From IMG/VR virus record IMGVR_UViG_3300021960_000060, positions 1 through 64,000 of that record: a stretch of 64,000 bases of DNA; one strand, 5' to 3'. Both the position numbers and the translations under genes were made by a program. This DNA is from a virus. This document shows positions 1 to 64,000 of the stretch, piece after piece (position 1 is the stretch's first letter; each line of letters starts with the position of its first letter). The notes beneath the pieces are model-generated. The model saw only the letters and a program-made list of their open reading frames with translations, made no database searches and was not told where the DNA came from.

Positions 1-416
1 TCATTATCATCAAACAATCCAAATCTTCTGCGAATACCGACTTGTGGTGCCTCTAGACGAATTGCAAATGCGAGAGTTGCTGGTCTACCAGGAATGTATC
101 TCATTACCTGTTTAGTCTGCCTGACAATCTCACTACCAGCAGTAGAACCAACTTCCATAACCACATTACTGGAATTGGCATTATGAGTAGCAGTTCCAAC
201 ACCAGTGACTCTCTCATCCCAAACATCAGTCTCCTTACCATACTGGAAGGTATTGAAGAAAACTGTTTGGAAAGGAGCAACCTTTAATCTGTTATTGTCA
301 GAAAACTGAGGTCTCCAGTCTGTCTGGTTTCCCCAGTGATCAGCAATATTATATACCTCAAAGAGACTTCTCTCTTGATTTAGAAAGTCTTGAGTAGTCT
401 TATTCCACTGTGCCAT
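1..416 (-). CDS. Virion structural protein, N-terminal part (runs off window)
   Basis: The first 138 residues of an unidentified structural protein are visible, starting MAQWNKTTQDFLNQERSLFE; the rest lies outside the window. The start ATG is at 416, two bases past the stop of the upstream gene, so it is in the same transcription unit. The visible part has a short helical N-terminus and then beta-rich sequence with phrases such as RYIPGRPATLAFAIRLEAP and RRFGLFDDN. Comparable openings are, from memory, found in structural proteins of marine T4-like phages. In T4 the large terminase gp17 follows gp16; here this gene and three others intervene, or gp17 lies elsewhere. No function is assigned. 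Confidence 0.6.
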   Translation of the reverse strand, partial: MAQWNKTTQDFLNQERSLFEVYNIADHWGNQTDWRPQFSDNNRLKVAPFQTVFFNTFQYGKETDVWDERVTGVGTATHNANSSNVVMEVGSTAGSEIVRQTKQVMRYIPGRPATLAFAIRLEAPQVGIRRRFGLFDDN

Positions 417-418
417 AA

Positions 419-742
419 TCAGTCAATCCACTCTAATTTTCCTGGATGATATCTTCTTGCGTTTTTAATATTAAAGTTCTTTTCTTCTACTGGATAGATG
501 TTATGTACCATTGCACCAGGATATTCACTCTGAAGTTTTTCAGCCAATTCCTGCTTTGATGGTATTCCAGTCTTTGTTACCATCTCAATTCTATATATGC
601 TATTTTGCCAAGTTATATCGGCAACATAACTCTCACCAACTTCCTCTTGAGATTGTTGATCTTGGGAGTTCATGTATAGATTTCCGTTGAAGTCGCCAGA
701 AATATTAACTGACTCGGACATGAATTGTTTAAAGTTTTTCAT
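419..742 (-). CDS. Small protein with capsid-targeting-like N-terminus
   Basis: A 107-residue protein. The ATG at 742 overlaps the upstream stop as TGATG, which favours it over a TTG six bases earlier. It begins MKNFKQFMSESVNIS, which matches the pattern of T4 capsid-targeting peptides (MKTYQEFIAEA in IPIII, from memory) and offers an M-S-E/S cut site for the prohead protease gp21. The C-terminal half (W..S.YRIEM, IPSKQELAEKLQSEYPGAMV) resembles residues about 350-400 of the adjacent 489-residue protein (YYSIRMFFPSAKIPTRSDVQ, VYPGAKV), so the two share a domain. It may be packaged in the head; this is inferred from the N-terminus only. Confidence 0.65.
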   Translation of the reverse strand: MKNFKQFMSESVNISGDFNGNLYMNSQDQQSQEEVGESYVADITWQNSIYRIEMVTKTGIPSKQELAEKLQSEYPGAMVHNIYPVEEKNFNIKNARRYHPGKLEWID

Positions 743-2211
743 CAGCAATTCCAGGCTCTTAGTGATTTGTTGATCCTGCTATCAGGATCACTAGCAGTCT
801 TCTTACTAGTTAGTTTCTTTTTCATACCCTTCATTCGAGCGCAGAAGGATGCGCGACGGGGATTTCCAACCTTCTTGCTTGGTGCTTTAAGGTCAGATCC
901 TGGATTTTCTCTCTCGTAAGATTTTCTTCCTTTCTCATTAAGACCTCCTGATTTATTTTTTCCTTCTTTTTTTGTCCATGCAGAAGACTCTGCATGAAGG
1001 AGTGGATTGCCTGGAACATAATCGGTCGCTGAGTAACTTGATACTTTTGCGCCGGGATATACTTTATCAATCTGATATTGAACATCAGATCTGGTTGGAA
1101 TTTTAGCAGATGGAAAGAACATTCTAATGCTATAATATTTTCCTCTCCACATTAAAGATACTATAATAATGTTTCCAGTTTTAGAAGGAAGTCTTACCGC
1201 CTCATCTACTGGATATCCAACTATCTTATCAATATCATATACTTCATAATCAATAGCGTTGATTGAAGGTTTCAAAGGTTCTGGTTTAATAAGATCTTCT
1301 ATAGTTGCAAATGTTTCCCCATAAGCATCAGTAAGTTCAATGGTTTCTTCTCCCATTGGTTTTACATAATTCTTATTTGGTCCAATTTTTCCACCACTTC
1401 CACCTTTAGGTCCCGATTTAGGACTGTTACATGGAGAATTTCCATGTATAGGACACTCAATTCCTTTTTCAGTATGGTTACATGTATCAAGATGCGCTTC
1501 TTTTACGCATCTATTATAAGTCTTACCGAAAAGTTTTTGTGTTCCTACTTTCTTGTATCCTTTCCAACATTTCTTTCCTGATTCATCTAATAATTCTTCG
1601 CGCCAATTAGAAAATTCCTCTTTTTTAGTACTATTTCCCCAATTGGCAGCACCTTTTTTACGACATTTGACAAGTGCTCCCGATGCATATGCACTTGGCC
1701 AAACTGAATACCGTGACTTGACTTTATGGTAACAGGCGTCTTTTTCGCCTTTAGCTTCAATTACTGTTTCTTCAGTTGCCACGTTTTTTGCTTTCCCTTT
1801 TCTATCTGGATTGGGATCTTGACGATTTTTACGACGGAATGCAGTTTCCTCTTCATCTTTAGAGAGATCACTCTTCATTTTACTTGAACCGCATTTTGGT
1901 TTTGTAGTTTGTCCTGGTTGCTTGGCACAAGGTTTTCCTGAGTATTTGCCACCCAGTTGAACCCAACCAGGCTTGCCATCACTAGACTTACTCTTGCCAA
2001 ACCAGTCACGCAGAGAAGAATCACCACTTTTTGATTCACTTACTCCTCCACCATTACCATTGCCATTACCATTTTCAACTGGTTTATCAATGCCAACTTC
2101 TTCTGGTTCTCTACCGCCACCAAGATATTTTCCTGCCATTTTTAATCCAGCAGGAATTTTCTTACATTCTTTATCAGTATAGCAGTAATAGTAACCAGAT
2201 TTACACTTCAT
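742..2211 (-). CDS. Conserved phage protein with Cys/Lys-rich DUF5872/DUF6321-like modules
   Basis: A 489-residue basic, cysteine-containing protein of unknown function. Visible modules: an N-terminal MKCKSGYYYCYTDKECKK segment; a low-complexity GNGNGNGGG stretch; SLRDWFGKSKSSDGKPGW followed by CAKQPGQTTKPKCGSSKM; a YHKVKSRYSVWPSAYASGA module near residue 165; a domain shared with the neighbouring 107-residue protein; and a C-terminal SFCARMKGMKKKL ... RINKSLRAWNC tail. From memory these modules recur in marine phages and are listed as DUF5872 and DUF6321. It sits between gp16 and the genes following it, an unusual place in T4-like genomes. Packaging, capsid or DNA-binding roles are all possible. 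Confidence 0.7.
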   Translation of the reverse strand: MKCKSGYYYCYTDKECKKIPAGLKMAGKYLGGGREPEEVGIDKPVENGNGNGNGGGVSESKSGDSSLRDWFGKSKSSDGKPGWVQLGGKYSGKPCAKQPGQTTKPKCGSSKMKSDLSKDEEETAFRRKNRQDPNPDRKGKAKNVATEETVIEAKGEKDACYHKVKSRYSVWPSAYASGALVKCRKKGAANWGNSTKKEEFSNWREELLDESGKKCWKGYKKVGTQKLFGKTYNRCVKEAHLDTCNHTEKGIECPIHGNSPCNSPKSGPKGGSGGKIGPNKNYVKPMGEETIELTDAYGETFATIEDLIKPEPLKPSINAIDYEVYDIDKIVGYPVDEAVRLPSKTGNIIIVSLMWRGKYYSIRMFFPSAKIPTRSDVQYQIDKVYPGAKVSSYSATDYVPGNPLLHAESSAWTKKEGKNKSGGLNEKGRKSYERENPGSDLKAPSKKVGNPRRASFCARMKGMKKKLTSKKTASDPDSRINKSLRAWNC

Positions 2212-2212
2212 T

Positions 2213-2368
2213 TTATTGAATGCTCTTTTTATATTTAGTTAAATAATGTTCTTTAAACTGACCAAAAGTTTTTCTTATTCTGTTTCTTGCATTAGCAGCG
2301 CCAGTAAGTCCATTTAGTCCAACACTATTTGTTGGGGATTCACTTAAAAAATTTTTAAGATTCTTCAT
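2213..2368 (-). CDS. 51-residue protein with capsid-targeting-like N-terminus
   Basis: Too short to stand out by length, but the frame is open from an ATG that overlaps the end of gp16 by 14 bases to a TAA just before the next gene. It begins MKNLKNFLSESPTNSVGLNG; LSE/S fits the gp21 prohead protease consensus (L or I, x, E, then A, S or G). After cleavage a 40-residue basic peptide (RNRIRKTFGQFKEHYLTKYK) would remain. This is the size and charge expected of a packaged internal peptide. Position next to gp16 and two other genes in the packaging block agrees with a head role. The assignment is an inference from sequence pattern. Confidence 0.6.
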   Translation of the reverse strand: MKNLKNFLSESPTNSVGLNGLTGAANARNRIRKTFGQFKEHYLTKYKKSIQ

Positions 2369-2783
2369 CTTTAGATTGCTGTTTAATGAGTTTTGCTAAA
2401 TCGGCAGTGGACCCTACAAACAAAGCATTAGTTACATTTGTTGGACCTTTGCTTTGAGATTCTTCTTCTACACTTTTTAACTTCTTTTGCAGATCCATTA
2501 ATTTATCTGTTGCATCTGCAACATTTTTAATTAGTTGTCCAGCAACTTCATATGCTCTAGGCATCTCACTTTCTTGAGCAAGTTCAAGAATTCCATTAAT
2601 TGCTTCTTGGCCTTTTTCAATTATAGAATATAAATTACCTCTCGTATAATCATAATCTTTTTTAACATCATCAATATCTGATCTCATTTTTTCAATTTTT
2701 TGTTCTGAGGTTTCTATTTCAGGATTAATAATTTCTCCAGAAGTATTAAAGGTGTCATTGAGACTGTCAAAATTTTTTTTCAT
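2355..2783 (-). CDS. 16: Terminase small subunit gp16
   Basis: A 142-residue, helical, acidic protein matching the T4-type small terminase in size (T4 gp16 is about 164 residues), predicted coiled-coil character and gene order directly after gp15. Residues 25-55 (EQKIEKMRSDIDDVKKDYDY) and 85-110 form two long helices, as in oligomeric gp16 rings that regulate packaging by gp17. A late promoter AATAAATA lies immediately upstream at 2789-2796. The stop is overlapped by the next small gene. Assignment rests on synteny and helical pattern. Confidence 0.8.
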   Translation of the reverse strand: MKKNFDSLNDTFNTSGEIINPEIETSEQKIEKMRSDIDDVKKDYDYTRGNLYSIIEKGQEAINGILELAQESEMPRAYEVAGQLIKNVADATDKLMDLQKKLKSVEEESQSKGPTNVTNALFVGSTADLAKLIKQQSKDEES

Positions 2784-2788
2784 ATTAA

Positions 2789-2796
2789 TATTTATT
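2789..2796 (-). promoter_or_regulatory. Late promoter AATAAATA for gp16
   Basis: The minus strand reads TAATAAATATTAATATG, an AATAAATA box six bases before the gp16 start codon, overlapping the gp15 stop. It fits the T4/cyanophage late box recognised by the gp55 sigma factor. The short distance to ATG weakens it. Confidence 0.5.
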
Positions 2797-3829
2797 AGAA
2801 AGTATCTCCACTAAATCCAAAATCATCACCTTCGGGAATAATGGCACTGTCTTCACCGATTGTTCCTATGCTAGTTGTAACATCAGTGTAATCGATTCCT
2901 TTAATTTCTGTTCCTTTTGGATGTGCAATAGCAGTTGTATTATCTTGAGCACGTTTAACAGAAATTCTATTGCCAGAAATTGATTTTACATACATCTCTT
3001 CACCATTAACATCAATATATTTTTTGGATATAATTTTAGTTCCATCTCCAACATTAAATGTAGTTGTAGTAGAATCTAATTCTTGATCTATTAAAGTTAC
3101 TATATCTCCTGTGTAGTCTTTAATTGCTCTTGGAGTCGCTGAATATGATACTCCTCTTGATCTGATAGAAGTATCTGTACCAGCAAGATAGTTGACTGTG
3201 GATTTTTTGATAATATCTTTGCTTGCAGAAGAAACTGGTCCAAACAGATATGTTTTGGCAGTAAACCTCAAGGTGTAAAGAAGAACTCTTCTTGTACTAA
3301 AATCTCCTTCATAATCGTCTTGCATAGTAATATTTTCAAGTATTACTGGTACATCACGTTTTTCTCTAATTTCATCAACTAATTGTACCGATAAACTAAA
3401 AGCAGGTTGAAAATATGGTAAAATTTGTTCCACAATTTGTAAAGCATCATCATTCAATTTTGACATAATGCTCAGTTCAAACTGCATGTTATATGGAACT
3501 GGCATATATGTTTTTTTGAATTCTGACCCATCATTTGGATCCTTTGCGACAATTTGCTGAGTTGTAGAAACTTTTCTCGATGGATCGTATGTTAGACCTG
3601 TAAATTCAAATGACATCCTAGGTAAGGTCATTGCAGTTGACTTATTCAAATCTGGAGATTGCTCCAATCTGGCCAAAAACTTTTGGGTAGGACCATATGC
3701 AAGAGGAACTTTCATTATATTTGTAACAGTGCCAGCAGAATCTGTATGCTTAATACTAATTCCATTAAACAAAGTTCCAAACGAAATAACAGTTCTTCTC
3801 AGAATCTCGTTATAAAAATATTCAAACAT
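2795..3829 (-). CDS. 15: Tail sheath stabiliser/terminator gp15
   Basis: A 344-residue protein (T4 gp15 is 272). The opening MFEYFYNEILRRTVISFGTL followed by V...YGP.QKFLARLEQ and ..T..LPRMSFEFTGLTYD.. is the characteristic gp15 N-terminus. In T4, gp15 forms the hexameric ring that caps the contracted or extended tail and joins it to the neck (gp13/gp14). The extra C-terminal 80 residues after about 260 (FNVGDGTKIISKKYIDVNGE) resemble the short beta modules seen in other structural proteins of this phage. It lies directly after gp14 and before gp16, the canonical order. Confidence 0.92.
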   Translation of the reverse strand: MFEYFYNEILRRTVISFGTLFNGISIKHTDSAGTVTNIMKVPLAYGPTQKFLARLEQSPDLNKSTAMTLPRMSFEFTGLTYDPSRKVSTTQQIVAKDPNDGSEFKKTYMPVPYNMQFELSIMSKLNDDALQIVEQILPYFQPAFSLSVQLVDEIREKRDVPVILENITMQDDYEGDFSTRRVLLYTLRFTAKTYLFGPVSSASKDIIKKSTVNYLAGTDTSIRSRGVSYSATPRAIKDYTGDIVTLIDQELDSTTTTFNVGDGTKIISKKYIDVNGEEMYVKSISGNRISVKRAQDNTTAIAHPKGTEIKGIDYTDVTTSIGTIGEDSAIIPEGDDFGFSGDTF

Positions 3830-3871
3830 GTTATTACTTACCTTATGTTATTATTTAAATATAATAATTTC

Positions 3872-3879
3872 TATTTATG
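3872..3879 (-). promoter_or_regulatory. Late promoter CATAAATA for gp15
   Basis: The minus strand reads CATAAATA about 45 bases before the gp15 ATG, overlapping the gp14 stop codon region. It fits the NATAAATA late box, with an AT-rich leader downstream. Confidence 0.65.
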
Positions 3880-6445
3880 GAATTCCAAAAGGATTCTGTT
3901 CTGAAAAATCTAAGATTGAATCTGCCTCAGTTTCTATATCAGTATTGTCTGCAAATCCATCATCATTAATATTTTCGTTAATAGATCTTAATTGAAAACT
4001 TGCACTTGACGCTGTACCGACAAGAACTTCTCCATTAGAAAAATAACCAGATATATTTGATACTTCAAGTTGATTTGTTGTAATATCCCATTTTATTACT
4101 CTTGCAGTTGTTCCAGTAATACTTCCAGTAACAATTTCGTTAAATTCAAAAGATCCTGATCCAGAATTTGATGCTGCATCAGAAATTGTTACTTCTGGCA
4201 AAATTACATAATTTGAACCAGTATCTGTAATTTGAATTCCAGTTATTGTACCTGCTGCACTCACTAAAGCAACACCAGTAGCAGTATTGATACCAGCAAT
4301 CAATTCAACATAGTTCTTCTCAGAAGGATTATTAGATATCGTGACTGTAGGTACTGACAAATAACCACCTCCACCAAATGTTACTGCAATACCTGTCACA
4401 ATTCCACATTTATCAATACCAAATTCAAATGAAGTTGTTGCTATTGAAACATTTGTGGAAACTTCTGACATATAAACTGTTCCATATCCAACAGATGTAA
4501 CATACGTACTTGTTGATATAAAATTGGATGCTGGAAATAATGTATGACTCGTTTCATGATGATATTGAAGTCTAACTCTATCACCAACTATAATGCCAGT
4601 AGTAGTTATACCAGAAATGTGATCTGATCCAATTCCAATAGTTCCTGTGGTTTTTACTGAGTCAAATCTCACTGTAGCTATGCCGAGAGCTCTAAATTGT
4701 TCATTTGTTCCTGTAGGGGCAGCAATTGTAACGCTAGGAGCAGTTTGATATCCAAATCCACTAGTTGCTACAGAAACTGATGTAACTGTACCTGCAATAG
4801 AAATAGTTGCCGTTCCTGTTGCTCTATATTGTGCAGTAGCACCAGAGAATGAAATTAAAGGCGCGGCAGTATATCCAAGGCCTATAGTTGCACCTGTTCC
4901 AACACACCAAGGATCTGTTGTTGAATTAAATCCAACTGCAGTAACAATTCCAGTTATAGGATGAATGGTGGCAATACCAATAGCAATCTCTAAAGGAGCA
5001 TCTTGTCCACTAGTAGTAGATATCGCAACTGTTGGTGCTGTCGTATATGCCCTACCAGTAGTTGTAAATGCAACAGAAGAAGGATCAATAGAAGTACCAG
5101 CAATTCCTATTGTTGCAGAAGCACCAAATGATCCAGTAGGAGCAGAGAAGGTAACTGTAGGAACACTTGTATAGAACTTACTGCCAGAAGTAATGCCAAC
5201 ACTTGATACTGTTCCTCCAGTTTGAGATATATCTGATAGAGTTGCAGTTGCTTCTGCAGCGTTTCCAGTACCCTCTGGTAAACTAAATGTTACTGAAGGT
5301 ACTGACTTATAGAATACCCCTCCTGTAGTCCCTCCTGGGAAGAATAGAGAGGATGAACCAATACTAATAGTCGCAGCAGTAACACTAACCCCACCACCGA
5401 CAATTGGAAGATCTAAAGTTGCAGTTGCAGCAGCACCAACATGTTTTGGTGACGAGAAAGTTACAGTTGGATTTGATGTAGAATATCCAGATCCACCAAA
5501 AGTGATTGTTACAATTCCAACTTGACCACTACTAATAACTGAAGTTGCAGCTGCACCACTTCCGCTATTTGAACTAAAACTTATAGATGGTGCTTGAGTA
5601 TATCCAGAACCAGCATTAGTCATTTGTACCGTTTGTACTGACTTTAATGAAGGATTTACATTTTTATTGCATGCTTGAATACCCCCAATCATAATAGCAC
5701 TTGCTATTCCAGTAACTCCACCTGCAGGTGCTGATGAAATTGCTACTCTTGGAGGTGTATTATATCCACCACCTCTATTAGTAACAGCTATTAATCTTAT
5801 GGAACCATTTGTTATACCTCCGACAACAGCGGTTGCTGTAGAAGCGATTCCTACCATAGTGAGAGTTTGAGTTCTTCCTAAAAACAAATCTCCATCAACT
5901 CCGTCAATTGCTTGCAGTTCATCATCAATTTCAGAAACTCCAGTATCTATAATTTCATTTTCATATCTGAAGAGTTCACATCTCAACTCATAGGTATAAT
6001 TTTCTTGCAATTGATAGAAAGGCTTGTCATGTATTACTTGTTTAATTTCAAACAATCTATCGCCAAGAGGAAAATATAATATGTCTCCCTCTTTTGGTCT
6101 AGATGAAAGTTTTACATTATCCTCTTCTACTAATAATGGTGCAATATATTCATTATACCTTTCTTTTGATATTACTAGGGTAATCTCATTTGTATTTTGA
6201 ATGCCAAACTTTGATAGCAATACTGAATTGTCATCATACCCTTCATAGTTTTGAACATATGCTTCAATTGGATATGAAGAATCAAATTTAGATTCAATAA
6301 CTTCCTTTATGACTGTTTTTTCAGTCACATACTTTCTTGGAAGATAGTAGATCTCAATACCATATATTTTTAACTGCTCGTTAATTAAGTCTTGAACTAA
6401 ACTTTGTTCTGACTTAGATCCTTGTTGGAAAAATGGATTTAACAT
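3875..6445 (-). CDS. 14: Neck protein gp14 with large glycine-repeat insertion
   Basis: An 856-residue protein against 256 in T4. Residues 1-175 are recognisably gp14 (MLNPFFQQGSKSEQSLVQDL, IYGIEIYYLPRKYV, GD..YFPL..RLFEI..V....FYQL...YTYEL..ELFRYE). After residue about 190 there is an insertion of some 600 residues with about ten copies of a repeat of the form GGGYxSxPxVxIS followed by a small-residue strand, then a short gp14-like acidic C-terminus. gp14 with gp13 forms the collar that joins head and tail. The insertion probably decorates the neck; related repeats occur in at least four other proteins here. Confidence 0.88.
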   Translation of the reverse strand: MLNPFFQQGSKSEQSLVQDLINEQLKIYGIEIYYLPRKYVTEKTVIKEVIESKFDSSYPIEAYVQNYEGYDDNSVLLSKFGIQNTNEITLVISKERYNEYIAPLLVEEDNVKLSSRPKEGDILYFPLGDRLFEIKQVIHDKPFYQLQENYTYELRCELFRYENEIIDTGVSEIDDELQAIDGVDGDLFLGRTQTLTMVGIASTATAVVGGITNGSIRLIAVTNRGGGYNTPPRVAISSAPAGGVTGIASAIMIGGIQACNKNVNPSLKSVQTVQMTNAGSGYTQAPSISFSSNSGSGAAATSVISSGQVGIVTITFGGSGYSTSNPTVTFSSPKHVGAAATATLDLPIVGGGVSVTAATISIGSSSLFFPGGTTGGVFYKSVPSVTFSLPEGTGNAAEATATLSDISQTGGTVSSVGITSGSKFYTSVPTVTFSAPTGSFGASATIGIAGTSIDPSSVAFTTTGRAYTTAPTVAISTTSGQDAPLEIAIGIATIHPITGIVTAVGFNSTTDPWCVGTGATIGLGYTAAPLISFSGATAQYRATGTATISIAGTVTSVSVATSGFGYQTAPSVTIAAPTGTNEQFRALGIATVRFDSVKTTGTIGIGSDHISGITTTGIIVGDRVRLQYHHETSHTLFPASNFISTSTYVTSVGYGTVYMSEVSTNVSIATTSFEFGIDKCGIVTGIAVTFGGGGYLSVPTVTISNNPSEKNYVELIAGINTATGVALVSAAGTITGIQITDTGSNYVILPEVTISDAASNSGSGSFEFNEIVTGSITGTTARVIKWDITTNQLEVSNISGYFSNGEVLVGTASSASFQLRSINENINDDGFADNTDIETEADSILDFSEQNPFGIP

Positions 6446-6446
6446 A

Positions 6447-7295
6447 TCAACCTATCATGTCTAATGGTGGAAGTTCATAAGTATTTGACATTTTTTCCAT
6501 TATAGCATCTATCTCCTTTTGAGCATCATCGTATATTTGTCTACCATTCAGTTCAATTCCCCCTGGAAGTTTAACTCCTTGAAACTTAATTAAATTTTGT
6601 CCCCATTGACGTTTAATTAAAGAAGTCAAATATAGTTTTAGGAAAGAATCATTCCAAACTCTCTCGTAATCATTTGGATTTAAAGATCTAAAACAATCGA
6701 TAACAATATGGTTTCCTGCAGATACACTTCCCCAATCAATGTCTAGGTATAGTCTATCCATCCTCTGATTGAATCTAATAGCCTTATCAGTTGTTAATAG
6801 AAAATTAATATCTTCGAGGTATGTTTTTGTCATTGCATATGTCAACATTTCTGTTGAACCCCACGAATAAATATCATTTAAAAACATTTGATATTTTACA
6901 CTGAACATATTGTTTGTTGCAGTGTTACTTCCATCAAAATTATATATTTTTGTTATTCCTATAATGTCAGGTGGAATTTGTAAAAAATTACTACTTTCAC
7001 TAAAATTAAAAGTAGTAGAAACTCCAGCAATTGATGTGGTAGCAGTAGTAATTGCTATTCCTGCAGCTGGTGATTCTCCACCAGGTGCTCTTCCTCTTTC
7101 AATATCCTGTTCAGTAATTTCATATTTTAAATATACTTGAGATACTCCATCAAAGTGTCTCTCTTGAAAGTACTGTATAGCATCATCAACCAAATCATCA
7201 ATCTGTTCATCAGCAACATTAATTTCTAAAACTGGCGCCCCCAGTTTTCTTTTGCAATAATCAATCAATTCCGGTCTATTAGTTGGTTGCGCCAT
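6447..7295 (-). CDS. 13: Neck protein gp13
   Basis: A 282-residue protein (T4 gp13 is 309). The opening MAQPTNRPELIDYCKRKLGA, then PVLEINVADEQIDDLVDDAI and YFQERHFDG, is diagnostic for gp13 of T4-like phages. The C-terminal half has W...FLKLYLTSLIKRQWGQNLIKF..VKLPGGIELNGR, also conserved. gp13 binds gp14 and completes the filled head. The gene is followed after one base by gp14. A late-promoter-like CTAAATA lies 20 bases upstream. Confidence 0.93.
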   Translation of the reverse strand: MAQPTNRPELIDYCKRKLGAPVLEINVADEQIDDLVDDAIQYFQERHFDGVSQVYLKYEITEQDIERGRAPGGESPAAGIAITTATTSIAGVSTTFNFSESSNFLQIPPDIIGITKIYNFDGSNTATNNMFSVKYQMFLNDIYSWGSTEMLTYAMTKTYLEDINFLLTTDKAIRFNQRMDRLYLDIDWGSVSAGNHIVIDCFRSLNPNDYERVWNDSFLKLYLTSLIKRQWGQNLIKFQGVKLPGGIELNGRQIYDDAQKEIDAIMEKMSNTYELPPLDMIG

Positions 7296-7314
7296 TTTTT
7301 ATCGCTTTTTGAAA

Positions 7315-7321
7315 TATTTAG
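7315..7321 (-). promoter_or_regulatory. Late-promoter-like CTAAATA for gp13
   Basis: The minus strand reads CCTAAATATTTC about 20 bases before the gp13 ATG. It is one base off the NATAAATA consensus, so the call is tentative. Confidence 0.4.
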
Positions 7322-7325
7322 GGTA

Positions 7326-7505
7326 TTATTCGTTCGGTAATCCAATTATCTTCATCGTCTCTTGTTGCTTATAATATAGTTTGCAAAAAGATTTTGCTAT
7401 ATTTTTTAGAGACTCATTATCATTACATCCATCTATTTCAGATGCGACTTGCATATATGCAAAACTTTTAGAGAGATTTGTTAATTTTATTTCATCAGGA
7501 TTCAT
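7326..7505 (-). CDS. 59-residue conserved small protein
   Basis: An uninterrupted 59-codon frame (MNPDEIKLTNLSKSFAYMQV ... TMKIIGLPNE) that starts inside the last codons of the upstream 76-residue gene, an 11-base overlap typical of coupled phage genes. It ends 30 bases before gp13. The protein is helical with three cysteines or tyrosine-rich turns and no membrane segment. Being in the middle of the baseplate-neck operon suggests a morphogenesis role, but I do not recognise a family. Confidence 0.65.
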   Translation of the reverse strand: MNPDEIKLTNLSKSFAYMQVASEIDGCNDNESLKNIAKSFCKLYYKQQETMKIIGLPNE

Positions 7506-7725
7506 TTGTTAAACTCCTTAGTAAATGTTTAATTTCATCAATATCATTTTTAATATTGGAGAGATCAGTCTCTAATGTATCAATCCTTTCATTCTCTTTT
7601 GATTTGAGAGATTTCCTTTTAATGTATTCATCATACTCAGAATTATTTACATTTATTATAGAATTTGTATGAGGATCTCTTGCGAGACCCCCATGACCTT
7701 TCACTTTAATATAATTTTCTTTCAT
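7495..7725 (-). CDS. 76-residue coiled-coil protein
   Basis: MKENYIKVKGHGGLARDPHT opens a protein whose second half (residues 40-72: KENERIDTLETDLSNIKNDI DEI split over two heptads) is a clear short coiled coil. The motif GLARDP..NSIINVN...Y is, from memory, found in a small protein encoded beside baseplate genes of many cyanophages and other T4-like phages. It starts one base after the stop of the 2487-residue gene. A virion or assembly role is likely from context. Confidence 0.75.
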   Translation of the reverse strand: MKENYIKVKGHGGLARDPHTNSIINVNNSEYDEYIKRKSLKSKENERIDTLETDLSNIKNDIDEIKHLLRSLTNES

Positions 7726-7726
7726 A

Positions 7727-10700
7727 TTATGCTAAAGCAATTACGCGAAGATCTTTTGCTCTTGGAACAAATGCTTGACTAGTAGAAGTCATTACCAATT
7801 TAATTCTATAGGATCTAAAAGCAGGAAGCTCGTCAGCAGTGAATGAATATTCCTTAAAGTTTATTTCTTGAGATTCAAATCCCAATTCATTAGAAGGAAC
7901 TATAAACCTATCAGGTTTTCCATCACTATCTTCAAGTTTGATAATCTGATTTTTATAATCAAGATTATCATATCCTGGGAATGGGAAGAATAATGGGTCA
8001 AAGTTTGGATTATCTCCAATTGAATAGAATGCACGTATATCTGAGTAATTATTCACATGTGCATTTAAAAGAATCTTAATGGAAGTTGCTGGAGATTCTA
8101 AACCTATTTCTTTAGAAATATATTGGAATGCTGAAGGATCATCTGTAGAACTAGATACTCTAGGATCTGTAGAATAATCTGTTATAACTTTATTGACTCT
8201 ATTTGAAGTCAAAATAACAGCTACTCTTTGAGAGTCAATTACTGGAGATAAAAGTGGATTTGATGTTGCCAACGTCAATCTCATATTCATGGATTTGTTG
8301 CCAGTAAGCAATCCAAGTTTTTCATCTTCATTAACCTTTGAACATACAATTCTAGGTTCATCAAGATAATTTGCAGAATTCACTGTTATTGGATCAAATC
8401 CAGCGTCAATGAATGGAATTTCTTTTCCATCAATACTCTTACCAGTCACACTTCTAATACTTGCACCAACAGTTGTTCCAGGAACAGTCAAGTTTTGAAC
8501 AATAGGAGTTATAATTTCAAAAGGAATGTTTTGTGTTGCTTTTGCATTATATCCACCAGAAGTTTTGGTCAAACTTTGATATAATTTTGGATAACCTGCA
8601 ACAGTTCTATCGGTTCCATCTAGAGACATGTCCAATTTAATATTGTACGAATCAAAAGTAATTGGATTACTTACAGATACATTAGAAAGATTGTGTACTT
8701 TATTAATTCTCTTAAGAGAAATGCCATTTAGTTCATACTTATAAACTGGAGTTCCAACTGAATATGTAAGTGGATTGGATCCTCTTACAATATTACCCTG
8801 AAGATCATTACCATTCACTGAAGTATATTCAATGATTTCATTTCCAATTTTTATGTAACCTGGATTTGTTGTCCCAACTCCAACTCCTTCAAATGTTGAG
8901 AATTGACTTGCATCGCTAATTTGAATTGATCCTGTAGAATCAGAACTATAGTTTATGCTTAGTTTTGATGGTCTTATGTCAGATGCTACGTCAGAGATCT
9001 TTACATAATCTTCTCCAGAATACATTCCATGATTCTTATGGTTTACTTTAATATGCAAACCATCAGAAACTGTAGTTATAGAATCTACAGAAACGTTTCC
9101 ACCAAGTTCCCAGTTTAAGTTTGTAGTAATACCTGCACTAGAAACATATCTCATAGTATTTGCAACACCTGTTAAGAAATCACCTTGAACGTTATCTACA
9201 ATCAATTGATTAGTATTGGCAATACTGACAATTGAAAATCTTGCATTTCTTCCAACTTCAAGAGAACCAATATTTGGAATCGATAAGACATCACCTGCAA
9301 CATATCCATTACCTGTAGCAGAAATAGTTGCCGCAATAGCAACACCATCTTTAATTGTAACGTCTGCAGTTGCTCCTGAACCTTTTCCACTAACAGTGCT
9401 TAAAACAACACCTCCAAAGATAAATTGACCAGATCCTGGAGTATATCCAATACCTGCATTTATAATATTAAGATTGCCAGTGGCTATTCCTGCATTTCCA
9501 ACATAATTACCTGTTGCATCAGAACCCCATTGCATTATAGTATTTCCAAATTCTAATGTAGTATCTCCAATAGTAGAAGCAAGACTGATTCTTACTTTTT
9601 TTGAATTCATTTCAATAGTATTTGGAAGAAGATTTGCAATCTGATTATTGCCGGAAGTCAATTCCGGATTATAGAAGTCAACAGTTCCAGTATCTAAGAA
9701 ATCTGCTCTGTAAAGATCAAATTTCAAATCTTCCCATTGACTTGGTTCCCAAGTAGAAGCATTTTGAGACTTGAATAGTGATCCAAGAGTAGGTTGATTG
9801 GAAACAAATGATTGTGTAAGAATGTCATTTTCACCAACTCTTGAAATGAATACGCTATAATCTGCAGACTGAGATAACATAACAATAGCATACTCTGTTT
9901 CTCCTTTCAGATAAACCGGAGCATCAAATTCAAAGAAAGTTATAGCAGATCCATCATCGGATGTTGTAATTTGATTTGGAAACAAGAATACTTCAGAAAG
10001 TGGTAAAACTTTTTCAGAAGGAGTTCCTAATTCCATAGTTCTTAACTGAAGAACTACTGGAGTACTTCCAGCATCGGTAGTATTAAAATATACACCACAT
10101 TTGGTAACAAAGATTCCTTCCAATTCTTCAACAAAGAATGATTGAGCTAAAGGATCCCATCTTCTTGGTGGTGCTGGTGGTGGTCTCCTCGGTGGTGGTG
10201 GCGGTGGTGGCGGTGGGAATGCCCATATTCTAGTGTTAACAATCGTAGAAGAGACTACTTGAGTATCTGCAACTCTTCTAATATCTCTAGATTGATTTTG
10301 TTGGGTCTGAGTGATTCTAGCATTTCTAACAGAAACAATGTTTTCTTGAACTGTTTCTAATGTTCCAGATGCTTCAAATGATTCACTTGCTAAGGTAGTT
10401 GCATCATCAACGTCACCATCTTCATCGTTAATTAGTGTAAATGATTTTGATCCTGTCTCAAATCTTGGATTTACTGTAATATTCGGATTTGGTACAAAGA
10501 AACTTCCAGCAACAGTAGCAGTTATATCAGATACAAATCTGACTGCAGAAACTGTTGCCTGAGCACCACTAGTTCCTCCAACAAGTACCATTCCTTGTTG
10601 AATAAATCCACTAAATGTTCCTTCAGCAATATTTGAAAGAGAATTTGTATCAACGTTTAAAATTGTTGAAGTTGAAGAATATGTTGAAGTGAGAGGTGCA

Positions 10701-13700
10701 GTAGTATATGGATTCTCGGGATATGTTAAGACCGGAACATCATAAGATCCTGTTCTATGATTCTTTTGTGCAACTCTAAATTCAATTCTTGGAGAAATAT
10801 CTAGAGTATCTGGCCCAAGACCAGTATTAATAACGCTTCCAGTTACTGTCTCTCCTACTTGGAAGACACCAGAAGTCATTGAAATTTCAATGAGTTTGGG
10901 TACACAGTAATTTGTTACATCAACACCATCAAAGAATACATAAACTCTAGTGTTTGGTTTCAATCCATTGCCAATGAAAGCAATGTTTCTAGACCTCATA
11001 AAGGGAATCAAATCTCTACTAACAACTCTATCTCCTACAGAAGTATTATCAATCTGTTCAGAGAAAGTTGCTCTTGTTCCACTTCTATTACTTACACCAG
11101 TATCAACAACATCAAGAAGTTGATCTTGAACAGTATCCCAGCGAATTCCCCATCCAAGCCAGTTAGTAGTTGTTCTAGTCTGAGTTCTTGTAACTCTTTC
11201 TTGACCAGTCCAATTATCTATCCAAGAATTCCAAACGGTTGGAGCAAACCCAGTTTGTGGATCAATGTTTAGATTTTCTACTGCATCTCTCAGAACTCTT
11301 GCATAATTACCTTCAACATTAATAAACTTAGCTTCAAGTCTTACAGTATCAACCCAAACATCAGATGCTGGAGTAAGTGAAACTGATCCTCTCCAGAAAT
11401 TTAAAATAAAAGGAGTTACACTTTCAACTCTTGTTCCAAAGTTCTGTGTTAAATATTCGACTTCAGAATAATCTAGAGTGATAATATCACTAGATTTTTT
11501 AATATTAATACCTTCAGGTTGACTTGTTGATCTGTCTGTATTTGGATCGAACCCTACAACAGGTCCAGGAATAAGGTCAATTGCATTTGTATAATGAGAA
11601 GGTCTTAACTCTTTATTTTTTACATCAATACTATTCTTAAATAAAATAGTAGGTTCTTGTGCTAATAGTGAAGTGAAATTGTCTACAAAGAATCCGGATT
11701 TAAATCTTACTAGTCCTTCACTATCTGGAACAAATAAATTTGCAGTATTTGTTTCAAGTAAAGAAAGAGAAGTATAATACTCCAAACTCTTAATTCGTCT
11801 CTCAAGATTTTGGATGTCAGACATCTTATATCTCTTATGATCTAAAAACTCAATTTCAGCATCTGAAGTTTTATAGAGATATGGTGGTAAATTGATTGTT
11901 GCAATTTCTAGAGAATCGTCAACAACTACAGGTTTTTCTGGTCTTTCTGAAGGAGTTCCATATTTAACTTGAAAAACACCATCTTTTGTTAAGAATATTC
12001 TATCAATTCTTCCCAAGAAGAACGAGAATGTTGTTTGAATACTCTCGTCAGATGCTAATATATTTGCAGCAGAATTTCCAGAAGAGTTAAATGATCTTCC
12101 ATGGAATTCTAGAGGAGACCTTAATAGAGATTGTTCTGTTGCAAAATCAGAAACTCTTGGTCTTATATCAATAATATCTGAATTTCTTGTGAAATTAACT
12201 GTTCTAATTTCATTTGTATAATCAAATCCATTTGCATATGAATTTACAGTCGTGATATCTCCATCATCTGCAGAATCATAATATCCTCCAGAATAATAAA
12301 TGATAAGTTTTTTAGTTGGTTCTTGAACGCCAGGATTTCTTACAATTGTTCCATAATCATAGAAAGTTCCTTTTTGTCCTGTTTTATATGAGAAATTTGA
12401 TGAAACATCAAAACTGTCTGCTGATAATGTTTGTACAATTGAAGTTGAATCAGACTCATAAGAAATAATTGTTTCTCCTTCAGTAAAAGTATTTTTATTT
12501 CTATAGATAAATGATATTTGAGTAGAAGATATCTTACCTGCAATTATTGCAATTGCGCCACTAGATTGTCCATGAATTTCTTCTCCTATGATAAATTCTG
12601 AAGTTGTTGCGGATGGAGTTGTTATTGAAGAAAGGATTGCTTTTGGTGGGGTCGGATCACTTGTATTTGCAGACTCATAAATTGCATGAATATCTACAAT
12701 GTCAGGAACATTTAAACAAATAATGTTATCTTGGACTCTAGTTCCAAAGGGAAATGTTCCATAAACTAATCCATCGTTAAGAGTAGTTGCACCAATTCCA
12801 GATCCGGCAAGTTTAGATGCACTTATAACAATAGAAGAAACTCTATTCTTTTTCTTGTCTTTTGCTTTTGGATTTGACTTTCTTAGAGTTGCAATAAGTG
12901 TTGCGCCAATGTTATCTGTACCTAGATTGTTAATTTGCAGTTGTGATCCACCAGATATCAAAGCAAACATATCTGATGTCAATGCTTCATAAGATCCGTC
13001 ACTTCTAACAAGGGAATATCTTTCCTCATCAAAAGGTAAAAATGTTTCATTGGTTCCTGCACTTAATGCAACTGATAATTGATTATTTGCAATATTTACT
13101 GTAAACTCTTTTCTAATTGTTAGTGTTGATGTAGTTAAATCAACATCCGAAATATTTTCCTTTGGTAATTTAGTAAAAAGAGTATTGTCTGTGGATATAT
13201 CTAAATTGGAAGTCATTACTGTTAAATCAGTAATATCTAATTGCGTAGAGGGAAGAGATGAAGAAGTAACTCCAACGACTGTTTCTACTTGAGCAACCTT
13301 TACAGAATTTGTTCCAACTTCAGTAACTCTTGCAAATACTGGGTTACCTAAAGAATTGTCAGTATACTTGATAATATCATTATATCTTACTAATGTTCCT
13401 GGAAAAACATCATTGAGGCTCGTAATCGTACTTATTCCTGCATTAACTGCACTAACTGTAGCAATTCCTATTATGTACCTATCAGATTGAATTACGTCTG
13501 CAGAGAAAGTTATTCCTGCTCCAACGACTCCATGAACAGATTTGACATTTGAAGAATTGTTTGCAGTTAATGCTGCGCCAACGTATCCAACAGATTCTCC
13601 GTTAAAAGAAAATGACTCATTTGGAATAAATGATCCTTCCGTATTGTAAACTTGAATACTTCTTGAATCTATTACACTATTTAAAAGGTAACCTGTAGCT

Positions 13701-15190
13701 CCACTATTTTCTCCTTTAATATGAGTAGGAGTGCTCAATGTTACTGGATAGTTTAAAGTTATATCAGTTGTATATTGAACATCATATAGTCCAATTTCCC
13801 AATCGTTTAAATTTTGATTGGATAAACTATAAGATCCAGACTCTAATCTAAAATCATAAACTCTTGCCACACCAATTTCGCTTCCAGAAGCAATAGTTGC
13901 AGCAGAACCCACTCGTTGGTCTCTCAAACTTAAAACAAAAGTATTTCCTATACCAATTTTTGGAGAACCGTAGATATTGTTCAAACCAAAAGTTGGTCCA
14001 GTATTATAAATTATTGATTGGTCTTTTAAAGTTTTTGTTGTTCTTGGTTTTTCAGAATCTAAATATATTGCTCCATTTGTTTCAACTCTATATCCTCTTA
14101 CAAAAGCTTTACCAGAAGAAATTTTATATAATGCCAATTCTTCATCAGGAGTTGAACCTGAATATGTAAATTGACCTTCTCTATAAATTCCCCTATTTCC
14201 TTTTCTATCGTTTAAAGAATCTTTTACAGATATTTCAAATGGACTGACTGTATAATCTCCAGACTCTTCATAAGTTCTTTTTGCTAATTCCTCTGAAAGA
14301 ACACTTTTATCAGTTGTTTGTGGTTTTACTTTTAAATTTCCATCAACAATTCTGGCAAGTTCGACAAAATTAGTATCATCAAAATCTGTTAAATCTTTTT
14401 TAAATAGACTTACAGTAATTTTCATTCTATCTGCTCCTGGAGCAGCATAATTACTATATCCTTGAGAATTATCGTTTAAATCTTCATCCAAGTCCGAATT
14501 GATAATTTCTTCATTAATAAAAAATCCAACTCTTGCATTTGTATTCGTAGTATACTGACTTAATATTAATTTCTCTTCCTTTACATTGACAAACTGTCCT
14601 CTAAAGAAATATACTCCTTCTAAAATAAGAAAGACTGTCCCCAAAGAAGTAGCATTATTGGAAATCGTAGATGCAAAAGGAGATCCAGCAGATATTGAAG
14701 TATTTCCTAATAATCCAGTTTCAATGGTAGTATTTGATACTAAGTTTTCTCCATCAGAAAAAGTTTCTGTTACATTATCTTGAGTATTTGATCTAACATA
14801 TCGGACGTATAAAGTTAAATTTCCTCTTTCAGAATCTGAAGGAAGCAGAACATTATCAACTAATGCAGTAACGCCGGACGTTTGCCCAGTAATAGTCATT
14901 CCTATTAAAGTTTCTGCATATGCAGAAACAGGAATTCCTAGAAAATTATTCGATAATTCTACTGCATTATAAAATTGATTGTAGCTAGTATTTCCAGGAA
15001 TTACTTTAGCACCTTCTTTAAAGAAGTGCTGTCCAAATTTTTTAATTTGGTTTTGAAGTATTGACTGTAATCCAGTTAATTCTCTAGCCTGAATTGGATA
15101 TCCAGGTTTAAATAAAATTTTATAGTAATCGTCATTTGCATCAAAATCGTCAAAATATGGAGCTACGTTTAAATTTGTTTGCTGAGACAT
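7727..15190 (-). CDS. Very large baseplate/tail structural protein with DUF4815-like N-terminus
   Basis: A 2487-residue virion protein. Residues 1-600 (NLNVAPYFDDFDANDDYYKI, FKPGYPIQARELTGLQSILQ, KFGQHFFKEGAKVIPG) match the DUF4815 family of phage structural proteins. A proline-rich linker follows at about residues 1656-1675, leading into RRWDPLAQSFFVEELEGIFV, a conserved segment of cyanophage tail proteins. The final 800 residues contain repeated beta modules including GIGYTPGSGQF and GNGYVAGDVLSIP units. It is encoded between gp8 and gp13, the slot held by gp9-gp12 in T4, so it may carry gp10 or short-fibre functions; it lacks the T4 gp10 N-terminus, so I do not use that symbol. Confidence 0.85.
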   Translation of the reverse strand: MSQQTNLNVAPYFDDFDANDDYYKILFKPGYPIQARELTGLQSILQNQIKKFGQHFFKEGAKVIPGNTSYNQFYNAVELSNNFLGIPVSAYAETLIGMTITGQTSGVTALVDNVLLPSDSERGNLTLYVRYVRSNTQDNVTETFSDGENLVSNTTIETGLLGNTSISAGSPFASTISNNATSLGTVFLILEGVYFFRGQFVNVKEEKLILSQYTTNTNARVGFFINEEIINSDLDEDLNDNSQGYSNYAAPGADRMKITVSLFKKDLTDFDDTNFVELARIVDGNLKVKPQTTDKSVLSEELAKRTYEESGDYTVSPFEISVKDSLNDRKGNRGIYREGQFTYSGSTPDEELALYKISSGKAFVRGYRVETNGAIYLDSEKPRTTKTLKDQSIIYNTGPTFGLNNIYGSPKIGIGNTFVLSLRDQRVGSAATIASGSEIGVARVYDFRLESGSYSLSNQNLNDWEIGLYDVQYTTDITLNYPVTLSTPTHIKGENSGATGYLLNSVIDSRSIQVYNTEGSFIPNESFSFNGESVGYVGAALTANNSSNVKSVHGVVGAGITFSADVIQSDRYIIGIATVSAVNAGISTITSLNDVFPGTLVRYNDIIKYTDNSLGNPVFARVTEVGTNSVKVAQVETVVGVTSSSLPSTQLDITDLTVMTSNLDISTDNTLFTKLPKENISDVDLTTSTLTIRKEFTVNIANNQLSVALSAGTNETFLPFDEERYSLVRSDGSYEALTSDMFALISGGSQLQINNLGTDNIGATLIATLRKSNPKAKDKKKNRVSSIVISASKLAGSGIGATTLNDGLVYGTFPFGTRVQDNIICLNVPDIVDIHAIYESANTSDPTPPKAILSSITTPSATTSEFIIGEEIHGQSSGAIAIIAGKISSTQISFIYRNKNTFTEGETIISYESDSTSIVQTLSADSFDVSSNFSYKTGQKGTFYDYGTIVRNPGVQEPTKKLIIYYSGGYYDSADDGDITTVNSYANGFDYTNEIRTVNFTRNSDIIDIRPRVSDFATEQSLLRSPLEFHGRSFNSSGNSAANILASDESIQTTFSFFLGRIDRIFLTKDGVFQVKYGTPSERPEKPVVVDDSLEIATINLPPYLYKTSDAEIEFLDHKRYKMSDIQNLERRIKSLEYYTSLSLLETNTANLFVPDSEGLVRFKSGFFVDNFTSLLAQEPTILFKNSIDVKNKELRPSHYTNAIDLIPGPVVGFDPNTDRSTSQPEGINIKKSSDIITLDYSEVEYLTQNFGTRVESVTPFILNFWRGSVSLTPASDVWVDTVRLEAKFINVEGNYARVLRDAVENLNIDPQTGFAPTVWNSWIDNWTGQERVTRTQTRTTTNWLGWGIRWDTVQDQLLDVVDTGVSNRSGTRATFSEQIDNTSVGDRVVSRDLIPFMRSRNIAFIGNGLKPNTRVYVFFDGVDVTNYCVPKLIEISMTSGVFQVGETVTGSVINTGLGPDTLDISPRIEFRVAQKNHRTGSYDVPVLTYPENPYTTAPLTSTYSSTSTILNVDTNSLSNIAEGTFSGFIQQGMVLVGGTSGAQATVSAVRFVSDITATVAGSFFVPNPNITVNPRFETGSKSFTLINDEDGDVDDATTLASESFEASGTLETVQENIVSVRNARITQTQQNQSRDIRRVADTQVVSSTIVNTRIWAFPPPPPPPPPRRPPPAPPRRWDPLAQSFFVEELEGIFVTKCGVYFNTTDAGSTPVVLQLRTMELGTPSEKVLPLSEVFLFPNQITTSDDGSAITFFEFDAPVYLKGETEYAIVMLSQSADYSVFISRVGENDILTQSFVSNQPTLGSLFKSQNASTWEPSQWEDLKFDLYRADFLDTGTVDFYNPELTSGNNQIANLLPNTIEMNSKKVRISLASTIGDTTLEFGNTIMQWGSDATGNYVGNAGIATGNLNIINAGIGYTPGSGQFIFGGVVLSTVSGKGSGATADVTIKDGVAIAATISATGNGYVAGDVLSIPNIGSLEVGRNARFSIVSIANTNQLIVDNVQGDFLTGVANTMRYVSSAGITTNLNWELGGNVSVDSITTVSDGLHIKVNHKNHGMYSGEDYVKISDVASDIRPSKLSINYSSDSTGSIQISDASQFSTFEGVGVGTTNPGYIKIGNEIIEYTSVNGNDLQGNIVRGSNPLTYSVGTPVYKYELNGISLKRINKVHNLSNVSVSNPITFDSYNIKLDMSLDGTDRTVAGYPKLYQSLTKTSGGYNAKATQNIPFEIITPIVQNLTVPGTTVGASIRSVTGKSIDGKEIPFIDAGFDPITVNSANYLDEPRIVCSKVNEDEKLGLLTGNKSMNMRLTLATSNPLLSPVIDSQRVAVILTSNRVNKVITDYSTDPRVSSSTDDPSAFQYISKEIGLESPATSIKILLNAHVNNYSDIRAFYSIGDNPNFDPLFFPFPGYDNLDYKNQIIKLEDSDGKPDRFIVPSNELGFESQEINFKEYSFTADELPAFRSYRIKLVMTSTSQAFVPRAKDLRVIALA

Positions 15191-15196
15191 AATTCT

Positions 15197-16747
15197 TTAG
15201 AACTGCAAAATGACTTTAATATCTTCTTTTTGATTTGATGACCTAGTAATAGAAGGTCTATTATCAATATAAATTAGGTTTCCAGAATGTTTTTTGACTT
15301 CTGGATCAGATAGTCCATTACTAAAAGACTGACCTAGGTAATATGTTCTATTATTTATTACTGTTGATACACCTGTAAATGATGTACTAATTGATAAATT
15401 TATAGATCCTCCTGAGATAGTAATACTACCACCTGTAGTTGGATTTCCAGTAAATGAGAGAAGTTCAAATCCGTATGTTGGATCTGTCTGTGCGGTTCCT
15501 ACTGTATTAAAACCTGCTAGACTTCTATCTTGCCAATATTTTAGGACACCAGTTGTTTGATCATAGTTAACTACTCTAGCAACAGCAGTATTGCCAGTAG
15601 AGATTGTTTGTCTTACATAAGAATCTGCTGTAAAGGTTGCTGAACTATATCCAACTCCAGTAAGTCGTATTGCTCCTAAAGAACTTGCTTTGTCTAAAGT
15701 TAGTATTGAATTTGTTCCAAAAGATTTTGGGTTCTCAAAAATTCCTACTCTTGAAACTTGATTTCCGGTTATAAAGTCTGGATTTTCATTATCATTTTCA
15801 ATTCTGGAATACAACAATACGTTAGTTGCACCAAGTTCTCTGTAAATATCTGAACCATGTCCACCTTTAGGAGAAATAATCGTATCAAAAGTGGGCCTTG
15901 TTGTACCAGTTGGAACACCTCCTCCAACTAAATCTACATTTCCATAAGTATAATTAGATCCTTGATTGGATACTGTTATAGAACTAACTTGTTGATCATT
16001 ATCGACTACAATCGTACATTCTGCTCCATCTCCATCACCTTTGATTGGAACTCTAGTATAAGTTCTATTAGCAGTTCCTACGCCAACTCCCCTATTAGTA
16101 ATGGTTACAATTTTTATAGATCCATCTACTGCATTGTCTCTAACAGATTGATTGTCAGTATTAGTTTCCCAATTACTTGGAACTGGCATAAAATCTGTAG
16201 AATCAAATTTTACAATATCTCCAGATTTTATAGTATATAAGTACTTCCAAATATATCCATCTCCACTAGTACCAGCTGATTTTGGTTCTAAATCAGTAAA
16301 TAGAGGTTCGTCTAAAGAAGGTTTTCCGTTTGGATTTTCGGGATCTGTTCCATTTTGAAGGCATACATAAACTTTAAATTCACTATTCATTACAAAGAAA
16401 TTTGATGAATATAAATTAGTAGATCCAGATACTGCCGCTGGGTTTGATCTACTATAATCATGACGATACATGTCATAAGATGTTCCAGAAGTCCAAACCT
16501 TCTTTCTAACAACTTGTCTAGCATCGCTTGCATTAATTTTCTTTAATGCAATTACAGTATCCCAAACATCGTTTTCTTCATTAAAACTATCTCTAGGTGC
16601 TGGTGGATTTGTATTCCAGTCAGATTGGATGTCAGTTGGATTTGGCAATCCAATAAACGAGTAATAAGAATTAGCAGAGGTAGTAACACCTGAAATAAAG
16701 TTTTTCGCGTTTAATATTCTAATCTGATCAGTTATTATTGCAGCCAT
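15197..16747 (-). CDS. 8: Baseplate wedge protein gp8
   Basis: A 516-residue protein (T4 gp8 is 334). The opening MAAIITDQIRILNAKNFISG, followed by W.NPPAPRDSF..EN..WD..IALKKI.ASD...VVRK..W.SGT.YDMYRHDY and later NSEFKVYVCLQNG with DGYIWKYLYTI, is the gp8 signature. gp8 forms a dimer in the wedge with gp7 and gp10. The central 200-residue extension (GVGVGTANRTYTRVPIKGDG, GSNYTYGNVDLVGG) belongs to the glycine-repeat family of this phage. A tandem late promoter lies 15-26 bases upstream. Confidence 0.93.
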   Translation of the reverse strand: MAAIITDQIRILNAKNFISGVTTSANSYYSFIGLPNPTDIQSDWNTNPPAPRDSFNEENDVWDTVIALKKINASDARQVVRKKVWTSGTSYDMYRHDYSRSNPAAVSGSTNLYSSNFFVMNSEFKVYVCLQNGTDPENPNGKPSLDEPLFTDLEPKSAGTSGDGYIWKYLYTIKSGDIVKFDSTDFMPVPSNWETNTDNQSVRDNAVDGSIKIVTITNRGVGVGTANRTYTRVPIKGDGDGAECTIVVDNDQQVSSITVSNQGSNYTYGNVDLVGGGVPTGTTRPTFDTIISPKGGHGSDIYRELGATNVLLYSRIENDNENPDFITGNQVSRVGIFENPKSFGTNSILTLDKASSLGAIRLTGVGYSSATFTADSYVRQTISTGNTAVARVVNYDQTTGVLKYWQDRSLAGFNTVGTAQTDPTYGFELLSFTGNPTTGGSITISGGSINLSISTSFTGVSTVINNRTYYLGQSFSNGLSDPEVKKHSGNLIYIDNRPSITRSSNQKEDIKVILQF

Positions 16748-16761
16748 TTTAGGTGGTTTTT

Positions 16762-16773
16762 TATTTATTTATT
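16762..16773 (-). promoter_or_regulatory. Tandem late promoter AATAAATAAATA for gp8
   Basis: The minus strand reads TCTAATAAATAAATAAAAAA, giving two overlapping AATAAATA boxes 15-26 bases before the gp8 ATG and touching the stop of the upstream gene. Confidence 0.6.
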
Positions 16774-19700
16774 AGATATAATTTAAATACTTGAGGGGAC
16801 TGGTTCTTTGAACTATTGTTCCTGTTGTTATTCCAGCAGATCCTGAAGAAGTATATGCGTTATATTCTTTAGATTTTGATCTAGACTCTAATGTAATTCT
16901 TCCCCAACTATAATTTCCATAATAATTACTATTACCAATACCAGTTAGTCCATTATAATCAGTCACACTAACAACTACTTTTGAAACATATGTCAATCCA
17001 ATTCCTGGAGAAGAAGTTTGTCCAGTAGAAACTGAAATTACTTCATATATATTATCTAAACATGTTGTTCCAATTCCAACTTCAGAATTAGTGCTGTCAA
17101 GTGATGTAACTCCATTTCCAACATTGGAATTATATACTGAGATATAATATCCAGTTTGAATACCACTGATTGTAGTAAAACCAGTAATAGTGGAATCTCT
17201 GAAGAAAGAATTTTCTGGTATATAAAGATCTAGGATCAATCCAGTTGAAACACCAACATTTGTAGTAGTTATACCAACAATAATTCCAGAATCTCCTTCA
17301 TATATATCAACCGAATTACTTTCTTTTTCAAATGATGGTGGACTAATAAGAACTAAAGGAACACTTGTTGAAGTATATCCAGTTCCAGGACCTGTGATTG
17401 TTATTGAAGTAACGACTCCTGCAGTAATAGATGCATTTGCATCTGCTCTTGCTGTTGTTCCCATTCCGACTGGATTTTGAATAGAAACCGTTGGTATTGT
17501 GCCATATCCAGTGCCTCCATCTGAGATTACAATAGAAGATATAGTTCCTCCAAGAGAAACCACAGCAGTTGCAGCTGCTCCAGATATAATATCTTGAGAG
17601 ATAAAAGTGATATTATTTTGGAAACTTAAACTTACATTATTCTCATTTATTTGGTTGAAGAATGGTCTAATGTTATCAACAGAAATAATAGTGCTACCAA
17701 TTCCCACAGATTGAATTGCATATGCAAAAGGATATATCTGAGGTTCGTATAAATTTCTATCTTTAGAAACTTCTTTACCGTTGATGATTTTATCTTCAGT
17801 TTGTCTGCACCATGTAACTGGTCTAATCAAATTTTCGTCGTTTGTATTTCCTGGACCATAATATGGATTTGTAGTGACAAAATCAGTCGAATTTATATCG
17901 AAAACTGTTCTCGGATTTTCTTGAAGAGATGCTTGTTGACCAATATAAGAATCATATCCAATAGTCAAATTGTCTCCAATCTTTACAGTTTCTAGAATAT
18001 CTGTTTCTTTAACATCAACAGATCCACTACCTCGATAGAAAATTAATTTGCAAGTATCTCCTATTTTTGGGGGTTCTGTGAATGTAATTAAACTACCGCC
18101 GTTAAAGATATATCCTTCATTTGGAATTTGTAAAATATCATTTACAAATATCAGTAAAGTATCCTCAATATTAATGTTTGATCCTCTTTCTGCATTAATT
18201 GCAATAAATTCCTGTGCAATTTTTAGTGGAAAAACAAGGGTTTCATTATCAAATAGGTCTTCAATGTTGTCCAATATTTGAAGTTCTCCAACAGACCATC
18301 CATTGAATTTGTCATTAAATACTTCTTGTATTGTTAATTTAAATTCATTAAATCCTGAAGATGTTGGAATACCAACACTTCCACCAATTGGAATTGTTAG
18401 GACATTTCCTTCACCATAACCATATCCAGTATTTCTAATACTAAAATCAATAATACTAGATCCTTGACCAACAACAATATCAATCTTTGCCTCAGTACCA
18501 ATACCTGTAGAGGAAGAAGTATAGTATAGGGGAATGTCAGAGTAAGAAAGTGGATCATCAATTATTACATAAGGTGGATTTGATGTTGTGTAACCAGTTC
18601 CTGGATTTGTAATAGCAATACTGACGACATGACCATCAGTAACAGATGCTGTTCCAATAATTTCAACATCCAGTAAGTCTGTTGCAGAAGTTGCTACAGA
18701 TACATTAACTGTTGTTTGAATACCTGATCTGTATCCAGAACCACTATTGCCAATACTAATTGCAGAGATAGTTCCTGCAGAAGAAACAGTTGCTGTTCCA
18801 CCAGCAGCAACAAGTGGTTGATATCCAAATCCTTCAAATGAACCAACAGAAATGATTACACCACCTAATGGAAGATTTGTACTATTTGCATCATAAGGTG
18901 AAGATGTTGCAGTTCCAGTGAAAGAAACTGTAGTGATTCCTGTACTCTCTTCCAAAGTATAATCATTTGTTATTCCAGGACCTTGGAAAATATCATTGAT
19001 CAGAATAATTGCGTTTTCTGTTTTAATACCAGTTACATCTAATCCTGAATCCTTAAGAGTAAAGTCACTTTTCGTTCCATTAAACTGCTCAGAAACATCA
19101 TCAAAGATGTAATTCTTATAATATGTCTCTTCAGTGGTGTTTGGAATTCCAGATCTCATGAAAGATCTTCCATGGAAACTTGAACTGGTTGAAATCCCAG
19201 TCCAATCTCGTTCGTCTGGTGGATTGGTAGTAGATCCTATTGGAATATTTCCAAAAGGTGCTGCAGCAAAATTAATTTCATTGTCTACAATATTATAATT
19301 ACCTTGAATTTTAGTTATAGTTGATCCAATTGAATAATTTCCAAGGTTAGTTCCCAACCAAGGTCTTCTTACCCTAATAGCATTGGTAGTTCCAATACCA
19401 ACACCTTCAATCTTCATTATCTCATTATCAATTTTTATTAAATCTCCACCAAAGAATGATGTTATACCAGAGAAAACTATCAAATTATCTAAGGCATTTA
19501 CATTTGAAGCTAAAGTAGTGGTCAATGATGTAGGTACAATTGGTGATTGAATAATATTATCGATTGTTATAATAACTTTTGCATTTTGATTATTGGCAAC
19601 AAACCTATGAGAAGTTCCAATACCAACACTTGATATAGAAAGAGTTTGTGGAGTTGCTTTTAAAGCATTCTCCGCTGTTGATGCAAGTTTTAAAGTGTTT

Positions 19701-22700
19701 TCATTAACTTTAACTGCATACAATTCATTGGGAAGCTTATCAGTAATACCAATTCCAGGAATAGAAGTTGATGCTATTGAAATTGCTTGAGTCGATCCTG
19801 CCCCTGCATGGTGATAATTTAATTTTTCTCCTGTAACAAAGAAGTGATTTGGCAATTTAATCGAATTTGTATCTGTACTAACAAGAGTAGAACTACCATC
19901 AAAATATCTTTCAAAAATGGGGTATGTTTCATGAGTTAAATTAAATTTTCTCTTAATATCACTTTCTGTGCCAGTGTAGATACCCTCTCCAGTTTCAATA
20001 GTTCCATTATTAAATGGTATAACTGCAATATCACTATCAACATGATATTGGGCATTCATGTAAACTTTAACCTGAACATTAATGCTTGGATTTGGAGTAA
20101 AAGTCAGTTCAACATTAGATCCATTTCTATTGGCATCAATCGTTCCTATATTTGATAAAGTTTCTACATTAGCAAATTCTGTCAAATACGCATCAGTTCC
20201 ATCATCAACAACAAGAACTTCAGACATCTGATATTCATTATTTGTTGTATCTGCAACTTGAACAATAAAATATCCAGTGTCATAAGTATCTGAATAAGAA
20301 CCAACAACTTGTGGAGTTGGGGATCCTGATGCGGAGATAGAAGTTGTTCTTGTTTCTAAGATTGCTCTATCCATTGTAACAGTTCCTATTCCACTTGTAA
20401 GTGTGTTTGCAATAGAAACTTGTATTGAATTGATTGTAGCCGCAACTCCCACATTTGGAATAAAGTCCAGTTTAAAATTGGATCCATCAATATAAGCATA
20501 ATATGTTCCAAAACCAGTTACAGTATATGGTGAAATATTTGTTGCGAGTTGTCCAAAATCCATATACTCAACTGTTGTTCCATTTGAAACAATATTGATT
20601 TCGTCAAATTGATACTCAGAATCATCTTTGGTTATCTCGACCAAAACTTTATGTGTAGAATATGTGGATCCGAGAGAAACTATATTTGTAGTACTTCCAG
20701 TAGAAACAACAGTACTTGATGTACTTACTAAAGATTCTCCAATCACAGTACTTCCAACAGAAAGGATTGAATCATATAAATTGTATGCTAATACAGAAAT
20801 ATTAAAATCATTGATAGAATATTTTGTTGGATAGAAATTTAAAATTCCATCAGTTCCACTCATAGTATAATCGAAACTTCCAATATCATACGTAGTACTA
20901 ACCTTTCCATATTGGTTTAGATATGTCTGAGACTTGTCGTTAACCGCAGTTACAATCATTAATTGACGTTCGTCAAAATATCTCTTATCACTTACATAAG
21001 TAAACAGTTTCTGAGCCCTGATAAGAGTTTTATCAAAACGATATACTTCAACATAACGTGTTGGTCTTGGATTACTATTGAATGTTCCACTAAAATCATC
21101 AATATCTAATACTCTATTTCCAACAGATTGTGCATAGTCAATTAGAATTTTATTTTGGAAGATTATCTCATTAGAAACAGTTCTTGAAGAAACTATTAAA
21201 GAATTTTCTTTGACCAAATCAAAATCATAAACACAATTTAAATCAACAACACCAATAATATCAGTAAGAACTTCAACATTTGTGGATGTCAATATACCAA
21301 CACCCATTGATTGTGATGAATTTGATTCAATCTGCAAATCTGAGAATTTCTTAAATCCAGCAGTATGATTCATTGTACTTACAACATCGTCCCAAGAATC
21401 ATAATCAATTTTTGATTTTAAACTATATGAAAAATTCTGATAATAAAATCCATCTTGCAATCTTTCAAGATTTGAATTTAAGAATCCAATATTTTCCTCC
21501 CATCCATTTTTAACTATGGACGAAGGTGCCAAAATAGAAGAACTGGAAAATTCGGTTACTTTATTTGCAATAGCTTGAGTTTTAGATGATTTTCCAAAAA
21601 TAACTTCATTCTCAATAAATGTATCTTTTGATATTACTTTAAGATATTTGTTTTTAGAATCCCAATCATCAATATAACCATTTTCAACAGAATTTGAATA
21701 TACTTGTTCACCCTGTATAAAGTTATTTGCTTTTAGTTTGATGTCAAAAATAGGAAAATCTTTTTCTGGAATTATTCTTCCTGTAGAATTTCTAGAATCA
21801 AATGTTCCTGGAAAATCAGAACCAGATAACAAATCTCCCATGTTATAAGCAACAGTAGCACCAAGTCCACCAAGATTTTGATCAACAGCGACAATGGTGA
21901 ATAATGAATAGTTGTAATTGGATGAATTATATCCTTTAGAAGTTGATCCTGTCCCAGTGCTGATATTTTCAATCATCACTTTGTCATTAACTTTAATTGG
22001 GAAGGAATCTGCTGTACTAAATCCAACTGCAAGAGTAACAGTAACTTGATCAGTTGATTTATTATAACTTAAACTTGAAATTCCAACTCCATTTGGGTTT
22101 TCAACTGGAAGTATCTTAGGAAGTATGTCATTGATTCCATATGAATTTCTAACAATTTTAACTACACTGTCTCCTGCCTCATATCTAATATCAACTTCTG
22201 GTACAAGTTCATTAGTTTTTCCATCAAAAACTAAAAGTTTGGGGGAAACGGAATATCCCTTTCCAAAGGAAGAAATTCCAATAGATTCAAACGAAGACAG
22301 AGGAGATACTTTTATTATCTGGGGAAGTAATGTTGAAGGTCTTAAAGTATAGTCTGATGGGAAGTTGAATCCAATATCATTAACTTTTGCATTTTTTGGT
22401 CTACCAATAGTTTCACTTAGTACTTCGACAATAGCATTGGACCCTACAGAAGAAGTTATCGTGGATATTCCAGGAAGATCGACGTATCCAATTCCTTTAT
22501 TTGTTACTTTTACATCATAAATTGGACCTACTGCCGATAAAGAAGACGTATTGTAAGTTATTGAAGAAATTCCTATCGAATATGATTCTCTCTCGGGAAT
22601 ATCCTTCAAAGTATATGTAAATGACTTGTCTCCATTTGAAACTATATTGTAGTTCCCACTATACTTACTGTTTTTAATTTCAATTTGGCCATAACCAATA

Positions 22701-25700
22701 AAAGTATTATCAACAATAACTTCCTGCTTTACTTTAGGTACATTACTATTAAATACAGGAACCAACTTATAATATAATTTTTCTGGCAAATCTTTAGTTA
22801 CTTTTAAAGTTAACTTGGCATCGCTAGAAACACCTACCTTTCCAGTTCTCTGTACATCAAACTTTTTAGTTAACTTTGTAGTATTGAATAAATTTGTAAA
22901 CTCAGAATCTTCATATAGATTGAAATCAAATGCGGAATAATCAGTAAGCGAGAACTGATATGAAAGACTTGAATTCGTCAGATCAAAATTTATTGAAGAA
23001 TCTTTATATGCAACTATTTTTGGATTGACTAATGAAATTTCTCCAGCAGATGAACTTGTGAGATCAACTGTTTTTGGACTTCTAGTTTGAGCATCAAATA
23101 AAGTTAAAGATAACCTAATATTATTCTTATCAAATACTACAACATAATAAGTTTTGTTGTCGTAGAGACCACCAGAAGGAGTTGTAGCAGTATGTAAAAC
23201 TTTTTGACCAGTCTCATACCCATGATCATTGATTTGAATGGTATTAGACTCTGTATTGACCCCAGAGAAGGATCTGGTGTTTGTAACTAAAACTCTATTA
23301 AAGTCATTATATTTGATTGTGTGTGTTGTAGTTAGTCCTGGATTTACATTTATATCTACATTGTCATTATTTTGTAATCCATGAGTTTGTGCTGTTGCGA
23401 CAGTTACAGTATTTCTGAAAACTTTTCCAGTTATTGGAGAATATCTAGTACTAAAACTATGATACGTGTTAGTTCCTATTCCAGTGAAGAAAAGAGTGCC
23501 TATACTACTTGTTGTCGTTGCAATTCCAACAAAAGTACCTGTTGTTCCCAAACCAACTCTTACTGTAGAAAGACCAATTAAATCATCCGAAACTTTTGCA
23601 ACATATAGAATTGATTGATCCGAAAGAGTTACGCTAGTAGAAACTCCATTAGGTGATACTTCAATAACTGCCCCACCATTAGGTGAATATGTTAAAGCCT
23701 CTCCAGTAATAAATCCATGTGATGGTAAATATAAAGTTTTAGTTGGAACAAATATTTCAGATATACCTATTCCGGGATTTGATATACCTAAAGTAACACC
23801 TATTCCTAATCCAGCAGTAGTTCCTAGACCTACAGTTTCTATTGGATTGAAATAAAGTTCTCTATTAATTTTATATTGATAATCACTTCTAAATCCAGAA
23901 TTAATAATTAATTTTCTTGGATTTTCATAAATTGTTTCTCCAATCGTATGTGATATTCCAACAGTACCATCAATTTCACGTAAAACTCTAAGTCTTGATA
24001 AATTTTGATCTACGTTTAGAATTTTTAATTTTTCATCTGATATCTGAATAATATCATTCTCTCTAATAGAGTTGAAATTTAAATTTCCTGAAACATTAAT
24101 GAAAGTAACTATTCCAGTATTTGAAATTGAATCAATACCTATATTAGACGATCCCAATCCAACTAGGAACAGTGCATTGGAAGATATTCCTGCAGTATAA
24201 GAACCTTCTATTTTGGATGAAGATGTACTTAATCCTGCGACATTAATAATATCCTCATTTTTCAATTGATGGGGGGAATCAAAATATAGTACATAGTCAT
24301 TTTTTTGATTTCCTGGATAAAATTCTATATTACTAAAACTGGTTGAAGCTACGCTAATCGAGTTTACATCTTTACCAAAAACTTTAGATACTTTTGCAAA
24401 TGCTGCTTGCCCAATAATATTATTATTAGAATCTAAGTTGTCAAAAACTAATGTATCATTAACCCTATATCCATCACCGCCAGTACTGATAGCAATTCTA
24501 TCAATATTTCCAGAATAGGTACTTTTAATAGTAAATGTTTGATCAAGATTATTTGGTAAATCAATATAATTGTAATATTTAATCCCACTACTGAGATTAT
24601 AATATTCCATGTTTCTCATCCAATCAGTATCATTTAAATCAATTTGATCTTGATTTGAAGAACTCCTAAAATTAAATAGATTAGGTTTTGATCTAAAAGA
24701 CTTTCCAATTAAGTATGGAAATTCTGGTCTTCTATATCCAACGAAATTTCCAGTAGAATCGACACTAACTGGGTTTACTGTTGCAAAATATGCATATACC
24801 CCGTTAGGATAATCTGGGGTAATACAAAATCTTCCATTATTTTCATCGAGTACAGAATCGTCATCAATATCAAAATGAGTGTAATCTTCAACAAAAAATC
24901 CTTCAGGGAAATACGATGTTTGAGGCCTGTTTGGTTTTAAATCAAGTTTATAACCAGACTTCATTAAGGTAATCGCTCCACCTTCCTTTTTTTGATAGGA
25001 ATATGGTCCGTAAATTGGATTTCCATCATAAGCCCAACCAATTATTGGAGAGTGGTCTGATGAAATTTTTTCAATATTTCCAACCTTTTCAAGATCCTTT
25101 TTAAAATGTAAAAATTTTCCATCTTGATTAATTGGATAAATTTTTTCTCTCAGTTTTCTTGGAACATATAAGTGGGTATATTCAAGTCCATAATCGACAT
25201 TTGTTGATTGTGAAATAAATCCATCATCAGAACTAATGTTCTTTATATTTTTTTGAAAATTATTTACAACCCAATTCTGAATACTTGCATTAGATATAAA
25301 TCCTGATCCCGGATTTGAAACTATTAAAGTAGTGTCTGTCGAAGAATAATTTGTTCCTCCAGAAACTACTTTAACTGACGTTATTTGTCCGTTTTCAATA
25401 ATGGGCGTAAATTCTGCACCTATTCCATTTCCTGTTAGAATTAAATCGGGAACAGAAGTATAACCAGATCCGACATTATTAATTAAAACTTCTACTATTT
25501 GACCATTAGATACAATTGGATTTAGTAAAGCACCAGTTCCTTGTTCGATAGAAATATCTGGTTGTCTTTGGTAATTTAAAGTTTGCTCAGATCCATAATT
25601 TGATCCTTTTGCACTTAAATGTACTGATTGAATTGATCCTCTGAAAATTGGTTGTATTTTGGCTCTAAATTCTTCTAGTCCTATTGAAGAAATTCCTATA

Positions 25701-28700
25701 TTTCCCAAAACTTGAACAGAAATTTCAGGATAATTGAAAGAATGGAGTCCTTCCCCATCAGATTCAATATTCACATATTGCTTTGTTCTATAAAAGAATT
25801 CTCTATCTTCAGATGATCCTACTTGAGATAACATAAAATTATCATTATCTACTGCAGTAACATAATATTCAGTATTTGTTGTTATACCAGAAATAGGAGT
25901 CTCGTTATTGAAATATTTTATCAACTCTCCAGATTGATAATCATGATCTTCAATGTTGATATAATTTTTAGATGTAATAATTCCAACAGAGAAACAAGTT
26001 CTTTTTTTGTTCTCATATCCCACTCCAGGAGAAACTATACTTATGGAATCAAGTACTCTCTTTTTATTAACGGATTCTAATGCATGATTTCCTATACCAT
26101 AAGAAGTTAGAGTAACTGTATTAATTCCAGAAAGTGCGTCACCTAAGGTATTGTGCAATTTGACAGTATTTGGGTCTTCTACCCCAACATGATACTTTGC
26201 GCCTGCTGAGAGACCTCCTACTGGTGTCTGAGCACTCGTTTGGTATATTACTTGCTCACCGTTTTTAAACTTATGATAAGTTGAAAAACCTATACTTGAC
26301 TGAGATGCTCCAATGGAAACTAAATTTGAAGCGATTTCTGAATTAAATGTTATAATATGAGATTCTAACTTTGTATGTGCCTTTGCTTCTGCACCTACTC
26401 CATTTCCTCCAGTAATTGTTATTTCTGGATCCTCTTGGTAATCAAACCCACTATCGATTATATTAATTTTTTGCAGACTGCCGATAACAGCACAATGTGC
26501 AGTAACACCAATTCCAGATCGATCTGAAATATTTACATTTGGGGGAGAGATAATATCATAATTTGAACCAGGAGAAACTACATTGATTTCATTTATTTGT
26601 CCGTAATATAAAACATTTGAAGACTTATAATTTAAAATTTCTACGCCATTAACTAGGATTCCAGTTTTTCCAGGAACAGTCTCATATACTTCTCCACTAA
26701 TTTCTGGGTTTTTAATTTCTCTTAATAAATTTTGAGATGTTAAAGTCTTCCCATAAAAATTATAAGGGCAAATTGTATTATTTGTCACTATAACTTGATT
26801 GACGAGAGTTACAAATATTGAATTGTCAATATCTGATCTACTTCTTGACAATTTTACTTGATTTGCATTAATTCTTTTAACAAAGTACAATCCTTCATCA
26901 AATAGTGATGTTCCGTTGGTAATATAACTTGTAGTAATTCCAGTAAATATGTTAGTGTCTGATACTGTTACTTTTTCTGGAGCATAATAAATTTCATCTC
27001 CAGTATAGAATCCATGATCATTCAGAGATGTAATTGTAAATGTGTCACCAACAAAAGTTCCCGAAAAAGTAATTGTACCATCATTAACTTGTAAATTAGA
27101 TCTATCAAAAAATGGCAGTGATGGTGAAGCAACTAAGGCTTTATCATCTTGAATATATGTGTTCTGTACATTTGAATTAAAAACACCTACACTTGAGAAA
27201 TTATCTGCATTAGTCTTTGATAAAATTCTTTTTGCAGTGTATTTTTTTAAATCCGAAACACTAATTGCAGAAGTTAGATTAACTACAATTTTTTTGTCGC
27301 TTCTTACATCAGTAACAGTACCTTCAACTGTAATATTTGATTCATCAGTTACATTTATAGAATCATTTATGTAAAAAATATGATTCTTATCAAGAGATAG
27401 TTCATAAATTCTATTTGTACTATTGACAACTGACACACTCTCAACTTCATATGAAGTTGCAATATTGAGAATCCAATTTTTAAATTTTATATCGTTACTT
27501 TTTTTTCCAAGACAATCAATATCTACACTATCCCCATTAGTATAAAAATAGGATTTTGGATCTAATTTTAAAGAGTTTATAACAGAAGAAATTCTTACAG
27601 AAACTTCCGTTCCAAATCCAGTAACAGCAGATGCATATGTGTTTATTCCAATATAGGAAGAATCTGCAATATTGGAATTTACATTAGTACAATTTATAAA
27701 TTGATTATTTGTTTTGGATGTATAAGATACGATTCCTGTAATAGAATTTCCATAGTCAACATACAACTCTCCTTCATATGGAAATCCAATTGTAGAGTCA
27801 ACGTCTATTGTAGTTGTACCAGTGGAAACATTACCAATTACTTTTGTTTTGGGGTGTACTGAAAAATTACCATAAATTGCACCACTATAATTAATATCTC
27901 TATTATATCCACCATCAATTTTTAATTTATAATAATCCGAATTATCATCTGTTGAAATTTTTTCAACAGATGCTACTGGACCATATCCAGAACTAATATT
28001 ATTATATTCTTTTTGGAAAAGAGTTAGATTTGTTAAATCATATGGATTTCCAGAAACACTTTCTACAACAAAATCATTAGTAATTTTATAGTTGGAATCA
28101 GAAACTTTTAATAAGTGATCTCTGGGCCGTATAATTTCTACTTTTTCATTATAAAGTGCATTGAAAAGAATTTGGAAAGATTTATCTGTTCCTTTACTGT
28201 TGTAAAAATCTTTAACTTGCTTTAAAAAAATATTTTCATTTAAATCTGATGTCAGATCTCTATTTTCAAATCCTGGAGATAATTGTACTTTTGTCTTTAA
28301 TAAAAACTTTTTAAGAAATAAATCGCTTAAATTGATTATTGTCGATCCAGAATCATGATTATCTGATTCAGTAGAAGAAAATTCTAATTCAGTACCTAAA
28401 GATGTAATTCCAGAAAAACCTCTTACACAACCAGTAAACGAATTTATGGTTTTTCCAGTGTAAGTGATAATTTCATTATCAATTTGAAACAATCCATAAG
28501 AATTTGGATATTCGGTAGTTCCTATAGGGTTCTTGGATAAATCAACTTCAATAGTTGTATCGTCAAATTCAATACTTGAATACAAATACAAAGAGTCAGT
28601 CTCATGGGTTGACTCATCAAGTTTTATATAACTATCAATATTTTGAATAAGATCAATTGGTGCCCCTTTAAATTCTTGAGCTAGATAATATTGAGATAAA

Positions 28701-28789
28701 AACTCAGCAACTAATGGAAATTCCTCCCTCACATATGAAGGAAGTTGGTTATTGACTATGGTGGCGAATTGGATTCTTTTATCTGACAT
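16772..28789 (-). CDS. 7: Giant gp7-like baseplate wedge protein (4005 residues) with YHYH domain
   Basis: A single open frame of 4005 residues, about four times T4 gp7 (1032). It sits between gp6 and gp8, the gp7 position, and its N-terminus (MSDKRIQFATIVNNQLPSYV, FVAEFLSQYY-like segment, FLKKFL, KDFYNSKGTDKSFQILFNAL) matches cyanophage gp7-like proteins. Many beta-sandwich and glycine repeats follow (SPGSNYDIISPP, GSGYTSVPDLILTG). Near residue 1249, GWAYDGNPIYGPYSY marks a YHYH domain, with DYTHFDIDDDSVLDENNGRF about 60 residues later, possibly metal-binding. gp7 starts wedge assembly and contacts gp10 and gp8; the extra mass probably forms peripheral baseplate spikes or adhesins. Confidence 0.85.
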   Translation of the reverse strand: MSDKRIQFATIVNNQLPSYVREEFPLVAEFLSQYYLAQEFKGAPIDLIQNIDSYIKLDESTHETDSLYLYSSIEFDDTTIEVDLSKNPIGTTEYPNSYGLFQIDNEIITYTGKTINSFTGCVRGFSGITSLGTELEFSSTESDNHDSGSTIINLSDLFLKKFLLKTKVQLSPGFENRDLTSDLNENIFLKQVKDFYNSKGTDKSFQILFNALYNEKVEIIRPRDHLLKVSDSNYKITNDFVVESVSGNPYDLTNLTLFQKEYNNISSGYGPVASVEKISTDDNSDYYKLKIDGGYNRDINYSGAIYGNFSVHPKTKVIGNVSTGTTTIDVDSTIGFPYEGELYVDYGNSITGIVSYTSKTNNQFINCTNVNSNIADSSYIGINTYASAVTGFGTEVSVRISSVINSLKLDPKSYFYTNGDSVDIDCLGKKSNDIKFKNWILNIATSYEVESVSVVNSTNRIYELSLDKNHIFYINDSINVTDESNITVEGTVTDVRSDKKIVVNLTSAISVSDLKKYTAKRILSKTNADNFSSVGVFNSNVQNTYIQDDKALVASPSLPFFDRSNLQVNDGTITFSGTFVGDTFTITSLNDHGFYTGDEIYYAPEKVTVSDTNIFTGITTSYITNGTSLFDEGLYFVKRINANQVKLSRSRSDIDNSIFVTLVNQVIVTNNTICPYNFYGKTLTSQNLLREIKNPEISGEVYETVPGKTGILVNGVEILNYKSSNVLYYGQINEINVVSPGSNYDIISPPNVNISDRSGIGVTAHCAVIGSLQKINIIDSGFDYQEDPEITITGGNGVGAEAKAHTKLESHIITFNSEIASNLVSIGASQSSIGFSTYHKFKNGEQVIYQTSAQTPVGGLSAGAKYHVGVEDPNTVKLHNTLGDALSGINTVTLTSYGIGNHALESVNKKRVLDSISIVSPGVGYENKKRTCFSVGIITSKNYINIEDHDYQSGELIKYFNNETPISGITTNTEYYVTAVDNDNFMLSQVGSSEDREFFYRTKQYVNIESDGEGLHSFNYPEISVQVLGNIGISSIGLEEFRAKIQPIFRGSIQSVHLSAKGSNYGSEQTLNYQRQPDISIEQGTGALLNPIVSNGQIVEVLINNVGSGYTSVPDLILTGNGIGAEFTPIIENGQITSVKVVSGGTNYSSTDTTLIVSNPGSGFISNASIQNWVVNNFQKNIKNISSDDGFISQSTNVDYGLEYTHLYVPRKLREKIYPINQDGKFLHFKKDLEKVGNIEKISSDHSPIIGWAYDGNPIYGPYSYQKKEGGAITLMKSGYKLDLKPNRPQTSYFPEGFFVEDYTHFDIDDDSVLDENNGRFCITPDYPNGVYAYFATVNPVSVDSTGNFVGYRRPEFPYLIGKSFRSKPNLFNFRSSSNQDQIDLNDTDWMRNMEYYNLSSGIKYYNYIDLPNNLDQTFTIKSTYSGNIDRIAISTGGDGYRVNDTLVFDNLDSNNNIIGQAAFAKVSKVFGKDVNSISVASTSFSNIEFYPGNQKNDYVLYFDSPHQLKNEDIINVAGLSTSSSKIEGSYTAGISSNALFLVGLGSSNIGIDSISNTGIVTFINVSGNLNFNSIRENDIIQISDEKLKILNVDQNLSRLRVLREIDGTVGISHTIGETIYENPRKLIINSGFRSDYQYKINRELYFNPIETVGLGTTAGLGIGVTLGISNPGIGISEIFVPTKTLYLPSHGFITGEALTYSPNGGAVIEVSPNGVSTSVTLSDQSILYVAKVSDDLIGLSTVRVGLGTTGTFVGIATTTSSIGTLFFTGIGTNTYHSFSTRYSPITGKVFRNTVTVATAQTHGLQNNDNVDINVNPGLTTTHTIKYNDFNRVLVTNTRSFSGVNTESNTIQINDHGYETGQKVLHTATTPSGGLYDNKTYYVVVFDKNNIRLSLTLFDAQTRSPKTVDLTSSSAGEISLVNPKIVAYKDSSINFDLTNSSLSYQFSLTDYSAFDFNLYEDSEFTNLFNTTKLTKKFDVQRTGKVGVSSDAKLTLKVTKDLPEKLYYKLVPVFNSNVPKVKQEVIVDNTFIGYGQIEIKNSKYSGNYNIVSNGDKSFTYTLKDIPERESYSIGISSITYNTSSLSAVGPIYDVKVTNKGIGYVDLPGISTITSSVGSNAIVEVLSETIGRPKNAKVNDIGFNFPSDYTLRPSTLLPQIIKVSPLSSFESIGISSFGKGYSVSPKLLVFDGKTNELVPEVDIRYEAGDSVVKIVRNSYGINDILPKILPVENPNGVGISSLSYNKSTDQVTVTLAVGFSTADSFPIKVNDKVMIENISTGTGSTSKGYNSSNYNYSLFTIVAVDQNLGGLGATVAYNMGDLLSGSDFPGTFDSRNSTGRIIPEKDFPIFDIKLKANNFIQGEQVYSNSVENGYIDDWDSKNKYLKVISKDTFIENEVIFGKSSKTQAIANKVTEFSSSSILAPSSIVKNGWEENIGFLNSNLERLQDGFYYQNFSYSLKSKIDYDSWDDVVSTMNHTAGFKKFSDLQIESNSSQSMGVGILTSTNVEVLTDIIGVVDLNCVYDFDLVKENSLIVSSRTVSNEIIFQNKILIDYAQSVGNRVLDIDDFSGTFNSNPRPTRYVEVYRFDKTLIRAQKLFTYVSDKRYFDERQLMIVTAVNDKSQTYLNQYGKVSTTYDIGSFDYTMSGTDGILNFYPTKYSINDFNISVLAYNLYDSILSVGSTVIGESLVSTSSTVVSTGSTTNIVSLGSTYSTHKVLVEITKDDSEYQFDEINIVSNGTTVEYMDFGQLATNISPYTVTGFGTYYAYIDGSNFKLDFIPNVGVAATINSIQVSIANTLTSGIGTVTMDRAILETRTTSISASGSPTPQVVGSYSDTYDTGYFIVQVADTTNNEYQMSEVLVVDDGTDAYLTEFANVETLSNIGTIDANRNGSNVELTFTPNPSINVQVKVYMNAQYHVDSDIAVIPFNNGTIETGEGIYTGTESDIKRKFNLTHETYPIFERYFDGSSTLVSTDTNSIKLPNHFFVTGEKLNYHHAGAGSTQAISIASTSIPGIGITDKLPNELYAVKVNENTLKLASTAENALKATPQTLSISSVGIGTSHRFVANNQNAKVIITIDNIIQSPIVPTSLTTTLASNVNALDNLIVFSGITSFFGGDLIKIDNEIMKIEGVGIGTTNAIRVRRPWLGTNLGNYSIGSTITKIQGNYNIVDNEINFAAAPFGNIPIGSTTNPPDERDWTGISTSSSFHGRSFMRSGIPNTTEETYYKNYIFDDVSEQFNGTKSDFTLKDSGLDVTGIKTENAIILINDIFQGPGITNDYTLEESTGITTVSFTGTATSSPYDANSTNLPLGGVIISVGSFEGFGYQPLVAAGGTATVSSAGTISAISIGNSGSGYRSGIQTTVNVSVATSATDLLDVEIIGTASVTDGHVVSIAITNPGTGYTTSNPPYVIIDDPLSYSDIPLYYTSSSTGIGTEAKIDIVVGQGSSIIDFSIRNTGYGYGEGNVLTIPIGGSVGIPTSSGFNEFKLTIQEVFNDKFNGWSVGELQILDNIEDLFDNETLVFPLKIAQEFIAINAERGSNINIEDTLLIFVNDILQIPNEGYIFNGGSLITFTEPPKIGDTCKLIFYRGSGSVDVKETDILETVKIGDNLTIGYDSYIGQQASLQENPRTVFDINSTDFVTTNPYYGPGNTNDENLIRPVTWCRQTEDKIINGKEVSKDRNLYEPQIYPFAYAIQSVGIGSTIISVDNIRPFFNQINENNVSLSFQNNITFISQDIISGAAATAVVSLGGTISSIVISDGGTGYGTIPTVSIQNPVGMGTTARADANASITAGVVTSITITGPGTGYTSTSVPLVLISPPSFEKESNSVDIYEGDSGIIVGITTTNVGVSTGLILDLYIPENSFFRDSTITGFTTISGIQTGYYISVYNSNVGNGVTSLDSTNSEVGIGTTCLDNIYEVISVSTGQTSSPGIGLTYVSKVVVSVTDYNGLTGIGNSNYYGNYSWGRITLESRSKSKEYNAYTSSGSAGITTGTIVQRTSPLKYLNYI

Positions 28790-28791
28790 TT

Positions 28792-30717
28792 TTATGGTCT
28801 TACTAAATTCCCGTTGCTGTAGCTAGAAGTTACGTTATAATTTGATGCGGATGGATCTAATCCAGAAGATATATTATCAATAACCATATCAAACGTACTA
28901 CTACTAATATCTAGTTGCAAATAAAGATCCTGTACTCCGATGACATCATTTGATTTTGGGCATGCAGAAATTTCTAAGACTGTTTGACCATTCTTAAGTT
29001 TTCCTGATATAATATTAATTGGATTTAATGTTATCACTCCTTTTTTATAATCAATCGTACCAACATTTCTTTTTACTATTGTTGGAGTTGGAGAATTCAC
29101 ACTTGGTACAGTAAATAAGAATATAGATCCTCTTTCTTTATTTGTATTTGGAACATCAGAAAGATAAACATCATTATTAATGTCAGAAACTCTAAATGCA
29201 CTTGACTTAATATTATATCCATTGGCACTCTTAATATAAAATTCATTACCAAATCCAATTTGATATTCTGCAAAAGAATTTAATACTACTCTCAGATCTC
29301 TTCTGATTTCAACTGTTGTTATATTAGAGGTAATTGATGCATCACTATCGTCAATTGTTTTTAAGAATTTACTATACTTAAATCTAGCACCATACTTATT
29401 TAACTCTGACGATTCTGAGTATTTTGTCGTATTATTTTGAACTAAACTTGAAACATAATCTGCATTTGGTGCTAAATTTGTATTGTAGTAAATATTTGAC
29501 TTTATTTCCACATACAAATACTTCAAGTCAAGAATTTCAGGAACAATACCTGCAACTGCATACTTCTTAAGTTTTAATTTTATGTTTTCTTTGATGAGAT
29601 TTGGTAAAAAGTCTCCAAATCTTGGTTTGATGCTAATAAAAACCTTTCCGTACTGTGGTGGAACTAATTCCTCTCCACCAAAAACTGAAATAGACTCAGT
29701 TTCAGAATAAATTTTACTGGGAATTAAAGTTTCATAATCATTTGAGGTTAATGCCCTATTTTGTGATGAATATATTTTAGGAGCAAATTTTCTAATGGAT
29801 TCTACATCTTCAATTTCTTCTCCACCAGAAGAAATTGTTTCAGCAGTAAGTAAAGAAATTCCTGAAGTAACTGAATATGTTATACCATTTCTTGTATATG
29901 ATAAAATTCCATTATATGCAAATTGACTTATTCCATTTGCACTATCACCAGTGCTAATAATATATGATGCAGTAATATAATTACTTTCTTCTAATTTTTT
30001 ACCAAAAACTCCATCTCCAAAAAATATTTCATATCTTTCGTCACTAATTTCTTGCAAATAAAATACATTTGATGTAGAATCAATGTCTAGGATGTTATCC
30101 TGATACGAATATTTTACAGATGAAGTTGCAAATTCATTATTTTTTACAGAAACTCTAATTGTTTGTGTATCAATTCCAATATTATCTAAAATAAACTTCT
30201 GATTTGGATTTGAAGAAGAATATGTGAAGTTTGAATTAATAAGACTACCTTCATAAACGGTAATTTCATTAAATGAAGCAATCCCATCAATAACTGGAAC
30301 TGTAATATCTTCTATAATTGAAAAAACGAAAGAATCAGATCCAAAAGAGCTCTGTGAAGAGCACACTGGTCCCTTTTTTAATGTTAATGTTGAAGGTGCA
30401 GGAGTAATTCCCTCTACATTAACAAAGAAACTTACTACTGAACTTGATGCAGTCCTTGATCTAGGTACATATCCAATATTTCTTGCAAGTGCTACTACAT
30501 TTTCTCTCAAAGTAGCACTATCAATGAACACTTCATTTGCGACCATGTTCGCATTATATGAAGTGATGTATGTATTGTATGCCAATACATCAATTATAGA
30601 CGAGAGATTCGATCCCTCAAAGTCATAATCGGTAAAATTTGAGTTAGATCTTAAATAATCTTTAAGAGTTGTTTTAATCTGGTCAAAATCCAGATTTGCG
30701 AAGTTAACTAATGGCAT
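28792..30717 (-). CDS. 6: Baseplate wedge protein gp6
   Basis: A 641-residue protein (T4 gp6 is 660). The opening MPLVNFANLDFDQIKTTLKD, YDFEGSNLSSIIDVLAYNTY and NANMVANEVFIDSATLRENV with ALARNIGYVPRS is diagnostic for gp6, related to the gpJ-type baseplate wedge of many contractile systems. gp6 dimers form the inner iris of the baseplate. The gene follows gp25 with no gap and precedes the gp7-like gene by two bases, the same order as in other T4-like cyanophages. Confidence 0.95.
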   Translation of the reverse strand: MPLVNFANLDFDQIKTTLKDYLRSNSNFTDYDFEGSNLSSIIDVLAYNTYITSYNANMVANEVFIDSATLRENVVALARNIGYVPRSRTASSSVVSFFVNVEGITPAPSTLTLKKGPVCSSQSSFGSDSFVFSIIEDITVPVIDGIASFNEITVYEGSLINSNFTYSSSNPNQKFILDNIGIDTQTIRVSVKNNEFATSSVKYSYQDNILDIDSTSNVFYLQEISDERYEIFFGDGVFGKKLEESNYITASYIISTGDSANGISQFAYNGILSYTRNGITYSVTSGISLLTAETISSGGEEIEDVESIRKFAPKIYSSQNRALTSNDYETLIPSKIYSETESISVFGGEELVPPQYGKVFISIKPRFGDFLPNLIKENIKLKLKKYAVAGIVPEILDLKYLYVEIKSNIYYNTNLAPNADYVSSLVQNNTTKYSESSELNKYGARFKYSKFLKTIDDSDASITSNITTVEIRRDLRVVLNSFAEYQIGFGNEFYIKSANGYNIKSSAFRVSDINNDVYLSDVPNTNKERGSIFLFTVPSVNSPTPTIVKRNVGTIDYKKGVITLNPINIISGKLKNGQTVLEISACPKSNDVIGVQDLYLQLDISSSTFDMVIDNISSGLDPSASNYNVTSSYSNGNLVRP

Positions 30718-31119
30718 TTACCTTGTTGGTTGCAATACAAATTCTAATTGTTGAGGAAGAATATCAGCACCCAATACGCTATAAATGATTGTCACATCAA
30801 AAGACGCATTATCTACATCTGGGTATGCTTTAACACTTATTAATTCCACTCTTGGTTCATAATTTTCAATTGATGTTTTAATTTCTTCCTGAATTAAAGA
30901 GGCACTAATGTCATCGATGTTCTCAAAAAGTGATCTAGTCACATCTGAACCAAAATTTTGATCGAAAAACTTTTCTCCAGGGAGAGTGAAGATGATATTT
31001 CTTATAGAACGCGCAATTGCATTCTCATTTTTAATACCAATAATGTCATTATTCAGAGGATTACTCTGAAATGACATACTGATATCTTTGAAACCCTGGC
31101 TTACCCTCTCTAAAGGCAT
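30718..31119 (-). CDS. 25: Baseplate wedge protein gp25
   Basis: A 133-residue protein (T4 gp25 is 132) of the gp25/gpW lysozyme-like baseplate family. Conserved segments are FKDISMSFQSNPLNNDIIGI, NAIARSIRNIIFTLPGEKFF..NFG and IK..IE.YEPRV.L..V, including the EPRV motif near residue 95. It joins gp6 and gp53 in the wedge and contacts the tail tube. The start codon ATG lies in AATAAATG. The stop directly abuts gp6. Confidence 0.95.
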   Translation of the reverse strand: MPLERVSQGFKDISMSFQSNPLNNDIIGIKNENAIARSIRNIIFTLPGEKFFDQNFGSDVTRSLFENIDDISASLIQEEIKTSIENYEPRVELISVKAYPDVDNASFDVTIIYSVLGADILPQQLEFVLQPTR

Positions 31120-31147
31120 TTATTAATACAATTCTACCTTATTTAGA

Positions 31148-31348
31148 CTAGTTTTCTATATTCTCTCTCAAAAATAAATCAGTCTCTATATTATGGTCAC
31201 TTCTCTTTGGAGTCATATCATCATTATTGATCTCACGAAGCATTCTACCTTCGTTTGTGTTCTTTGGAGTAGACCAATAATCAGTGATTAAACTTGTTGT
31301 ACCCCATGCTTTATACATGTATTCGGAGTTTCTATCTGGATTTGTCAT
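31148..31348 (-). CDS. 66-residue conserved small protein upstream of gp25
   Basis: MTNPDRNSEYMYKAWGTTSL continues into ITDYWSTPKNTNEGRMLREI. The protein is hydrophilic, has no membrane segment or cysteine and is not one I can name. It is encoded 28 bases upstream of gp25 in the same direction, so it is likely cotranscribed with baseplate genes. Its size is much smaller than gp53, which is the gene often seen near gp25, and the sequence does not look like gp53. Confidence 0.65.
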   Translation of the reverse strand: MTNPDRNSEYMYKAWGTTSLITDYWSTPKNTNEGRMLREINNDDMTPKRSDHNIETDLFLRENIEN

Positions 31349-31397
31349 TTTTATTCCTTATTGATTAGTTTTTGAAGGTTGTGTTTTGATTTATGTG

Positions 31398-32060
31398 TTA
31401 GTCATCACTGACTTCACGTTCCTGAGCAGTTTTCCAGAAGTATTCATCCTCTCTACCCATACCAAGTCGTTTAAATCCATTTTCAACTTGATAAAATTCA
31501 GTCGAAACTTTGAAATCTGGCATTAATGGATCAACAGGTGTTAAACTATTGTCAAAAATACGTAAACGATTATTTGGATAAAGTGCATACTGCCCATTAT
31601 CTAGTTCGATTAGGTTATGTGACTTGTGTTCAGCTGGATTCTCACTCGTTGCATAGTCAATCATATCACAATCTTGATGATAATTGTCTATCGTACAAAT
31701 ATAAGTACCCTTTTGAATACTATGATCGCGAGTATAGCATTCATAATCCATTGAACCAATGAATTGCTTATGAATTGATACCACTCCATAATCCATACAA
31801 TTCCAGAATTGTAGGTTGGGTAGATCCATATCGGGTGAAGGTGTCTTAGGACTGCTTACAAAGGCACTGATAGGCAGTTTATCGTACATTGCAGCATACT
31901 CTGGTAAGTACGTCTCAAAATAAAAAGCACGCCCAGGAATCGATTTACACGATACCCAGACGCCCTTTACAAATTCACCATGACCAGACTGATGATCAGT
32001 TAAATATTCTTTCCTTACCCATACTTCAACAGAAGGTAAGTTACAAATAAGAGTTGCCAT
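31398..32060 (-). CDS. Conserved cyanophage protein of unknown function (220 residues)
   Basis: MATLICNLPSVEVWVRKEYL with TDHQSGHGEFVKGVWVSCKS opens a soluble protein that I remember as widespread in cyanomyoviruses, usually unnamed. Later segments are LPISAFVSSPKTPSPDMDLP, LQFWNCMDYGVVSIHKQFIG and GQYALYPNNRLRIFDNSLTP. It contains several aromatic and histidine residues but no catalytic motif I recognise. It is the first gene upstream of the gp25 unit and follows a small basic gene; the region is shared with baseplate genes, so a late function is plausible. Confidence 0.8.
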   Translation of the reverse strand: MATLICNLPSVEVWVRKEYLTDHQSGHGEFVKGVWVSCKSIPGRAFYFETYLPEYAAMYDKLPISAFVSSPKTPSPDMDLPNLQFWNCMDYGVVSIHKQFIGSMDYECYTRDHSIQKGTYICTIDNYHQDCDMIDYATSENPAEHKSHNLIELDNGQYALYPNNRLRIFDNSLTPVDPLMPDFKVSTEFYQVENGFKRLGMGREDEYFWKTAQEREVSDD

Positions 32061-32081
32061 TATGAATTAATATATCTTCAC

Positions 32082-32216
32082 CTATTTACCCTGACCACGA
32101 TATCTCTTCTTTTTGCTATTACGTGATGTTGCTGAAATTAATGTGTTGACTGATCTTCCCTGACGAGTCTTCTTCGGCTTTCCGGGTACATAATTACCAC
32201 CTTTCATCATTGCCAT
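32082..32216 (-). CDS. 44-residue highly basic protein
   Basis: MAMMKGGNYVPGKPKKTRQG and RSVNTLISATSRNSKKKRYR: nearly one third of the residues are Lys or Arg and there are no acidic ones. I recall the same peptide in other marine T4-like phages. It might bind DNA or RNA, or be a small virion component. The frame begins at an ATG four bases below the stop of the preceding 51-residue gene and its last codons overlap a GGTAAATA late-like box. Confidence 0.65.
   Translation of the reverse strand: MAMMKGGNYVPGKPKKTRQGRSVNTLISATSRNSKKKRYRGQGK
32083..32090 (-). promoter_or_regulatory. Possible late promoter GGTAAATA for 31398-32060
   Basis: The minus strand reads GGGTAAATAGG about 25 bases before the ATG at 32060. 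One base differs from NATAAATA, so this is tentative. Confidence 0.35.
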
Positions 32217-32219
32217 AAC

Positions 32220-32375
32220 CTAATTCTCCTTTACTTTGATTTCAATTAAACTTGGATCTATAGATCCTCCCGAGTAAAAACGCTCCGAAAGATCTTGCAT
32301 CTTCTCACTACATTCTTCTATAGTGAGATCTTTATGCATAATATTATTCTGATAAACAATATTATAATATTTCAT
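32220..32375 (-). CDS. 51-residue conserved small protein
   Basis: MKYYNIVYQNNIMHKDLTIE is followed by ECSEKMQDLSERFYSGGSID and an IEIKVKEN tail. The start codon shares one base with the TAA of the glycosyltransferase-like gene (TAATG), a strong sign of translational coupling. The ending with GGAGAATTAG supplies a ribosome-binding site for the next small gene. No family is recognised; the mixed alpha/beta pattern suggests a small folded domain. Confidence 0.65.
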   Translation of the reverse strand: MKYYNIVYQNNIMHKDLTIEECSEKMQDLSERFYSGGSIDPSLIEIKVKEN

Positions 32376-33145
32376 TAGATGACACGAGTCTTTTCATGAC
32401 CCACACGAATTCTTGGATCACACCAAATATCATACCCTGCTTCAATAGCATCTAAACAGAATGATACATCCTCTCCACACATATCTTGTACAGCACCAGA
32501 TTCAAATACTTGCATCTTTGGTGCAAACCATGGATACTCTAAATTCTCAAAGACTCCCTTCTTAATCAATACCCATCCAAAACCTGTGTAATCAACAGTG
32601 AATGGTTTCTTTCTTTTCTGAATGGAATCAACAGTTTCGTGATTCATTACTCCACCATTCTTCCTGAAATCATCCTCCTCTAACCAGTGTGCAACAGAGG
32701 TGGTTCTTCCATCCTCAGTGGCATACCATCCACCAACTACTTCCTTCTCATTGCCTTCGGCATCTAATGCAAGATCACATAATTGCCAAAACTTCTGTGT
32801 GTCAAAGACAATATCACTGTCAATCCACAGTTGATAATCATACTCTAATTTACCATCCCATGGAATTTGCTTTGGTCCCCTTAATACATTCGCACCTAAT
32901 ACCTTACATCGTGCAAAGTTAACCATTGATGAATAATCTTGACTGATCTGAATACTCATCCCATTTTGTACAAGATCAAAGCACAGTTGTACAAAGTTCT
33001 TTAGAAATGTAAATGAACATCCCCTACCAGGAAGACAAAATACAATCCTCTTTCCTTTCATTCTTTCTTTGATTGCATCAATGTCCCATTCAGGTTCTTG
33101 TCCCTTCTTTGGTGGTGCAGCTTTAACAGTAAATCCTTTTGCCAT
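32375..33145 (-). CDS. GT-A-type glycosyltransferase-like protein
   Basis: A 256-residue protein. RIVFCLPGRGCSFTFLKNFV begins a Rossmann-like nucleotide-sugar binding half, and YDYQLWIDSDIVFD near residue 105 carries a DxD motif typical of GT-A enzymes that bind UDP- or GDP-sugars through a metal. Later segments VVGGWYATEDGRTTSVAH, VDYTGFGWVLIKKGVFE and GEDVSFCLDAIEAGYDIWCD with a terminal VGHEK fit the acceptor-side conserved DxxFc...G.....D....H pattern. It could glycosylate DNA or virion proteins. A TTGACA-17-TAGAAT promoter lies just upstream at 33169-33197. Confidence 0.78.
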   Translation of the reverse strand: MAKGFTVKAAPPKKGQEPEWDIDAIKERMKGKRIVFCLPGRGCSFTFLKNFVQLCFDLVQNGMSIQISQDYSSMVNFARCKVLGANVLRGPKQIPWDGKLEYDYQLWIDSDIVFDTQKFWQLCDLALDAEGNEKEVVGGWYATEDGRTTSVAHWLEEDDFRKNGGVMNHETVDSIQKRKKPFTVDYTGFGWVLIKKGVFENLEYPWFAPKMQVFESGAVQDMCGEDVSFCLDAIEAGYDIWCDPRIRVGHEKTRVI

Positions 33146-33168
33146 TTGATTAATTAGGTTTCAGTTCA

Positions 33169-33197
33169 ATTCTATCAGTGTATGTATAGTATGTCAA
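33169..33197 (-). promoter_or_regulatory. Host-like promoter TTGACA-17-TAGAAT
   Basis: On the minus strand TTGACA (33192-33197) and TAGAAT (33169-33174) are 17 bp apart, ending 23 bp before the ATG of the glycosyltransferase-like gene. This is close to the sigma-70 consensus and suggests early expression of that gene. Confidence 0.7.
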
Positions 33198-33391
33198 TAA
33201 GAATGCTCTTCTGACATATGTTGGGTTATTTCTACTTCCTCATACGTTAAATCCTCAAAAGTATAATCAGTCTCCATAAGACCAACCATCCCTTTGAGGG
33301 TATTCCATACTTTATTAAATTGTCTCTGACTTAAATTATAATATAAACATTCCTTCTTTGCATATATGTGATAAACCTTTGTAGGTGTCAT
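33194..33391 (-). CDS. 65-residue conserved small protein
   Basis: MTPTKVYHIYAKKECLYYNL and SQRQFNKVWNTLKGMVGLME, ending DLTYEEVEITQHMSEEHSY. The sequence is soluble with a likely helix-beta arrangement; I recall similar short proteins in cyanomyoviruses but no function. The ATG follows a purine-rich ACCGGAGATAAA, a good ribosome-binding site. The last bases overlap the -35 box of the promoter for the next gene. Confidence 0.7.
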   Translation of the reverse strand: MTPTKVYHIYAKKECLYYNLSQRQFNKVWNTLKGMVGLMETDYTFEDLTYEEVEITQHMSEEHSY

Positions 33392-33420
33392 TTTATCTCC
33401 GGTAATTTTTTTTGTCTTTT

Positions 33421-33570
33421 CTATTGTATAATCGCATTATATATCAGTGCTATCAAAATCCCTAGGGGGACTAATACAATTTTACCCATTGTCTTTGGAT
33501 ACCTGATTATCCAGCCTGCGAAAATAACCTTCCAGAAATTCCAATATGGTGCGCGTTTTTTTATCTTCAA
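33421..33570 (-). CDS. Possible 49-residue membrane protein with TTG start
   Basis: The frame is open from an in-frame TAA at the late promoter to a TAG at 33421, but has no ATG before residue 29. A TTG start gives LKIKKRAPYWNFWKVIFAGW with a basic amphipathic N-terminus, then KIVLVPLGILIALIYNAIIQ, one clear transmembrane helix at the C-terminus. The canonical late promoter TATAAATA at 33610-33617 sits 40 bases upstream, which supports a real gene. The upstream bases CCGAGAA are a weak ribosome-binding site. The start is uncertain; the coding character (basic, then hydrophobic, no stops) is the main support. Confidence 0.42.
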   Translation of the reverse strand: MKIKKRAPYWNFWKVIFAGWIIRYPKTMGKIVLVPLGILIALIYNAIIQ

Positions 33571-33609
33571 AGGATTAATTATATTCTCGGAAAATTTTTT
33601 TGGTTTCGA

Positions 33610-33617
33610 TATTTATA
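33610..33617 (-). promoter_or_regulatory. Canonical late promoter TATAAATA
   Basis: The minus strand reads ATCTATAAATATCG, a perfect T4-type late box, 40 bases before the TTG-started membrane protein frame and 219 bases before the gene at 33194-33391. Confidence 0.75.
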
Positions 33618-33701
33618 GATCGATTTGTCACCTCTGTAGGTTAGGGTAGTATGCGATTTTTATATACACAACGCCCCCCATAAAACACTGCTGTTAAATG
33701 T

Positions 33702-33730
33702 ATAATAGCACGAAGGTTAACTGTTGTCAA
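33702..33730 (-). promoter_or_regulatory. Host-like promoter TTGACA-17-TATTAT
   Basis: TTGACA (33725-33730) and TATTAT (33702-33707) on the minus strand are exactly 17 bp apart. It lies just below the stop of the 44-residue gene and would fire toward 33570 and the genes beyond, with a leader of about 120 bases. Confidence 0.78.
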
Positions 33731-33754
33731 CCCCCATGCTACTAAGTATCACAT

Positions 33755-33889
33755 TCAGAACAGAATCTCTGCAATCTCATTCACATCTTGCTCACTGGCA
33801 ATATCAGCAGCAATAACATCTAGGATCGATAAGATATCGTTGCCAGTGTTACCAACCTTGAGCATACCAAGTGCAGTTTCAAGAGACAT
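33755..33889 (-). CDS. 44-residue protein, GNDIL family
   Basis: MSLETALGMLKVGNTGNDIL then SILDVIAADIASEQDVNEIA and EILF. All-helical acidic peptide. It is a paralogue of the 30-residue protein at 34861-34953 (NGNDILLILEAIEAL); the core GNDIL-ILD/E-I is shared. I recall related peptides in many cyanophages. Its leader carries CACTAACTAACAC and a CCTGGTGATG block that are also found upstream of the paralogue, so the two genes probably share post-transcriptional or transcriptional control. Confidence 0.65.
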   Translation of the reverse strand: MSLETALGMLKVGNTGNDILSILDVIAADIASEQDVNEIAEILF

Positions 33890-33904
33890 AATAAAGAAGA
33901 AAAG

Positions 33905-33917
33905 TGTTAGTTAGTGA
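33905..33917 (-). repeat. Leader repeat CACTAACTAACAC, copy 1
   Basis: Minus-strand CACTAACTAACAC lies 15 bases before the ATG at 33889. The same block precedes three other small genes (34960-34972, 37239-37252, 38508-38521). Confidence 0.6.
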
Positions 33918-33961
33918 TGGTGAGTTTAATGACATCACCAGGTCAAAGTAGTCGCGCTAGA

Positions 33962-34177
33962 TCAATACTGGTCGCTGCGACGACCTGACAGACAGCAGCG
34001 ATATTGTGTGTCTGTTGCTTGTAACTTAGTGCGTCTCTTATTACCTTGAAGACGAACACCAAACAATGACCTTTTAGGTCCTCTTTGAGGATTTAAACGT
34101 GTCACCTTAACATCGCCACGAATTTCTGCGATGAGCAGATCTAACGGAGTTGATGCTGCAATGTCAGAAATAGTCAT
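33962..34177 (-). CDS. 71-residue basic protein
   Basis: MTISDIAASTPLDLLIAEIR is followed by GDVKVTRLNPQRGPKRSLFG and a basic, Cys-containing C-terminus (NKRRTKLQATDTQYRCCLSG). The first 20 residues are a likely helix. The gene starts 30 bases after the repeated TTACTCACC element, the same arrangement as for several neighbours, which supports it being real. No family recognised; nucleic-acid binding is possible from charge alone. Confidence 0.6.
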   Translation of the reverse strand: MTISDIAASTPLDLLIAEIRGDVKVTRLNPQRGPKRSLFGVRLQGNKRRTKLQATDTQYRCCLSGRRSDQY

Positions 34178-34206
34178 GGGGTGAATCGTTCTCTCACTAC
34201 TAGTAC

Positions 34207-34230
34207 GCTTTAGAGGTGAGTAATATTATT
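34207..34230 (-). repeat. Repeated intergenic element TTACTCACCTCTAAA, copy 1
   Basis: Minus strand AATATTACTCACCTCTAAAG, just after the stop of the 58-residue gene and about 30 bases before the ATG at 34177. One of eight copies; see findings. Confidence 0.75.
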
Positions 34231-34240
34231 CTTACACAGA

Positions 34241-34417
34241 TTACCAACGATCAGGATTACTTAGATCCTCTACGTAGCTGTCAATCACCTTCTCAGATCC
34301 TTCTAATGTGAATAACTCTTCCCAGTTAATCTGATGCGGATCAAAATCATTCATAACCTCTAAATCCAACGTGATGCGATAACGTTGTTTCTGTGCCTGA
34401 CTGATAGCGACTGACAT
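34241..34417 (-). CDS. 58-residue conserved small protein
   Basis: MSVAISQAQKQRYRITLDLE, then VMNDFDPHQINWEELFTLEG and SEKVIDSYVEDLSNPDRW. The pattern RYRITLDLEVM..DFDPHQI.W..LF.LE..E.V..YVEDL is well balanced alpha/beta and reads as a folded small domain, conserved in cyanophages as far as I recall. It has a consensus early promoter (TTGACA-17-TATAGT) 30 bases upstream, and a late box before that, so it could be expressed throughout infection. Confidence 0.7.
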   Translation of the reverse strand: MSVAISQAQKQRYRITLDLEVMNDFDPHQINWEELFTLEGSEKVIDSYVEDLSNPDRW

Positions 34418-34446
34418 GATTGGTGTCCTGTGGTGATGACTTTACT

Positions 34447-34475
34447 ACTATAGAATGCCTGAGGAATATTGTCAA
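34447..34475 (-). promoter_or_regulatory. Host-like promoter TTGACA-17-TATAGT
   Basis: Minus-strand TTGACA (34470-34475) and TATAGT (34447-34452), 17 bp apart, 30 bp before the ATG of the 58-residue gene. Near-perfect sigma-70 consensus. Confidence 0.82.
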
Positions 34476-34487
34476 TCTTCTAAGGGT

Positions 34488-34495
34488 TATTTATA
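34488..34495 (-). promoter_or_regulatory. Canonical late promoter TATAAATA
   Basis: Minus strand TTTTTATAAATAACCC, 71 bases before the ATG at 34417 and just upstream of the early promoter for the same gene. Confidence 0.65.
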
Positions 34496-34550
34496 AAAAA
34501 GTCTTATATTTTACAAATGTCAAGTCCCGGAAATACTTATGACCGATCGG

Positions 34551-34579
34551 TTGACATTTCTGCGCGTGTGTGATAGAGT
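34551..34579 (+). promoter_or_regulatory. Plus-strand consensus promoter with no downstream gene
   Basis: TTGACA (34551-34556) and TAGAGT (34574-34579, within TGATAGAGT) are 17 bp apart on the plus strand, opposite to all neighbouring genes. Transcription would enter the repeat and palindrome region 34590-34740 and then run antisense to the small genes beyond. It suggests a small or antisense RNA. Confidence 0.65.
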
Positions 34580-34600
34580 GCTCGCTTAGATAACAACAAC

Positions 34601-34676
34601 TAGAGACATTTAATTAATGATCTAAATGATCAACTAGAGACATTTAAATCATCACAAGTACAAGACTCAGAGACAT
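34601..34676 (+). repeat. Three direct repeats TAGAGACATT-type, 33-34 bp apart
   Basis: TAGAGACATT at 34601 and 34635 and CAGAGACATC at 34668, with AACTAGAGACATTTAA common to the first two. TGATC/GATCA inverted repeats separate the first pair. On the minus strand each repeat reads ATGTCTCT, opening a micro-frame of 7-10 codons. Spacing close to three helical turns is also what iterons show. Confidence 0.6.
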
Positions 34677-34703
34677 CAAAACCACTCAATATGAGAGTAA
34701 TGG

Positions 34704-34736
34704 ATACTATCCTGAGAACGTTCTCAATAATAGTAT
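34704..34736. repeat. 33-bp interrupted palindrome
   Basis: ATACTAT-CC-TGAGAACGTTCTCA-ATA-ATAGTAT forms a 14-bp perfect palindrome flanked by a second 7-bp inverted repeat. It is not followed by a T run on either strand (T run lies 5' of it on the minus strand), so it is not a normal terminator. Confidence 0.65.
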
Positions 34737-34750
34737 AAAAAAGCAAAGTA

Positions 34751-34758
34751 TATTTATA
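34751..34758 (-). promoter_or_regulatory. Canonical late promoter TATAAATA
   Basis: Minus strand ATTATAAATATACT. It would transcribe through the palindrome and repeats toward the 58-residue gene at 34417. Confidence 0.65.
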
Positions 34759-34805
34759 ATACCATTTAAAAACGTTTTTTAATGAATAAGTGTATTAATT
34801 GATAC

Positions 34806-34830
34806 AAAAAAGAGAGGAATGACCCTCTCT
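34806..34830 (-). terminator. Intrinsic terminator after the 30-residue gene
   Basis: On the minus strand GAGAGG-GTCATT-CCTCTC is followed by TTTTTTG, a compact stem-loop with a U tract, 31 bases below the stop at 34861. Confidence 0.75.
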
Positions 34831-34860
34831 ATGTCTTATTCAGTTATATGGACTAAGTGA

Positions 34861-34953
34861 TCAATAGAGGGCCTCAATTGCTTCAAGGATGAGAAGAATA
34901 TCATTACCATTCTGTGCAGATTCAAGAGCAAGGAAGAGATCAGAATTAGACAT
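34861..34953 (-). CDS. 30-residue protein, GNDIL family
   Basis: MSNSDLFLALESAQNGNDIL and LILEAIEALY. Very short, but it is followed by a terminator, preceded by the same leader block as the 44-residue paralogue (CCTGGTGATGAC, then CACTAACTAACAC, then ATG) and shares its GNDIL-ILE-IEA core. These points make it a believable gene. Function unknown; probably a helical hairpin. Confidence 0.55.
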   Translation of the reverse strand: MSNSDLFLALESAQNGNDILLILEAIEALY

Positions 34954-34959
34954 TTAAAA

Positions 34960-34972
34960 GTGTTAGTTAGTG
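34960..34972 (-). repeat. Leader repeat CACTAACTAACAC, copy 2
   Basis: Minus-strand CACTAACTAACAC six bases before the ATG at 34953. Confidence 0.6.
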
Positions 34973-35015
34973 GGTGTATTCGGTGGGTTTAGAGTCATCA
35001 CCAGGACTATAGGAT

Positions 35016-35096
35016 CTAGAGTATAATTAAGATCAAAACGATTGAATAGAAACGAGCATAGATTGATGCCCACTCTTTCTTAGTCTTAACCATCAT
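35016..35096 (-). CDS. Possible 26-residue membrane micropeptide
   Basis: MMVKTKKEWASIYARFYSIV with LILIIL at the end: a basic N-terminus followed by a short hydrophobic stretch. The ATG overlaps the stop of the 115-residue gene as ATGA, the strongest reason to believe it. The hydrophobic segment is short for a membrane span, so it might be peripheral. Alternatively the overlap is chance. Confidence 0.4.
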   Translation of the reverse strand: MMVKTKKEWASIYARFYSIVLILIIL

Positions 35097-35440
35097 GAGA
35101 AGATATAACCATTAGTGAATGTTTCGTTCTTGTATACATTCTTTCCATTAATTGCACCAACGAAGAGTCTTACATACCATTGAAAGTTCTTCTGAAATAC
35201 TCCTTCTCCTCTCTCACAGAACTCAGAACAGAGTGCATTAAGTCTGGATTTAGTTGTATTAGACTGATAACCACCATCATAGATTGTCATCGAATCATCA
35301 GAAACTTCTGCAATCTTGTTACCATGAAGACGAACGATTGAGATTCCTGTCTCTTCATTAAAGTGAACTGTTGTATTAGCATTAGACCAGTTTTGATTTG
35401 ACTGGATTGCTTGGCACATTTGGGATTCGATTTTACGCAT
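35093..35440 (-). CDS. Conserved phage protein of unknown function (115 residues)
   Basis: MRKIESQMCQAIQSNQNWSN and ANTTVHFNEETGISIVRLHG with NKIAEVSDDSMTIYDGGYQS and TKSRLNALCSEFCERGEGVF. The layout M..IE..M..AI..N..W...NT.V......GI..V.LHGN.IA.V.......DGG....TTKSRLNA is a family I have seen across cyanophages and other phages, without known role. It ends in an ATGA overlap with a possible micropeptide gene. Cotranscribed upstream gene ends 40 bases away. Confidence 0.82.
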   Translation of the reverse strand: MRKIESQMCQAIQSNQNWSNANTTVHFNEETGISIVRLHGNKIAEVSDDSMTIYDGGYQSNTTKSRLNALCSEFCERGEGVFQKNFQWYVRLFVGAINGKNVYKNETFTNGYIFS

Positions 35441-35482
35441 GAGTTGTGAAGAGTTGATGTTAATGAAGAGTGTAGTTTTTAC

Positions 35483-35683
35483 TTAACCATGAAATCCTAA
35501 CTCCTCCCAATCCCATTTTACTCCATTTGGTGAACATTCAGGAAGGTTCATAGATTTACAATAGTTAACTGCTGCTTCTTGAGTTGAGAAGATTTTAGCA
35601 GCACTATTGCCTCTTAACATAATTGTTTCACGAATGCTGTCAGAGTTAGTGAAGAAAGGGAAAGTGATAAAAGCAGAAGTCAT
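35483..35683 (-). CDS. 66-residue small protein
   Basis: MTSAFITFPFFTNSDSIRET and IMLRGNSAAKIFSTQEAAVN, ending KWDWEELGFHG. It reads as a small alpha/beta domain with a hydrophobic first strand rather than a signal peptide. The leader contains copy 2 of the TTACTCACC element about 35 bases upstream. No family recognised. Confidence 0.65.
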   Translation of the reverse strand: MTSAFITFPFFTNSDSIRETIMLRGNSAAKIFSTQEAAVNYCKSMNLPECSPNGVKWDWEELGFHG

Positions 35684-35715
35684 AATCGGGGTTGAGTGGT
35701 GTCTATACTATAGGT

Positions 35716-35740
35716 ACAGTTTAGAGGTGAGTAACTTTAT
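35716..35740 (-). repeat. Repeated element TTACTCACCTCTAAACTGT, copy 2
   Basis: Minus strand AGTTACTCACCTCTAAACTG, followed by TACCTATAGTATAGAC; a TAGTAT/TATAGT box lies about 18 bp after TTACTC. 38 bases before the ATG at 35683. Confidence 0.8.
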
Positions 35741-35756
35741 TTTTATCTAATTCGTT

Positions 35757-35882
35757 TTATTGCATTATATTTTCAATTGAATCTTTTCTCTCTTCTAATA
35801 GTTCAATCATATTACTATCTAATATATCGATCATGAGATTAGCACCAAGAATAGTAAACAATGCAAGAAAGAAGATTCTCAT
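35757..35882 (-). CDS. 41-residue protein with N-terminal hydrophobic segment
   Basis: MRIFFLALFTILGANLMIDI then LDSNMIELLEERKDSIENIM: a hydrophobic helix (residues 2-19) followed by an acidic amphipathic helix. It overlaps the previous stop as ATGA and ends 17 bases before the next repeated element. It may be a membrane-anchored or secreted micropeptide. Confidence 0.55.
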   Translation of the reverse strand: MRIFFLALFTILGANLMIDILDSNMIELLEERKDSIENIMQ

Positions 35883-36052
35883 GAGATGACAGGAATAGAG
35901 GTGATTGATTTAACCTTACGTGTATCAAGTTCACGTGCTTCATGATAGATCTTACAATTCAGTTTATATGAATTGATTGGTTTAATGTTGCTCTTGCGAT
36001 TAAACTTAGCAACAGATCCATCTTTAAACTTAACCTCAATATTGTATAACAT
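35879..36052 (-). CDS. 57-residue basic small protein
   Basis: The start chosen is MLYNIEVKFKDGSVAKFNRK, one base after the stop of the preceding gene; an upstream in-frame start would overlap that gene by 90 bases. The sequence forms two beta strands (YNIEVKFKDGSVAKF) and a basic end (RELDTRKVKSITSIPVIS). Eight lysines and four arginines give a clear positive charge. No family recognised. Confidence 0.6.
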   Translation of the reverse strand: MLYNIEVKFKDGSVAKFNRKSNIKPINSYKLNCKIYHEARELDTRKVKSITSIPVIS

Positions 36053-36053
36053 A

Positions 36054-36242
36054 TCAATCAGTACCACCAAACATTTGATCAAAGAGTGACTGTCCTGATC
36101 GTTCATCATTATCCATTCTTTGTGACTCGCGAAGATTAGCAAGAAAGTTGATTTGTGCCTGAATATCTTCTACTTCGTTCTGTAACTTCTCCTTCCTATA
36201 GTTCAAATCCATGATAGACTTGTTGATCTCGATTGTGTTCAT
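36054..36242 (-). CDS. 62-residue coiled-coil protein
   Basis: MNTIEINKSIMDLNYRKEKL then QNEVEDIQAQINFLANLRES: residues 8-45 form a strong coiled coil. The C-terminus RSGQSLFDQMFGGTD could be a partner-binding tail. I chose the internal ATG because its context ACAAAATGAACACA is the same as for the gene at 36786; an in-frame ATG 33 bases upstream is possible. Confidence 0.6.
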   Translation of the reverse strand: MNTIEINKSIMDLNYRKEKLQNEVEDIQAQINFLANLRESQRMDNDERSGQSLFDQMFGGTD

Positions 36243-36278
36243 TTTGTGAATAGTGAGAGAATTGAGTGTGTTCATATC

Positions 36279-36449
36279 TTATTTTGTTGCAGCAAACAGA
36301 TGAAAGATTTTGCTCTGAATATCATTGGCGATCTCAGATTCAGTATCGCCATAATCAGAAAAATCACTCATTGCGCTGCTGATTGCTTCCCATTCTGTTT
36401 CAGTAAAGAATTCGGAGATAGAGCGAAGATCAGTGGTTGTTTTGTTCAT
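36279..36449 (-). CDS. 56-residue acidic small protein
   Basis: MNKTTTDLRSISEFFTETEW, EAISSAMSDFSDYGDTESEI and ANDIQSKIFHLFAATK. Acidic, helical; aromatic residues are regularly spaced. It has no TTACTCACC element but lies between genes that do. Between it and the next gene (36450-36519) a CCGG-based hairpin occurs without a T run. Confidence 0.6.
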   Translation of the reverse strand: MNKTTTDLRSISEFFTETEWEAISSAMSDFSDYGDTESEIANDIQSKIFHLFAATK

Positions 36450-36519
36450 GTGTTAATTATTGCAGATTTGAGGGTGGATTGCAACCGGTCTTGTGCCGGT
36501 TCTCCAACTGGTTTTCTGA

Positions 36520-36786
36520 TCAGAGTTCTTCCATCATTTCGTCAAGTTCAACTAAATTAAGATTAACATCATCCCATTTTACTCCATCTAAAGTTGTTGC
36601 TCCTTCTTCAAAATTACGGCGAACAAAATCTTGATAAGAATAAGAACGACGTGCTAAGTTATACAAACCCTCATCATTACCAATCCATAAAGCAACATTC
36701 CAAGTCTCATAATTTTCCCAACCGTTGTAAGTTGTGTCTTCCATTGTGGTTTGAAAAGTTGAGTTAGTCATGGTTGCTGTGTTCAT
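36520..36786 (-). CDS. DUF7249-like small protein (YNGWxNYETWNVALWI)
   Basis: An 88-residue acidic protein. The stretch YNGWENYETWNVALWIGNDE followed by GLYNLAR is a motif I know from many phages and some cyanobacteria (catalogued, from memory, as DUF7249). The rest, FVRRNFEEGATTLDGVKWDD and VNLVELDEMMEEL, fits that family. No biochemical function is known to me. Copy 3 of the repeated element lies 33 bases upstream. The first of three N-terminal ATGs is taken as start. Confidence 0.82.
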   Translation of the reverse strand: MNTATMTNSTFQTTMEDTTYNGWENYETWNVALWIGNDEGLYNLARRSYSYQDFVRRNFEEGATTLDGVKWDDVNLNLVELDEMMEEL

Positions 36787-36817
36787 TTTGAGTTTGTTTG
36801 GTCTCTATACTATGGAT

Positions 36818-36843
36818 ACAGTTTAGAGGTGAGTAATATTATT
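36818..36843 (-). repeat. Repeated element TTACTCACCTCTAAACTGT, copy 3
   Basis: Minus strand TATTACTCACCTCTAAACTG, then TATCCATAGTATAGAG. Located between the stop at 36854 and the ATG at 36786. Confidence 0.82.
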
Positions 36844-36853
36844 CTTATCTAAT

Positions 36854-37039
36854 TTACATACCATTCATATACTCATGTAGTTCCTGAAGATATTGCTCTT
36901 CAGTCTCAAATGAACGGCCATGAATCACACCTGGAAACGTTTTCTTTTGAAACATTGTTGATGCGACTTCGCAGTCTTGTTGATCATAACCCATCTCGAC
37001 TAGGTTGTTCACGTATGGATTGTTTGAAGGTGTTCTCAT
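36854..37039 (-). CDS. 61-residue protein with UBA-like helix pattern
   Basis: MRTPSNNPYVNNLVEMGYDQ with QDCEVASTMFQKKTFPGVIH. The segment NPYVNNLVEMGYDQQDCEVA resembles the first two helices of UBA/TS-N three-helix domains (hydrophobics, MGY turn), then a second half FETEEQYLQELHEYMNGM. This may be convergent. Copy 4 of the repeated element ends only about 10 bases before the ATG, closer than at other genes. Confidence 0.68.
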   Translation of the reverse strand: MRTPSNNPYVNNLVEMGYDQQDCEVASTMFQKKTFPGVIHGRSFETEEQYLQELHEYMNGM

Positions 37040-37048
37040 ACTACAGGG

Positions 37049-37074
37049 ACACTTTAGAGGTGAGTAACTTTATT
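37049..37074 (-). repeat. Repeated element TTACTCACCTCTAAAGTGT, copy 4
   Basis: Minus strand AGTTACTCACCTCTAAAGTG then TCCCTGTAGTATGAG. The TAGTAT box overlaps the ATG at 37039, which argues against this copy being a promoter for that start. Confidence 0.8.
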
Positions 37075-37076
37075 CT

Positions 37077-37238
37077 TTAAAATACGTTGGTCCATCGTTC
37101 ATGTTGAATTGCAGTAATACGGCCCTCTGCTAACATTTTATCGCATACATCACAAAAGATGAAGAATTTCTCATTTCTATTCAATGTATGACTTTGTGCT
37201 GTAGTCTTGATTACGTTGAGAAGATTAATCTTGAGCAT
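37077..37238 (-). CDS. 53-residue protein, EGxIT-W.N.F family
   Basis: MLKINLLNVIKTTAQSHTLN and RNEKFFIFCDVCDKMLAEGR ITAIQHERWTNVF. The C-terminal pattern F.D.ML.EG.IT..Q.ERW.N.F is shared with the 63-residue protein at 38536-38727, making them paralogues. The ATG directly abuts CACTAACTAACATC, copy 3 of the leader repeat, which decides this start over an upstream in-frame one. Confidence 0.65.
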   Translation of the reverse strand: MLKINLLNVIKTTAQSHTLNRNEKFFIFCDVCDKMLAEGRITAIQHERWTNVF

Positions 37239-37252
37239 GATGTTAGTTAGTG
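37239..37252 (-). repeat. Leader repeat CACTAACTAACATC, copy 3
   Basis: Minus-strand CACTAACTAACATC ends at the base before the ATG at 37238. It also contains the last codons and stop (ACT AAC TAA) of the upstream 59-residue gene. Confidence 0.62.
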
Positions 37253-37422
37253 ACGTAAGTTTGTGCGATTGCATCAGTCTTAAACTTTCTGCATAGTTTA
37301 AACAGCAGTTTTAAATCATCCTTAATCACATATCGAAACGAAGATGATTCGATGACAAAGTTACCATCTTCCAACCATACTTGTGGGAGTTGTTTCTTGT
37401 AGATTGGGAAATCAGTTGGCAT
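37243..37422 (-). CDS. 59-residue basic small protein
   Basis: MPTDFPIYKKQLPQVWLEDG, NFVIESSSFRYVIKDDLKLL and FKLCRKFKTDAIAQTYVTN. The frame is fully open and its stop lies inside the CACTAACTAACA block. It begins four bases from the stop of the upstream gene. Beta strand followed by helix; no family recognised. Confidence 0.6.
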   Translation of the reverse strand: MPTDFPIYKKQLPQVWLEDGNFVIESSSFRYVIKDDLKLLFKLCRKFKTDAIAQTYVTN

Positions 37423-37425
37423 AAT

Positions 37426-37665
37426 TCAGGAATCGAGGAGAATAACTTCGTAAGATGTAAAGTCGGGATAGCACTTTTCTACCCATTTTGATAACTTATT
37501 GTTCTGTGATTTGATTCCTCTATGTGTTGTTGGACGTGTGGGCATTGTCTTTAAAAAAGATGTAAATCCTCCCTCTTCTGTAACTTGAATGGAATAAGTT
37601 GCAACCGTAGTTTGCATCTGTGTTTGTGATTGAAGTTCGTGAAGATAAGTCTTAATTAGTGACAT
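37426..37665 (-). CDS. 79-residue small protein
   Basis: MSLIKTYLHELQSQTQMQTT then VATYSIQVTEEGGFTSFLKT and THRGIKSQNNKLSKWVEKCY. The ATG at 37665 follows the stop TGA of the upstream gene by two bases (TGATTATG); a GTG six bases earlier is the alternative. The N-terminal helix contains a Gln-rich stretch. Function unknown. Confidence 0.65.
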   Translation of the reverse strand: MSLIKTYLHELQSQTQMQTTVATYSIQVTEEGGFTSFLKTMPTRPTTHRGIKSQNNKLSKWVEKCYPDFTSYEVILLDS

Positions 37666-37667
37666 AA

Positions 37668-37922
37668 TCACCAGCGAGTTTGAATCAGTGCAGAGTTAAA
37701 GAGTTGTGGTTCTGTGTGCATATCAGTCACCTCATAGTTGTAACCCTCAACACGACTATTAACTTCTTTCTCAAATGATTCTTTGTTGATGTAGGACTTA
37801 GATTGCATTTTGTCGCAAAATGTGACGGTCTTATACATTAGGCGCTCGCTGATAGTTCCATCAGAATACTTGACGGGATAGAAGTCAACAACCATGTGAG
37901 CGCCGTTTGCTGTGAGTTGCAT
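37668..37922 (-). CDS. 84-residue small protein
   Basis: MQLTANGAHMVVDFYPVKYS, DGTISERLMYKTVTFCDKMQ and SKSYINKESFEKEVNSRVEG. Reads as a mixed alpha/beta domain. The start lies 30 bases after copy 5 of the repeated element, with CACTTCTCTTC before the ATG. Coupled to the next gene by close spacing. Not recognised. Confidence 0.65.
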   Translation of the reverse strand: MQLTANGAHMVVDFYPVKYSDGTISERLMYKTVTFCDKMQSKSYINKESFEKEVNSRVEGYNYEVTDMHTEPQLFNSALIQTRW

Positions 37923-37950
37923 GAAGAGAAGTGATACTTACAATACTATG

Positions 37951-37974
37951 ACAGTTTAGAGGTGAGTAATATTA
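37951..37974 (-). repeat. Repeated element TTACTCACCTCTAAACTGT, copy 5
   Basis: Minus strand ATATTACTCACCTCTAAACT then GTCATAGTATTG. Between the stop at 37987 and the ATG at 37922. Confidence 0.8.
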
Positions 37975-37986
37975 TACTCACCATAA

Positions 37987-38343
37987 TTAACGAATATAAA
38001 GAAAACTACCGAAACGATCACAGATCTCAGGATATTCTGAGAGTTGATCAATTTGAAATCTAACACCCTTTGCAGGTGCTTTTAAATTGGCAGGTTTATA
38101 ACATTCTCCAGTTTTTCGATCAACAAACATCCAAATAGTTCCACCACTATGTGGATTATATTCCCCATTCTTTCCTGTTACATCACATGCTTTAATTGAA
38201 ATATATTTACGACCAGGGAAAATGAACAATTTACGCCAAAATGTAGATTCTGATTCAATTGCATCAACATACCAACTATTGTTCAATGTTTCTACAAGAG
38301 ATTCAGTTAAGAATTCTGATCTAGTTTGAGTAAGCATGATCAT
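37987..38343 (-). CDS. Conserved small protein (118 residues)
   Basis: MIMLTQTRSEFLTESLVETL, NNSWYVDAIESESTFWRKLF and IFPGRKYISIKACDVTGKNG with HSGGTIWMFVDRKTGECYKP. The central F.PGRKYISI....... SGGTIWMFVDR..GE.YKPA pattern looks like a compact beta domain found in cyanophage accessory regions; I have no function for it. Two ATGs six bases apart are possible starts. Confidence 0.75.
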   Translation of the reverse strand: MIMLTQTRSEFLTESLVETLNNSWYVDAIESESTFWRKLFIFPGRKYISIKACDVTGKNGEYNPHSGGTIWMFVDRKTGECYKPANLKAPAKGVRFQIDQLSEYPEICDRFGSFLYIR

Positions 38344-38366
38344 TTAAGAATGGAGAGAAAAAATAC

Positions 38367-38507
38367 TTAAGGCCTTGGGTTGACACCTATCACTTTTGCT
38401 TTAGGATTACGTGCTATTGCTGTTTCTCTTGCATCTTCATAATTTGCTGCCTGAACATCTTCAGTGAAGACTTTGCCAGCAACATACAACTTGACTTCGT
38501 ATTTCAT
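38367..38507 (-). CDS. 46-residue conserved small protein
   Basis: MKYEVKLYVAGKVFTEDVQA ANYEDARETAIARNPKAKVI (split here) with a GVNPRP end. Strand-strand-helix-strand pattern; the phrase Y.VKLYV.G..F.E...A.NY.DA...A..R.P.A.V is, from memory, common in cyanophages. The ATG abuts leader repeat copy 4, which decides against the longer upstream frame. Confidence 0.72.
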   Translation of the reverse strand: MKYEVKLYVAGKVFTEDVQAANYEDARETAIARNPKAKVIGVNPRP

Positions 38508-38521
38508 GATGTTAGATAGTG
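38508..38521 (-). repeat. Leader repeat CACTATCTAACATC, copy 4
   Basis: Minus-strand CACTATCTAACATC directly before the ATG at 38507; one base differs from the other copies. Confidence 0.55.
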
Positions 38522-38535
38522 AGGTGAATGTTGGA

Positions 38536-38727
38536 TCAGAAAGGGTTAGACCATGACTCATATTTTTTCATGGTGATGTAACCCTCACGGCAAAGTTCAT
38601 CAGTAAAGTATGACCATTCTTCGCGCTTTGCAATAGAATCACCACGAAGGCGAGGATTCTCCAGCGTTGAGACTTTCCAATTGTAACGGAATTGCTCTAG
38701 TGCTTGTGCTTTAGTGATGGTTCGCAT
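38536..38727 (-). CDS. 63-residue protein, EGxIT-W.N.F family
   Basis: MRTITKAQALEQFRYNWKVS, TLENPRLRGDSIAKREEWSY and FTDELCREGYITMKKYESWS NPF. Paralogue of the 53-residue protein at 37077-37238 over its last 22 residues. Helical throughout with a conserved aromatic end. It is preceded by a TATTAT box and a TGTCCACC-TCTCCCACA block that is repeated at 43930-43948. Confidence 0.68.
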   Translation of the reverse strand: MRTITKAQALEQFRYNWKVSTLENPRLRGDSIAKREEWSYFTDELCREGYITMKKYESWSNPF

Positions 38728-38751
38728 CGGTTGAATTCCTTTAACTCTTTA

Positions 38752-38792
38752 ATAATACACGATTTTGATGCCCTGTGGGAGAATGGTGGACA
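38752..38792 (-). promoter_or_regulatory. Promoter-like repeat TGTCCACCATTCTCCCACA + TATTAT, copy A
   Basis: Minus strand TGTCCACCATTCTCCCACA (38774-38792) is followed by a TATTAT box (38752-38757). A second copy with the same arrangement and a shared AAAGAGT after the box occurs at 43908-43948. No TTGACA is present; the conserved block may bind an activator. Confidence 0.5.
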
Positions 38793-38804
38793 CCTTACCA
38801 ACTG

Positions 38805-39017
38805 TCACCCATGGTTCTCCATAAACTCATCGAGAGTATAATATTCTCCGGTTGATGTTTCTTTAATTAAATCTTCCAATGAATAACATTCTAACTTCAA
38901 TTGATATTCTTCTACTGTATCATCTACTTCGGGGTCAAAGTCATCATGAATTAGATAATCATATTCATGAATCAGTGCATCGATTAATTGTTGTTTAGTG
39001 TACTTTTTATCAGACAT
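38805..39017 (-). CDS. 70-residue acidic small protein
   Basis: MSDKKYTKQQLIDALIHEYD YLIHDDFDPEVDDTVEEYQL (two blocks) ending STGEYYTLDEFMENHG. The start overlaps the end of the ligase-like gene (GCAAATGTCTGA), chosen over a longer frame running back inside that gene. Strongly acidic, helical; the YDYL..DDF.PE....EY...L...SLEDL..ET......TLDEF pattern recurs in cyanophages as I recall. DNA mimicry is conceivable from charge but unsupported. Confidence 0.68.
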   Translation of the reverse strand: MSDKKYTKQQLIDALIHEYDYLIHDDFDPEVDDTVEEYQLKLECYSLEDLIKETSTGEYYTLDEFMENHG

Positions 39018-39897
39018 TTGCGAATCTCCCATTGTTGAAGTTTGCATGTGAGAATTGTTCACGATTGACGAGTTTGAACATACCAAACTCATTGGTCTTG
39101 ACATAACCCTCGCCACCACATTGTTGCTCACCAATGTATGCACTAGGTCCATTATTACGCATCAAAAACAACATGTCATCTTTGATAGACTTGATCAAGA
39201 ACCAGTAACTAATGAGAAGAGAGTTGCTGAATGTTTCAGGTGAAACTTCACGACCTTCACGAATACAAGCATTCAATTCTTTCTTGAGATTGTTTGCATC
39301 GAGTTCATCAGTAAATGTTACTAACTGGGCCATCTGTCGCGCAAAACCAACAATCTCATCAAAATCTTCATCGACTTGCCAACACTCAGGTTGAACAAAC
39401 TTACAAGACTCAGTATCATCGAATGTTGGAAAAACATCGCCATCACTTACAACAAATGCATCCTTAAGTTCACCTGTGTTTGTTGCATAGAATGTATGTG
39501 GTGCAATGATGATATTCTGATGAATGATTTCATCGAAAACATACGTTATCGTGTTAGGTGTATAAGTATCATCGCCACCAAAACCAATAAAATCGCATTG
39601 TATAATACCGGAGAAAGAAGGGAGGCAATCAAAACAATGATGCAGAATTTCAGCAACTGCCCCAGTGTGATTTTGCTCAATTTCTTGATGACTTTCATTG
39701 ATTTTGATTTTAACTTTGTTGAATACTGATTTTGTTCCCACAAAGAAGTTACCTGTTGCAGGATTCGTACCCCAAACGATTGCAGGCGCACCATCAATTT
39801 TTGCAGAGATTTGACCATTGGAAAGGAACCAATCAAGGATAGAAAGATCACCAGTCAGAATTGAATCTTCGGGATGTTCAAGGTGTGTGTTCTTCAT
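39010..39897 (-). CDS. Ligase/nucleotidyltransferase-like protein (DUF6267-like)
   Basis: A 295-residue protein conserved in cyanophages, usually unnamed (DUF6267 from memory). Residues 33-36 are K-I-D-G in SAKIDGAPAIVWG, the motif I (KxDG) lysine of covalent nucleotidyltransferases such as DNA/RNA ligases. An IIQCDFIGFGGDD segment could be motif III, GEGYVKTNEFG near residue 263 motif IV and MFKLVNREQF near 275 motif V. No OB-fold domain follows, as in minimal RNA-ligase-like enzymes. The assignment is by motif only. Copy 6 of the repeated element ends nine bases before the ATG. Confidence 0.72.
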   Translation of the reverse strand: MKNTHLEHPEDSILTGDLSILDWFLSNGQISAKIDGAPAIVWGTNPATGNFFVGTKSVFNKVKIKINESHQEIEQNHTGAVAEILHHCFDCLPSFSGIIQCDFIGFGGDDTYTPNTITYVFDEIIHQNIIIAPHTFYATNTGELKDAFVVSDGDVFPTFDDTESCKFVQPECWQVDEDFDEIVGFARQMAQLVTFTDELDANNLKKELNACIREGREVSPETFSNSLLISYWFLIKSIKDDMLFLMRNNGPSAYIGEQQCGGEGYVKTNEFGMFKLVNREQFSHANFNNGRFANV

Positions 39898-39906
39898 ACC
39901 ATTAAG

Positions 39907-39930
39907 ACAGTTTAGAGGTGAGTAACAATA
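39907..39930 (-). repeat. Repeated element TTACTCACCTCTAAACTGT, copy 6
   Basis: Minus strand TTGTTACTCACCTCTAAACT then GTCTTAATGGTATG. It begins directly after the stop at 39931 and ends nine bases before the ATG at 39897. Confidence 0.8.
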
Positions 39931-40170
39931 TTAGATTGGAAGTTTGCCAACTGATTTACCTTTACTGTGCTTTTCAATAAATTTTAATGCAGATGCACGA
40001 TTACGACAAACTTTAAGAATTTTTGCTTGATGAATAATTGCCAATTTTGTACTGCTTCCAGCAACAGGAACAGCAGCATACATCTTAGGATCTTCATATT
40101 TACCTATAATAAATCCCATCTCTCCACATTTGGGATTTAGAATTGTGCTATTGTTTGATACAACTTTCAT
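39931..40170 (-). CDS. 79-residue basic small protein linked to helicase
   Basis: MKVVSNNSTILNPKCGEMGF then IIGKYEDPKMYAAVPVAGSS and RASALKFIEKHSKGKSVGKL. The GxxxGKYEDP and late basic helix suggest a small beta domain with a nucleic-acid-facing tail. It overlaps the helicase stop by four bases (ATGA), so its expression is coupled to the helicase. No family recognised. Confidence 0.7.
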   Translation of the reverse strand: MKVVSNNSTILNPKCGEMGFIIGKYEDPKMYAAVPVAGSSTKLAIIHQAKILKVCRNRASALKFIEKHSKGKSVGKLPI

Positions 40171-41417
40171 CGACGGATCTCACTGATTGCTGGCATACCC
40201 TGATTAAACACAACATCAACAACTGCCTGAACTTTCTTGGCAGTACTGATACCAACTCTATCATAAGTTGGGATGCAAACTAAACCAAATGTCTTCTCAC
40301 TTCCACCCAAACGAATCACACGACCAATCGACTGACTGATACCAATGTAATCCATATTACGCATGAAGATAACAGCCTCAAGTCCATTGACGTTGATACC
40401 CTCAGACAGAATGCTATGGTGAAGGACAACAAATTTCTTGGTCTTGTCCTTTCCCCAAGTGTTCAAAGTGTCAAAGAATACGTCACGATTGACTTTCTTA
40501 CCATCAATGATTGCACCTGTCTTCGATGTGATCGTCATCCAAGAATAACCACGTTCAGCAAGTTGCAAGCAGAAATCTGAATGAGTAAGAAGATTGATGA
40601 TTTGCTTTGTTGTACGAGCACAGATCAAAACTTTTTTAAGATTACTAGATCCATCAATCAAACCATCAATTACATCTACACTTTTACAATTGTCAAGAGT
40701 TTCAATCAAGTTGTCACAATCATCAGCAAACATTACCTTGCGACCTTTAACCATAGGCAATTGCTTGACTACAACTTTAGGAGGGAGAATGTAACCCTGT
40801 TTAACCAACTCAGGAGCAGGAACATTACATAGAACCTGTCCATAAACATTTGTCCAGTTCATTCCTGGTTTGTTAATAGCAAGCGAATGTTTGGGGGTTG
40901 CAGTAAAGAAGTAACAACGCTCTGAGACATCGCTAAAATGCTCTGTAGCAGGGAAGAAGTTACGTTGGACGCTATTATGTGCCTCATCGAAGTATATGTT
41001 GTTCACCTCAATATCTGACTCCATTACACGATGGAGTGAATGATATGTAGTAAAGATGATAACATTCTCACCTGCTGTACGTGCAACATTAGCAAACACA
41101 TGAATGTTATCTGCTTTTGTTGTAGAATAGTGGTCTGTTTCACCACTATGAACGTGCATGATGTGAGTATTGGTTGTATCAATCAACTCAAGAAATTCAC
41201 TGCACAGTTGTTCAGCTAGTAAAATACGTGGAGCAACAACAACTGTCGTCATTCCGTTGGTGATGTGCTTACAATTCTCAGCAACATCCTGAATCATACA
41301 GATAGTTTTGCCACCACCTGTAGGTACAATGATTTGACCCTTATCATAGGTGAGCATACTGTTAAGAATGCGTTTCTGATGCGGACGAAGAGTCAGAGTC
41401 ATTCGTGTTTCATTCAT
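40167..41417 (-). CDS. SF2 DNA/RNA helicase
   Basis: A 416-residue superfamily 2 helicase from the ATG at 41417. Motifs: Q-like TLTLRPHQKRILN, Walker A PTGGGKT (32-38), TTYHSL (Ia/Ib region), DEAH (144-147), FTATP (171-175), and in the C-terminal RecA domain VLICARTTKQI, EGINVNGLEAVI (motif V) and QSIGRVIRLG (motif VI). It is like UvsW and type III restriction helicases in layout but shorter; UvsW itself usually sits elsewhere. A promoter nested in the upstream terminator puts transcription start near the ATG; MTLTLRP at 41402 is an alternative start. Confidence 0.88.
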   Translation of the reverse strand: MNETRMTLTLRPHQKRILNSMLTYDKGQIIVPTGGGKTICMIQDVAENCKHITNGMTTVVVAPRILLAEQLCSEFLELIDTTNTHIMHVHSGETDHYSTTKADNIHVFANVARTAGENVIIFTTYHSLHRVMESDIEVNNIYFDEAHNSVQRNFFPATEHFSDVSERCYFFTATPKHSLAINKPGMNWTNVYGQVLCNVPAPELVKQGYILPPKVVVKQLPMVKGRKVMFADDCDNLIETLDNCKSVDVIDGLIDGSSNLKKVLICARTTKQIINLLTHSDFCLQLAERGYSWMTITSKTGAIIDGKKVNRDVFFDTLNTWGKDKTKKFVVLHHSILSEGINVNGLEAVIFMRNMDYIGISQSIGRVIRLGGSEKTFGLVCIPTYDRVGISTAKKVQAVVDVVFNQGMPAISEIRR

Positions 41418-41423
41418 ATAAGT

Positions 41424-41452
41424 ACAATACACAAAAAAACCACCCCTGTCAA
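41424..41452 (-). promoter_or_regulatory. Promoter TTGACA-17-TATTGT nested in a terminator
   Basis: The TTGACA (41447-41452) lies in the loop and arm of the terminator hairpin 41433-41462, and TATTGT (41424-41429) follows 17 bp later, giving a start site at or next to the ATG at 41417. Confidence 0.65.
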
Positions 41453-41462
41453 GCAGAGGTGG
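41433..41462 (-). terminator. Intrinsic terminator after the DUF262 gene
   Basis: Minus strand CCACCTCTG-CTTGA-CAGGGGTGG followed by TTTTTTTG: a 9-bp stem (one or two G-U pairs) with U tract, 22 bases past the stop at 41484. The preceding bases CCTAAACTGTCC repeat half of the TTACTCACC element. Confidence 0.85.
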
Positions 41463-41483
41463 ACAGTTTAGGTTACTGGCACA

Positions 41484-42629
41484 TCAGGGAGTGACTTTGA
41501 CTCCAACTTCTTTCAAAATTTCAGGGAAAATTTGCATCTTCATCTCGTTGTTTTTGGCACCAAGTCCACCACATGCCCACACATAGTTGTTACCATCATC
41601 ATTGATCAATGAAGAGTCTTTGTATACCTCTTCATGTGCAATTACAGCAGCACAGGCCTCTTCATATGTTTCAACTCCGTTGATCATCATCCAGAAAAGA
41701 TTCATGGCAGTGCTACCACGAGACAGGACTTTTACCTTGTCGGTCTTATCACCGAAAGTAAAATCATCATCGGCAATCATTGTAGTAATGTAATCAGAGA
41801 GTTCGATGAAAGTTTCAAAGAAAAATTGTTGATCAATATCAGTGATGTCACTCTTGTAGAGTCGGTTCATTGAACCTTGACCAACACCTTTAATGTTGTT
41901 AGCAGCACAATTGATTGCAAAATCCAGAGATTGAACAATCCACTCATCACCTTTCAGTCGAAACTTATAGTTAGGTCCGAATATTGTGATCAGGAGTGAT
42001 GCAATCTCCTTGCGAATTTGGCGAGTCCAACCAGCCCACTGTGTGTCCATAGCATTACGCTTCTCCTGATTATTCAAGGGAACGCCGCTATTCACATTAG
42101 TAAAAACGTCAGACAGACCAGTGTAATCAATCTGAACATATTCGCTGATAATCAACTGGCGGTCGCGAATCACCTTCTGCACAAGTTTAGGCAGTTTGGA
42201 GAATACGTTGTTGTGTGATCCAACAACAAGAGTCAGAATGTCATCTTCGATGACATAATTGTAAGTTCCTCGGGGGATCTGATACTCATCATTCATCAAT
42301 GCAGTGAGGAACTTAAAGCGATTATTTCCATCAAGAATAATATACTCAATGAACTGATGAGAAAGTTCTACCAAGAACTTATATGCACGGTCAGTAGGTG
42401 CAAGTTTCTCTAGTTTCTTGATAGCGAGTTCAACATCTACGACGACAAAGTTTCCTTCCAGTCGATTCATCATGAGAGACTGAAAATAGTTTTTGCGTTC
42501 ATCTTTTCCCCATGCTTCGGGGCGTTGAAACTCTTCGGGTGCGTGAAAATACTGATAGTTTACAACCGTGTCTTTCAATGAGCGCACTTTAGGCTCATGC
42601 TTGACAGGGAAAACGTGAGAATAAGACAT
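41484..42629 (-). CDS. DUF262 (GmrS/ParB-like) protein
   Basis: A 381-residue protein from the ATG in TTAATGTCTTATTC. Residues 33-57 (EEFQRPEAWGKDERKNYFQS) match the F.R...W.......L..S entry of DUF262 domains, and ILDGNNRFKFLTAL (98-111) is the DGQQR-type motif, here D-G-N-N-R. Family members include the S part of GmrSD type IV restriction enzymes and related nucleotide-hydrolysing defence proteins; I see no HNH (DUF1524) partner domain. VFTNVNSGVPLNNQEKRNAM (the IN..G..L...E..N pattern) also fits. In a phage it may counter defence or exclude rivals. A terminator follows; two promoters precede it. Confidence 0.82.
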   Translation of the reverse strand: MSYSHVFPVKHEPKVRSLKDTVVNYQYFHAPEEFQRPEAWGKDERKNYFQSLMMNRLEGNFVVVDVELAIKKLEKLAPTDRAYKFLVELSHQFIEYIILDGNNRFKFLTALMNDEYQIPRGTYNYVIEDDILTLVVGSHNNVFSKLPKLVQKVIRDRQLIISEYVQIDYTGLSDVFTNVNSGVPLNNQEKRNAMDTQWAGWTRQIRKEIASLLITIFGPNYKFRLKGDEWIVQSLDFAINCAANNIKGVGQGSMNRLYKSDITDIDQQFFFETFIELSDYITTMIADDDFTFGDKTDKVKVLSRGSTAMNLFWMMINGVETYEEACAAVIAHEEVYKDSSLINDDGNNYVWACGGLGAKNNEMKMQIFPEILKEVGVKVTP

Positions 42630-42723
42630 TAATTTTTTTGTAAGTGATTTAATATACAGGCAGTGATAACACTTGATCAACACAAATCCTGAGATTTGAG
42701 CATTGCTTTACCGGTATGAGATC

Positions 42724-42752
42724 AGTTTAACAACTTTTTAAGTGGTTGTCAA
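42724..42752 (-). promoter_or_regulatory. Host-like promoter TTGACA-17-TAAACT
   Basis: Minus strand TTGACA (42747-42752) and TAAACT (42724-42729), 17 bp apart, about 95 bp before the DUF262 start. A weaker TTGATC-18-TATATT pair lies between it and the gene (around 42655-42684). Confidence 0.7.
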
Positions 42753-42768
42753 TCACTTGTTACAAAAA

Positions 42769-43377
42769 TTAAGACATTCTTTTGTTCACTCTTCCTAAAA
42801 TTTTCATCTTACCTTTCTTATCAGGTTGCTGACCAGTTGCTTTTACATATTTGTCAGTTTCTTGCTTCTTCATAATACCTTTCAACATTCTTTCACCTTC
42901 ACCTCTAATCTTGTCACGTTCTTCTCTAGTTTTACCAGATGCTTTCTGTGGTTTATAGTTAGGTGATACAGTTTCTTTCTTCTTTTTAGTTAAAAGTTGT
43001 GATGCAGTTGGTGTTGGTTTCTTTTCTGGTGTCGATGATCCAGTTTTCTTTGCTGCTGCTCTTGCTTGTGCTGCTTTTTTCCTCTCTGCTTTTACTTTAT
43101 CAGCATATGATTGTTTAACTTCAGCAGAACCTCTTTCTTTTTCTGGTTGTTGTACTCTTGTAGATGCTTGTTTTTGTTGACCAATATCTTTTCTGTCTTT
43201 ATATGTTTTTGCAGGAACCATTTTACCACCACCTGCTGCCTTCATTCTACGTTTTTCAGGTTCACTTTTTTTTCTATTTGCACCAACTCTTCCACCATCT
43301 CCCTGTTTACGAATCTGAGAAGATCCCATTACATCGGCATCATAAGCTTCATTAATAAATTGTGAGAAAGTTTTCAT
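42769..43377 (-). CDS. Basic internal (head) protein candidate with capsid-targeting peptide
   Basis: A 202-residue, very Lys/Arg-rich protein. It begins MKTFSQFINEAYDADVMGSS: this is close to the T4 capsid-targeting sequence MKTYQEFIAEA (from memory) and has I-N-E/A, a gp21 prohead protease site. The remainder is low-complexity and basic (KKSEPEKRRMKAAGGGKMVP, KVKAERKKAAQARAAAKKTG), expected for a DNA-packed protein injected with the genome. Related proteins occur in cyanophages as I recall. The gene has a late box AATAAATA and stands alone between two units, unlike its early neighbours. Confidence 0.78.
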   Translation of the reverse strand: MKTFSQFINEAYDADVMGSSQIRKQGDGGRVGANRKKSEPEKRRMKAAGGGKMVPAKTYKDRKDIGQQKQASTRVQQPEKERGSAEVKQSYADKVKAERKKAAQARAAAKKTGSSTPEKKPTPTASQLLTKKKKETVSPNYKPQKASGKTREERDKIRGEGERMLKGIMKKQETDKYVKATGQQPDKKGKMKILGRVNKRMS

Positions 43378-43401
43378 GTTGATAGGAACAATTTCCTTTT
43401 T

Positions 43402-43409
43402 TATTTATT
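43402..43409 (-). promoter_or_regulatory. Late promoter AATAAATA for the basic internal protein
   Basis: Minus strand TTTAATAAATAAAAAAGG, 25 bases before the ATG at 43377 and directly after the terminator at 43410-43439. Confidence 0.7.
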
Positions 43410-43439
43410 AAAAATTCCCCACTACTTAAAGTGGGGAAT
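43410..43439 (-). terminator. Intrinsic terminator
   Basis: Minus strand ATTCCCCACT-TTAAGT-AGTGGGGAAT followed by TTT: 10-bp stem, ends the unit of small genes 43447-45175 before the late gene downstream. Confidence 0.85.
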
Positions 43440-43446
43440 AATTACA

Positions 43447-43668
43447 TCAACTATCTTCTGGTTCTTGCTCTTTTGGTTTGTTTACTTTAGGACCAACCTG
43501 AACACGTTTAGTTTCATAGAAAAAATTAACTCTTTCACGACGTGTTTGCATCAGTAGATCAAACTTTTCTTGTTGATCTTTAGTGAATCGAAAATCTTGA
43601 CGACGCCAAGTATCACGAAGATCGCGAATGTGTGACAGGACGTTGACAGTATCAGTTGGAAAGTTCAT
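43447..43668 (-). CDS. 73-residue basic conserved small protein
   Basis: MNFPTDTVNVLSHIRDLRDT, WRRQDFRFTKDQQEKFDLLM and QTRRERVNFFYETKRVQVGP. The ATG is at 43668; an upstream TTG is unlikely. The helix pair ...QQEKFD.LL.TRRERV..FYE...V..GP is a pattern I recall from cyanophages. The C-terminus KVNKPKEQEPEDS is charged and probably disordered. It is the last gene before a terminator. Confidence 0.75.
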   Translation of the reverse strand: MNFPTDTVNVLSHIRDLRDTWRRQDFRFTKDQQEKFDLLMQTRRERVNFFYETKRVQVGPKVNKPKEQEPEDS

Positions 43669-43670
43669 GA

Positions 43671-43799
43671 TCAAACAGTGTAATCTTTTTGGTTAAATTC
43701 GTCGCATTTGACATTCATTTCTGAGTCATTCTCTTCGAGTTCTGTAATGTCGAAGATTTCTCCTGGCATGTCCTGAATTTCGCTCCAAAGGTCGTCCAT
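43671..43799 (-). CDS. 42-residue acidic small protein
   Basis: MDDLWSEIQDMPGEIFDITE, LEENDSEMNVKCDEFNQKDY and TV. Very acidic. The start after ACAAAAACAAAA is preferred to longer frames with GTG starts. It ends two bases before the next ATG (TGATCATG). Possible protein- or DNA-mimic, unproven. Confidence 0.58.
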   Translation of the reverse strand: MDDLWSEIQDMPGEIFDITELEENDSEMNVKCDEFNQKDYTV

Positions 43800-43907
43800 T
43801 TTTGTTTTTGTTTGTGTGATGTGTGTGGAGTTTATCATCAGCAGTAGAGTTGCCAACTGACTCACTTAGGAGTGATGAATGGGTATCCTGTTCCCCTCCA
43901 CTCTTTT

Positions 43908-43948
43908 AATATACAGGGTTTTGGTGGTTTGTGGGAGATTAGTGGACA
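43908..43948 (-). promoter_or_regulatory. Promoter-like repeat TGTCCACTAATCTCCCACA + TATATT, copy B
   Basis: Minus strand TGTCCACTAATCTCCCACA (43930-43948) then TATATT (43908-43913), matching copy A at 38752-38792. It overlaps the end of the 49-residue gene and precedes the 42-residue gene by about 110 bp. Confidence 0.5.
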
Positions 43949-44088
43949 GTTATTGTGGTGTCCACTGCACGTAATGTTTTCTTTACATGTTGTTCCCAGA
44001 ATAGTGCATCTTCAATTCTTAAAAAACTTGCACTATGCTTTGCAAATCCTTTTTTCTTCGGTTTTAGGTAGTTTACTCGGTAAATCAT
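43939..44088 (-). CDS. 49-residue conserved basic protein
   Basis: MIYRVNYLKPKKKGFAKHSA, SFLRIEDALFWEQHVKKTLR and AVDTTITVH. The strand-loop-helix-strand pattern YRV.YLKPKKKGFA.HSA.FL.IEDA.FWE is one I associate with cyanophages. The ATG lies in GGCACTGGAATG, 10 bases past the stop of the 33-residue gene. Its stop TAA falls inside promoter-like repeat B. Function unknown. Confidence 0.72.
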   Translation of the reverse strand: MIYRVNYLKPKKKGFAKHSASFLRIEDALFWEQHVKKTLRAVDTTITVH

Positions 44089-44097
44089 TCCAGTGCC

Positions 44098-44199
44098 TTA
44101 ATACTCCAGAAACAATAAAAAAATTAGTAGTGAGAAGACTGACAAATATGATGCTGCGAATGATAGCAACATAATTGTCATAAGGTTTTGTTTTATCAT
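44098..44199 (-). CDS. 33-residue single-span membrane micropeptide
   Basis: MIKQNLMTIMLLSFAASYLS then VFSLLIFLLFLEY: one long transmembrane helix. A strong ribosome-binding site (TTAGGGAG, eight bases before ATG) and a start two bases after the preceding stop support translation. A competing longer frame on the same strand overlaps it but has no ribosome-binding site. Could be a holin-like or inhibitor peptide; no evidence decides. Confidence 0.6.
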   Translation of the reverse strand: MIKQNLMTIMLLSFAASYLSVFSLLIFLLFLEY

Positions 44200-44201
44200 C
44201 A

Positions 44202-44483
44202 CTAAAACTCCCTAATGTATACTTCCATATCATCCACAGTTTCAGCATAACGATTCTTTCTTGTATAAACGTATTCTAATTCTTTCCATTGTTTTGGAAA
44301 GCATAATAAGAGTGTGTGAATATATTTGTGTCGTTGAATTTTTGTGTATTCACAGTTTGGTTTTGGTTTAATACCAGTTTCAATAGTAATGTAAAGTTTA
44401 TCACAAAAATATACCCAACCCTCAACGTTTACATGATCTGTCTTCCATCGAACATAGTCATCAACTTGAGGAATATATCTCAT
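44202..44483 (-). CDS. Conserved small protein (93 residues)
   Basis: MRYIPQVDDYVRWKTDHVNV then EGWVYFCDKLYITIETGIKP and HKYIHTLLLCFPKQWKELEY. W.Y.....YITIE..I.PK........ H.Y.H.L..C....W.EL.YV..R is a beta-rich domain I recall in cyanophages, perhaps SH3-like. The start overlaps the previous gene by four bases (ATGA). Coupled downstream to a membrane micropeptide. Confidence 0.78.
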   Translation of the reverse strand: MRYIPQVDDYVRWKTDHVNVEGWVYFCDKLYITIETGIKPKPNCEYTKIQRHKYIHTLLLCFPKQWKELEYVYTRKNRYAETVDDMEVYIREF

Positions 44484-44770
44484 AGGAAAGCAGACATTAA
44501 AGGGTTTAATTTTAAAGACATTGCAGTATATGGAGTAGTGTTACATATATCTACCTGAGTTCCACACTTGGTGGAATTAATAGGTGACAAATAGCATCGT
44601 TTTTTTGTGTTGTAGAAACCCCAAATTGTGCTAACAGGATCACTACTATAAGAGTAAGTTGCGTGATGCAAAAGCCAAATAGAAACCACATTTCGCTTGA
44701 ACTCGCGAACATAGTAGGAATATCCTTTTGGTTCTTCATGAATAAAATCAGGAGGAAGTTCTAAATTCAT
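44480..44770 (-). CDS. Conserved small protein (96 residues)
   Basis: MNLELPPDFIHEEPKGYSYY with VREFKRNVVSIWLLHHATYS and TIWGFYNTKKRCYLSPINST. The pattern Y.Y.VREF...V.SIWL.HH..Y.Y......TIWGFY.TKKR.Y..PINS..CG..VDI..TTPY is well ordered and seen in other cyanophages as I recall. Aromatic-rich beta protein. ATGA overlaps on both sides place it in a tightly coupled chain with its neighbours. Confidence 0.8.
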   Translation of the reverse strand: MNLELPPDFIHEEPKGYSYYVREFKRNVVSIWLLHHATYSYSSDPVSTIWGFYNTKKRCYLSPINSTKCGTQVDICNTTPYTAMSLKLNPLMSAFL

Positions 44771-44928
44771 TTCTCACGAACAATACGCAAACGATCTGGA
44801 CTCAAACCTTCATTTAAAAGTTCATCATAACGATTTTTTGCCTGTTCTTGAGTTAGTCCTACATCATCACATTCAACAAGTGTCCAACCAGATGTTTCAA
44901 GTTCTTCAATTCGATAAAGTTTTTCCAT
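44767..44928 (-). CDS. 53-residue conserved small protein
   Basis: MEKLYRIEELETSGWTLVEC, DDVGLTQEQAKNRYDELLNE and GLSPDRLRIVREK. A compact beta-alpha-beta fold: YRI.E....GW.L.......LT.E.A...YD.L...G..PD.LR.VRE. It ends in an ATGA overlap with the following gene. This type of peptide is frequent in cyanophage small-gene clusters. Function unknown. Confidence 0.75.
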   Translation of the reverse strand: MEKLYRIEELETSGWTLVECDDVGLTQEQAKNRYDELLNEGLSPDRLRIVREK

Positions 44929-44932
44929 AGTC

Positions 44933-45175
44933 TTAAGTGGTAAATTCTTCTACAATTTTAGATTCAAGTTGTTCTGCAAGTGCATATGTTCGTGAATTGA
45001 GAATATTTTCACGAAGATTAGAGTAGAATTTTTGATTAAAATCTCCCTCATCTGCACCTGTAATGAGATCAAAACACTCATTATCATTTTCTGCAATTAC
45101 ATTCCAGAGACCACCATATTCACTGGATGGAAAAGGGATGTAATGATCTACAATGTAGAAAAATTTTTGTTTCAT
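44933..45175 (-). CDS. 80-residue conserved small protein
   Basis: MKQKFFYIVDHYIPFPSSEY GGLWNVIAENDNECFDLITG (two blocks) then AEQLESKIVEEFTT. The YIVD...PFPSSEYGG..N.IAE...E.F..IT pattern recurs in cyanophages from memory. It is the first gene of the unit 43447-45175 and lies 24 bp below a promoter (TTGCAG-17-TATAAT, 45199-45227). Confidence 0.78.
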   Translation of the reverse strand: MKQKFFYIVDHYIPFPSSEYGGLWNVIAENDNECFDLITGADEGDFNQKFYSNLRENILNSRTYALAEQLESKIVEEFTT

Positions 45176-45198
45176 TGTTTTGAATAGATTACTCTCTA

Positions 45199-45227
45199 AT
45201 TATATCAGGAACAAAAGAACTCTGCAA
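45199..45227 (-). promoter_or_regulatory. Host-like promoter TTGCAG-17-TATAAT
   Basis: Minus strand TTGCAG (45222-45227) and a perfect TATAAT (45199-45204), 17 bp apart, inside the end of the 42-residue gene and 24 bp before the ATG at 45175. Confidence 0.7.
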
Positions 45228-45333
45228 GGTAGTAATCAACAGTAATTTCAAGTTCTTCTGCTTCCTTTTCAATTTGAATCCAGAAATCTTCAGCAAGTTC
45301 TTCATACATAATGCTTTCTTGATTTGTCATCAT
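45205..45333 (-). CDS. 42-residue acidic small protein
   Basis: MMTNQESIMYEELAEDFWIQ, IEKEAEELEITVDYYLAEFF and CS. Strongly acidic helix; LE.TVDYY.AEF is a pattern I recall from cyanophages. It starts 35 bases after copy 7 of the repeated element. The stop overlaps the -10 box of the promoter for the next unit. Confidence 0.65.
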   Translation of the reverse strand: MMTNQESIMYEELAEDFWIQIEKEAEELEITVDYYLAEFFCS

Positions 45334-45361
45334 GCAGTTGATGCGTCGTTACACTATAAAA

Positions 45362-45387
45362 ACACTTTAAAGGTGAGTAACATTATT
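45362..45387 (-). repeat. Repeated element TTACTCACCTTTAAAGTGT, copy 7
   Basis: Minus strand ATGTTACTCACCTTTAAAGT then GTTTTTATAGTG. The stop codon of the Mom-like gene lies inside the element (ACT CAC CTT TAA). Confidence 0.78.
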
Positions 45388-46017
45388 ATCTGGATTTTTC
45401 CACTTCTCTTCTTTCCATTTAACATTCAACTTCTTGTCAAATGTCATCAAGAACCTATGCTTTTGACTTCTCTTTCTGTATTCTCCTTTCAAACCTTTAC
45501 CACCACCTCTTGATTTCTTAGTATAAGTTCCATCATCATTTAATATCCAAAAATCAGCAACATTTGCAGATGTCATACCATAGTATTTGAAATTAGATGC
45601 GGCATAGATTACACCTTTGTGAAACTTTCCATCAGCATAAGAAAGAATGGCCCTAACATCAACGTCTTTACGAAATTGTTTGATAGATCTTGATAAAAAC
45701 CATGAGGTAATATTATACTCTTCTGCTTGCACATCTGGATGTATGCATAACCTAGACAATTCAAATAATCCATCCTGTTGATCTCTTTGTAGACCAAATG
45801 CAGATACAGCAATCTCAGGAACTGGAATTCCTGTGTATACAATAGCCCCAACACATGTTCCAGTAGGTCTTAAAATACAATCAGGATCACCCTTGAACAA
45901 TGCATAGTTATGACCTGATCTAAATGTCTTGGAATGATCTTTCAGATAATGATATGTAAGGAGAAGATGTTCTACTTCTTTTCTTTCTACCTTTTCAATA
46001 TAATAATCATTTTTCAT
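45367..46017 (-). CDS. Mom-like DNA adenine modification protein (GNAT fold)
   Basis: A 216-residue protein resembling phage Mu Mom, which converts adenine in DNA to a carbamoylmethyl-type derivative that blocks restriction. Visible family features: GAIVYTGIPVP (58-67, cofactor-side strand), FELSRLCIHPD (85-95), SWFLSRSIKQ, VRAILSYADG (121-130), HKGVIYAASNFKYYGMTS (133-150), and a basic end with RKRSQKHRFLM. The L.RL...., SYAD and H.G.IY.A..F.Y.G motifs are the core of the Mom family. It overlaps the upstream methyltransferase-like gene by 11 bases, third in a three-gene operon. Substrate and exact chemistry are inferred from the family. Confidence 0.78.
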   Translation of the reverse strand: MKNDYYIEKVERKEVEHLLLTYHYLKDHSKTFRSGHNYALFKGDPDCILRPTGTCVGAIVYTGIPVPEIAVSAFGLQRDQQDGLFELSRLCIHPDVQAEEYNITSWFLSRSIKQFRKDVDVRAILSYADGKFHKGVIYAASNFKYYGMTSANVADFWILNDDGTYTKKSRGGGKGLKGEYRKRSQKHRFLMTFDKKLNVKWKEEKWKNPDNNVTHL

Positions 46018-46873
46018 TGCAAAACTCTACGATCTTTTTGTTGAATACTTTTTTCTTAAAATGTTTATGAAATGTCTGATAGTTATTATAACAGACACTT
46101 GACAAAAAAGAAAGAAACTTTTTACTTTTCAAGGTATTTACAAAAGTGTCAAAGTCAATATCTTCAGGTACATAGAAACAATCAACTGCACGATTTTTAT
46201 CTGCAATTTCATCAAAAGTGTACATATTTAAATTATTATTAATTTTACGATTATCTGAACCTGTAGAAATACAAATAACACGATTTGTATCCCATTCAAC
46301 TCTACTTTGATATTGTTCTCTACATGATTTCTTTCCCCCACCTGTTAGACTAATATATTGAAAAGAATCTTTATCTGAAACTAATTGAAAATATGAATAA
46401 TATTCCATATTGTTCTGAGTGAGAATAGGAACATTTTTTGAATTAATTTCTACAACATCATTCCCATAAAAAATTAATGAATTTGATTCAGTTTTCGTTC
46501 TTTGAAACTCTACTATCGCAAAATTATCATATATCCAAGCATTTGCAATTTTTACATTCTTAATCAAAGAACTATGAGAACAAATCTTAAGAGGAATTTT
46601 AGCAATAATTTTTCCACCAATTTTTACATGCTGAATTGCACTGATTAACCAACTATATTCATGCTTTGCTTTAGCAAAAGGAAATTTATTACATTCTACA
46701 ATATCAATCATTGCAGTATCATACTCATTTAGATTTGAGTTATGTGGTTCAAAGTTAGTATCAAATACAAATTCACCAAAACTAGCAATCATAGCAATAT
46801 TGGGTGACAAAATAATAGTATCACCCTCAAATTTAAAATACTTATTAAATTGTTCGGTCGTAAGATAATTCAT
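46007..46873 (-). CDS. Methyltransferase-like protein lacking the NPP(Y/F) motif
   Basis: A 288-residue protein starting at the ATG that overlaps the helicase stop (ATGA). The order of elements resembles N6-adenine DNA methyltransferases of the Eco57I/TaqI type: YDTAMIDIVECNKFPFAKAK aligns with the D(I/V)I..NPPF loop but reads VECNKFPF, then YSWLISAIQHVKIGGKIIAK IPL corresponds to the K.GG......P strand-turn-strand. The C-terminal part (FYVPEDIDFDTFVNTLKSKK FLSFLSS) looks like a target-recognition end. If the fold is right, the catalytic motif is altered, so it may bind DNA or assist Mom rather than methylate. Fold assignment is tentative. Confidence 0.5.
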   Translation of the reverse strand: MNYLTTEQFNKYFKFEGDTIILSPNIAMIASFGEFVFDTNFEPHNSNLNEYDTAMIDIVECNKFPFAKAKHEYSWLISAIQHVKIGGKIIAKIPLKICSHSSLIKNVKIANAWIYDNFAIVEFQRTKTESNSLIFYGNDVVEINSKNVPILTQNNMEYYSYFQLVSDKDSFQYISLTGGGKKSCREQYQSRVEWDTNRVICISTGSDNRKINNNLNMYTFDEIADKNRAVDCFYVPEDIDFDTFVNTLKSKKFLSFLSSVCYNNYQTFHKHFKKKVFNKKIVEFCNEK

Positions 46874-49128
46874 TTCACACACTCAATATACATGGAGAAA
46901 AGAGATTCATCGATGTACTTTTCCTCAATAAGCATCAAAAACTGTTCAGGTGTTGCTCCAATAGATTTTGCAATAAAATGATTTGTCTGAATCAATTCAA
47001 CAAACATTTTAAAGTCAATATCACGATTCTTTCTGATTTCTTCAACACAATATGCAGTGCGATCAAGAATATTTGTAAGTTTATTACGTCGCTCTGTCAA
47101 AATAGATCTTTCTTCAGAAGTCATTGAACGTTTTGTATTTCTAGGATCAATAAAAGTTTGACCTTTTTTAAATGAAGAATTTGTAGTGATTTTCTCAATT
47201 TCATCACTATTGGAAATGATATCTAAACACCCATCATACATTAAACGATCAGAATTTATAATAACACGTTGAGAGTTATTTGATGAAAATATTTCTTTTG
47301 AATACTCATCAACGTCCAGTGCAACGTTATATCCAGTGTCACTCATCTGAAAAATTGGTAAAGTCTTCATAACTCTACGAAGTCCAACCATAAAATCAAC
47401 ATTATCATGCTCTGAAACTTGTTTCGCAGCATCCATAATCATAGGAGCAATCTTATCATCACGATTACCATCAATTGATAGGGAAATGATATGGCCAATT
47501 TTTTCCATATTGCCAGTAGTGAGTGATCTACTAATTTTTTGCACTGTTGCCCCCATATCGCCATTATCATATGCAAGAATAACTACATTAATGTCAGGAA
47601 TACTAAATGATCTTTGACACATTTGAGATGCAATAATCCACACTTCTTTGTTGTTTTTCTTTGCAATACGAATAGCATCTTTTACATATTGCTCTGCATC
47701 TTTTCCCTTAACAACATCTCCATTAATACAGTGAACATCAAAGTAATCGCCAATAATAGATTTTGCAATCTTCTCTAGGTTCTTTAGTTGTTTATTAGTC
47801 ATGCTAACAAATTGAATAACAGAACGAGTAGAGTCGTCTTCTAAACAATTGTCAAGTGCAAAATCATTTGCATTTACGTCATCACTTTCACCAATAAAGG
47901 ATTTGTATATTCCTGACCAAAATGCTTTGCTCTTTTGCACATCTTGAGATGATTTGGAAAATGAAGGATTTAGATCCTGATTGTCATCATTAAGAGAATG
48001 TGCAAATTTACTCCAATCATAACGATAAAACTTAACCTGTGTAAGATTTTTCTCAAACTCAGTTGCACGTTTATAATTAATTGAATTCTCAAGTTTTACA
48101 TTAGTACCTGCTTTCATTAACATATCAAGATAAGTAACCTTGAAGAAAGCATCTACGTCATTATGACTACTTTTTGCTCTCTGACTATTAGTCCCAGTAG
48201 TTAGAATGATAGGAGCATTTTTTCCAATTTGATTTACGAATGGCACACAACTATCAGTATGAGCACCATAATCTGCTTCATCAATTACGGTTATTTTATC
48301 AACATAGTTCTCAATAACTTCAGCATTACTATTTCTGACAGTTTCACCTTCCTTATCACCACAAAGAGAAGCAACAACTAAAATTTTCTTTTTCTCAGAA
48401 AGATTTTTCATAAAATCTTCTTCAAATTGATCTGATGAAAGATCAAGAATTGAAAAATTAGAAAACTGCTTATATAGATAAACCTCTTTCTTGAACGAAG
48501 ATAGAGCAGTCAAGTAATATGACCCAACAACCATAACTTGTCGATCAAGATAATGAAATAGACTGAGATATAATATGGTTTTACCAAAACGTGCTGCAAG
48601 TTCTGCCATTATCTTCGTTTTTCCAAATTTAATCAAAGAAATAAGTTTATCCAAAGATTCCATTTGCCAGATAGTTAATCTGAGATCTCTCTTTTCAATA
48701 TCATTTTGTAAATAATCAAACCAAAGTTCTGCTGGATTAGTATCCTCAAATATTGCCCATTCTTTTGCACTACGAGTGGGATCAAGAACATGTGCAAGAA
48801 AACATTTCCCATCTTCATGCATTTGTCGAAGAATTTTTTGATCTTCAGAATCAATTAGTGCAAGTTTTGATGGCTGATATCCAACAATTAGATACTGTTC
48901 TCTCTCAGATGCTTCTCTCTGCTGAGAAATGCGATCCAATACATTAACACTTGATTGTCCACATTTAAATTCTTTAGATTTATATGCAGAACATTTAGTA
49001 TACTGATAGAATCCTATAGGATCACTCTCAATCAGACCTTTAATTTCTTCATTAATGTAAAAAATACCCTTTCTAGAAGAAGAAATGGCATTTTGAAAGT
49101 ATTGATCCCAGGATAGGTTTTTGAACAT
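46870..49128 (-). CDS. SF2 helicase/translocase of the Mom-like operon
   Basis: A 752-residue protein from the ATG at 49128 (a TTG precedes it). It has an N-terminal 145-residue region of no known fold, a Q-like LTIWQMESLDKLI (151-163), a Walker A variant AARFGKT (178-184), VIDEAD (281-286), TTGT (310-313), VIQFVS (motif IV), ASQMCQRSFSIPDINVV (motif V) and QKISRSLTTG (motif VI), so both RecA domains are present. The layout recalls the motor subunits of type I/III restriction systems, but I see no nuclease motif (PD-ExK). It is first in an operon with a methyltransferase-like and a Mom-like gene, all with overlapping ends; repeated element copy 8 lies just upstream. Confidence 0.82.
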   Translation of the reverse strand: MFKNLSWDQYFQNAISSSRKGIFYINEEIKGLIESDPIGFYQYTKCSAYKSKEFKCGQSSVNVLDRISQQREASEREQYLIVGYQPSKLALIDSEDQKILRQMHEDGKCFLAHVLDPTRSAKEWAIFEDTNPAELWFDYLQNDIEKRDLRLTIWQMESLDKLISLIKFGKTKIMAELAARFGKTILYLSLFHYLDRQVMVVGSYYLTALSSFKKEVYLYKQFSNFSILDLSSDQFEEDFMKNLSEKKKILVVASLCGDKEGETVRNSNAEVIENYVDKITVIDEADYGAHTDSCVPFVNQIGKNAPIILTTGTNSQRAKSSHNDVDAFFKVTYLDMLMKAGTNVKLENSINYKRATEFEKNLTQVKFYRYDWSKFAHSLNDDNQDLNPSFSKSSQDVQKSKAFWSGIYKSFIGESDDVNANDFALDNCLEDDSTRSVIQFVSMTNKQLKNLEKIAKSIIGDYFDVHCINGDVVKGKDAEQYVKDAIRIAKKNNKEVWIIASQMCQRSFSIPDINVVILAYDNGDMGATVQKISRSLTTGNMEKIGHIISLSIDGNRDDKIAPMIMDAAKQVSEHDNVDFMVGLRRVMKTLPIFQMSDTGYNVALDVDEYSKEIFSSNNSQRVIINSDRLMYDGCLDIISNSDEIEKITTNSSFKKGQTFIDPRNTKRSMTSEERSILTERRNKLTNILDRTAYCVEEIRKNRDIDFKMFVELIQTNHFIAKSIGATPEQFLMLIEEKYIDESLFSMYIECVK

Positions 49129-49153
49129 CAAAAATTAATCTCTCAATAATAAA

Positions 49154-49178
49154 ACAGTTTAAAGGTGAGGTATATTTT
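49154..49178 (-). repeat. Repeated element CCTCACCTTTAAACTGT, copy 8
   Basis: Minus strand ATATACCTCACCTTTAAACT then GTTTTATTATTGAG; the TTA at the left end is changed to TAC. It begins at the stop of the 142-residue gene and lies 26 bases before the helicase ATG. Confidence 0.7.
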
Positions 49179-49605
49179 AACCTCCATCAATCTGACAACC
49201 TGCCATTGCACCACCAACAACACCTAAAGGAATTGACCAAATCCAGTTTTCTTTAGTGGACAAAATTCCTCCTGCACCACCACCAAGAATTCCACCAAGA
49301 ATAGATCCTTCTACACAGGAATTGTCATCAATATCACCCACGTCGGGATATCTTGTTTCGTTTCTAGGATAAGTAGGAACTTTAGGAACATATCTATTTC
49401 TGCAAGGTACTCTATTTGTTCTATTTTTTACATATCCACCAACCCATTTACCATAATTGTTATAATAACCAGGAATAAACTCTTCTACATTTTCGTAGCA
49501 ATAGTTTTCATAACGAACACTTCTATGCCCCTCAAATCTAGGGCCTCCAGCATATACGGGAGAAGCATTTGCACCAATTAGAAGCAAAGCAGCAAGAATT
49601 TTCAT
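49177..49605 (-). CDS. Exported glycine-zipper protein
   Basis: A 142-residue protein with a signal peptide (MKILAALLLIGANASPVYAG, likely cut after VYA), an arginine/tyrosine-rich middle (YENYCYENVEEF, YYNNYGKWVGGYVKNR) and a C-terminal glycine zipper (GSILGGILGGGAGGILS ... PLGVVGGAMAGC). Such 2TM glycine-zipper proteins insert in or cross the bacterial outer membrane. In a phage it could act in lysis or superinfection exclusion. Four cysteines suggest disulphides outside the cytoplasm. A terminator-nested promoter lies just upstream. Confidence 0.75.
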   Translation of the reverse strand: MKILAALLLIGANASPVYAGGPRFEGHRSVRYENYCYENVEEFIPGYYNNYGKWVGGYVKNRTNRVPCRNRYVPKVPTYPRNETRYPDVGDIDDNSCVEGSILGGILGGGAGGILSTKENWIWSIPLGVVGGAMAGCQIDGG

Positions 49606-49626
49606 TATTTTTGTTTTATTACTAAT

Positions 49627-49655
49627 AATTTACACTAAAAAAAGGAGTCTGTCAA
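49627..49655 (-). promoter_or_regulatory. Promoter TTGACA-17-TAAATT nested in a terminator
   Basis: TTGACA (49650-49655) falls in the terminator loop and TAAATT (49627-49632) is 17 bp downstream, about 20 bp before the ATG at 49605. Confidence 0.6.
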
Positions 49656-49663
49656 GACTCCTT
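49637..49663 (-). terminator. Intrinsic terminator
   Basis: Minus strand AAGGAGTCT-TGAC-AGACTCCTT followed by TTTTT, a 9-bp perfect stem, seven bases past the stop at 49670. Confidence 0.9.
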
Positions 49664-49669
49664 ATGACA

Positions 49670-49819
49670 CTATTCAGATTGTCTTGCTTTTTGAACTAGA
49701 TATTCTGCAAAATCTTCCATTTTATCAGGATGTATTGCCCTAATATCATACTCTTCTACCGCAATCTTCATAGAATCAATTTCATTTTGATTCAATTCTT
49801 TATTTTTTGATAGAGTCAT
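49670..49819 (-). CDS. 49-residue small protein
   Basis: MTLSKNKELNQNEIDSMKIA, VEEYDIRAIHPDKMEDFAEY and LVQKARQSE. All-helical. A GGAG ribosome-binding site sits eight bases before the ATG (GGAGATTGCCAATG). It is the last gene before a terminator. A Leu/Ala-rich PDKMEDFAEYLVQKA helix may be a binding helix. Not recognised. Confidence 0.65.
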   Translation of the reverse strand: MTLSKNKELNQNEIDSMKIAVEEYDIRAIHPDKMEDFAEYLVQKARQSE

Positions 49820-49878
49820 TGGCAATCTCCTTATATGTGTGAACATCCTAACATGAATGTTTCACATTATCTATAACC

Positions 49879-50046
49879 TTAAGATTCTCTTTCGCTTTTT
49901 TTTACAGAAGTTAATGGTTCGATTGATTCCATCTCCCACCAAATATCTTCAAAACTAGCATCATCATTATACTCAGAGTAAGAATTAACAACACCTTCTG
50001 ATTTCCAGAAACTATCCCAATCCTTTTGAGTTGCAGAACTAATCAT
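49879..50046 (-). CDS. 55-residue acidic small protein
   Basis: MISSATQKDWDSFWKSEGVV, NSYSEYNDDASFEDIWWEME and SIEPLTSVKKSERES. Acidic and tryptophan-rich (four Trp). The start overlaps the end of the preceding gene by eight bases. It is likely cotranscribed with the 50-residue basic gene upstream, with which its charge is complementary. No family recognised. Confidence 0.65.
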   Translation of the reverse strand: MISSATQKDWDSFWKSEGVVNSYSEYNDDASFEDIWWEMESIEPLTSVKKSERES

Positions 50047-50191
50047 TTTGTGCTTCCTTTTTTCTCAATTTCTCATCTGCCTTGATGCGTTTCTTCACCA
50101 GTTTAGCAAATCTCACATCTTCAGCAGTATACCAGTCGGGATGCTTTTTTGCACGTTTGATAATTTTCTTTGCTGCTTTTTTGTCCTCCAT
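50039..50191 (-). CDS. 50-residue very basic conserved protein
   Basis: MEDKKAAKKIIKRAKKHPDW then YTAEDVRFAKLVKKRIKADE and KLRKKEAQND. The phrase MEDKKAAKKIIKRAKK.P.WY...DV.YAK.VKK is one I remember in many cyanophages. A long basic helix suggests binding to nucleic acid or to acidic proteins. A late box AATAAATA lies 25 bases upstream. Confidence 0.78.
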   Translation of the reverse strand: MEDKKAAKKIIKRAKKHPDWYTAEDVRFAKLVKKRIKADEKLRKKEAQND

Positions 50192-50215
50192 AGCACACAC
50201 TTTAACTGTATATAC

Positions 50216-50223
50216 TATTTATT
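50216..50223 (-). promoter_or_regulatory. Late promoter AATAAATA
   Basis: Minus strand AAAATAAATAGTAT, between the ferredoxin stop (50227) and the ATG at 50191. Confidence 0.6.
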
Positions 50224-50226
50224 TTA

Positions 50227-50517
50227 CTAAAGTTCCTCTTCTTTCTCAGTCTCTACCACACAATCACTGGTTGGATAAGATACACACAGCAATGCAAATC
50301 CTGCTTCAATCTGATCATCATCCAAGAAAGATTGATCGCTTTGATCTACAGTACCACTCACAATCTTACCAGCACAGGAAGAACATGCACCTGCACGACA
50401 AGAATATGGAAGATCAATACCAGCTTCTTCTGCGGCATCTAAGATGTATGTATCATCAGGACAATCAATAATAGTTTCAATGCCGTCAGATGATTTAAGT
50501 TTGACAGAGTAATTCAT
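50227..50517 (-). CDS. petF: Plant-type [2Fe-2S] ferredoxin
   Basis: A 96-residue ferredoxin with ligands C40, C45, C48 and C78 in [19 protein letters not shown] and [13 protein letters not shown], the exact spacing of photosynthetic ferredoxins. Residues at the acidic surface (DDD near 67, EKEEEL end) are kept. In cyanobacteria this protein receives electrons from photosystem I and supplies NADP reductase, bilin reductases and ribonucleotide metabolism; cyanophage copies probably keep redox supply going during infection. An early TTGACA-17-TATAAT promoter precedes it by 25 bp, so expression is likely early. Confidence 0.95.
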
Positions 50518-50526
50518 GTACTTTTT

Positions 50527-50727
50527 TTAACTTTCATGGATATTATATATTACAGGATGAATATTGTCAATTTTATTTGAAAAATCTTGAAATGCATTTA
50601 TTATTTCAGAGTTTTGTTTTTCTAAATTTTTGACACGTAATTTAAGACTCTTAATTTCATCAAAAATACTATCATCTGTTAAAGGTTTTTTTGAAGGAGA
50701 AAAAAATATTTTAATCCAGTTTAACAT
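50527..50727 (-). CDS. 66-residue coiled-coil protein
   Basis: MLNWIKIFFSPSKKPLTDDS, IFDEIKSLKLRVKNLEKQNS and EIINAFQDFSNKIDNIHPVI. A short hydrophobic start is followed by a coiled coil (residues 20-55), as in small membrane-attached assembly proteins. Ends nine bases before the ferredoxin ATG but has that gene's promoter inside its last codons. No family recognised. Confidence 0.65.
   Translation of the reverse strand: MLNWIKIFFSPSKKPLTDDSIFDEIKSLKLRVKNLEKQNSEIINAFQDFSNKIDNIHPVIYNIHES
50542..50570 (-). promoter_or_regulatory. Host-like promoter TTGACA-17-TATAAT for ferredoxin
   Basis: Minus strand TTGACA (50565-50570) and TATAAT (50542-50547), 17 bp apart: an exact match to the sigma-70 consensus, 25 bp before the petF ATG. 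Confidence 0.88.
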
Positions 50728-50749
50728 ATAATTGAAGATAAATTATATG

Positions 50750-50863
50750 TTATCTATCCTTAATATCTTTTTTCTCATGAAGTTTTTTAATTGCTTCAAT
50801 AACTTCAGGAGTTTCTTCCCATTCCCAACTATTTCCTTTAGTATCTAAAACTTTTTTCTTCAT
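50750..50863 (-). CDS. 37-residue small protein
   Basis: MKKKVLDTKGNSWEWEETPE and VIEAIKKLHEKKDIKDR. The ATG overlaps the stop of the SET-domain gene as ATGA. Trp/Glu-rich strand then a basic helix. Likely translated by coupling to the SET gene. Function unknown. Confidence 0.55.
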   Translation of the reverse strand: MKKKVLDTKGNSWEWEETPEVIEAIKKLHEKKDIKDR

Positions 50864-51246
50864 TGATCTTCCTCGAATGAAATACTTGGATTATAACAAG
50901 AGAATAATTCATCACCACATTTAATATCTCTTGTTGCATAATAATTTTGAGTCATATTAACACCATCAACATACCATTCAACATTAGGTTCTGGAGAATG
51001 ATTAAACAGTGATCCAACACCCAATCCAATAAAACAATTATCTTTTAAGTTTGCAAGGTATCTTCCTATTCTTTCAGAACTTGGATTAACATCCTCTCCA
51101 TTTACAATAATAATAGGACACTCTTCAATGAGATCATACTTTGCAATATCATCATTAGCAAAAACTCCCCATCCTTGAATAGGAGATCTTTTAACCTGTA
51201 CTTTTGAATTGCGAAATAATTCAGTTTTATATACTGTTGGATTCAT
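50860..51246 (-). CDS. SET-domain protein (putative lysine methyltransferase)
   Basis: A 128-residue minimal SET domain. GWGVFA (25-30) is the N-terminal AdoMet-binding GxG element, SLFNHSPEPNVEW (79-91) holds the NHS..PN core and GDELFSCY (111-118) the E-x-x-x-x-Y catalytic tyrosine region. The post-SET cysteine cluster is absent, as in other short bacterial and viral SET proteins. Family members methylate lysines on proteins (histones, ribosomal proteins, viral or host factors) using S-adenosylmethionine. In a phage the likely substrate is a host or phage protein. A promoter-like TTGACA-17-TATCTT pair lies about 80 bp upstream. Confidence 0.88.
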   Translation of the reverse strand: MNPTVYKTELFRNSKVQVKRSPIQGWGVFANDDIAKYDLIEECPIIIVNGEDVNPSSERIGRYLANLKDNCFIGLGVGSLFNHSPEPNVEWYVDGVNMTQNYYATRDIKCGDELFSCYNPSISFEEDQ

Positions 51247-51388
51247 TTGTTATTTGTCTTTCTAGTTCATATTTAATTGGATTTAAATGATTGTAGATAT
51301 AATTTTTCCACTCATTATCTTCTAATAAGATAACAATATTTTCAATTTGTGTCAAGGCCTTGATTAACTTTTCCTTTTCAGTTTTCAT
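51227..51388 (-). CDS. 53-residue helical small protein
   Basis: MKTEKEKLIKALTQIENIVI, LLEDNEWKNYIYNHLNPIKY and ELERQITNESNSI. The end overlaps the SET gene start by 20 bases. The peptide is helical and amphipathic. It overlaps the upstream 55-residue gene by 11 bases, so the three are translated in a chain. Confidence 0.58.
   Translation of the reverse strand: MKTEKEKLIKALTQIENIVILLEDNEWKNYIYNHLNPIKYELERQITNESNSI
51327..51355 (-). promoter_or_regulatory. Possible promoter TTGACA-17-TATCTT
   Basis: Minus strand TTGACA (51350-51355) and TATCTT (51327-51332), 17 bp apart, inside the 53-residue gene and 80 bp before the SET gene. The -10 box is weak. Confidence 0.4.
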
Positions 51389-51545
51389 CTTTTTTGTAAA
51401 CTTTCTGAATTGCTAAAAGTGTATCATAAGGAATCCATGTAGGATTCTCTTTGTCAAATTGAACTTGAACCTCAGTAATTACTTCTTCAAGAACTTTACT
51501 ATAAGTTTTTCTCGTGTTTTTAACTGGTGCTAAAGGATTAATCAT
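51378..51545 (-). CDS. 55-residue small protein
   Basis: MINPLAPVKNTRKTYSKVLE, EVITEVQVQFDKENPTWIPY and DTLLAIQKVYKKDEN. Starts one base after the upstream TGA region and overlaps the next gene by 11 bases. Helix-strand-helix pattern. I recognise the NPLAPV.N.RKTYSKVLEEV opening only vaguely from cyanophages. Confidence 0.62.
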   Translation of the reverse strand: MINPLAPVKNTRKTYSKVLEEVITEVQVQFDKENPTWIPYDTLLAIQKVYKKDEN

Positions 51546-51546
51546 T

Positions 51547-51741
51547 TTATTCAAAAATAGGAAAAATACTTTGTCTCATCTTTTTAAGATGATTCGGATC
51601 ATTACCATAGTAACCCATATTCATATAAATGCAATCAACATAACGCAAATCTTCGCGGTTTACATCATAGGTAAATCTGTCACAGTACTCAAGGATTTCA
51701 TACGGAACCTTTACCTGTATGTGATCATAATCAATAATCAT
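51547..51741 (-). CDS. 64-residue small protein
   Basis: MIIDYDHIQVKVPYEILEYC, DRFTYDVNREDLRYVDCIYM and NMGYYGNDPNHLKKMRQSIF. Acidic, aromatic, mostly beta then helix. It overlaps the stop of the preceding gene as ATGA and leads directly into the 55-residue gene. Function unknown. Confidence 0.65.
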   Translation of the reverse strand: MIIDYDHIQVKVPYEILEYCDRFTYDVNREDLRYVDCIYMNMGYYGNDPNHLKKMRQSIFPIFE

Positions 51742-51938
51742 TTACTCCATCGTAAAGTTTTAAGGTGTTTGAGGACTTCTTCACGAACATCCATCAATTC
51801 GTTATAACATTTTTGATTACGAGCACATTCACGAAGAGATGCATCTGGTTTATGTACTGACTCAATAAAGATGTCAAGACCACGATTCCATTTGTCTTGT
51901 TTACTTTCGCAATTATCTATACTGTTTTGGTCTTTCAT
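51738..51938 (-). CDS. 66-residue small helical protein
   Basis: MKDQNSIDNCESKQDKWNRG then LDIFIESVHKPDASLRECAR and VREEVLKHLKTLRWSK. The ATG is inside GGGAGGTTATCAAATGA: a strong ribosome-binding site and ATGA overlap with the preceding gene decide this start. Three cysteines. No known family. Confidence 0.66.
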   Translation of the reverse strand: MKDQNSIDNCESKQDKWNRGLDIFIESVHKPDASLRECARNQKCYNELMDVREEVLKHLKTLRWSK

Positions 51939-52129
51939 TTGATAACCTCCCAATGATCATCGGATGATTCATTCATCCAAAAAAAGTATTTACCACTGAT
52001 CGATGCAAGGAAAACTTTACCATCTTGTCGTTTTTCAATACGACAGGAATGTAATAGATCCATTTGATTGGCAAAACGATTTTTTGCCTTAGAGCTCTTT
52101 GGTTTTACACAAAGGAATTCAGTCTTCAT
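51935..52129 (-). CDS. 64-residue basic small protein
   Basis: MKTEFLCVKPKSSKAKNRFA then NQMDLLHSCRIEKRQDGKVF and KYFFWMNESSDDHWEVIK. Basic first half and beta-rich second half; the pattern F....L...LHSC.IE.R..G..FL.SISGKYF.W may be a small nucleic-acid-binding fold. It is the first gene of the leftward unit and sits 25 bp below a consensus promoter. Confidence 0.7.
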   Translation of the reverse strand: MKTEFLCVKPKSSKAKNRFANQMDLLHSCRIEKRQDGKVFLASISGKYFFWMNESSDDHWEVIK

Positions 52130-52153
52130 ACTTTGATTAACCTCAACAAAGGT

Positions 52154-52182
52154 ATTCTATAGGAGTTTGGTAATGTTGTCAA
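52154..52182 (-). promoter_or_regulatory. Host-like promoter TTGACA-17-TAGAAT
   Basis: Minus strand TTGACA (52177-52182) and TAGAAT (52154-52159), 17 bp apart, 25 bp before the ATG at 52129. Confidence 0.8.
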
Positions 52183-52195
52183 GTGGTCGTGTGAT

Positions 52196-52256
52196 AAGGA
52201 TACTCTATGTAAGACTGTTTAATGCCTCTCTAAGGGCATTCAGTCTTATTATCCTT
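52196..52256. repeat. 61-bp three-step inverted repeat
   Basis: AAGGATA / TAAGACTG / AATGCC on the left arm pair with GGCATT / CAGTCTTA / TATCCTT on the right arm around the loop TCTCTAAG, with small bulges. It lies upstream of both divergent promoters, so neither is expected to transcribe it. Confidence 0.7.
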
Positions 52257-52375
52257 AGGATTGCTTTTGATCTAGTAATAGGAGTGCTACAGTCGATTTA
52301 AAGCGCGTTTGTCTGTATAGTATAGGGCAATATGAACCAACTTTAGTCTATGGTGTGCAGTAATTAAACTGTCTA

Positions 52376-52404
52376 TTGACATCTTGACTGTATCTTGTTA
52401 GTAT
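52376..52404 (+). promoter_or_regulatory. Rightward promoter TTGACA-17-TAGTAT
   Basis: TTGACA (52376-52381) and TAGTAT (52399-52404) are 17 bp apart, 25 bp before the ATG at 52429. Confidence 0.8.
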
Positions 52405-52428
52405 TTAAAATATCTATACCATATAATA

Positions 52429-53163
52429 ATGATCACTGTATATTGGTCTCCTTGGTATGCAGATAAGAAGACATATGATGAAAACTATCTAACACACTAT
52501 GGATTAGATAATGTTTATGTTGATCTTCTGGTGCATAAAGATCAATCAAATGCTAGAGATAACTTCTTTAATTGCTATGCATTCAAAGGTGCAATGAAGA
52601 ATATGTATTGTCTCAGGAACCCTTACTCTGTCGATCTTCGATATGAGAATGGTAAATGTATTTCTAATGCACCACCAAAAGCAATTTATGATCTTGCAAT
52701 GACATCACAAGTCAAAGCTCCTTCAATGCAGGATGCACTAACGATTAACTATGGTGTCAGTTGGATATTCTTTGCTGATAAACCTCTACACATACAAACA
52801 ATGCACCCATATATGCATGGGACAGAGGCAAGTAAGACATCATTTTATGTCCCTGGATCTTTTGACATTTCTAAATGGTTTCGACCAGTTGAAACTGCAT
52901 GTCAGTTATTTCCTGGTGAGAATACATTTAAGTCTGATGAAGGTGATCCACTAATCTATGCAAACTTCCTGACTGATGAGAAGATTCAATTCAAGAAGTT
53001 TTATCTAACTCAAGACATCATTGATCATTCAATGAGTTGTATGAAACTCAAATACTTCAAGTCATTTAAGGCACTAAATTACTTGTATAAGATATTTGTT
53101 CAGAGTAAACTGAGAAATAAAATCCTGACTGATATCAAGAAAAATGTTATTGAGGATGAATGA
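52429..53163 (+). CDS. Unknown protein A of a paralogous pair (244 residues)
   Basis: MITVYWSPWYADKKTYDENY begins a soluble protein with no motif I can name. Its middle (INYGVSWIFFADKPLHIQTM, FYVPGSFDISKWFRPVETAC) and end (DEGDPLIYANFLTDEKIQFK) align in order and character with the next gene's PWIMQCNKPTKFVFVESHYS, APGIIDFKYQKATNIHLIVD and YGTPLMTLFPMTEEKINFDC, so the two are diverged paralogues. They are the only plus-strand genes here and converge on a carbamoyltransferase. A role in sugar or fibre modification is a guess from that context. Confidence 0.7.
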   Translation: MITVYWSPWYADKKTYDENYLTHYGLDNVYVDLLVHKDQSNARDNFFNCYAFKGAMKNMYCLRNPYSVDLRYENGKCISNAPPKAIYDLAMTSQVKAPSMQDALTINYGVSWIFFADKPLHIQTMHPYMHGTEASKTSFYVPGSFDISKWFRPVETACQLFPGENTFKSDEGDPLIYANFLTDEKIQFKKFYLTQDIIDHSMSCMKLKYFKSFKALNYLYKIFVQSKLRNKILTDIKKNVIEDE

Positions 53164-53888
53164 TGTTTAAGAAACCACTCAAGTTGACTGCATATACTTG
53201 GGAGAGTGATATATTTACAAATGATAAACCAACATTTAATAAGACTGATCAGACTGATTGGATGAGATTATTGCCACCAAGTTATGATGCGTTTGATCAA
53301 CCATCAAACAGTTACTTTGAGATGGCAACTGCCAAGAATTGTCCTGGCATTAAGAACTTTATTGGTGGTGGAATTAAGTTTCGCATGTGGGCACATTTAC
53401 ATGCAAGAGTTCATCCAAATGGATATGTAGAGGAACTTCCTGGATCTTTTAAGGGCAATAACCCAGCACCATTGTTTGCTCAACATCCAAAGGCTCAGTA
53501 TGAACACATCTATCAGAGGAATAAAACATCATTCAAGTTAAACAATCCTTGGATCATGCAGTGCAACAAACCAACAAAGTTTGTGTTCGTTGAATCTCAT
53601 TATTCTACAAATCATTTAAGGGAGAATAATGTCAGCATTGCTCCAGGTATTATTGACTTTAAATACCAGAAAGCAACAAACATTCATCTGATTGTTGATG
53701 TAAAGAAAGAACCATATGAATTGATTATCCCATATGGCACTCCATTGATGACACTATTTCCTATGACTGAGGAGAAGATTAACTTTGATTGTGAATTAGT
53801 GTCGAAGGATGAATATGAAAAAATCAATATTACATTCCCAAGATGTCCAATGAGAAAATACTATCAGTTAATTAAGAACCTTAGCTAG
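53160..53888 (+). CDS. Unknown protein B of a paralogous pair (242 residues)
   Basis: MMFKKPLKLTAYTWESDIFT is followed by WMRLLPPSYDAFDQPSNSYF and CPGIKNFIGGGIKFRMWAHL. The ATG overlaps the stop of protein A (ATGATG), so they are coupled. The core strand-rich region with IPYGTPLMTLFPMTEEKINF resembles a jelly-roll or cupin-like barrel but no metal motif is clear. The 3' end overlaps the convergent carbamoyltransferase gene by 21 bp with no terminator between, so the two transcripts would collide. Confidence 0.7.
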   Translation: MMFKKPLKLTAYTWESDIFTNDKPTFNKTDQTDWMRLLPPSYDAFDQPSNSYFEMATAKNCPGIKNFIGGGIKFRMWAHLHARVHPNGYVEELPGSFKGNNPAPLFAQHPKAQYEHIYQRNKTSFKLNNPWIMQCNKPTKFVFVESHYSTNHLRENNVSIAPGIIDFKYQKATNIHLIVDVKKEPYELIIPYGTPLMTLFPMTEEKINFDCELVSKDEYEKINITFPRCPMRKYYQLIKNLS

Positions 53889-55547
53889 TTTCTGAATCTC
53901 TGGCAGATACATATACTCTATTTCACTTTTGCGAAGTGTAATAAGTGCATCTTCAATAGTTTCTACCAGAGGATCGCCACCTAGATTAAAACTCGTATTG
54001 AATAAAATAGGAACGTCACTGAGTTTTTCAAACTCTGAGATTAAATTATAGTAGTGTTCATTCTGTTCTTTTGTGACAGTCTGAATCCTACATGTATTGT
54101 CTACATGAATGACTGATGGGATAATATCTACAACACCCTCTTTTGCTTCAACTGCATACATCATATTGGGTGATTCATCCATAGATGCAAGATCAAACCA
54201 GTCATGAACTTTTTCTTTTAGAATAGAACATGCAAATGGCCTGAACCATTCACGATGTTTGACCTGGTTTACAATATCTTTTCCATCTTTGATTGTAGGA
54301 TCAAATAGAATAGATCTGTTGCCTAGTGCTCTTGGACCTCCTTCAGATCTACCTTGGAAGATAGTTACAATGTTTCCATCTCTGATGAGTTTGGCAACAT
54401 CTTCATAGGAAGTATCAACAACGTTAACATCATTAAGATCTCTTAGATAAGTATCTGGATCATATTGTGGACCATAATAAACTACGGACTGTGGTTCTGG
54501 GATTCTCTCAGTTGTATGAGCATAGTGATACTTTGCTGCACCAATAGATGTACCACCATCATGAGAGATTGGTTCGCAGTATATGTTGAGGTCTGGGAAT
54601 TCTTTTGCATACTTATAGTTTGCTACACAATTCAAACCATATCCACCACAGATGACAATATTTGTCTCTCCTGTCATTTCATGAGCCTTACGAATCAATT
54701 CAACCATACGATCTGAAGTTTCTTCCTGAACTTTGTAGGCAAGATCTTTTTGAATGTCAGTATATTCACCTTGAGTCTGCAACTTATAATCATCATGAAT
54801 AATTTTATATCTAGCAACATTGATTGATGCTGCATTTGGATACGTTGGAACAATCAGATTTCTGTTACCCCATCCATCAACAAAGAAATCAGGTAGATCA
54901 TCATTTGGTTTTCCATATGGGGCAAGACCCATGAGTTTTCCTGCTTCAATAGCTTTAAATCCACAGTGCTGTGTGACTGCCTCATACATTTTTGTGAGTC
55001 CAGGATATTCTGTTAGATGTATATCTGGTTCTATCTCAGTATATCCTATGGATACTTTCGTTCCAATGTGTTTATATACAGTGTCAAAATAAGTTGGGTT
55101 ATGTACTCTAATGATAGATTCAAATTCATAGCAGGGTTCTTGAATGTCTCCAATCTTTAGAAAACTACCTGCTCCATCAGCAATTACGCAAACAGCAGTT
55201 TCAAATCCAGAATTGTAATATCCACATGCAGCATGCATTTCATGATGAATTTGATCAATATAATGTGTTTTAAACTTAAACTTTTTCTTTGCTAATTTTC
55301 TAACCCAACCTTCGTAAACACTTTCACCACTCCATTCAAAAATTGGTCCTTCTCTATGAGTGTGGCATATTATTAATTCATCGATATAATCAACATAATC
55401 AAATACTTTCTGAAGTCCTAGAAGAGGATCTCCATCCCATTTATTTCTAGATAATCTCTCCTCTTCAAGATAGAAAACTACCTCACCATCAACTAAAAGT
55501 GTGGTACTACCATTATGACCGCGAGCAATAGAAACAATAACTGACAT
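53868..55547 (-). CDS. NodU/CmcH-family carbamoyltransferase
   Basis: A 559-residue enzyme of the TobZ/NodU family. The N-terminal Kae1-like domain holds MSVIVSIARGHNGSTTLLVD, the metal/carbamoyladenylate HHEMHAACGYYNSGFETAVC and the ATP-loop VIADGAG; the C-terminal YrdC-like half has EGGPRALGNRSILFDP and PFACSILKEK. The family transfers a carbamoyl group from carbamoyl phosphate via carbamoyl-AMP to hydroxyls of sugars or other molecules. In phages, members have been linked to glycan decoration and to carbamoyloxymethylated cytosine in DNA (from memory). Two bases separate it from a GT9-like gene, favouring a sugar substrate. Confidence 0.92.
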   Translation of the reverse strand: MSVIVSIARGHNGSTTLLVDGEVVFYLEEERLSRNKWDGDPLLGLQKVFDYVDYIDELIICHTHREGPIFEWSGESVYEGWVRKLAKKKFKFKTHYIDQIHHEMHAACGYYNSGFETAVCVIADGAGSFLKIGDIQEPCYEFESIIRVHNPTYFDTVYKHIGTKVSIGYTEIEPDIHLTEYPGLTKMYEAVTQHCGFKAIEAGKLMGLAPYGKPNDDLPDFFVDGWGNRNLIVPTYPNAASINVARYKIIHDDYKLQTQGEYTDIQKDLAYKVQEETSDRMVELIRKAHEMTGETNIVICGGYGLNCVANYKYAKEFPDLNIYCEPISHDGGTSIGAAKYHYAHTTERIPEPQSVVYYGPQYDPDTYLRDLNDVNVVDTSYEDVAKLIRDGNIVTIFQGRSEGGPRALGNRSILFDPTIKDGKDIVNQVKHREWFRPFACSILKEKVHDWFDLASMDESPNMMYAVEAKEGVVDIIPSVIHVDNTCRIQTVTKEQNEHYYNLISEFEKLSDVPILFNTSFNLGGDPLVETIEDALITLRKSEIEYMYLPEIQKLAKVLN

Positions 55548-55549
55548 GA

Positions 55550-56473
55550 TTATTCTCCAATTTTTTTCTTAGCATCAACTAGGATCTTATTTGTAATATC
55601 ATCCAATTCTTTTCTGGTGAAATCCATACAAGTGTCATTATATCTGTTTATCAATTCTCCATCTAATCCATCAATTCTAATTGGAGAATATTTCTTTTTA
55701 ATTACTTTCTTCTCTAAAATATTGAAATGTTTTGGATATGATATATTCTCTGCAAATGTCGATCCAAGTATAATACTTCCTGGTTTATTAAAAGCATATG
55801 CCATATGCTGTCCCACAGAATCAATACCAACAAAATAATCTGCAGCCTCTATAATTGCAGACCATTGTCTAATATTGGTCTCTACATACATATTCTCATC
55901 ATTATCAAATTTAATTTCACTGAATGTAATTAGATTATACTTCCTTCTAATCTTTTCTGAAATATAGAAGTAATCATCAGTAGATAGTGATCGACTTAAT
56001 GGATCAATTGTATGTCCACTTTTGTGAAGACTACAACTTCTACCAAAAGGTTGAATGACAATAGTCTTTTTCTTTTTATGGTAATCTTTTACATTAGAAA
56101 TTGCATCAAGTGCATTGATCTCCTCCATTTTAGAGAGAACAATCTTTGGTTTCTCTAAATCAGAATGATCATCTGTATTGTTTATTAACTTATCAAAAGA
56201 TTGTGACAGAGATTTCTTTTGATTGTAGTAACCATGTTCGCGATATGGTTCTATCGTTACCAGATCATTGGGTTTGATAATATTCTCAAACAAACCCTTA
56301 TGATTTAACTCAAAGGATAAATCTTGAAGTTCTGGATGACCGACGAAAAATTCTATTCCAGATTCCGATAGGATATAAAAATCTGGACCATGATTCTTAT
56401 AATATTTTTGTAATGCTGGTAATGCACATATTACTCTTCCTGCACCACCATTAATAACAAAAACCTTCTTCAT
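55550..56473 (-). CDS. GT9-like glycosyltransferase (heptosyltransferase family)
   Basis: A 307-residue protein with a GT-B fold. MKKVFVINGGAGRVICALPA is the glycine-rich first strand-turn (GG.GR.I.ALPAL), KTIVIQPFGRSCSLH starts the second domain and ADYFVGIDSVGQHMAYAFNK with PGSIILGST is the GT9 donor-site signature (D.F.G.DSG..H.A.A...P.I.L.G). GT9 enzymes move heptose or other sugars onto lipopolysaccharide. Here it is joined with the carbamoyltransferase in one unit and probably makes a carbamoylated glycan or sugar on a virion or host component. Confidence 0.82.
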   Translation of the reverse strand: MKKVFVINGGAGRVICALPALQKYYKNHGPDFYILSESGIEFFVGHPELQDLSFELNHKGLFENIIKPNDLVTIEPYREHGYYNQKKSLSQSFDKLINNTDDHSDLEKPKIVLSKMEEINALDAISNVKDYHKKKKTIVIQPFGRSCSLHKSGHTIDPLSRSLSTDDYFYISEKIRRKYNLITFSEIKFDNDENMYVETNIRQWSAIIEAADYFVGIDSVGQHMAYAFNKPGSIILGSTFAENISYPKHFNILEKKVIKKKYSPIRIDGLDGELINRYNDTCMDFTRKELDDITNKILVDAKKKIGE

Positions 56474-56494
56474 TCACAAAACCATAATACTGTA

Positions 56495-57163
56495 CTATGT
56501 AGTTGATATTCCTAAATCAGTTCTCATGCGTACTATCATATCACTTTGATGACCATCAGTATCTTTGAGATATTGTAGATAATCACTAAAATCTTCATCT
56601 ACATGATATCTAAATGTACTTTGAGTGACTCCATCAGGGAATTCTACGGGAGTACTAAATGTTACAGTCTTAGCAGTATTATCAACTGTTGGACTTCCAT
56701 TTTCCAGTGCATTGATCGTAACTTTTAAGTTGGCATTTGCTGCAGTCCAATGGTCATACAATTCTTGAGTTGATTCAATATCTGCATATAAAGATGCAGA
56801 AGCTACTGGTCTTGGAAGATCTGTTAAATTGACAGTTTGATCAGGAACTTCAGCAGGAGTTGGTGCTGAACCTGCAGCTGCATCAATCTGTGCTTGCAAT
56901 TCTGCTAATTTTCTTGCCTCTTCTTTTTCTCTTGCCTCCTTATGTGGTTCCTCTTGAGCATGAATCAAATCACGAATAATGGAATAATTATCTGAGTCAA
57001 TATTGATGAATTGATTATTATAGTAATAATCCCCAATTGCAGGTGATCCAGAAGATATTTCAGTCCACTCTAGACCACTAGTTCTTACGAAGTTTTCATC
57101 TGTTGAGATATCAATCACAACATTAATTCCATAGATATTTTGTTTTGTTCTTATGTAACTCAT
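56495..57163 (-). CDS. Tail-fibre-region protein (222 residues)
   Basis: MSYIRTKQNIYGINVVIDIS opens a two-part protein: a beta-rich N-terminal 75 residues, a charged helical linker with KEAREKEEARKLAELQAQID, and an Ala/Asp-rich C-terminal domain (LYDHWTAANANLKVTINALE). It lies just downstream of the Gly/Cys-rich adhesin gene and just upstream of the GT9 gene. It may be a tail-fibre assembly factor or fibre component. I recognise no family with certainty. Confidence 0.65.
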   Translation of the reverse strand: MSYIRTKQNIYGINVVIDISTDENFVRTSGLEWTEISSGSPAIGDYYYNNQFINIDSDNYSIIRDLIHAQEEPHKEAREKEEARKLAELQAQIDAAAGSAPTPAEVPDQTVNLTDLPRPVASASLYADIESTQELYDHWTAANANLKVTINALENGSPTVDNTAKTVTFSTPVEFPDGVTQSTFRYHVDEDFSDYLQYLKDTDGHQSDMIVRMRTDLGISTT

Positions 57164-57172
57164 TTACTTACC

Positions 57173-58765
57173 TCAGTATAATAGTACGACTACGCCACTT
57201 CCTGCAGCAGGATATTTTCTATTTCCTCCACCACCATAACCAGCACTGGTTGTAATACCTGCACCATTACCATAAGCAATATCAGAAATATTTGCATCAT
57301 TTTCATCAACTAGTGTGGATGTTGGAATAATATACTCTTCTGAATAATTTGCAGTTTTATCTTGAATAAATCCTAAGTTGTGTGATCTCTTGTAAGTTAT
57401 TGTGCTTCCAGACTCATGAACTAATCCATATGGACTACAGAAGCAATGAGCAGTTCCAGATTGTGCTGTTCCAAAGTAATAGGTATATGCAAATCCCATA
57501 CATGTATAGCACCAACTTTGATTACCGCATGTTCCTGTAAATGATGAACAAGTTGAGAAGCATCCAGGAAGTACGTCAGTACAAATATATGAACAACCAC
57601 TTCCACCAAAGGAATAATCATAACCATAATTGGTGTAGGTGTAGCACATATGTAGAGCACTACCTCCACCACCTCCAGTGGTTTTACTAACACCAACTTC
57701 AGTGACTATTTTTTCTACACTTCCAGATTTTCCATCATCAGCACTTGTTCCTGCTTGAGCACCAATTCCCATTGGAGTTTCATTATGGAATAAATCTGCA
57801 GCACCATCTGCAATACTATCAATAGTTGCTGATCCAACAAATCCATAAGTAGAATTCTTTTGATTTCTACCTTTGAAAACATATTCAGATACGTTAGAAT
57901 CTGCTAGGGCACATGCACAAAGATTGGTAATATTGCCACAAAGATAATAACAATAACAACCTACAAATGAAGTTCCACCAAATTGAGATCCACCAAATGT
58001 AGTGTGATATCCTCTATTTGCACATCCACAAGTTACTGTTGGATTAATCCAACAGGCACTTTGATTGCCACTGGCTCCACCTCCTCCACCAGATCTAATA
58101 CCATCAACACAAGAATCATATAAAAATTCTGGAATTAGAAGACCATCTCCACCTTCTCTATTAATATCTCCCCCACTTGCAGTTCCTCCTTTATTATAAT
58201 ATCCAGAGATATTATTTGCATAACCACAAACAGGAAGGGAAAAACCAAAGGCAACTGGATTATCATTTGATGCATCTCTTGCTGTTGAATTACTAGTACA
58301 TGCCCAAGTATGTGCAGATTCTGTTGCATTTGCTGCAGATATAGTAGTGAATCCATCACCAGCAACACTACTGGCACTTAATCCGCCAACAGATCCAACA
58401 TTAATTGTTAATGTCTTTCCTGGTACATCTTCATCTGAAGTGAATGTCTTCTCTGAATATGCTCCACCAGCGCCAGTTAAATGACCAGTAAAGCACACTG
58501 AATATGTTTTATTGGGAAATGCAACGCCAGAGCAACAATCAGAGGATACATGGCAATATGTCCCTGTTCTATAGCAAGATCCAGCACCAATTACAATTGC
58601 TTTTACGTTAGTTGATGACGATGGTACATCAAACGTTGTTGCTCCTGGAGTAGAGAAGACTTTTACATTTGAAAATACTCCACCACCACCACCACCACTA
58701 CTACCGCCACCTCCTCCAGAGGATCCTTTTGTTCTACCAGCTGCAGTTCCTAAAAATCTTCCCAT
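57173..58765 (-). CDS. Glycine- and cysteine-rich tail-tip/adhesin protein
   Basis: A 530-residue protein with a polyglycine N-terminus (SSGGGGGSSGGGGGGVFS), many GGG blocks and a closing NRKYPAAGSGVVVLLY that is typical of glycine-rich fibre tips (polyglycine sandwich, as in gp38-type adhesins). It has about 26 cysteines, very many for a phage protein, several in pairs (CYCYYLC, NLCACAL, WCYTCMG). These may bind metal or form disulphides after release. It is encoded among fibre genes, so it is a candidate receptor-binding tip. Cysteine density varies along the chain, suggesting diversifying domains. Confidence 0.78.
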   Translation of the reverse strand: MGRFLGTAAGRTKGSSGGGGGSSGGGGGGVFSNVKVFSTPGATTFDVPSSSTNVKAIVIGAGSCYRTGTYCHVSSDCCSGVAFPNKTYSVCFTGHLTGAGGAYSEKTFTSDEDVPGKTLTINVGSVGGLSASSVAGDGFTTISAANATESAHTWACTSNSTARDASNDNPVAFGFSLPVCGYANNISGYYNKGGTASGGDINREGGDGLLIPEFLYDSCVDGIRSGGGGGASGNQSACWINPTVTCGCANRGYHTTFGGSQFGGTSFVGCYCYYLCGNITNLCACALADSNVSEYVFKGRNQKNSTYGFVGSATIDSIADGAADLFHNETPMGIGAQAGTSADDGKSGSVEKIVTEVGVSKTTGGGGGSALHMCYTYTNYGYDYSFGGSGCSYICTDVLPGCFSTCSSFTGTCGNQSWCYTCMGFAYTYYFGTAQSGTAHCFCSPYGLVHESGSTITYKRSHNLGFIQDKTANYSEEYIIPTSTLVDENDANISDIAYGNGAGITTSAGYGGGGNRKYPAAGSGVVVLLY

Positions 58766-58778
58766 AGTATTTTACCTC

Positions 58779-59099
58779 TTATGCGGATTCTTCGATACCA
58801 TAAACTGCCACAGAAACATCAGTGGTTGATGCATATGCAACGACATTCTTTGAGGAATTAATTACAACACCTGTTCTTTCTAGAACACCTTGAGCACTCA
58901 GTGACGCTTCATATTCAATATACTCTGCATTTACTGGAGTATCACTTGCAGAAATAGCCAGTCTTACAGTTGCAGCTGCCGCAGATCTATTTAAAATATT
59001 GATGTTTGTTACAGCAAGAGTGGATGCTGGTACAGTATAAACAGTGTGATTTGTTGATGCTGTAGAAATTCCTACTTGCCCTAAGATGCCGGACGCCAT
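58779..59099 (-). CDS. Small virion protein (fibre-associated, 106 residues)
   Basis: MASGILGQVGISTASTNHTV, YTVPASTLAVTNINILNRSA and ATVRLAISASDTPVNAEYIE. It is a beta-sandwich protein; this opening with VYTVPA followed by ..V.NILNR....ATVR.AI is a pattern I know from cyanophage structural proteins. A perfect late promoter TATAAATA lies 24 bases upstream. It and the 113-residue protein at 60196-60537 share the same layout. Confidence 0.82.
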   Translation of the reverse strand: MASGILGQVGISTASTNHTVYTVPASTLAVTNINILNRSAAAATVRLAISASDTPVNAEYIEYEASLSAQGVLERTGVVINSSKNVVAYASTTDVSVAVYGIEESA

Positions 59100-59122
59100 G
59101 TAAAAAATACTCTAATCTGTTG

Positions 59123-59130
59123 TATTTATA
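59123..59130 (-). promoter_or_regulatory. Canonical late promoter TATAAATA
   Basis: Minus strand AAATATAAATACAACAG, 24 bases before the ATG at 59099. Confidence 0.8.
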
Positions 59131-59135
59131 TTTAA

Positions 59136-59318
59136 CTAGTTAAAAGAACTATGGAAAAATGATTTTGTGGTGACACCACTTCCCTTTTCTTTAATTTCTC
59201 CATTAACATCTAATGCTGATGTTGGACTTGATGATTGAATTCCAACACGACTGTGTGTAACATCAGAAAAGATATTTCCCTTTGACACTAAATTGGCAGA
59301 TTGTCTTGTTTTTCCCAT
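59136..59318 (-). CDS. Short fibre-type protein with SPTSALDVNG motif
   Basis: A 60-residue protein, MGKTRQSANLVSKGNIFSDV then THSRVGIQSSSPTSALDVNG. The RVGI...SPTSALDVNG motif normally sits in long tail fibres just before a coiled or chaperone (S74) domain; here it is on its own and ends after KSFFHSSFN. It could be a detached fibre segment, a connector or a decayed fibre. A late-like box lies 20 bases upstream. Confidence 0.68.
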   Translation of the reverse strand: MGKTRQSANLVSKGNIFSDVTHSRVGIQSSSPTSALDVNGEIKEKGSGVTTKSFFHSSFN

Positions 59319-59336
59319 TTCAGTATCTTTTATTTG

Positions 59337-59343
59337 TATTTAG
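59337..59343 (-). promoter_or_regulatory. Late-promoter-like CTAAATA
   Basis: Minus strand TATCTAAATACAAATAAA, 19 bases before the ATG at 59318. One base off the NATAAATA consensus. Confidence 0.4.
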
Positions 59344-60194
59344 ATATTAACAGTACCAATTCCAGATCGTAAAGATACTGTGAAAGCGATTCCAGTTATA
59401 TTTTGAGTAAGAACTCCTGATCTTGTTGCAATTGATAATGCAGCTGCCGGTCCTGCGGCACCTGTTGAACCAATTCCCATTGTATATTCTACAACATCTA
59501 ATATGTCTCCTTCATTAGCAGCAGTTGCAAGAACAACTGTTGATCCATTACTTGCAATAAATTCACTTCCATTCAATCTAATACCATTTAGATATACGTC
59601 TATATTGCCTGCAGTATAACCACCAGAAATAGTAAATGTTTGTTGTCCTTGAGTTGCAGTTGCTGTTTTTTCTGCTTTTCCTGGACCTGTAGTCTCCTCT
59701 TCTTCTGGAGAACTATATGGAGCAGCATCAACCCATACAGATGTTGATCCAATACCTAATGTTGGTTCATCATAATAAACAAATATTCTACCAAAATCTG
59801 TACTATACCAAAGATCACCTGATGATGGATCTACGGGAGCAGTTTGTCCAATAGAAACTGTTGATGATCCACTATTACTTGCGCCAGATGCATTTGATGG
59901 AGATGCATCTACCCATTGAGCACTACTTCCATCATCGTAATAAACAAAAGTTCTACCTTCTTCAGAATTGTACCATAAAGATCCTGAATATGGTGATCCT
60001 GGTGCAGTAGTTGAAATTGAAATACCACCAGCAGAAATGTTAGTTAAATTACTACCATCACCAACAAATGATGTTGCAGTAACAATTCCAGTAAAATTAG
60101 AGTTACCAACGACCTCTAATACTGCCTTATTTTCACTATAAGATACAATACCAACTTTGAGTTCTCGTTCTCGGCCGCTTAGAAACTTAGACAT
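59340..60194 (-). CDS. Tail-fibre-like protein (284 residues)
   Basis: MSKFLSGRERELKVGIVSYS opens a fibre protein with GIVTATSFVGDGSNLTNIS and two repeats of the SG.LWYN...GR.FVYYD..... QWVDASP kind (residues 75-100 and 130-160). These are the usual cyanophage fibre modules. The C-terminal part has ATATQGQQTFTISGGYTAGN and YLNGIRLNGSEF, a recognisable fibre beta domain. It is two bases from the next upstream gene. Confidence 0.82.
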   Translation of the reverse strand: MSKFLSGRERELKVGIVSYSENKAVLEVVGNSNFTGIVTATSFVGDGSNLTNISAGGISISTTAPGSPYSGSLWYNSEEGRTFVYYDDGSSAQWVDASPSNASGASNSGSSTVSIGQTAPVDPSSGDLWYSTDFGRIFVYYDEPTLGIGSTSVWVDAAPYSSPEEEETTGPGKAEKTATATQGQQTFTISGGYTAGNIDVYLNGIRLNGSEFIASNGSTVVLATAANEGDILDVVEYTMGIGSTGAAGPAAALSIATRSGVLTQNITGIAFTVSLRSGIGTVNI

Positions 60195-60195
60195 A

Positions 60196-60537
60196 TCAGT
60201 TCAGAGTCTCCAATACACTAACAATACACTTTACATTGCTGGCATTATTTGCTGATAAAACAATTACATCACTTGGTTCTAACACCAACTTACCATTTAC
60301 AACACTTGCAGTGTCATTTGCTGCAACAGGGAAGTCTTTTACAATTTCTGTTGTAACTGCTGTTCCTGTTGATGATCTCTCATGAGATACTGTGACTGTA
60401 TATGTATCTGATCCTACATTTGCCACCTGAGCAAGTAATACAATGCCACTATATCCAGTGGGTGCAGTGTAGATACCTACCGGTGATGTTGATGCAACCT
60501 TTGTGATTGTTTTGTAATTGTTAAGTGCGAGTGCCAT
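60196..60537 (-). CDS. Small virion protein (113 residues)
   Basis: MALALNNYKTITKVASTSPV then GIYTAPTGYSGIVLLAQVAN and VTVSHERSSTGTAVTTEIVK. Beta-sandwich with the GIYTAP.GY.GIVL.AQ.ANV pattern, paired in layout with the 106-residue protein at 58779-59099. Such proteins are regular in cyanophage fibre clusters. It lies between two fibre genes with two to four base gaps. Confidence 0.82.
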   Translation of the reverse strand: MALALNNYKTITKVASTSPVGIYTAPTGYSGIVLLAQVANVGSDTYTVTVSHERSSTGTAVTTEIVKDFPVAANDTASVVNGKLVLEPSDVIVLSANNASNVKCIVSVLETLN

Positions 60538-60541
60538 TTTA

Positions 60542-62113
60542 TTAGTTTCCTCCTAATGCTAAGATGAGTGGCGTTACGTTTGCATACAAACTCTTGGTAT
60601 ATGCATTACCAGAAATATCACCAGTGCTTTGGTTAATAGTAACCCCATCACCAATTCTGAAGTTACCTGCCTGATCTGTGCTGGTATAAACAACCAGGCC
60701 ACCACTTCTCATATCTATTTCATTTGCCTGGATAGCAACTCCACCAGTGGAAGGTAGAGCATTTGCGATTGTGACACCAGAACCAATGTATTCAAATGAA
60801 TGTCCTGATGCCAAAATACGACTTTGTTTGAATACTGGTGCTGTAGTTCCAACACCAACTGCATATGGTAGATTTTCTGTTATTGTAACAGTTGAAATGC
60901 CATTTGTAGGAGTTGTTGCACTTTCAATAGAATAATATTTTGCTATGGTTTCAATGGATAGTGACAAACCACTACCACCTCCACCACTAGTAGTGATTCC
61001 AGGAGTAGAAGTATATCCTCTACCATTTGAAACAATATCGACAGAAGTAACAACACCATCAGTAAGTGTTGCTACTGCCTGAGCAGCAATACCCCAATCA
61101 GTTGATGGATCTGCAATGACTAATGTTGGGGATGAAGTATATCCAGATCCACCATCATTAATCGTTATCTTATTAACTTCATAGTACAGATTATCAAAGT
61201 ACATTACCTGACCATTATATGGCCTGTTTGTTCCTACACCTGCGATTGCAAATGAAGAACTATTTGCTGATGCTGCTGTGGTAATAACACCAACATATTG
61301 CTCAGATCCAACACCTTCAGCAACTAATCCATAGTTACCAAATGATGAGTTTGAGTTAGTTAGATCGCATTGACCACCAGATCCACAATAGATTGCAACA
61401 TCATTACAAATCGTGAATACTGAAACTAACTGAGCATATCCTTCGTTTGTAATTGATACTCCAATGCCACCTTGATTGTATTGAGTATAACTATCAACAA
61501 CCATACTCTTAAGATTTCCTGTTGCATGAGCACCATTGATCCTCATTCCAGTGCTATTTTGAATGAAGTTGGTGCAGTTCTGAACATATGGTGATTGTGT
61601 TATATTTCCTGCACCTGCTGGATTAAATGCTATCATTGCACCAGTATTTGCAGAACCCACAAAAGAAAGTTCTGTGATGTAGTTTCCATTAGTTACATGG
61701 AAAAGATCATCAGCATTTGATGGAGTAACTGATACTTCTCTTAGATTATCTCCAACAATACTAACTTGAGCAGGTAAAACAATTGGATTGTCTTCTGTAT
61801 ATGTACCTGCGGATATTTTAATTACTGTCCCTGTTGATGCACTAGCAACTGCTGATTTGATTGTTGCCTTTGCATCACCTAGTTTTTTACCTGTGTTATC
61901 ATCATTTCCATCTTCTGTCACGTATAGTACATTGGAAACTGTAGATCCAGCACCAAGACTAACAATATCTGTGGCAATACCTGACCTTTCTCTGCGAGTA
62001 TAGAGTTCACCATCAGTGGTGTTAAGAGCTAATTCGCCTAAATTAATATTTCCTGTTGTTGGTTTTTTACCAGCAACAGCTGAGCGTTTAATCTTAATTA
62101 TAGGATCAGCCAT
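60542..62113 (-). CDS. Tail fibre with beta-helix domain and glycine repeats
   Basis: A 523-residue fibre protein. The N-terminus IIKIKRSAVAGKKPTTGNIN then LGELALNTTDGELYTRRER is the phage fibre/phosphatase-lid start. Residues 60-300 (VTEDGNDDNTGKKLGDAKAT, SAVASASTGTVIKISAGTYT) form a right-handed beta-helix. The segment about 330-370 has GSGYTSSPTLVIADP and GRGYTSTPGITTSG repeats of the same family as in gp14. An RIGDGVTINQSTGDISGNAY C-terminus is common to cyanophage fibres. Late box upstream. Confidence 0.85.
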   Translation of the reverse strand: MADPIIKIKRSAVAGKKPTTGNINLGELALNTTDGELYTRRERSGIATDIVSLGAGSTVSNVLYVTEDGNDDNTGKKLGDAKATIKSAVASASTGTVIKISAGTYTEDNPIVLPAQVSIVGDNLREVSVTPSNADDLFHVTNGNYITELSFVGSANTGAMIAFNPAGAGNITQSPYVQNCTNFIQNSTGMRINGAHATGNLKSMVVDSYTQYNQGGIGVSITNEGYAQLVSVFTICNDVAIYCGSGGQCDLTNSNSSFGNYGLVAEGVGSEQYVGVITTAASANSSSFAIAGVGTNRPYNGQVMYFDNLYYEVNKITINDGGSGYTSSPTLVIADPSTDWGIAAQAVATLTDGVVTSVDIVSNGRGYTSTPGITTSGGGGSGLSLSIETIAKYYSIESATTPTNGISTVTITENLPYAVGVGTTAPVFKQSRILASGHSFEYIGSGVTIANALPSTGGVAIQANEIDMRSGGLVVYTSTDQAGNFRIGDGVTINQSTGDISGNAYTKSLYANVTPLILALGGN

Positions 62114-62172
62114 TCAATCCTCGCATGGGTGGTATGTACCTTAGAATCTAGTATATACTAGATGTGTTAGTA

Positions 62173-62180
62173 ATATTTAT
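62173..62180 (-). promoter_or_regulatory. Late promoter GATAAATA
   Basis: Minus strand CTGATAAATATTACTAAC, 60 bases before the ATG at 62113. Confidence 0.6.
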
Positions 62181-62383
62181 CAGGAAAATTCTTCCTCAGT
62201 TTTTGAAGATTTGCGTGTTCCAACTTTTGGCTGTGCCTCAAGTTGTTCAATCTTCTTTGACAAAACTTCAATCGTTTGTCTATATTTTAATTCTCTTGCC
62301 TCTAGAGCAACGTTTTGATTAATTTGATCAAATAGTTTAGTTTGATATACTGAAATCAAATTCTTATAGTCTTGTTCATCCAT
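62180..62383 (-). CDS. 67-residue coiled-coil protein
   Basis: MDEQDYKNLISVYQTKLFDQ, INQNVALEARELKYRQTIEV and LSKKIEQLEAQPKVGTRKSS. A continuous coiled coil (residues 10-50) with a basic/acidic tail KTEEEFS. Similar Y..K.F...NQN..LE...... peptides occur near cyanophage fibre genes, as I recall, perhaps as fibre trimerisation or chaperone helices. A terminator sits one base upstream of its ATG. Confidence 0.75.
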   Translation of the reverse strand: MDEQDYKNLISVYQTKLFDQINQNVALEARELKYRQTIEVLSKKIEQLEAQPKVGTRKSSKTEEEFS

Positions 62384-62409
62384 AAAAAAAGAGGGAGACT
62401 TGCTCCCTC
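62384..62409 (-). terminator. Intrinsic terminator after fibre gene 62433-63911
   Basis: Minus strand GAGGGAG-CAAGT-CTCCCTC followed by TTTTTTT: perfect 7-bp stem and U tract. Confidence 0.9.
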
Positions 62410-62417
62410 TATTTAGA
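62410..62417 (-). promoter_or_regulatory. Late-promoter-like TCTAAATA
   Basis: Minus strand AATCTAAATAGAGGG, at the foot of the terminator stem and 27 bases before the ATG at 62383; one base off consensus. Confidence 0.35.
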
Positions 62418-62432
62418 TTATGTTAGTTAAGA

Positions 62433-63911
62433 TCAGAATGTACCGCCATCAATGGTGACATTTGTTATAACAATTGATCCACTATCACAACTAATAACTT
62501 CAGTTGCACTTCCAAGACATCCATTGACATATAAAGATGCAACTTCTAATGCACCACTAGTGTTGTTTGTTAAGACACCAGTTGACTCTGAAACATCTGC
62601 AGAAACAACAATTCTAGATGTACTATCATCCCAGTAAATTGCTGCTTTCTTAGCAGAACCAGAATAATAATTAAACAGAACACCAATATCCTTATCTAAG
62701 TCAGATCCAGGAACGGATCCATCAACCATGCCAAGATCAAGGAGTTGGTCTTCAATGGTTGTTGTTGATGTATTAACCTGAGTTGTGGATCCATTGACAT
62801 AAAGGTTTCCACTAACAGTTAAGTTGTTGGAAACAGTAACATCATTAGGAAGTCCATAAGTAATTGATTGACCAGAAACGGTTACATCAATTTCATTTGC
62901 TGTTCCAGCGAAAGTCATTGTCTGTGATGTAGCCACAGAACCACCGCCACCACCAGTACCATTAGTACCTTCTGCAGTGGTGATTGTTAAGTCAACAGCA
63001 GCAATTGCAGTATCAGTATAATCCTTTACAGCAGCTGAGGTTGGTAAAGTTGTATCATTATCATTTGAAGCAATGCCCTCACCCTCAGTAACGATTGCAG
63101 AGGCAGCAAAGTCAGCAACTTCTACATTAGAAAGTGAGTTTCCAGTTCCGTTTGCATCAAATGTCTTATTGGTTAAGGTATCAGTTGATGATGCAGTGAT
63201 GAATGCTGATGTAGTATTGTCATAGTTTGCAAGGTCATTGTCAACTACAAAATCATATTCTGCATTTGCATCATCATATGAAACTGTAATCAGTGTTTGT
63301 GTGCCAGTTGTAATTGCAGCACCAACAATGTCCTCAATTCTTTCTGCATTAAGTGTTACAGCACCAGATGATACAGTAAAATCAGTAGCATCAAATGATG
63401 CAACACCTTTGTTGGAATCTGTTGCGTCTTCGGCAGAAATGGTGATTGTATTGTCTGTTACTGCAGTATCAATACCTTCACCACCAGAAACAGTTAAAGT
63501 ATCTGTAAGAAGTGCAACAGTGTCAGTGCCACTGTCACCTGCCATATTCAGGTTTGCAGCAGCATCAATGAATGACAGTGTTCCTGAGCCATTCGTTGCA
63601 AGAACCTGACCGCTAGAACCATCAGTTCCTGGCATTGTGTAGGTAACAATACCAGCAAGACTATCTGGAGACTTGATGGTTACATATGACGAACCATTTG
63701 AGGTTCCTTCAACTAAATTTACACCACTACCTGTTGAAGTGCTTTCTCTAGTCCAGTAACGATGTGAACCGAAGAATTTATTACCTGCAGAGGTACTGTT
63801 TAGACCAACATATAGTTCATGTGTGTCTGTAGTAAGGGCGGGTTCACCAGCCTGCAAAGCAGGAAGATTGCTAAAGGCACCCCTCTTAAACTGAATTACT
63901 GGAGAAGCCAT
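62433..63911 (-). CDS. Tail-fibre-like protein (492 residues)
   Basis: MASPVIQFKRGAFSNLPALQ and AGEPALTTDTHELYVGLNST is the classical phage fibre N-terminus. The middle is Thr/Asp/Ser-rich beta sequence with SSTDTLTNKTFDANGTGNSL and LTVSGNLYVNGSTTQVNTST, both fibre modules. It ends SLYVNGCLGSATEVISCDSG then ITNVTIDGGTF. The partial gene upstream ends NVSFSGLDAGTF, so it is likely a paralogue. A late box AATAAATA is 29 bases upstream. Confidence 0.85.
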   Translation of the reverse strand: MASPVIQFKRGAFSNLPALQAGEPALTTDTHELYVGLNSTSAGNKFFGSHRYWTRESTSTGSGVNLVEGTSNGSSYVTIKSPDSLAGIVTYTMPGTDGSSGQVLATNGSGTLSFIDAAANLNMAGDSGTDTVALLTDTLTVSGGEGIDTAVTDNTITISAEDATDSNKGVASFDATDFTVSSGAVTLNAERIEDIVGAAITTGTQTLITVSYDDANAEYDFVVDNDLANYDNTTSAFITASSTDTLTNKTFDANGTGNSLSNVEVADFAASAIVTEGEGIASNDNDTTLPTSAAVKDYTDTAIAAVDLTITTAEGTNGTGGGGGSVATSQTMTFAGTANEIDVTVSGQSITYGLPNDVTVSNNLTVSGNLYVNGSTTQVNTSTTTIEDQLLDLGMVDGSVPGSDLDKDIGVLFNYYSGSAKKAAIYWDDSTSRIVVSADVSESTGVLTNNTSGALEVASLYVNGCLGSATEVISCDSGSIVITNVTIDGGTF

Positions 63912-63939
63912 GCTTATCTATAGATTTTTAAGTTATTAT

Positions 63940-63947
63940 TATTTATT
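63940..63947 (-). promoter_or_regulatory. Late promoter AATAAATA
   Basis: Minus strand GTAATAAATAATAATAAC, 29 bases before the ATG at 63911. Confidence 0.65.
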
Positions 63948-63949
63948 AC

Positions 63950-64000
63950 TTAAAAAGTCCCGGCATCTAAACCAGAGAAACTCACATTGTTAATGTCAAT
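63950..64000 (-). CDS. C-terminal end of a fibre-like gene (runs off window)
   Basis: The last 16 residues, ending DINNVSFSGLDAGTF, are visible before the TAA at 63950. The end resembles the C-terminus of the next fibre gene (NVTIDGGTF), so this is probably another fibre protein. Frame is inferred from the open run to the window edge. Confidence 0.55.
   Translation of the reverse strand: MDINNVSFSGLDAGTF

Follow-up and report, generated by a model that had tools for sequence, protein, structure and literature searches.

We propose that three overlapping genes of a T4-like marine cyanophage form the phage's own ATP-dependent restriction-modification system, in which a Mom-family protein would mark DNA as self and target recognition would fall to a dead methyltransferase; we give this reading a probability of roughly 0.6. 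The window, by which we mean the whole stretch of 64,000 nucleotides analysed, carries the operon on its minus strand at 45367-49128. All three genes were confirmed as open reading frames, with overlaps of 4 bases (ATGA) between gene 1 and gene 2 and 11 bases between gene 2 and gene 3, as the original prediction had stated. Its claim that copies of one intergenic element flank the operon also held: two exact copies do so and three degenerate ones lie elsewhere, where chance would give 0.07 matches. The features referred to below are as follows.

46870..49128, minus strand: gene 1, an open reading frame of 752 amino acids; proposed nuclease-translocase (restriction) subunit of GIY-YIG(MUG113-like)-SF2 type
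48718..49035, minus strand: nuclease-type domain at the N-terminus of gene 1 (residues 32-137), by MUG113/GIY-YIG profile
47449..48675 (approximate bounds), minus strand: SF2 core of gene 1 (AARFGKT, DEADYGAHT, TTGT, QKxSRxLT), by alignment of 8 relatives and Foldseek
46007..46873, minus strand: gene 2, 288 amino acids; degenerate TaqI/Eco57I-type gamma methyltransferase, proposed DNA-recognition subunit
46676..46699, minus strand: VECNKFPF in place of the NPPY/F catalytic motif of gene 2, positioned from the 288-residue translation
45367..46017, minus strand: gene 3, 216 amino acids; Mom-family adenine modification protein, proposed self-mark enzyme
45577..45642, minus strand: Mom motif block SYAD...HKGVIYAASNFKYYG, without variation in two types of Mom
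49151..49169, minus strand: intergenic element CTCACCTTTAAACTGTTTT, upstream of gene 1
45359..45377, minus strand: intergenic element CTCACCTTTAAAGTGTTTT, 3' end of mom
46018..49176, minus strand: cassette of gene 1 and gene 2 with the upstream element, absent in locus L018, by comparison of L018 with the window

Gene 3 is a member of the Mom family and thus a predicted adenine modification enzyme. It matches Pfam PF25680 with an E-value of 4.5e-19 (69.4 bits; curated cut-off 27.1) and phrog_1384 with 1e-27, and it carries the conserved Mom residues HY, E-L-x-R-L-C, SYAD and H-G-IY-A-NF. Two Mom types share SYAD and H-x-G-x-IY-x-A-x-NF without any change, which confirms the motif set first read in this product. 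Gene 3 shares both family and motifs with Mom of phage Mu, whose regulators are Com and C and whose mom gene, to our knowledge, works without a linked motor or methyltransferase. Mom is currently viewed chiefly as a shield against host restriction.

Gene 2 has the fold of a DNA methyltransferase and has lost its active-site motifs. The AlphaFold2 model (pLDDT 90) finds M.TaqI as its best PDB match (E 3e-6, probability 1.00, TM 0.57 by query length) and matches PglX/BrxX too. Structure prediction, proposed at the outset as a check, thereby upheld the description of an altered Eco57I/TaqI-type enzyme, with VECNKFPF at the NPPY position. Motif I, which serves SAM binding, and NPPY (motif IV) are missing in nine of nine family members, and a search of the window for a separate motif-I protein able to complete gene 2, as in S-CAM7, found none. 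Gene 2 probably only recognises DNA. Pfam, NCBIfam and PADLOC returned nothing useful for it and at most a weak SF2 match for gene 1. Compared profile to profile, gene 2 showed no match to the Eco57I enzymes of S-CAM7, of a 484-kb phage or of bacteria, so what ties it to them is its fold and the gene order. Purifying selection acts on both gene 1 and gene 2, with a dN/dS of about 0.1-0.3 at usable dS; as these values are well below 1, we reject the idea that the two genes are decaying.

Gene 1 is an SF2 motor by Foldseek comparison with the PDB, its Helicase_C/ResIII profile matches being weak and its structure model poor (pLDDT 58). The original prediction described a full SF2 motor lacking any nuclease motif; of this the motor stands, but the lack of a nuclease motif does not. 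Residues 32-137 match a MUG113/GIY-YIG profile made from 23 aligned MUG113 domains (hhalign score 31.7, P 4.6e-5), while none of 200 column-shuffled control profiles scored above 19.5. The profile matched no other stretch of gene 1, nor gene 2. Across eight relatives G39-F-Y41, K55-x-G57, R66, D96 and E123-W124 are invariant, and the predicted order of elements is beta-beta-alpha-beta-alpha. Curated Pfam models of the GIY-YIG clan left the domain unsettled: PF13455 gave a sub-threshold hit (E 0.0083) in the window genome only and no match in the relatives of gene 1, and PF10544 did not match the domain. We consider it a remote GIY-YIG relative with putative DNA cleavage activity, D96 being a candidate, though not a certain, catalytic acid. 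The viral fold neighbours of gene 1 include a 1138-residue 'Restriction modification methylase Eco57I'. A helicase relative reported by fold for phage ACG-2014f proved absent from the RefSeq isolate, a search for relatives among genome contigs found none, and profile-based PDB sequence searches returned nothing relevant.

Does the arrangement occur elsewhere? The search for the triplet in other genomes, likewise suggested at the outset, showed that it recurs: the gene 1-gene 2 pair is present in eight divergent loci including the window (metagenomic, mostly fragments and not independent), with a modification gene directly downstream in all eight. Such recurrence across divergent loci is more than chance. 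The third gene is Mom in seven of them (the window, L006, L007, L011, L012, L013 and L029), represented by two divergent types of about 25% identity; in L028 a D12/Dam adenine methyltransferase occupies this position (PF02086, E 2e-20). The L028 phage has a Mom elsewhere, so the methyltransferase in the third slot need not take over Mom's role. In L015-L017, gene 2 (27% identity) and Mom are kept, and in place of the motor stand a different SF2 helicase (ResIII, E 5e-20) and a weak Mrr_cat_2-like open reading frame (E 0.03). The window itself has no Mrr-family nuclease, the weak match belonging to the L015 variant only. A 170-residue reading frame that precedes the L007 trio looked PD-(D/E)XK-like on inspection, but no library supported this.

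The reverse situation is informative as well. In L018, which is 95-96% identical to the window on both sides, the cassette is missing exactly, from the stop of the upstream gene to the start of Mom, leaving a junction of GGTTAA joined to GTG; L010 has Mom without genes 1 and 2 at the same type of junction, and G001 and G003 carry extra solo Mom genes elsewhere. Mom alone in L018, in flanks 96% identical, means that Mom does not need genes 1 and 2. The restriction genes thus never occur without a modification gene, whereas the modification gene often occurs without them, an asymmetry that is the pattern of restriction-modification systems and favours this reading.

How might such a system work? 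Having lost SAM binding and catalysis while keeping the fold with its target-recognition part, gene 2 would bind a specific DNA site. Gene 1, recruited there, would translocate or remodel the DNA and then cut it. Once Mom had modified the adenines of phage DNA, gene 2 would cease to recognise or license the site. DNA lacking the mark, be it the host chromosome or a superinfecting phage, would be destroyed and Mom-marked phage DNA spared, and also shielded from host restriction. The cutting, the recognition by gene 2, the block by the Mom mark and the biological target are inferred. More specifically, we lean towards a split of methyltransferase roles, in which the dead enzyme keeps target recognition, an exchangeable one (Mom, or Dam in the relative) marks self, and the phage destroys unmarked host or rival DNA.

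The original prediction assigned the operon a different function, processive or sequence-guided modification by Mom. Its identification of an SF2 motor, an altered TaqI-type methyltransferase and Mom holds, but genes 1 and 2 are unlikely to be accessories of Mom, with the motor moving along DNA and the dead scaffold presenting adenines for processive or site-chosen modification. A tight operon in which gene 2 and mom share 11 bases would suit such a role, and adenine flipping could survive in a methyltransferase fold that is catalytically dead. This is the weaker reading because gene 1 has a nuclease-type domain, the Mom slot can be filled by a Dam methyltransferase, which works unaided, the motor can give way to a different SF2 helicase with an Mrr-like nuclease although the gene 2 relative and Mom remain, and Mom stands alone in L010, L018 and many phages.

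We think it quite unlikely that the system excludes DNA without cutting it, in a BREX/PglX-like manner, the motor and dead methyltransferase keeping DNA that lacks the Mom mark from being replicated or transcribed, and the N-terminal domain serving for binding only. The PglX/BrxX fold match of gene 2 and the uncertain catalytic acid agree with this, but the Mrr-like nuclease exchange in L015-L017 and the nuclease-Mom pairs of other phages point to cutting. Least probable to us is that the genes are independent of one another: genes 1 and 2 would be a mobile cassette of unrelated function (e.g. recombination or Holliday-junction processing) that was inserted upstream of mom, and would lie there because the repeated element acts as a hot spot. 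The precise presence or absence of the cassette and the repeated flanking element speak for it; homing endonuclease genes likewise settle beside mom, and a recombination or Holliday-junction role has been proposed for some T5orf172 nucleases (PMC7824862). However, the genes overlap, and a modification gene comes next in eight of eight loci, in different phages and with differing Mom types or a Dam gene.

A restriction-modification system of this kind would have relatives among known systems. Mom-REase pairs and fusions in jumbo phages have already been predicted to act in restriction, the linked nuclease attacking host or rival DNA without the adenine mark (Iyer et al. 2021, PMC7824862). There, an REase-fold domain is fused to Mom; here, Mom is a stand-alone protein of 216 residues, and the nuclease-type domain, of MUG113 type, sits on an SF2 motor within the same overlapping operon, next to a separate dead methyltransferase, three genes in all. 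A PD-(D/E)XK-like nuclease gene also overlaps mom in Synechococcus phage DSL-LC03 and in the phage-like contig L062. The statement that known Mom proteins act without such partners was therefore incomplete.

Another parallel is bacterial. T5orf172/MUG113-SF2 proteins carry a GIY-YIG-family domain N-terminal to an SF2 motor, as hhalign and Foldseek indicate for gene 1, and are encoded in operons where their genes overlap those of Eco57I methyltransferases that look active (NPPY; E 1e-36 and better). Over full length gene 1 resembles these motor proteins weakly (36.7 against 31.3 for the best of 60 shuffles). In the bacterial operons the gamma-type methyltransferase retains both motifs, the SAM motif and NPPY, and is presumably the source of the self-mark. 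In the window the adjacent methyltransferase reads VECNKFPF and has no Pfam methyltransferase match, and we propose that the self-mark falls to Mom (or Dam). In S-CAM7 and the 484-kb phage, a gene 1-related motor lies beside, or is fused to, Eco57I methyltransferases with NPPY. Type ISP enzymes such as LlaGI and LlaBIII (PMC4666363) also combine a nuclease, an SF2 motor and a gamma methyltransferase fold with a recognition part, but on a single chain, with an Mrr nuclease and an active SAM-dependent methyltransferase; the window has separate proteins, another nuclease fold, a dead methyltransferase and a Mom mark.

If our reading is correct, Mom would be not only a shield but also half of a phage weapon, the other half being an ATP-dependent nuclease, and its mark would be interchangeable with methylation. 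The operon would then offer a simple test of how a restriction-modification system can adopt a new chemical mark once its own methyltransferase has died, and it is a candidate route by which cyanophages may degrade host DNA or exclude competitors.

The 64-kb window belongs to a virus record of 68 kb from a T4-like cyanophage. Over one late-gene stretch it is closest, among annotated phages, to Bellamy and S-SM2 of Synechococcus, at about 73% identity. The original prediction of three overlapping genes flanked by copies of one intergenic element holds:

49128-46870, minus strand: gene 1, SF2 motor, 752 aa
46873-46007, minus strand: gene 2, methyltransferase-like protein, 288 aa; ATGA overlap with gene 1
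46017-45367, minus strand: gene 3, Mom, 216 aa; 11-base overlap with gene 2
36815-36833, 37948-37966, 39904-39922, 45359-45377 and 49151-49169, minus strand: 19-base intergenic element CTCACCTYTAAASTGT

An exact copy of the element stands at each end of the trio, the other three being degenerate and on the same strand; these five copies on one strand compare with 0.07 matches expected, and the element could be a module-boundary mark or a promoter-type signal. A 128-aa protein that by eye is SET-domain-like (50860-51246, minus strand) lies close to a plant-type ferredoxin (50227-50517) and is kept in the related loci L010 and L018. Near the trio the window (40305-40661, minus strand) encodes another SF2 helicase of about 420 aa, by eye UvsW-like, as does L001; similar helicases directly precede the trio in L006, L007, L012 and L028, and in L012 (1541-2580) the gene is interrupted, as 281-aa and 65-aa pieces, beside an intact trio.

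The third product is Mom, as its motif set had indicated (Pfam PF25680, E 4.5e-19; phrog_1384, E 1e-27), and these core motifs are invariant between the window type and a second Mom type from related loci. Gene 2 matches no family model; its confident AlphaFold2 model (pLDDT 90) has as best PDB matches M.TaqI (E 3e-6), CamA, BrxX/PglX and Type I HsdM, and all nine gene 2 relatives lack the SAM motif and NPPY. The altered TaqI-type methyltransferase originally predicted is, judging from this fold and the missing motifs, a dead one. Since its dN/dS is well below 1, the degenerate protein is maintained by selection, and its simplest role would be DNA recognition without methylation.

For gene 1, a fold search from a poor model (pLDDT 58) returned SF2 motors, as proposed. 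Its invariant N-terminal residues (G39-F-Y41, K55-x-G57, R66, D96, E123-W124) suggested a T5orf172/MUG113 (GIY-YIG) domain. Of the curated models, PF10544 gave no match and PF13455 a weak one (E 0.0083) confined to the window; we therefore compared the region, profile against profile, with MUG113 domains gathered from Bacteroidota genomes. Residues 32-137 scored 31.7 (P 4.6e-5, 94 columns), against at most 19.5 for 200 column-shuffled versions and 13.6 for the reversed profile, while the rest of gene 1 and all of gene 2 stayed at or below 13. Because this match beats all controls, the claim that the motor has no nuclease motif is probably wrong: gene 1 probably carries a putative N-terminal nuclease-type domain. 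Bacterial MUG113/T5orf172-SF2 genes overlap Eco57I methyltransferase genes in operons, and in Synechococcus phage S-CAM7 (motor 30% identical to gene 1) and a 484-kb uncultured phage this motor type adjoins, or is fused to, Eco57I methyltransferases with NPPY. The S-CAM7 motor gene (L037, 6602-8909) consists of two overlapping ORFs, which may reflect a frameshift or a two-subunit form; the Eco57I methyltransferase beside it looks intact.

The gene 1-gene 2 pair occurs in eight loci, with Mom of either type as the next gene in seven (in L029 at 9191-9841). In L028 a D12/Dam adenine methyltransferase (E 2e-20) occupies this position, five bases past gene 2, and that phage has Mom elsewhere; a 569-aa ORF without a family match (2519-4228) lies upstream of its helicase and trio. 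L015-L017 retain gene 2 (27% identity) and Mom, with gene 1 exchanged for another SF2 helicase (E 5e-20) together with an ORF that weakly resembles Mrr (E 0.03), and with a homing endonuclease gene inserted ahead of mom. GIY-YIG/NUMOD-type homing endonuclease genes repeatedly lie beside or near mom (L015 5199-6011, L036 4450-5073, L035 3396-4088, L012 428-1054). L018 is 95-96% identical to the window on either side and lacks exactly 46018-49176, so that Mom starts directly after the upstream gene's stop codon; L010 has the same kind of junction. In Synechococcus phage DSL-LC03, and likewise in a phage-like contig from a Formosa MAG, mom overlaps a gene for a PD-(D/E)XK-like nuclease; these nucleases are related to each other (E 2e-5). 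In a Paludibacteraceae contig, mom comes after genes for an HsdM-like methyltransferase and for three recognition proteins of HsdS type. Such a row, with further methyltransferases, spans 3600-7384 of the bacterial-genome contig L063 and is possibly another Mom-linked recognition module.

What, then, might the trio do? The pair is accompanied by a modification gene in every locus found, and the modification gene often occurs without the pair. Since Mom occurs independently and Dam substitutes in its slot, Mom fits poorly as an enzyme dependent on accessories, the part given to genes 1 and 2 in the original reading. Gene 1 would instead restrict, gene 2 recognize and gene 3 mark self DNA; we infer the cutting, the discrimination and the target, which may be the host chromosome or a rival phage. 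Across the loci, mark enzyme and nuclease can each be replaced by another.

The principle of Mom-based restriction is not new, as a restriction role was already predicted for jumbo-phage proteins in which Mom is fused to a REase-fold nuclease (Iyer et al. 2021, PMC7824862); in contrast to those fusions, the trio would be motor-dependent and spread over three genes. In the literature searched, which excludes most subscription papers, nothing describes such an arrangement. What is new is the motor-dependent three-gene form, a dead methyltransferase as a separate, putative recognition subunit, and the exchange between Mom and Dam enzymes.
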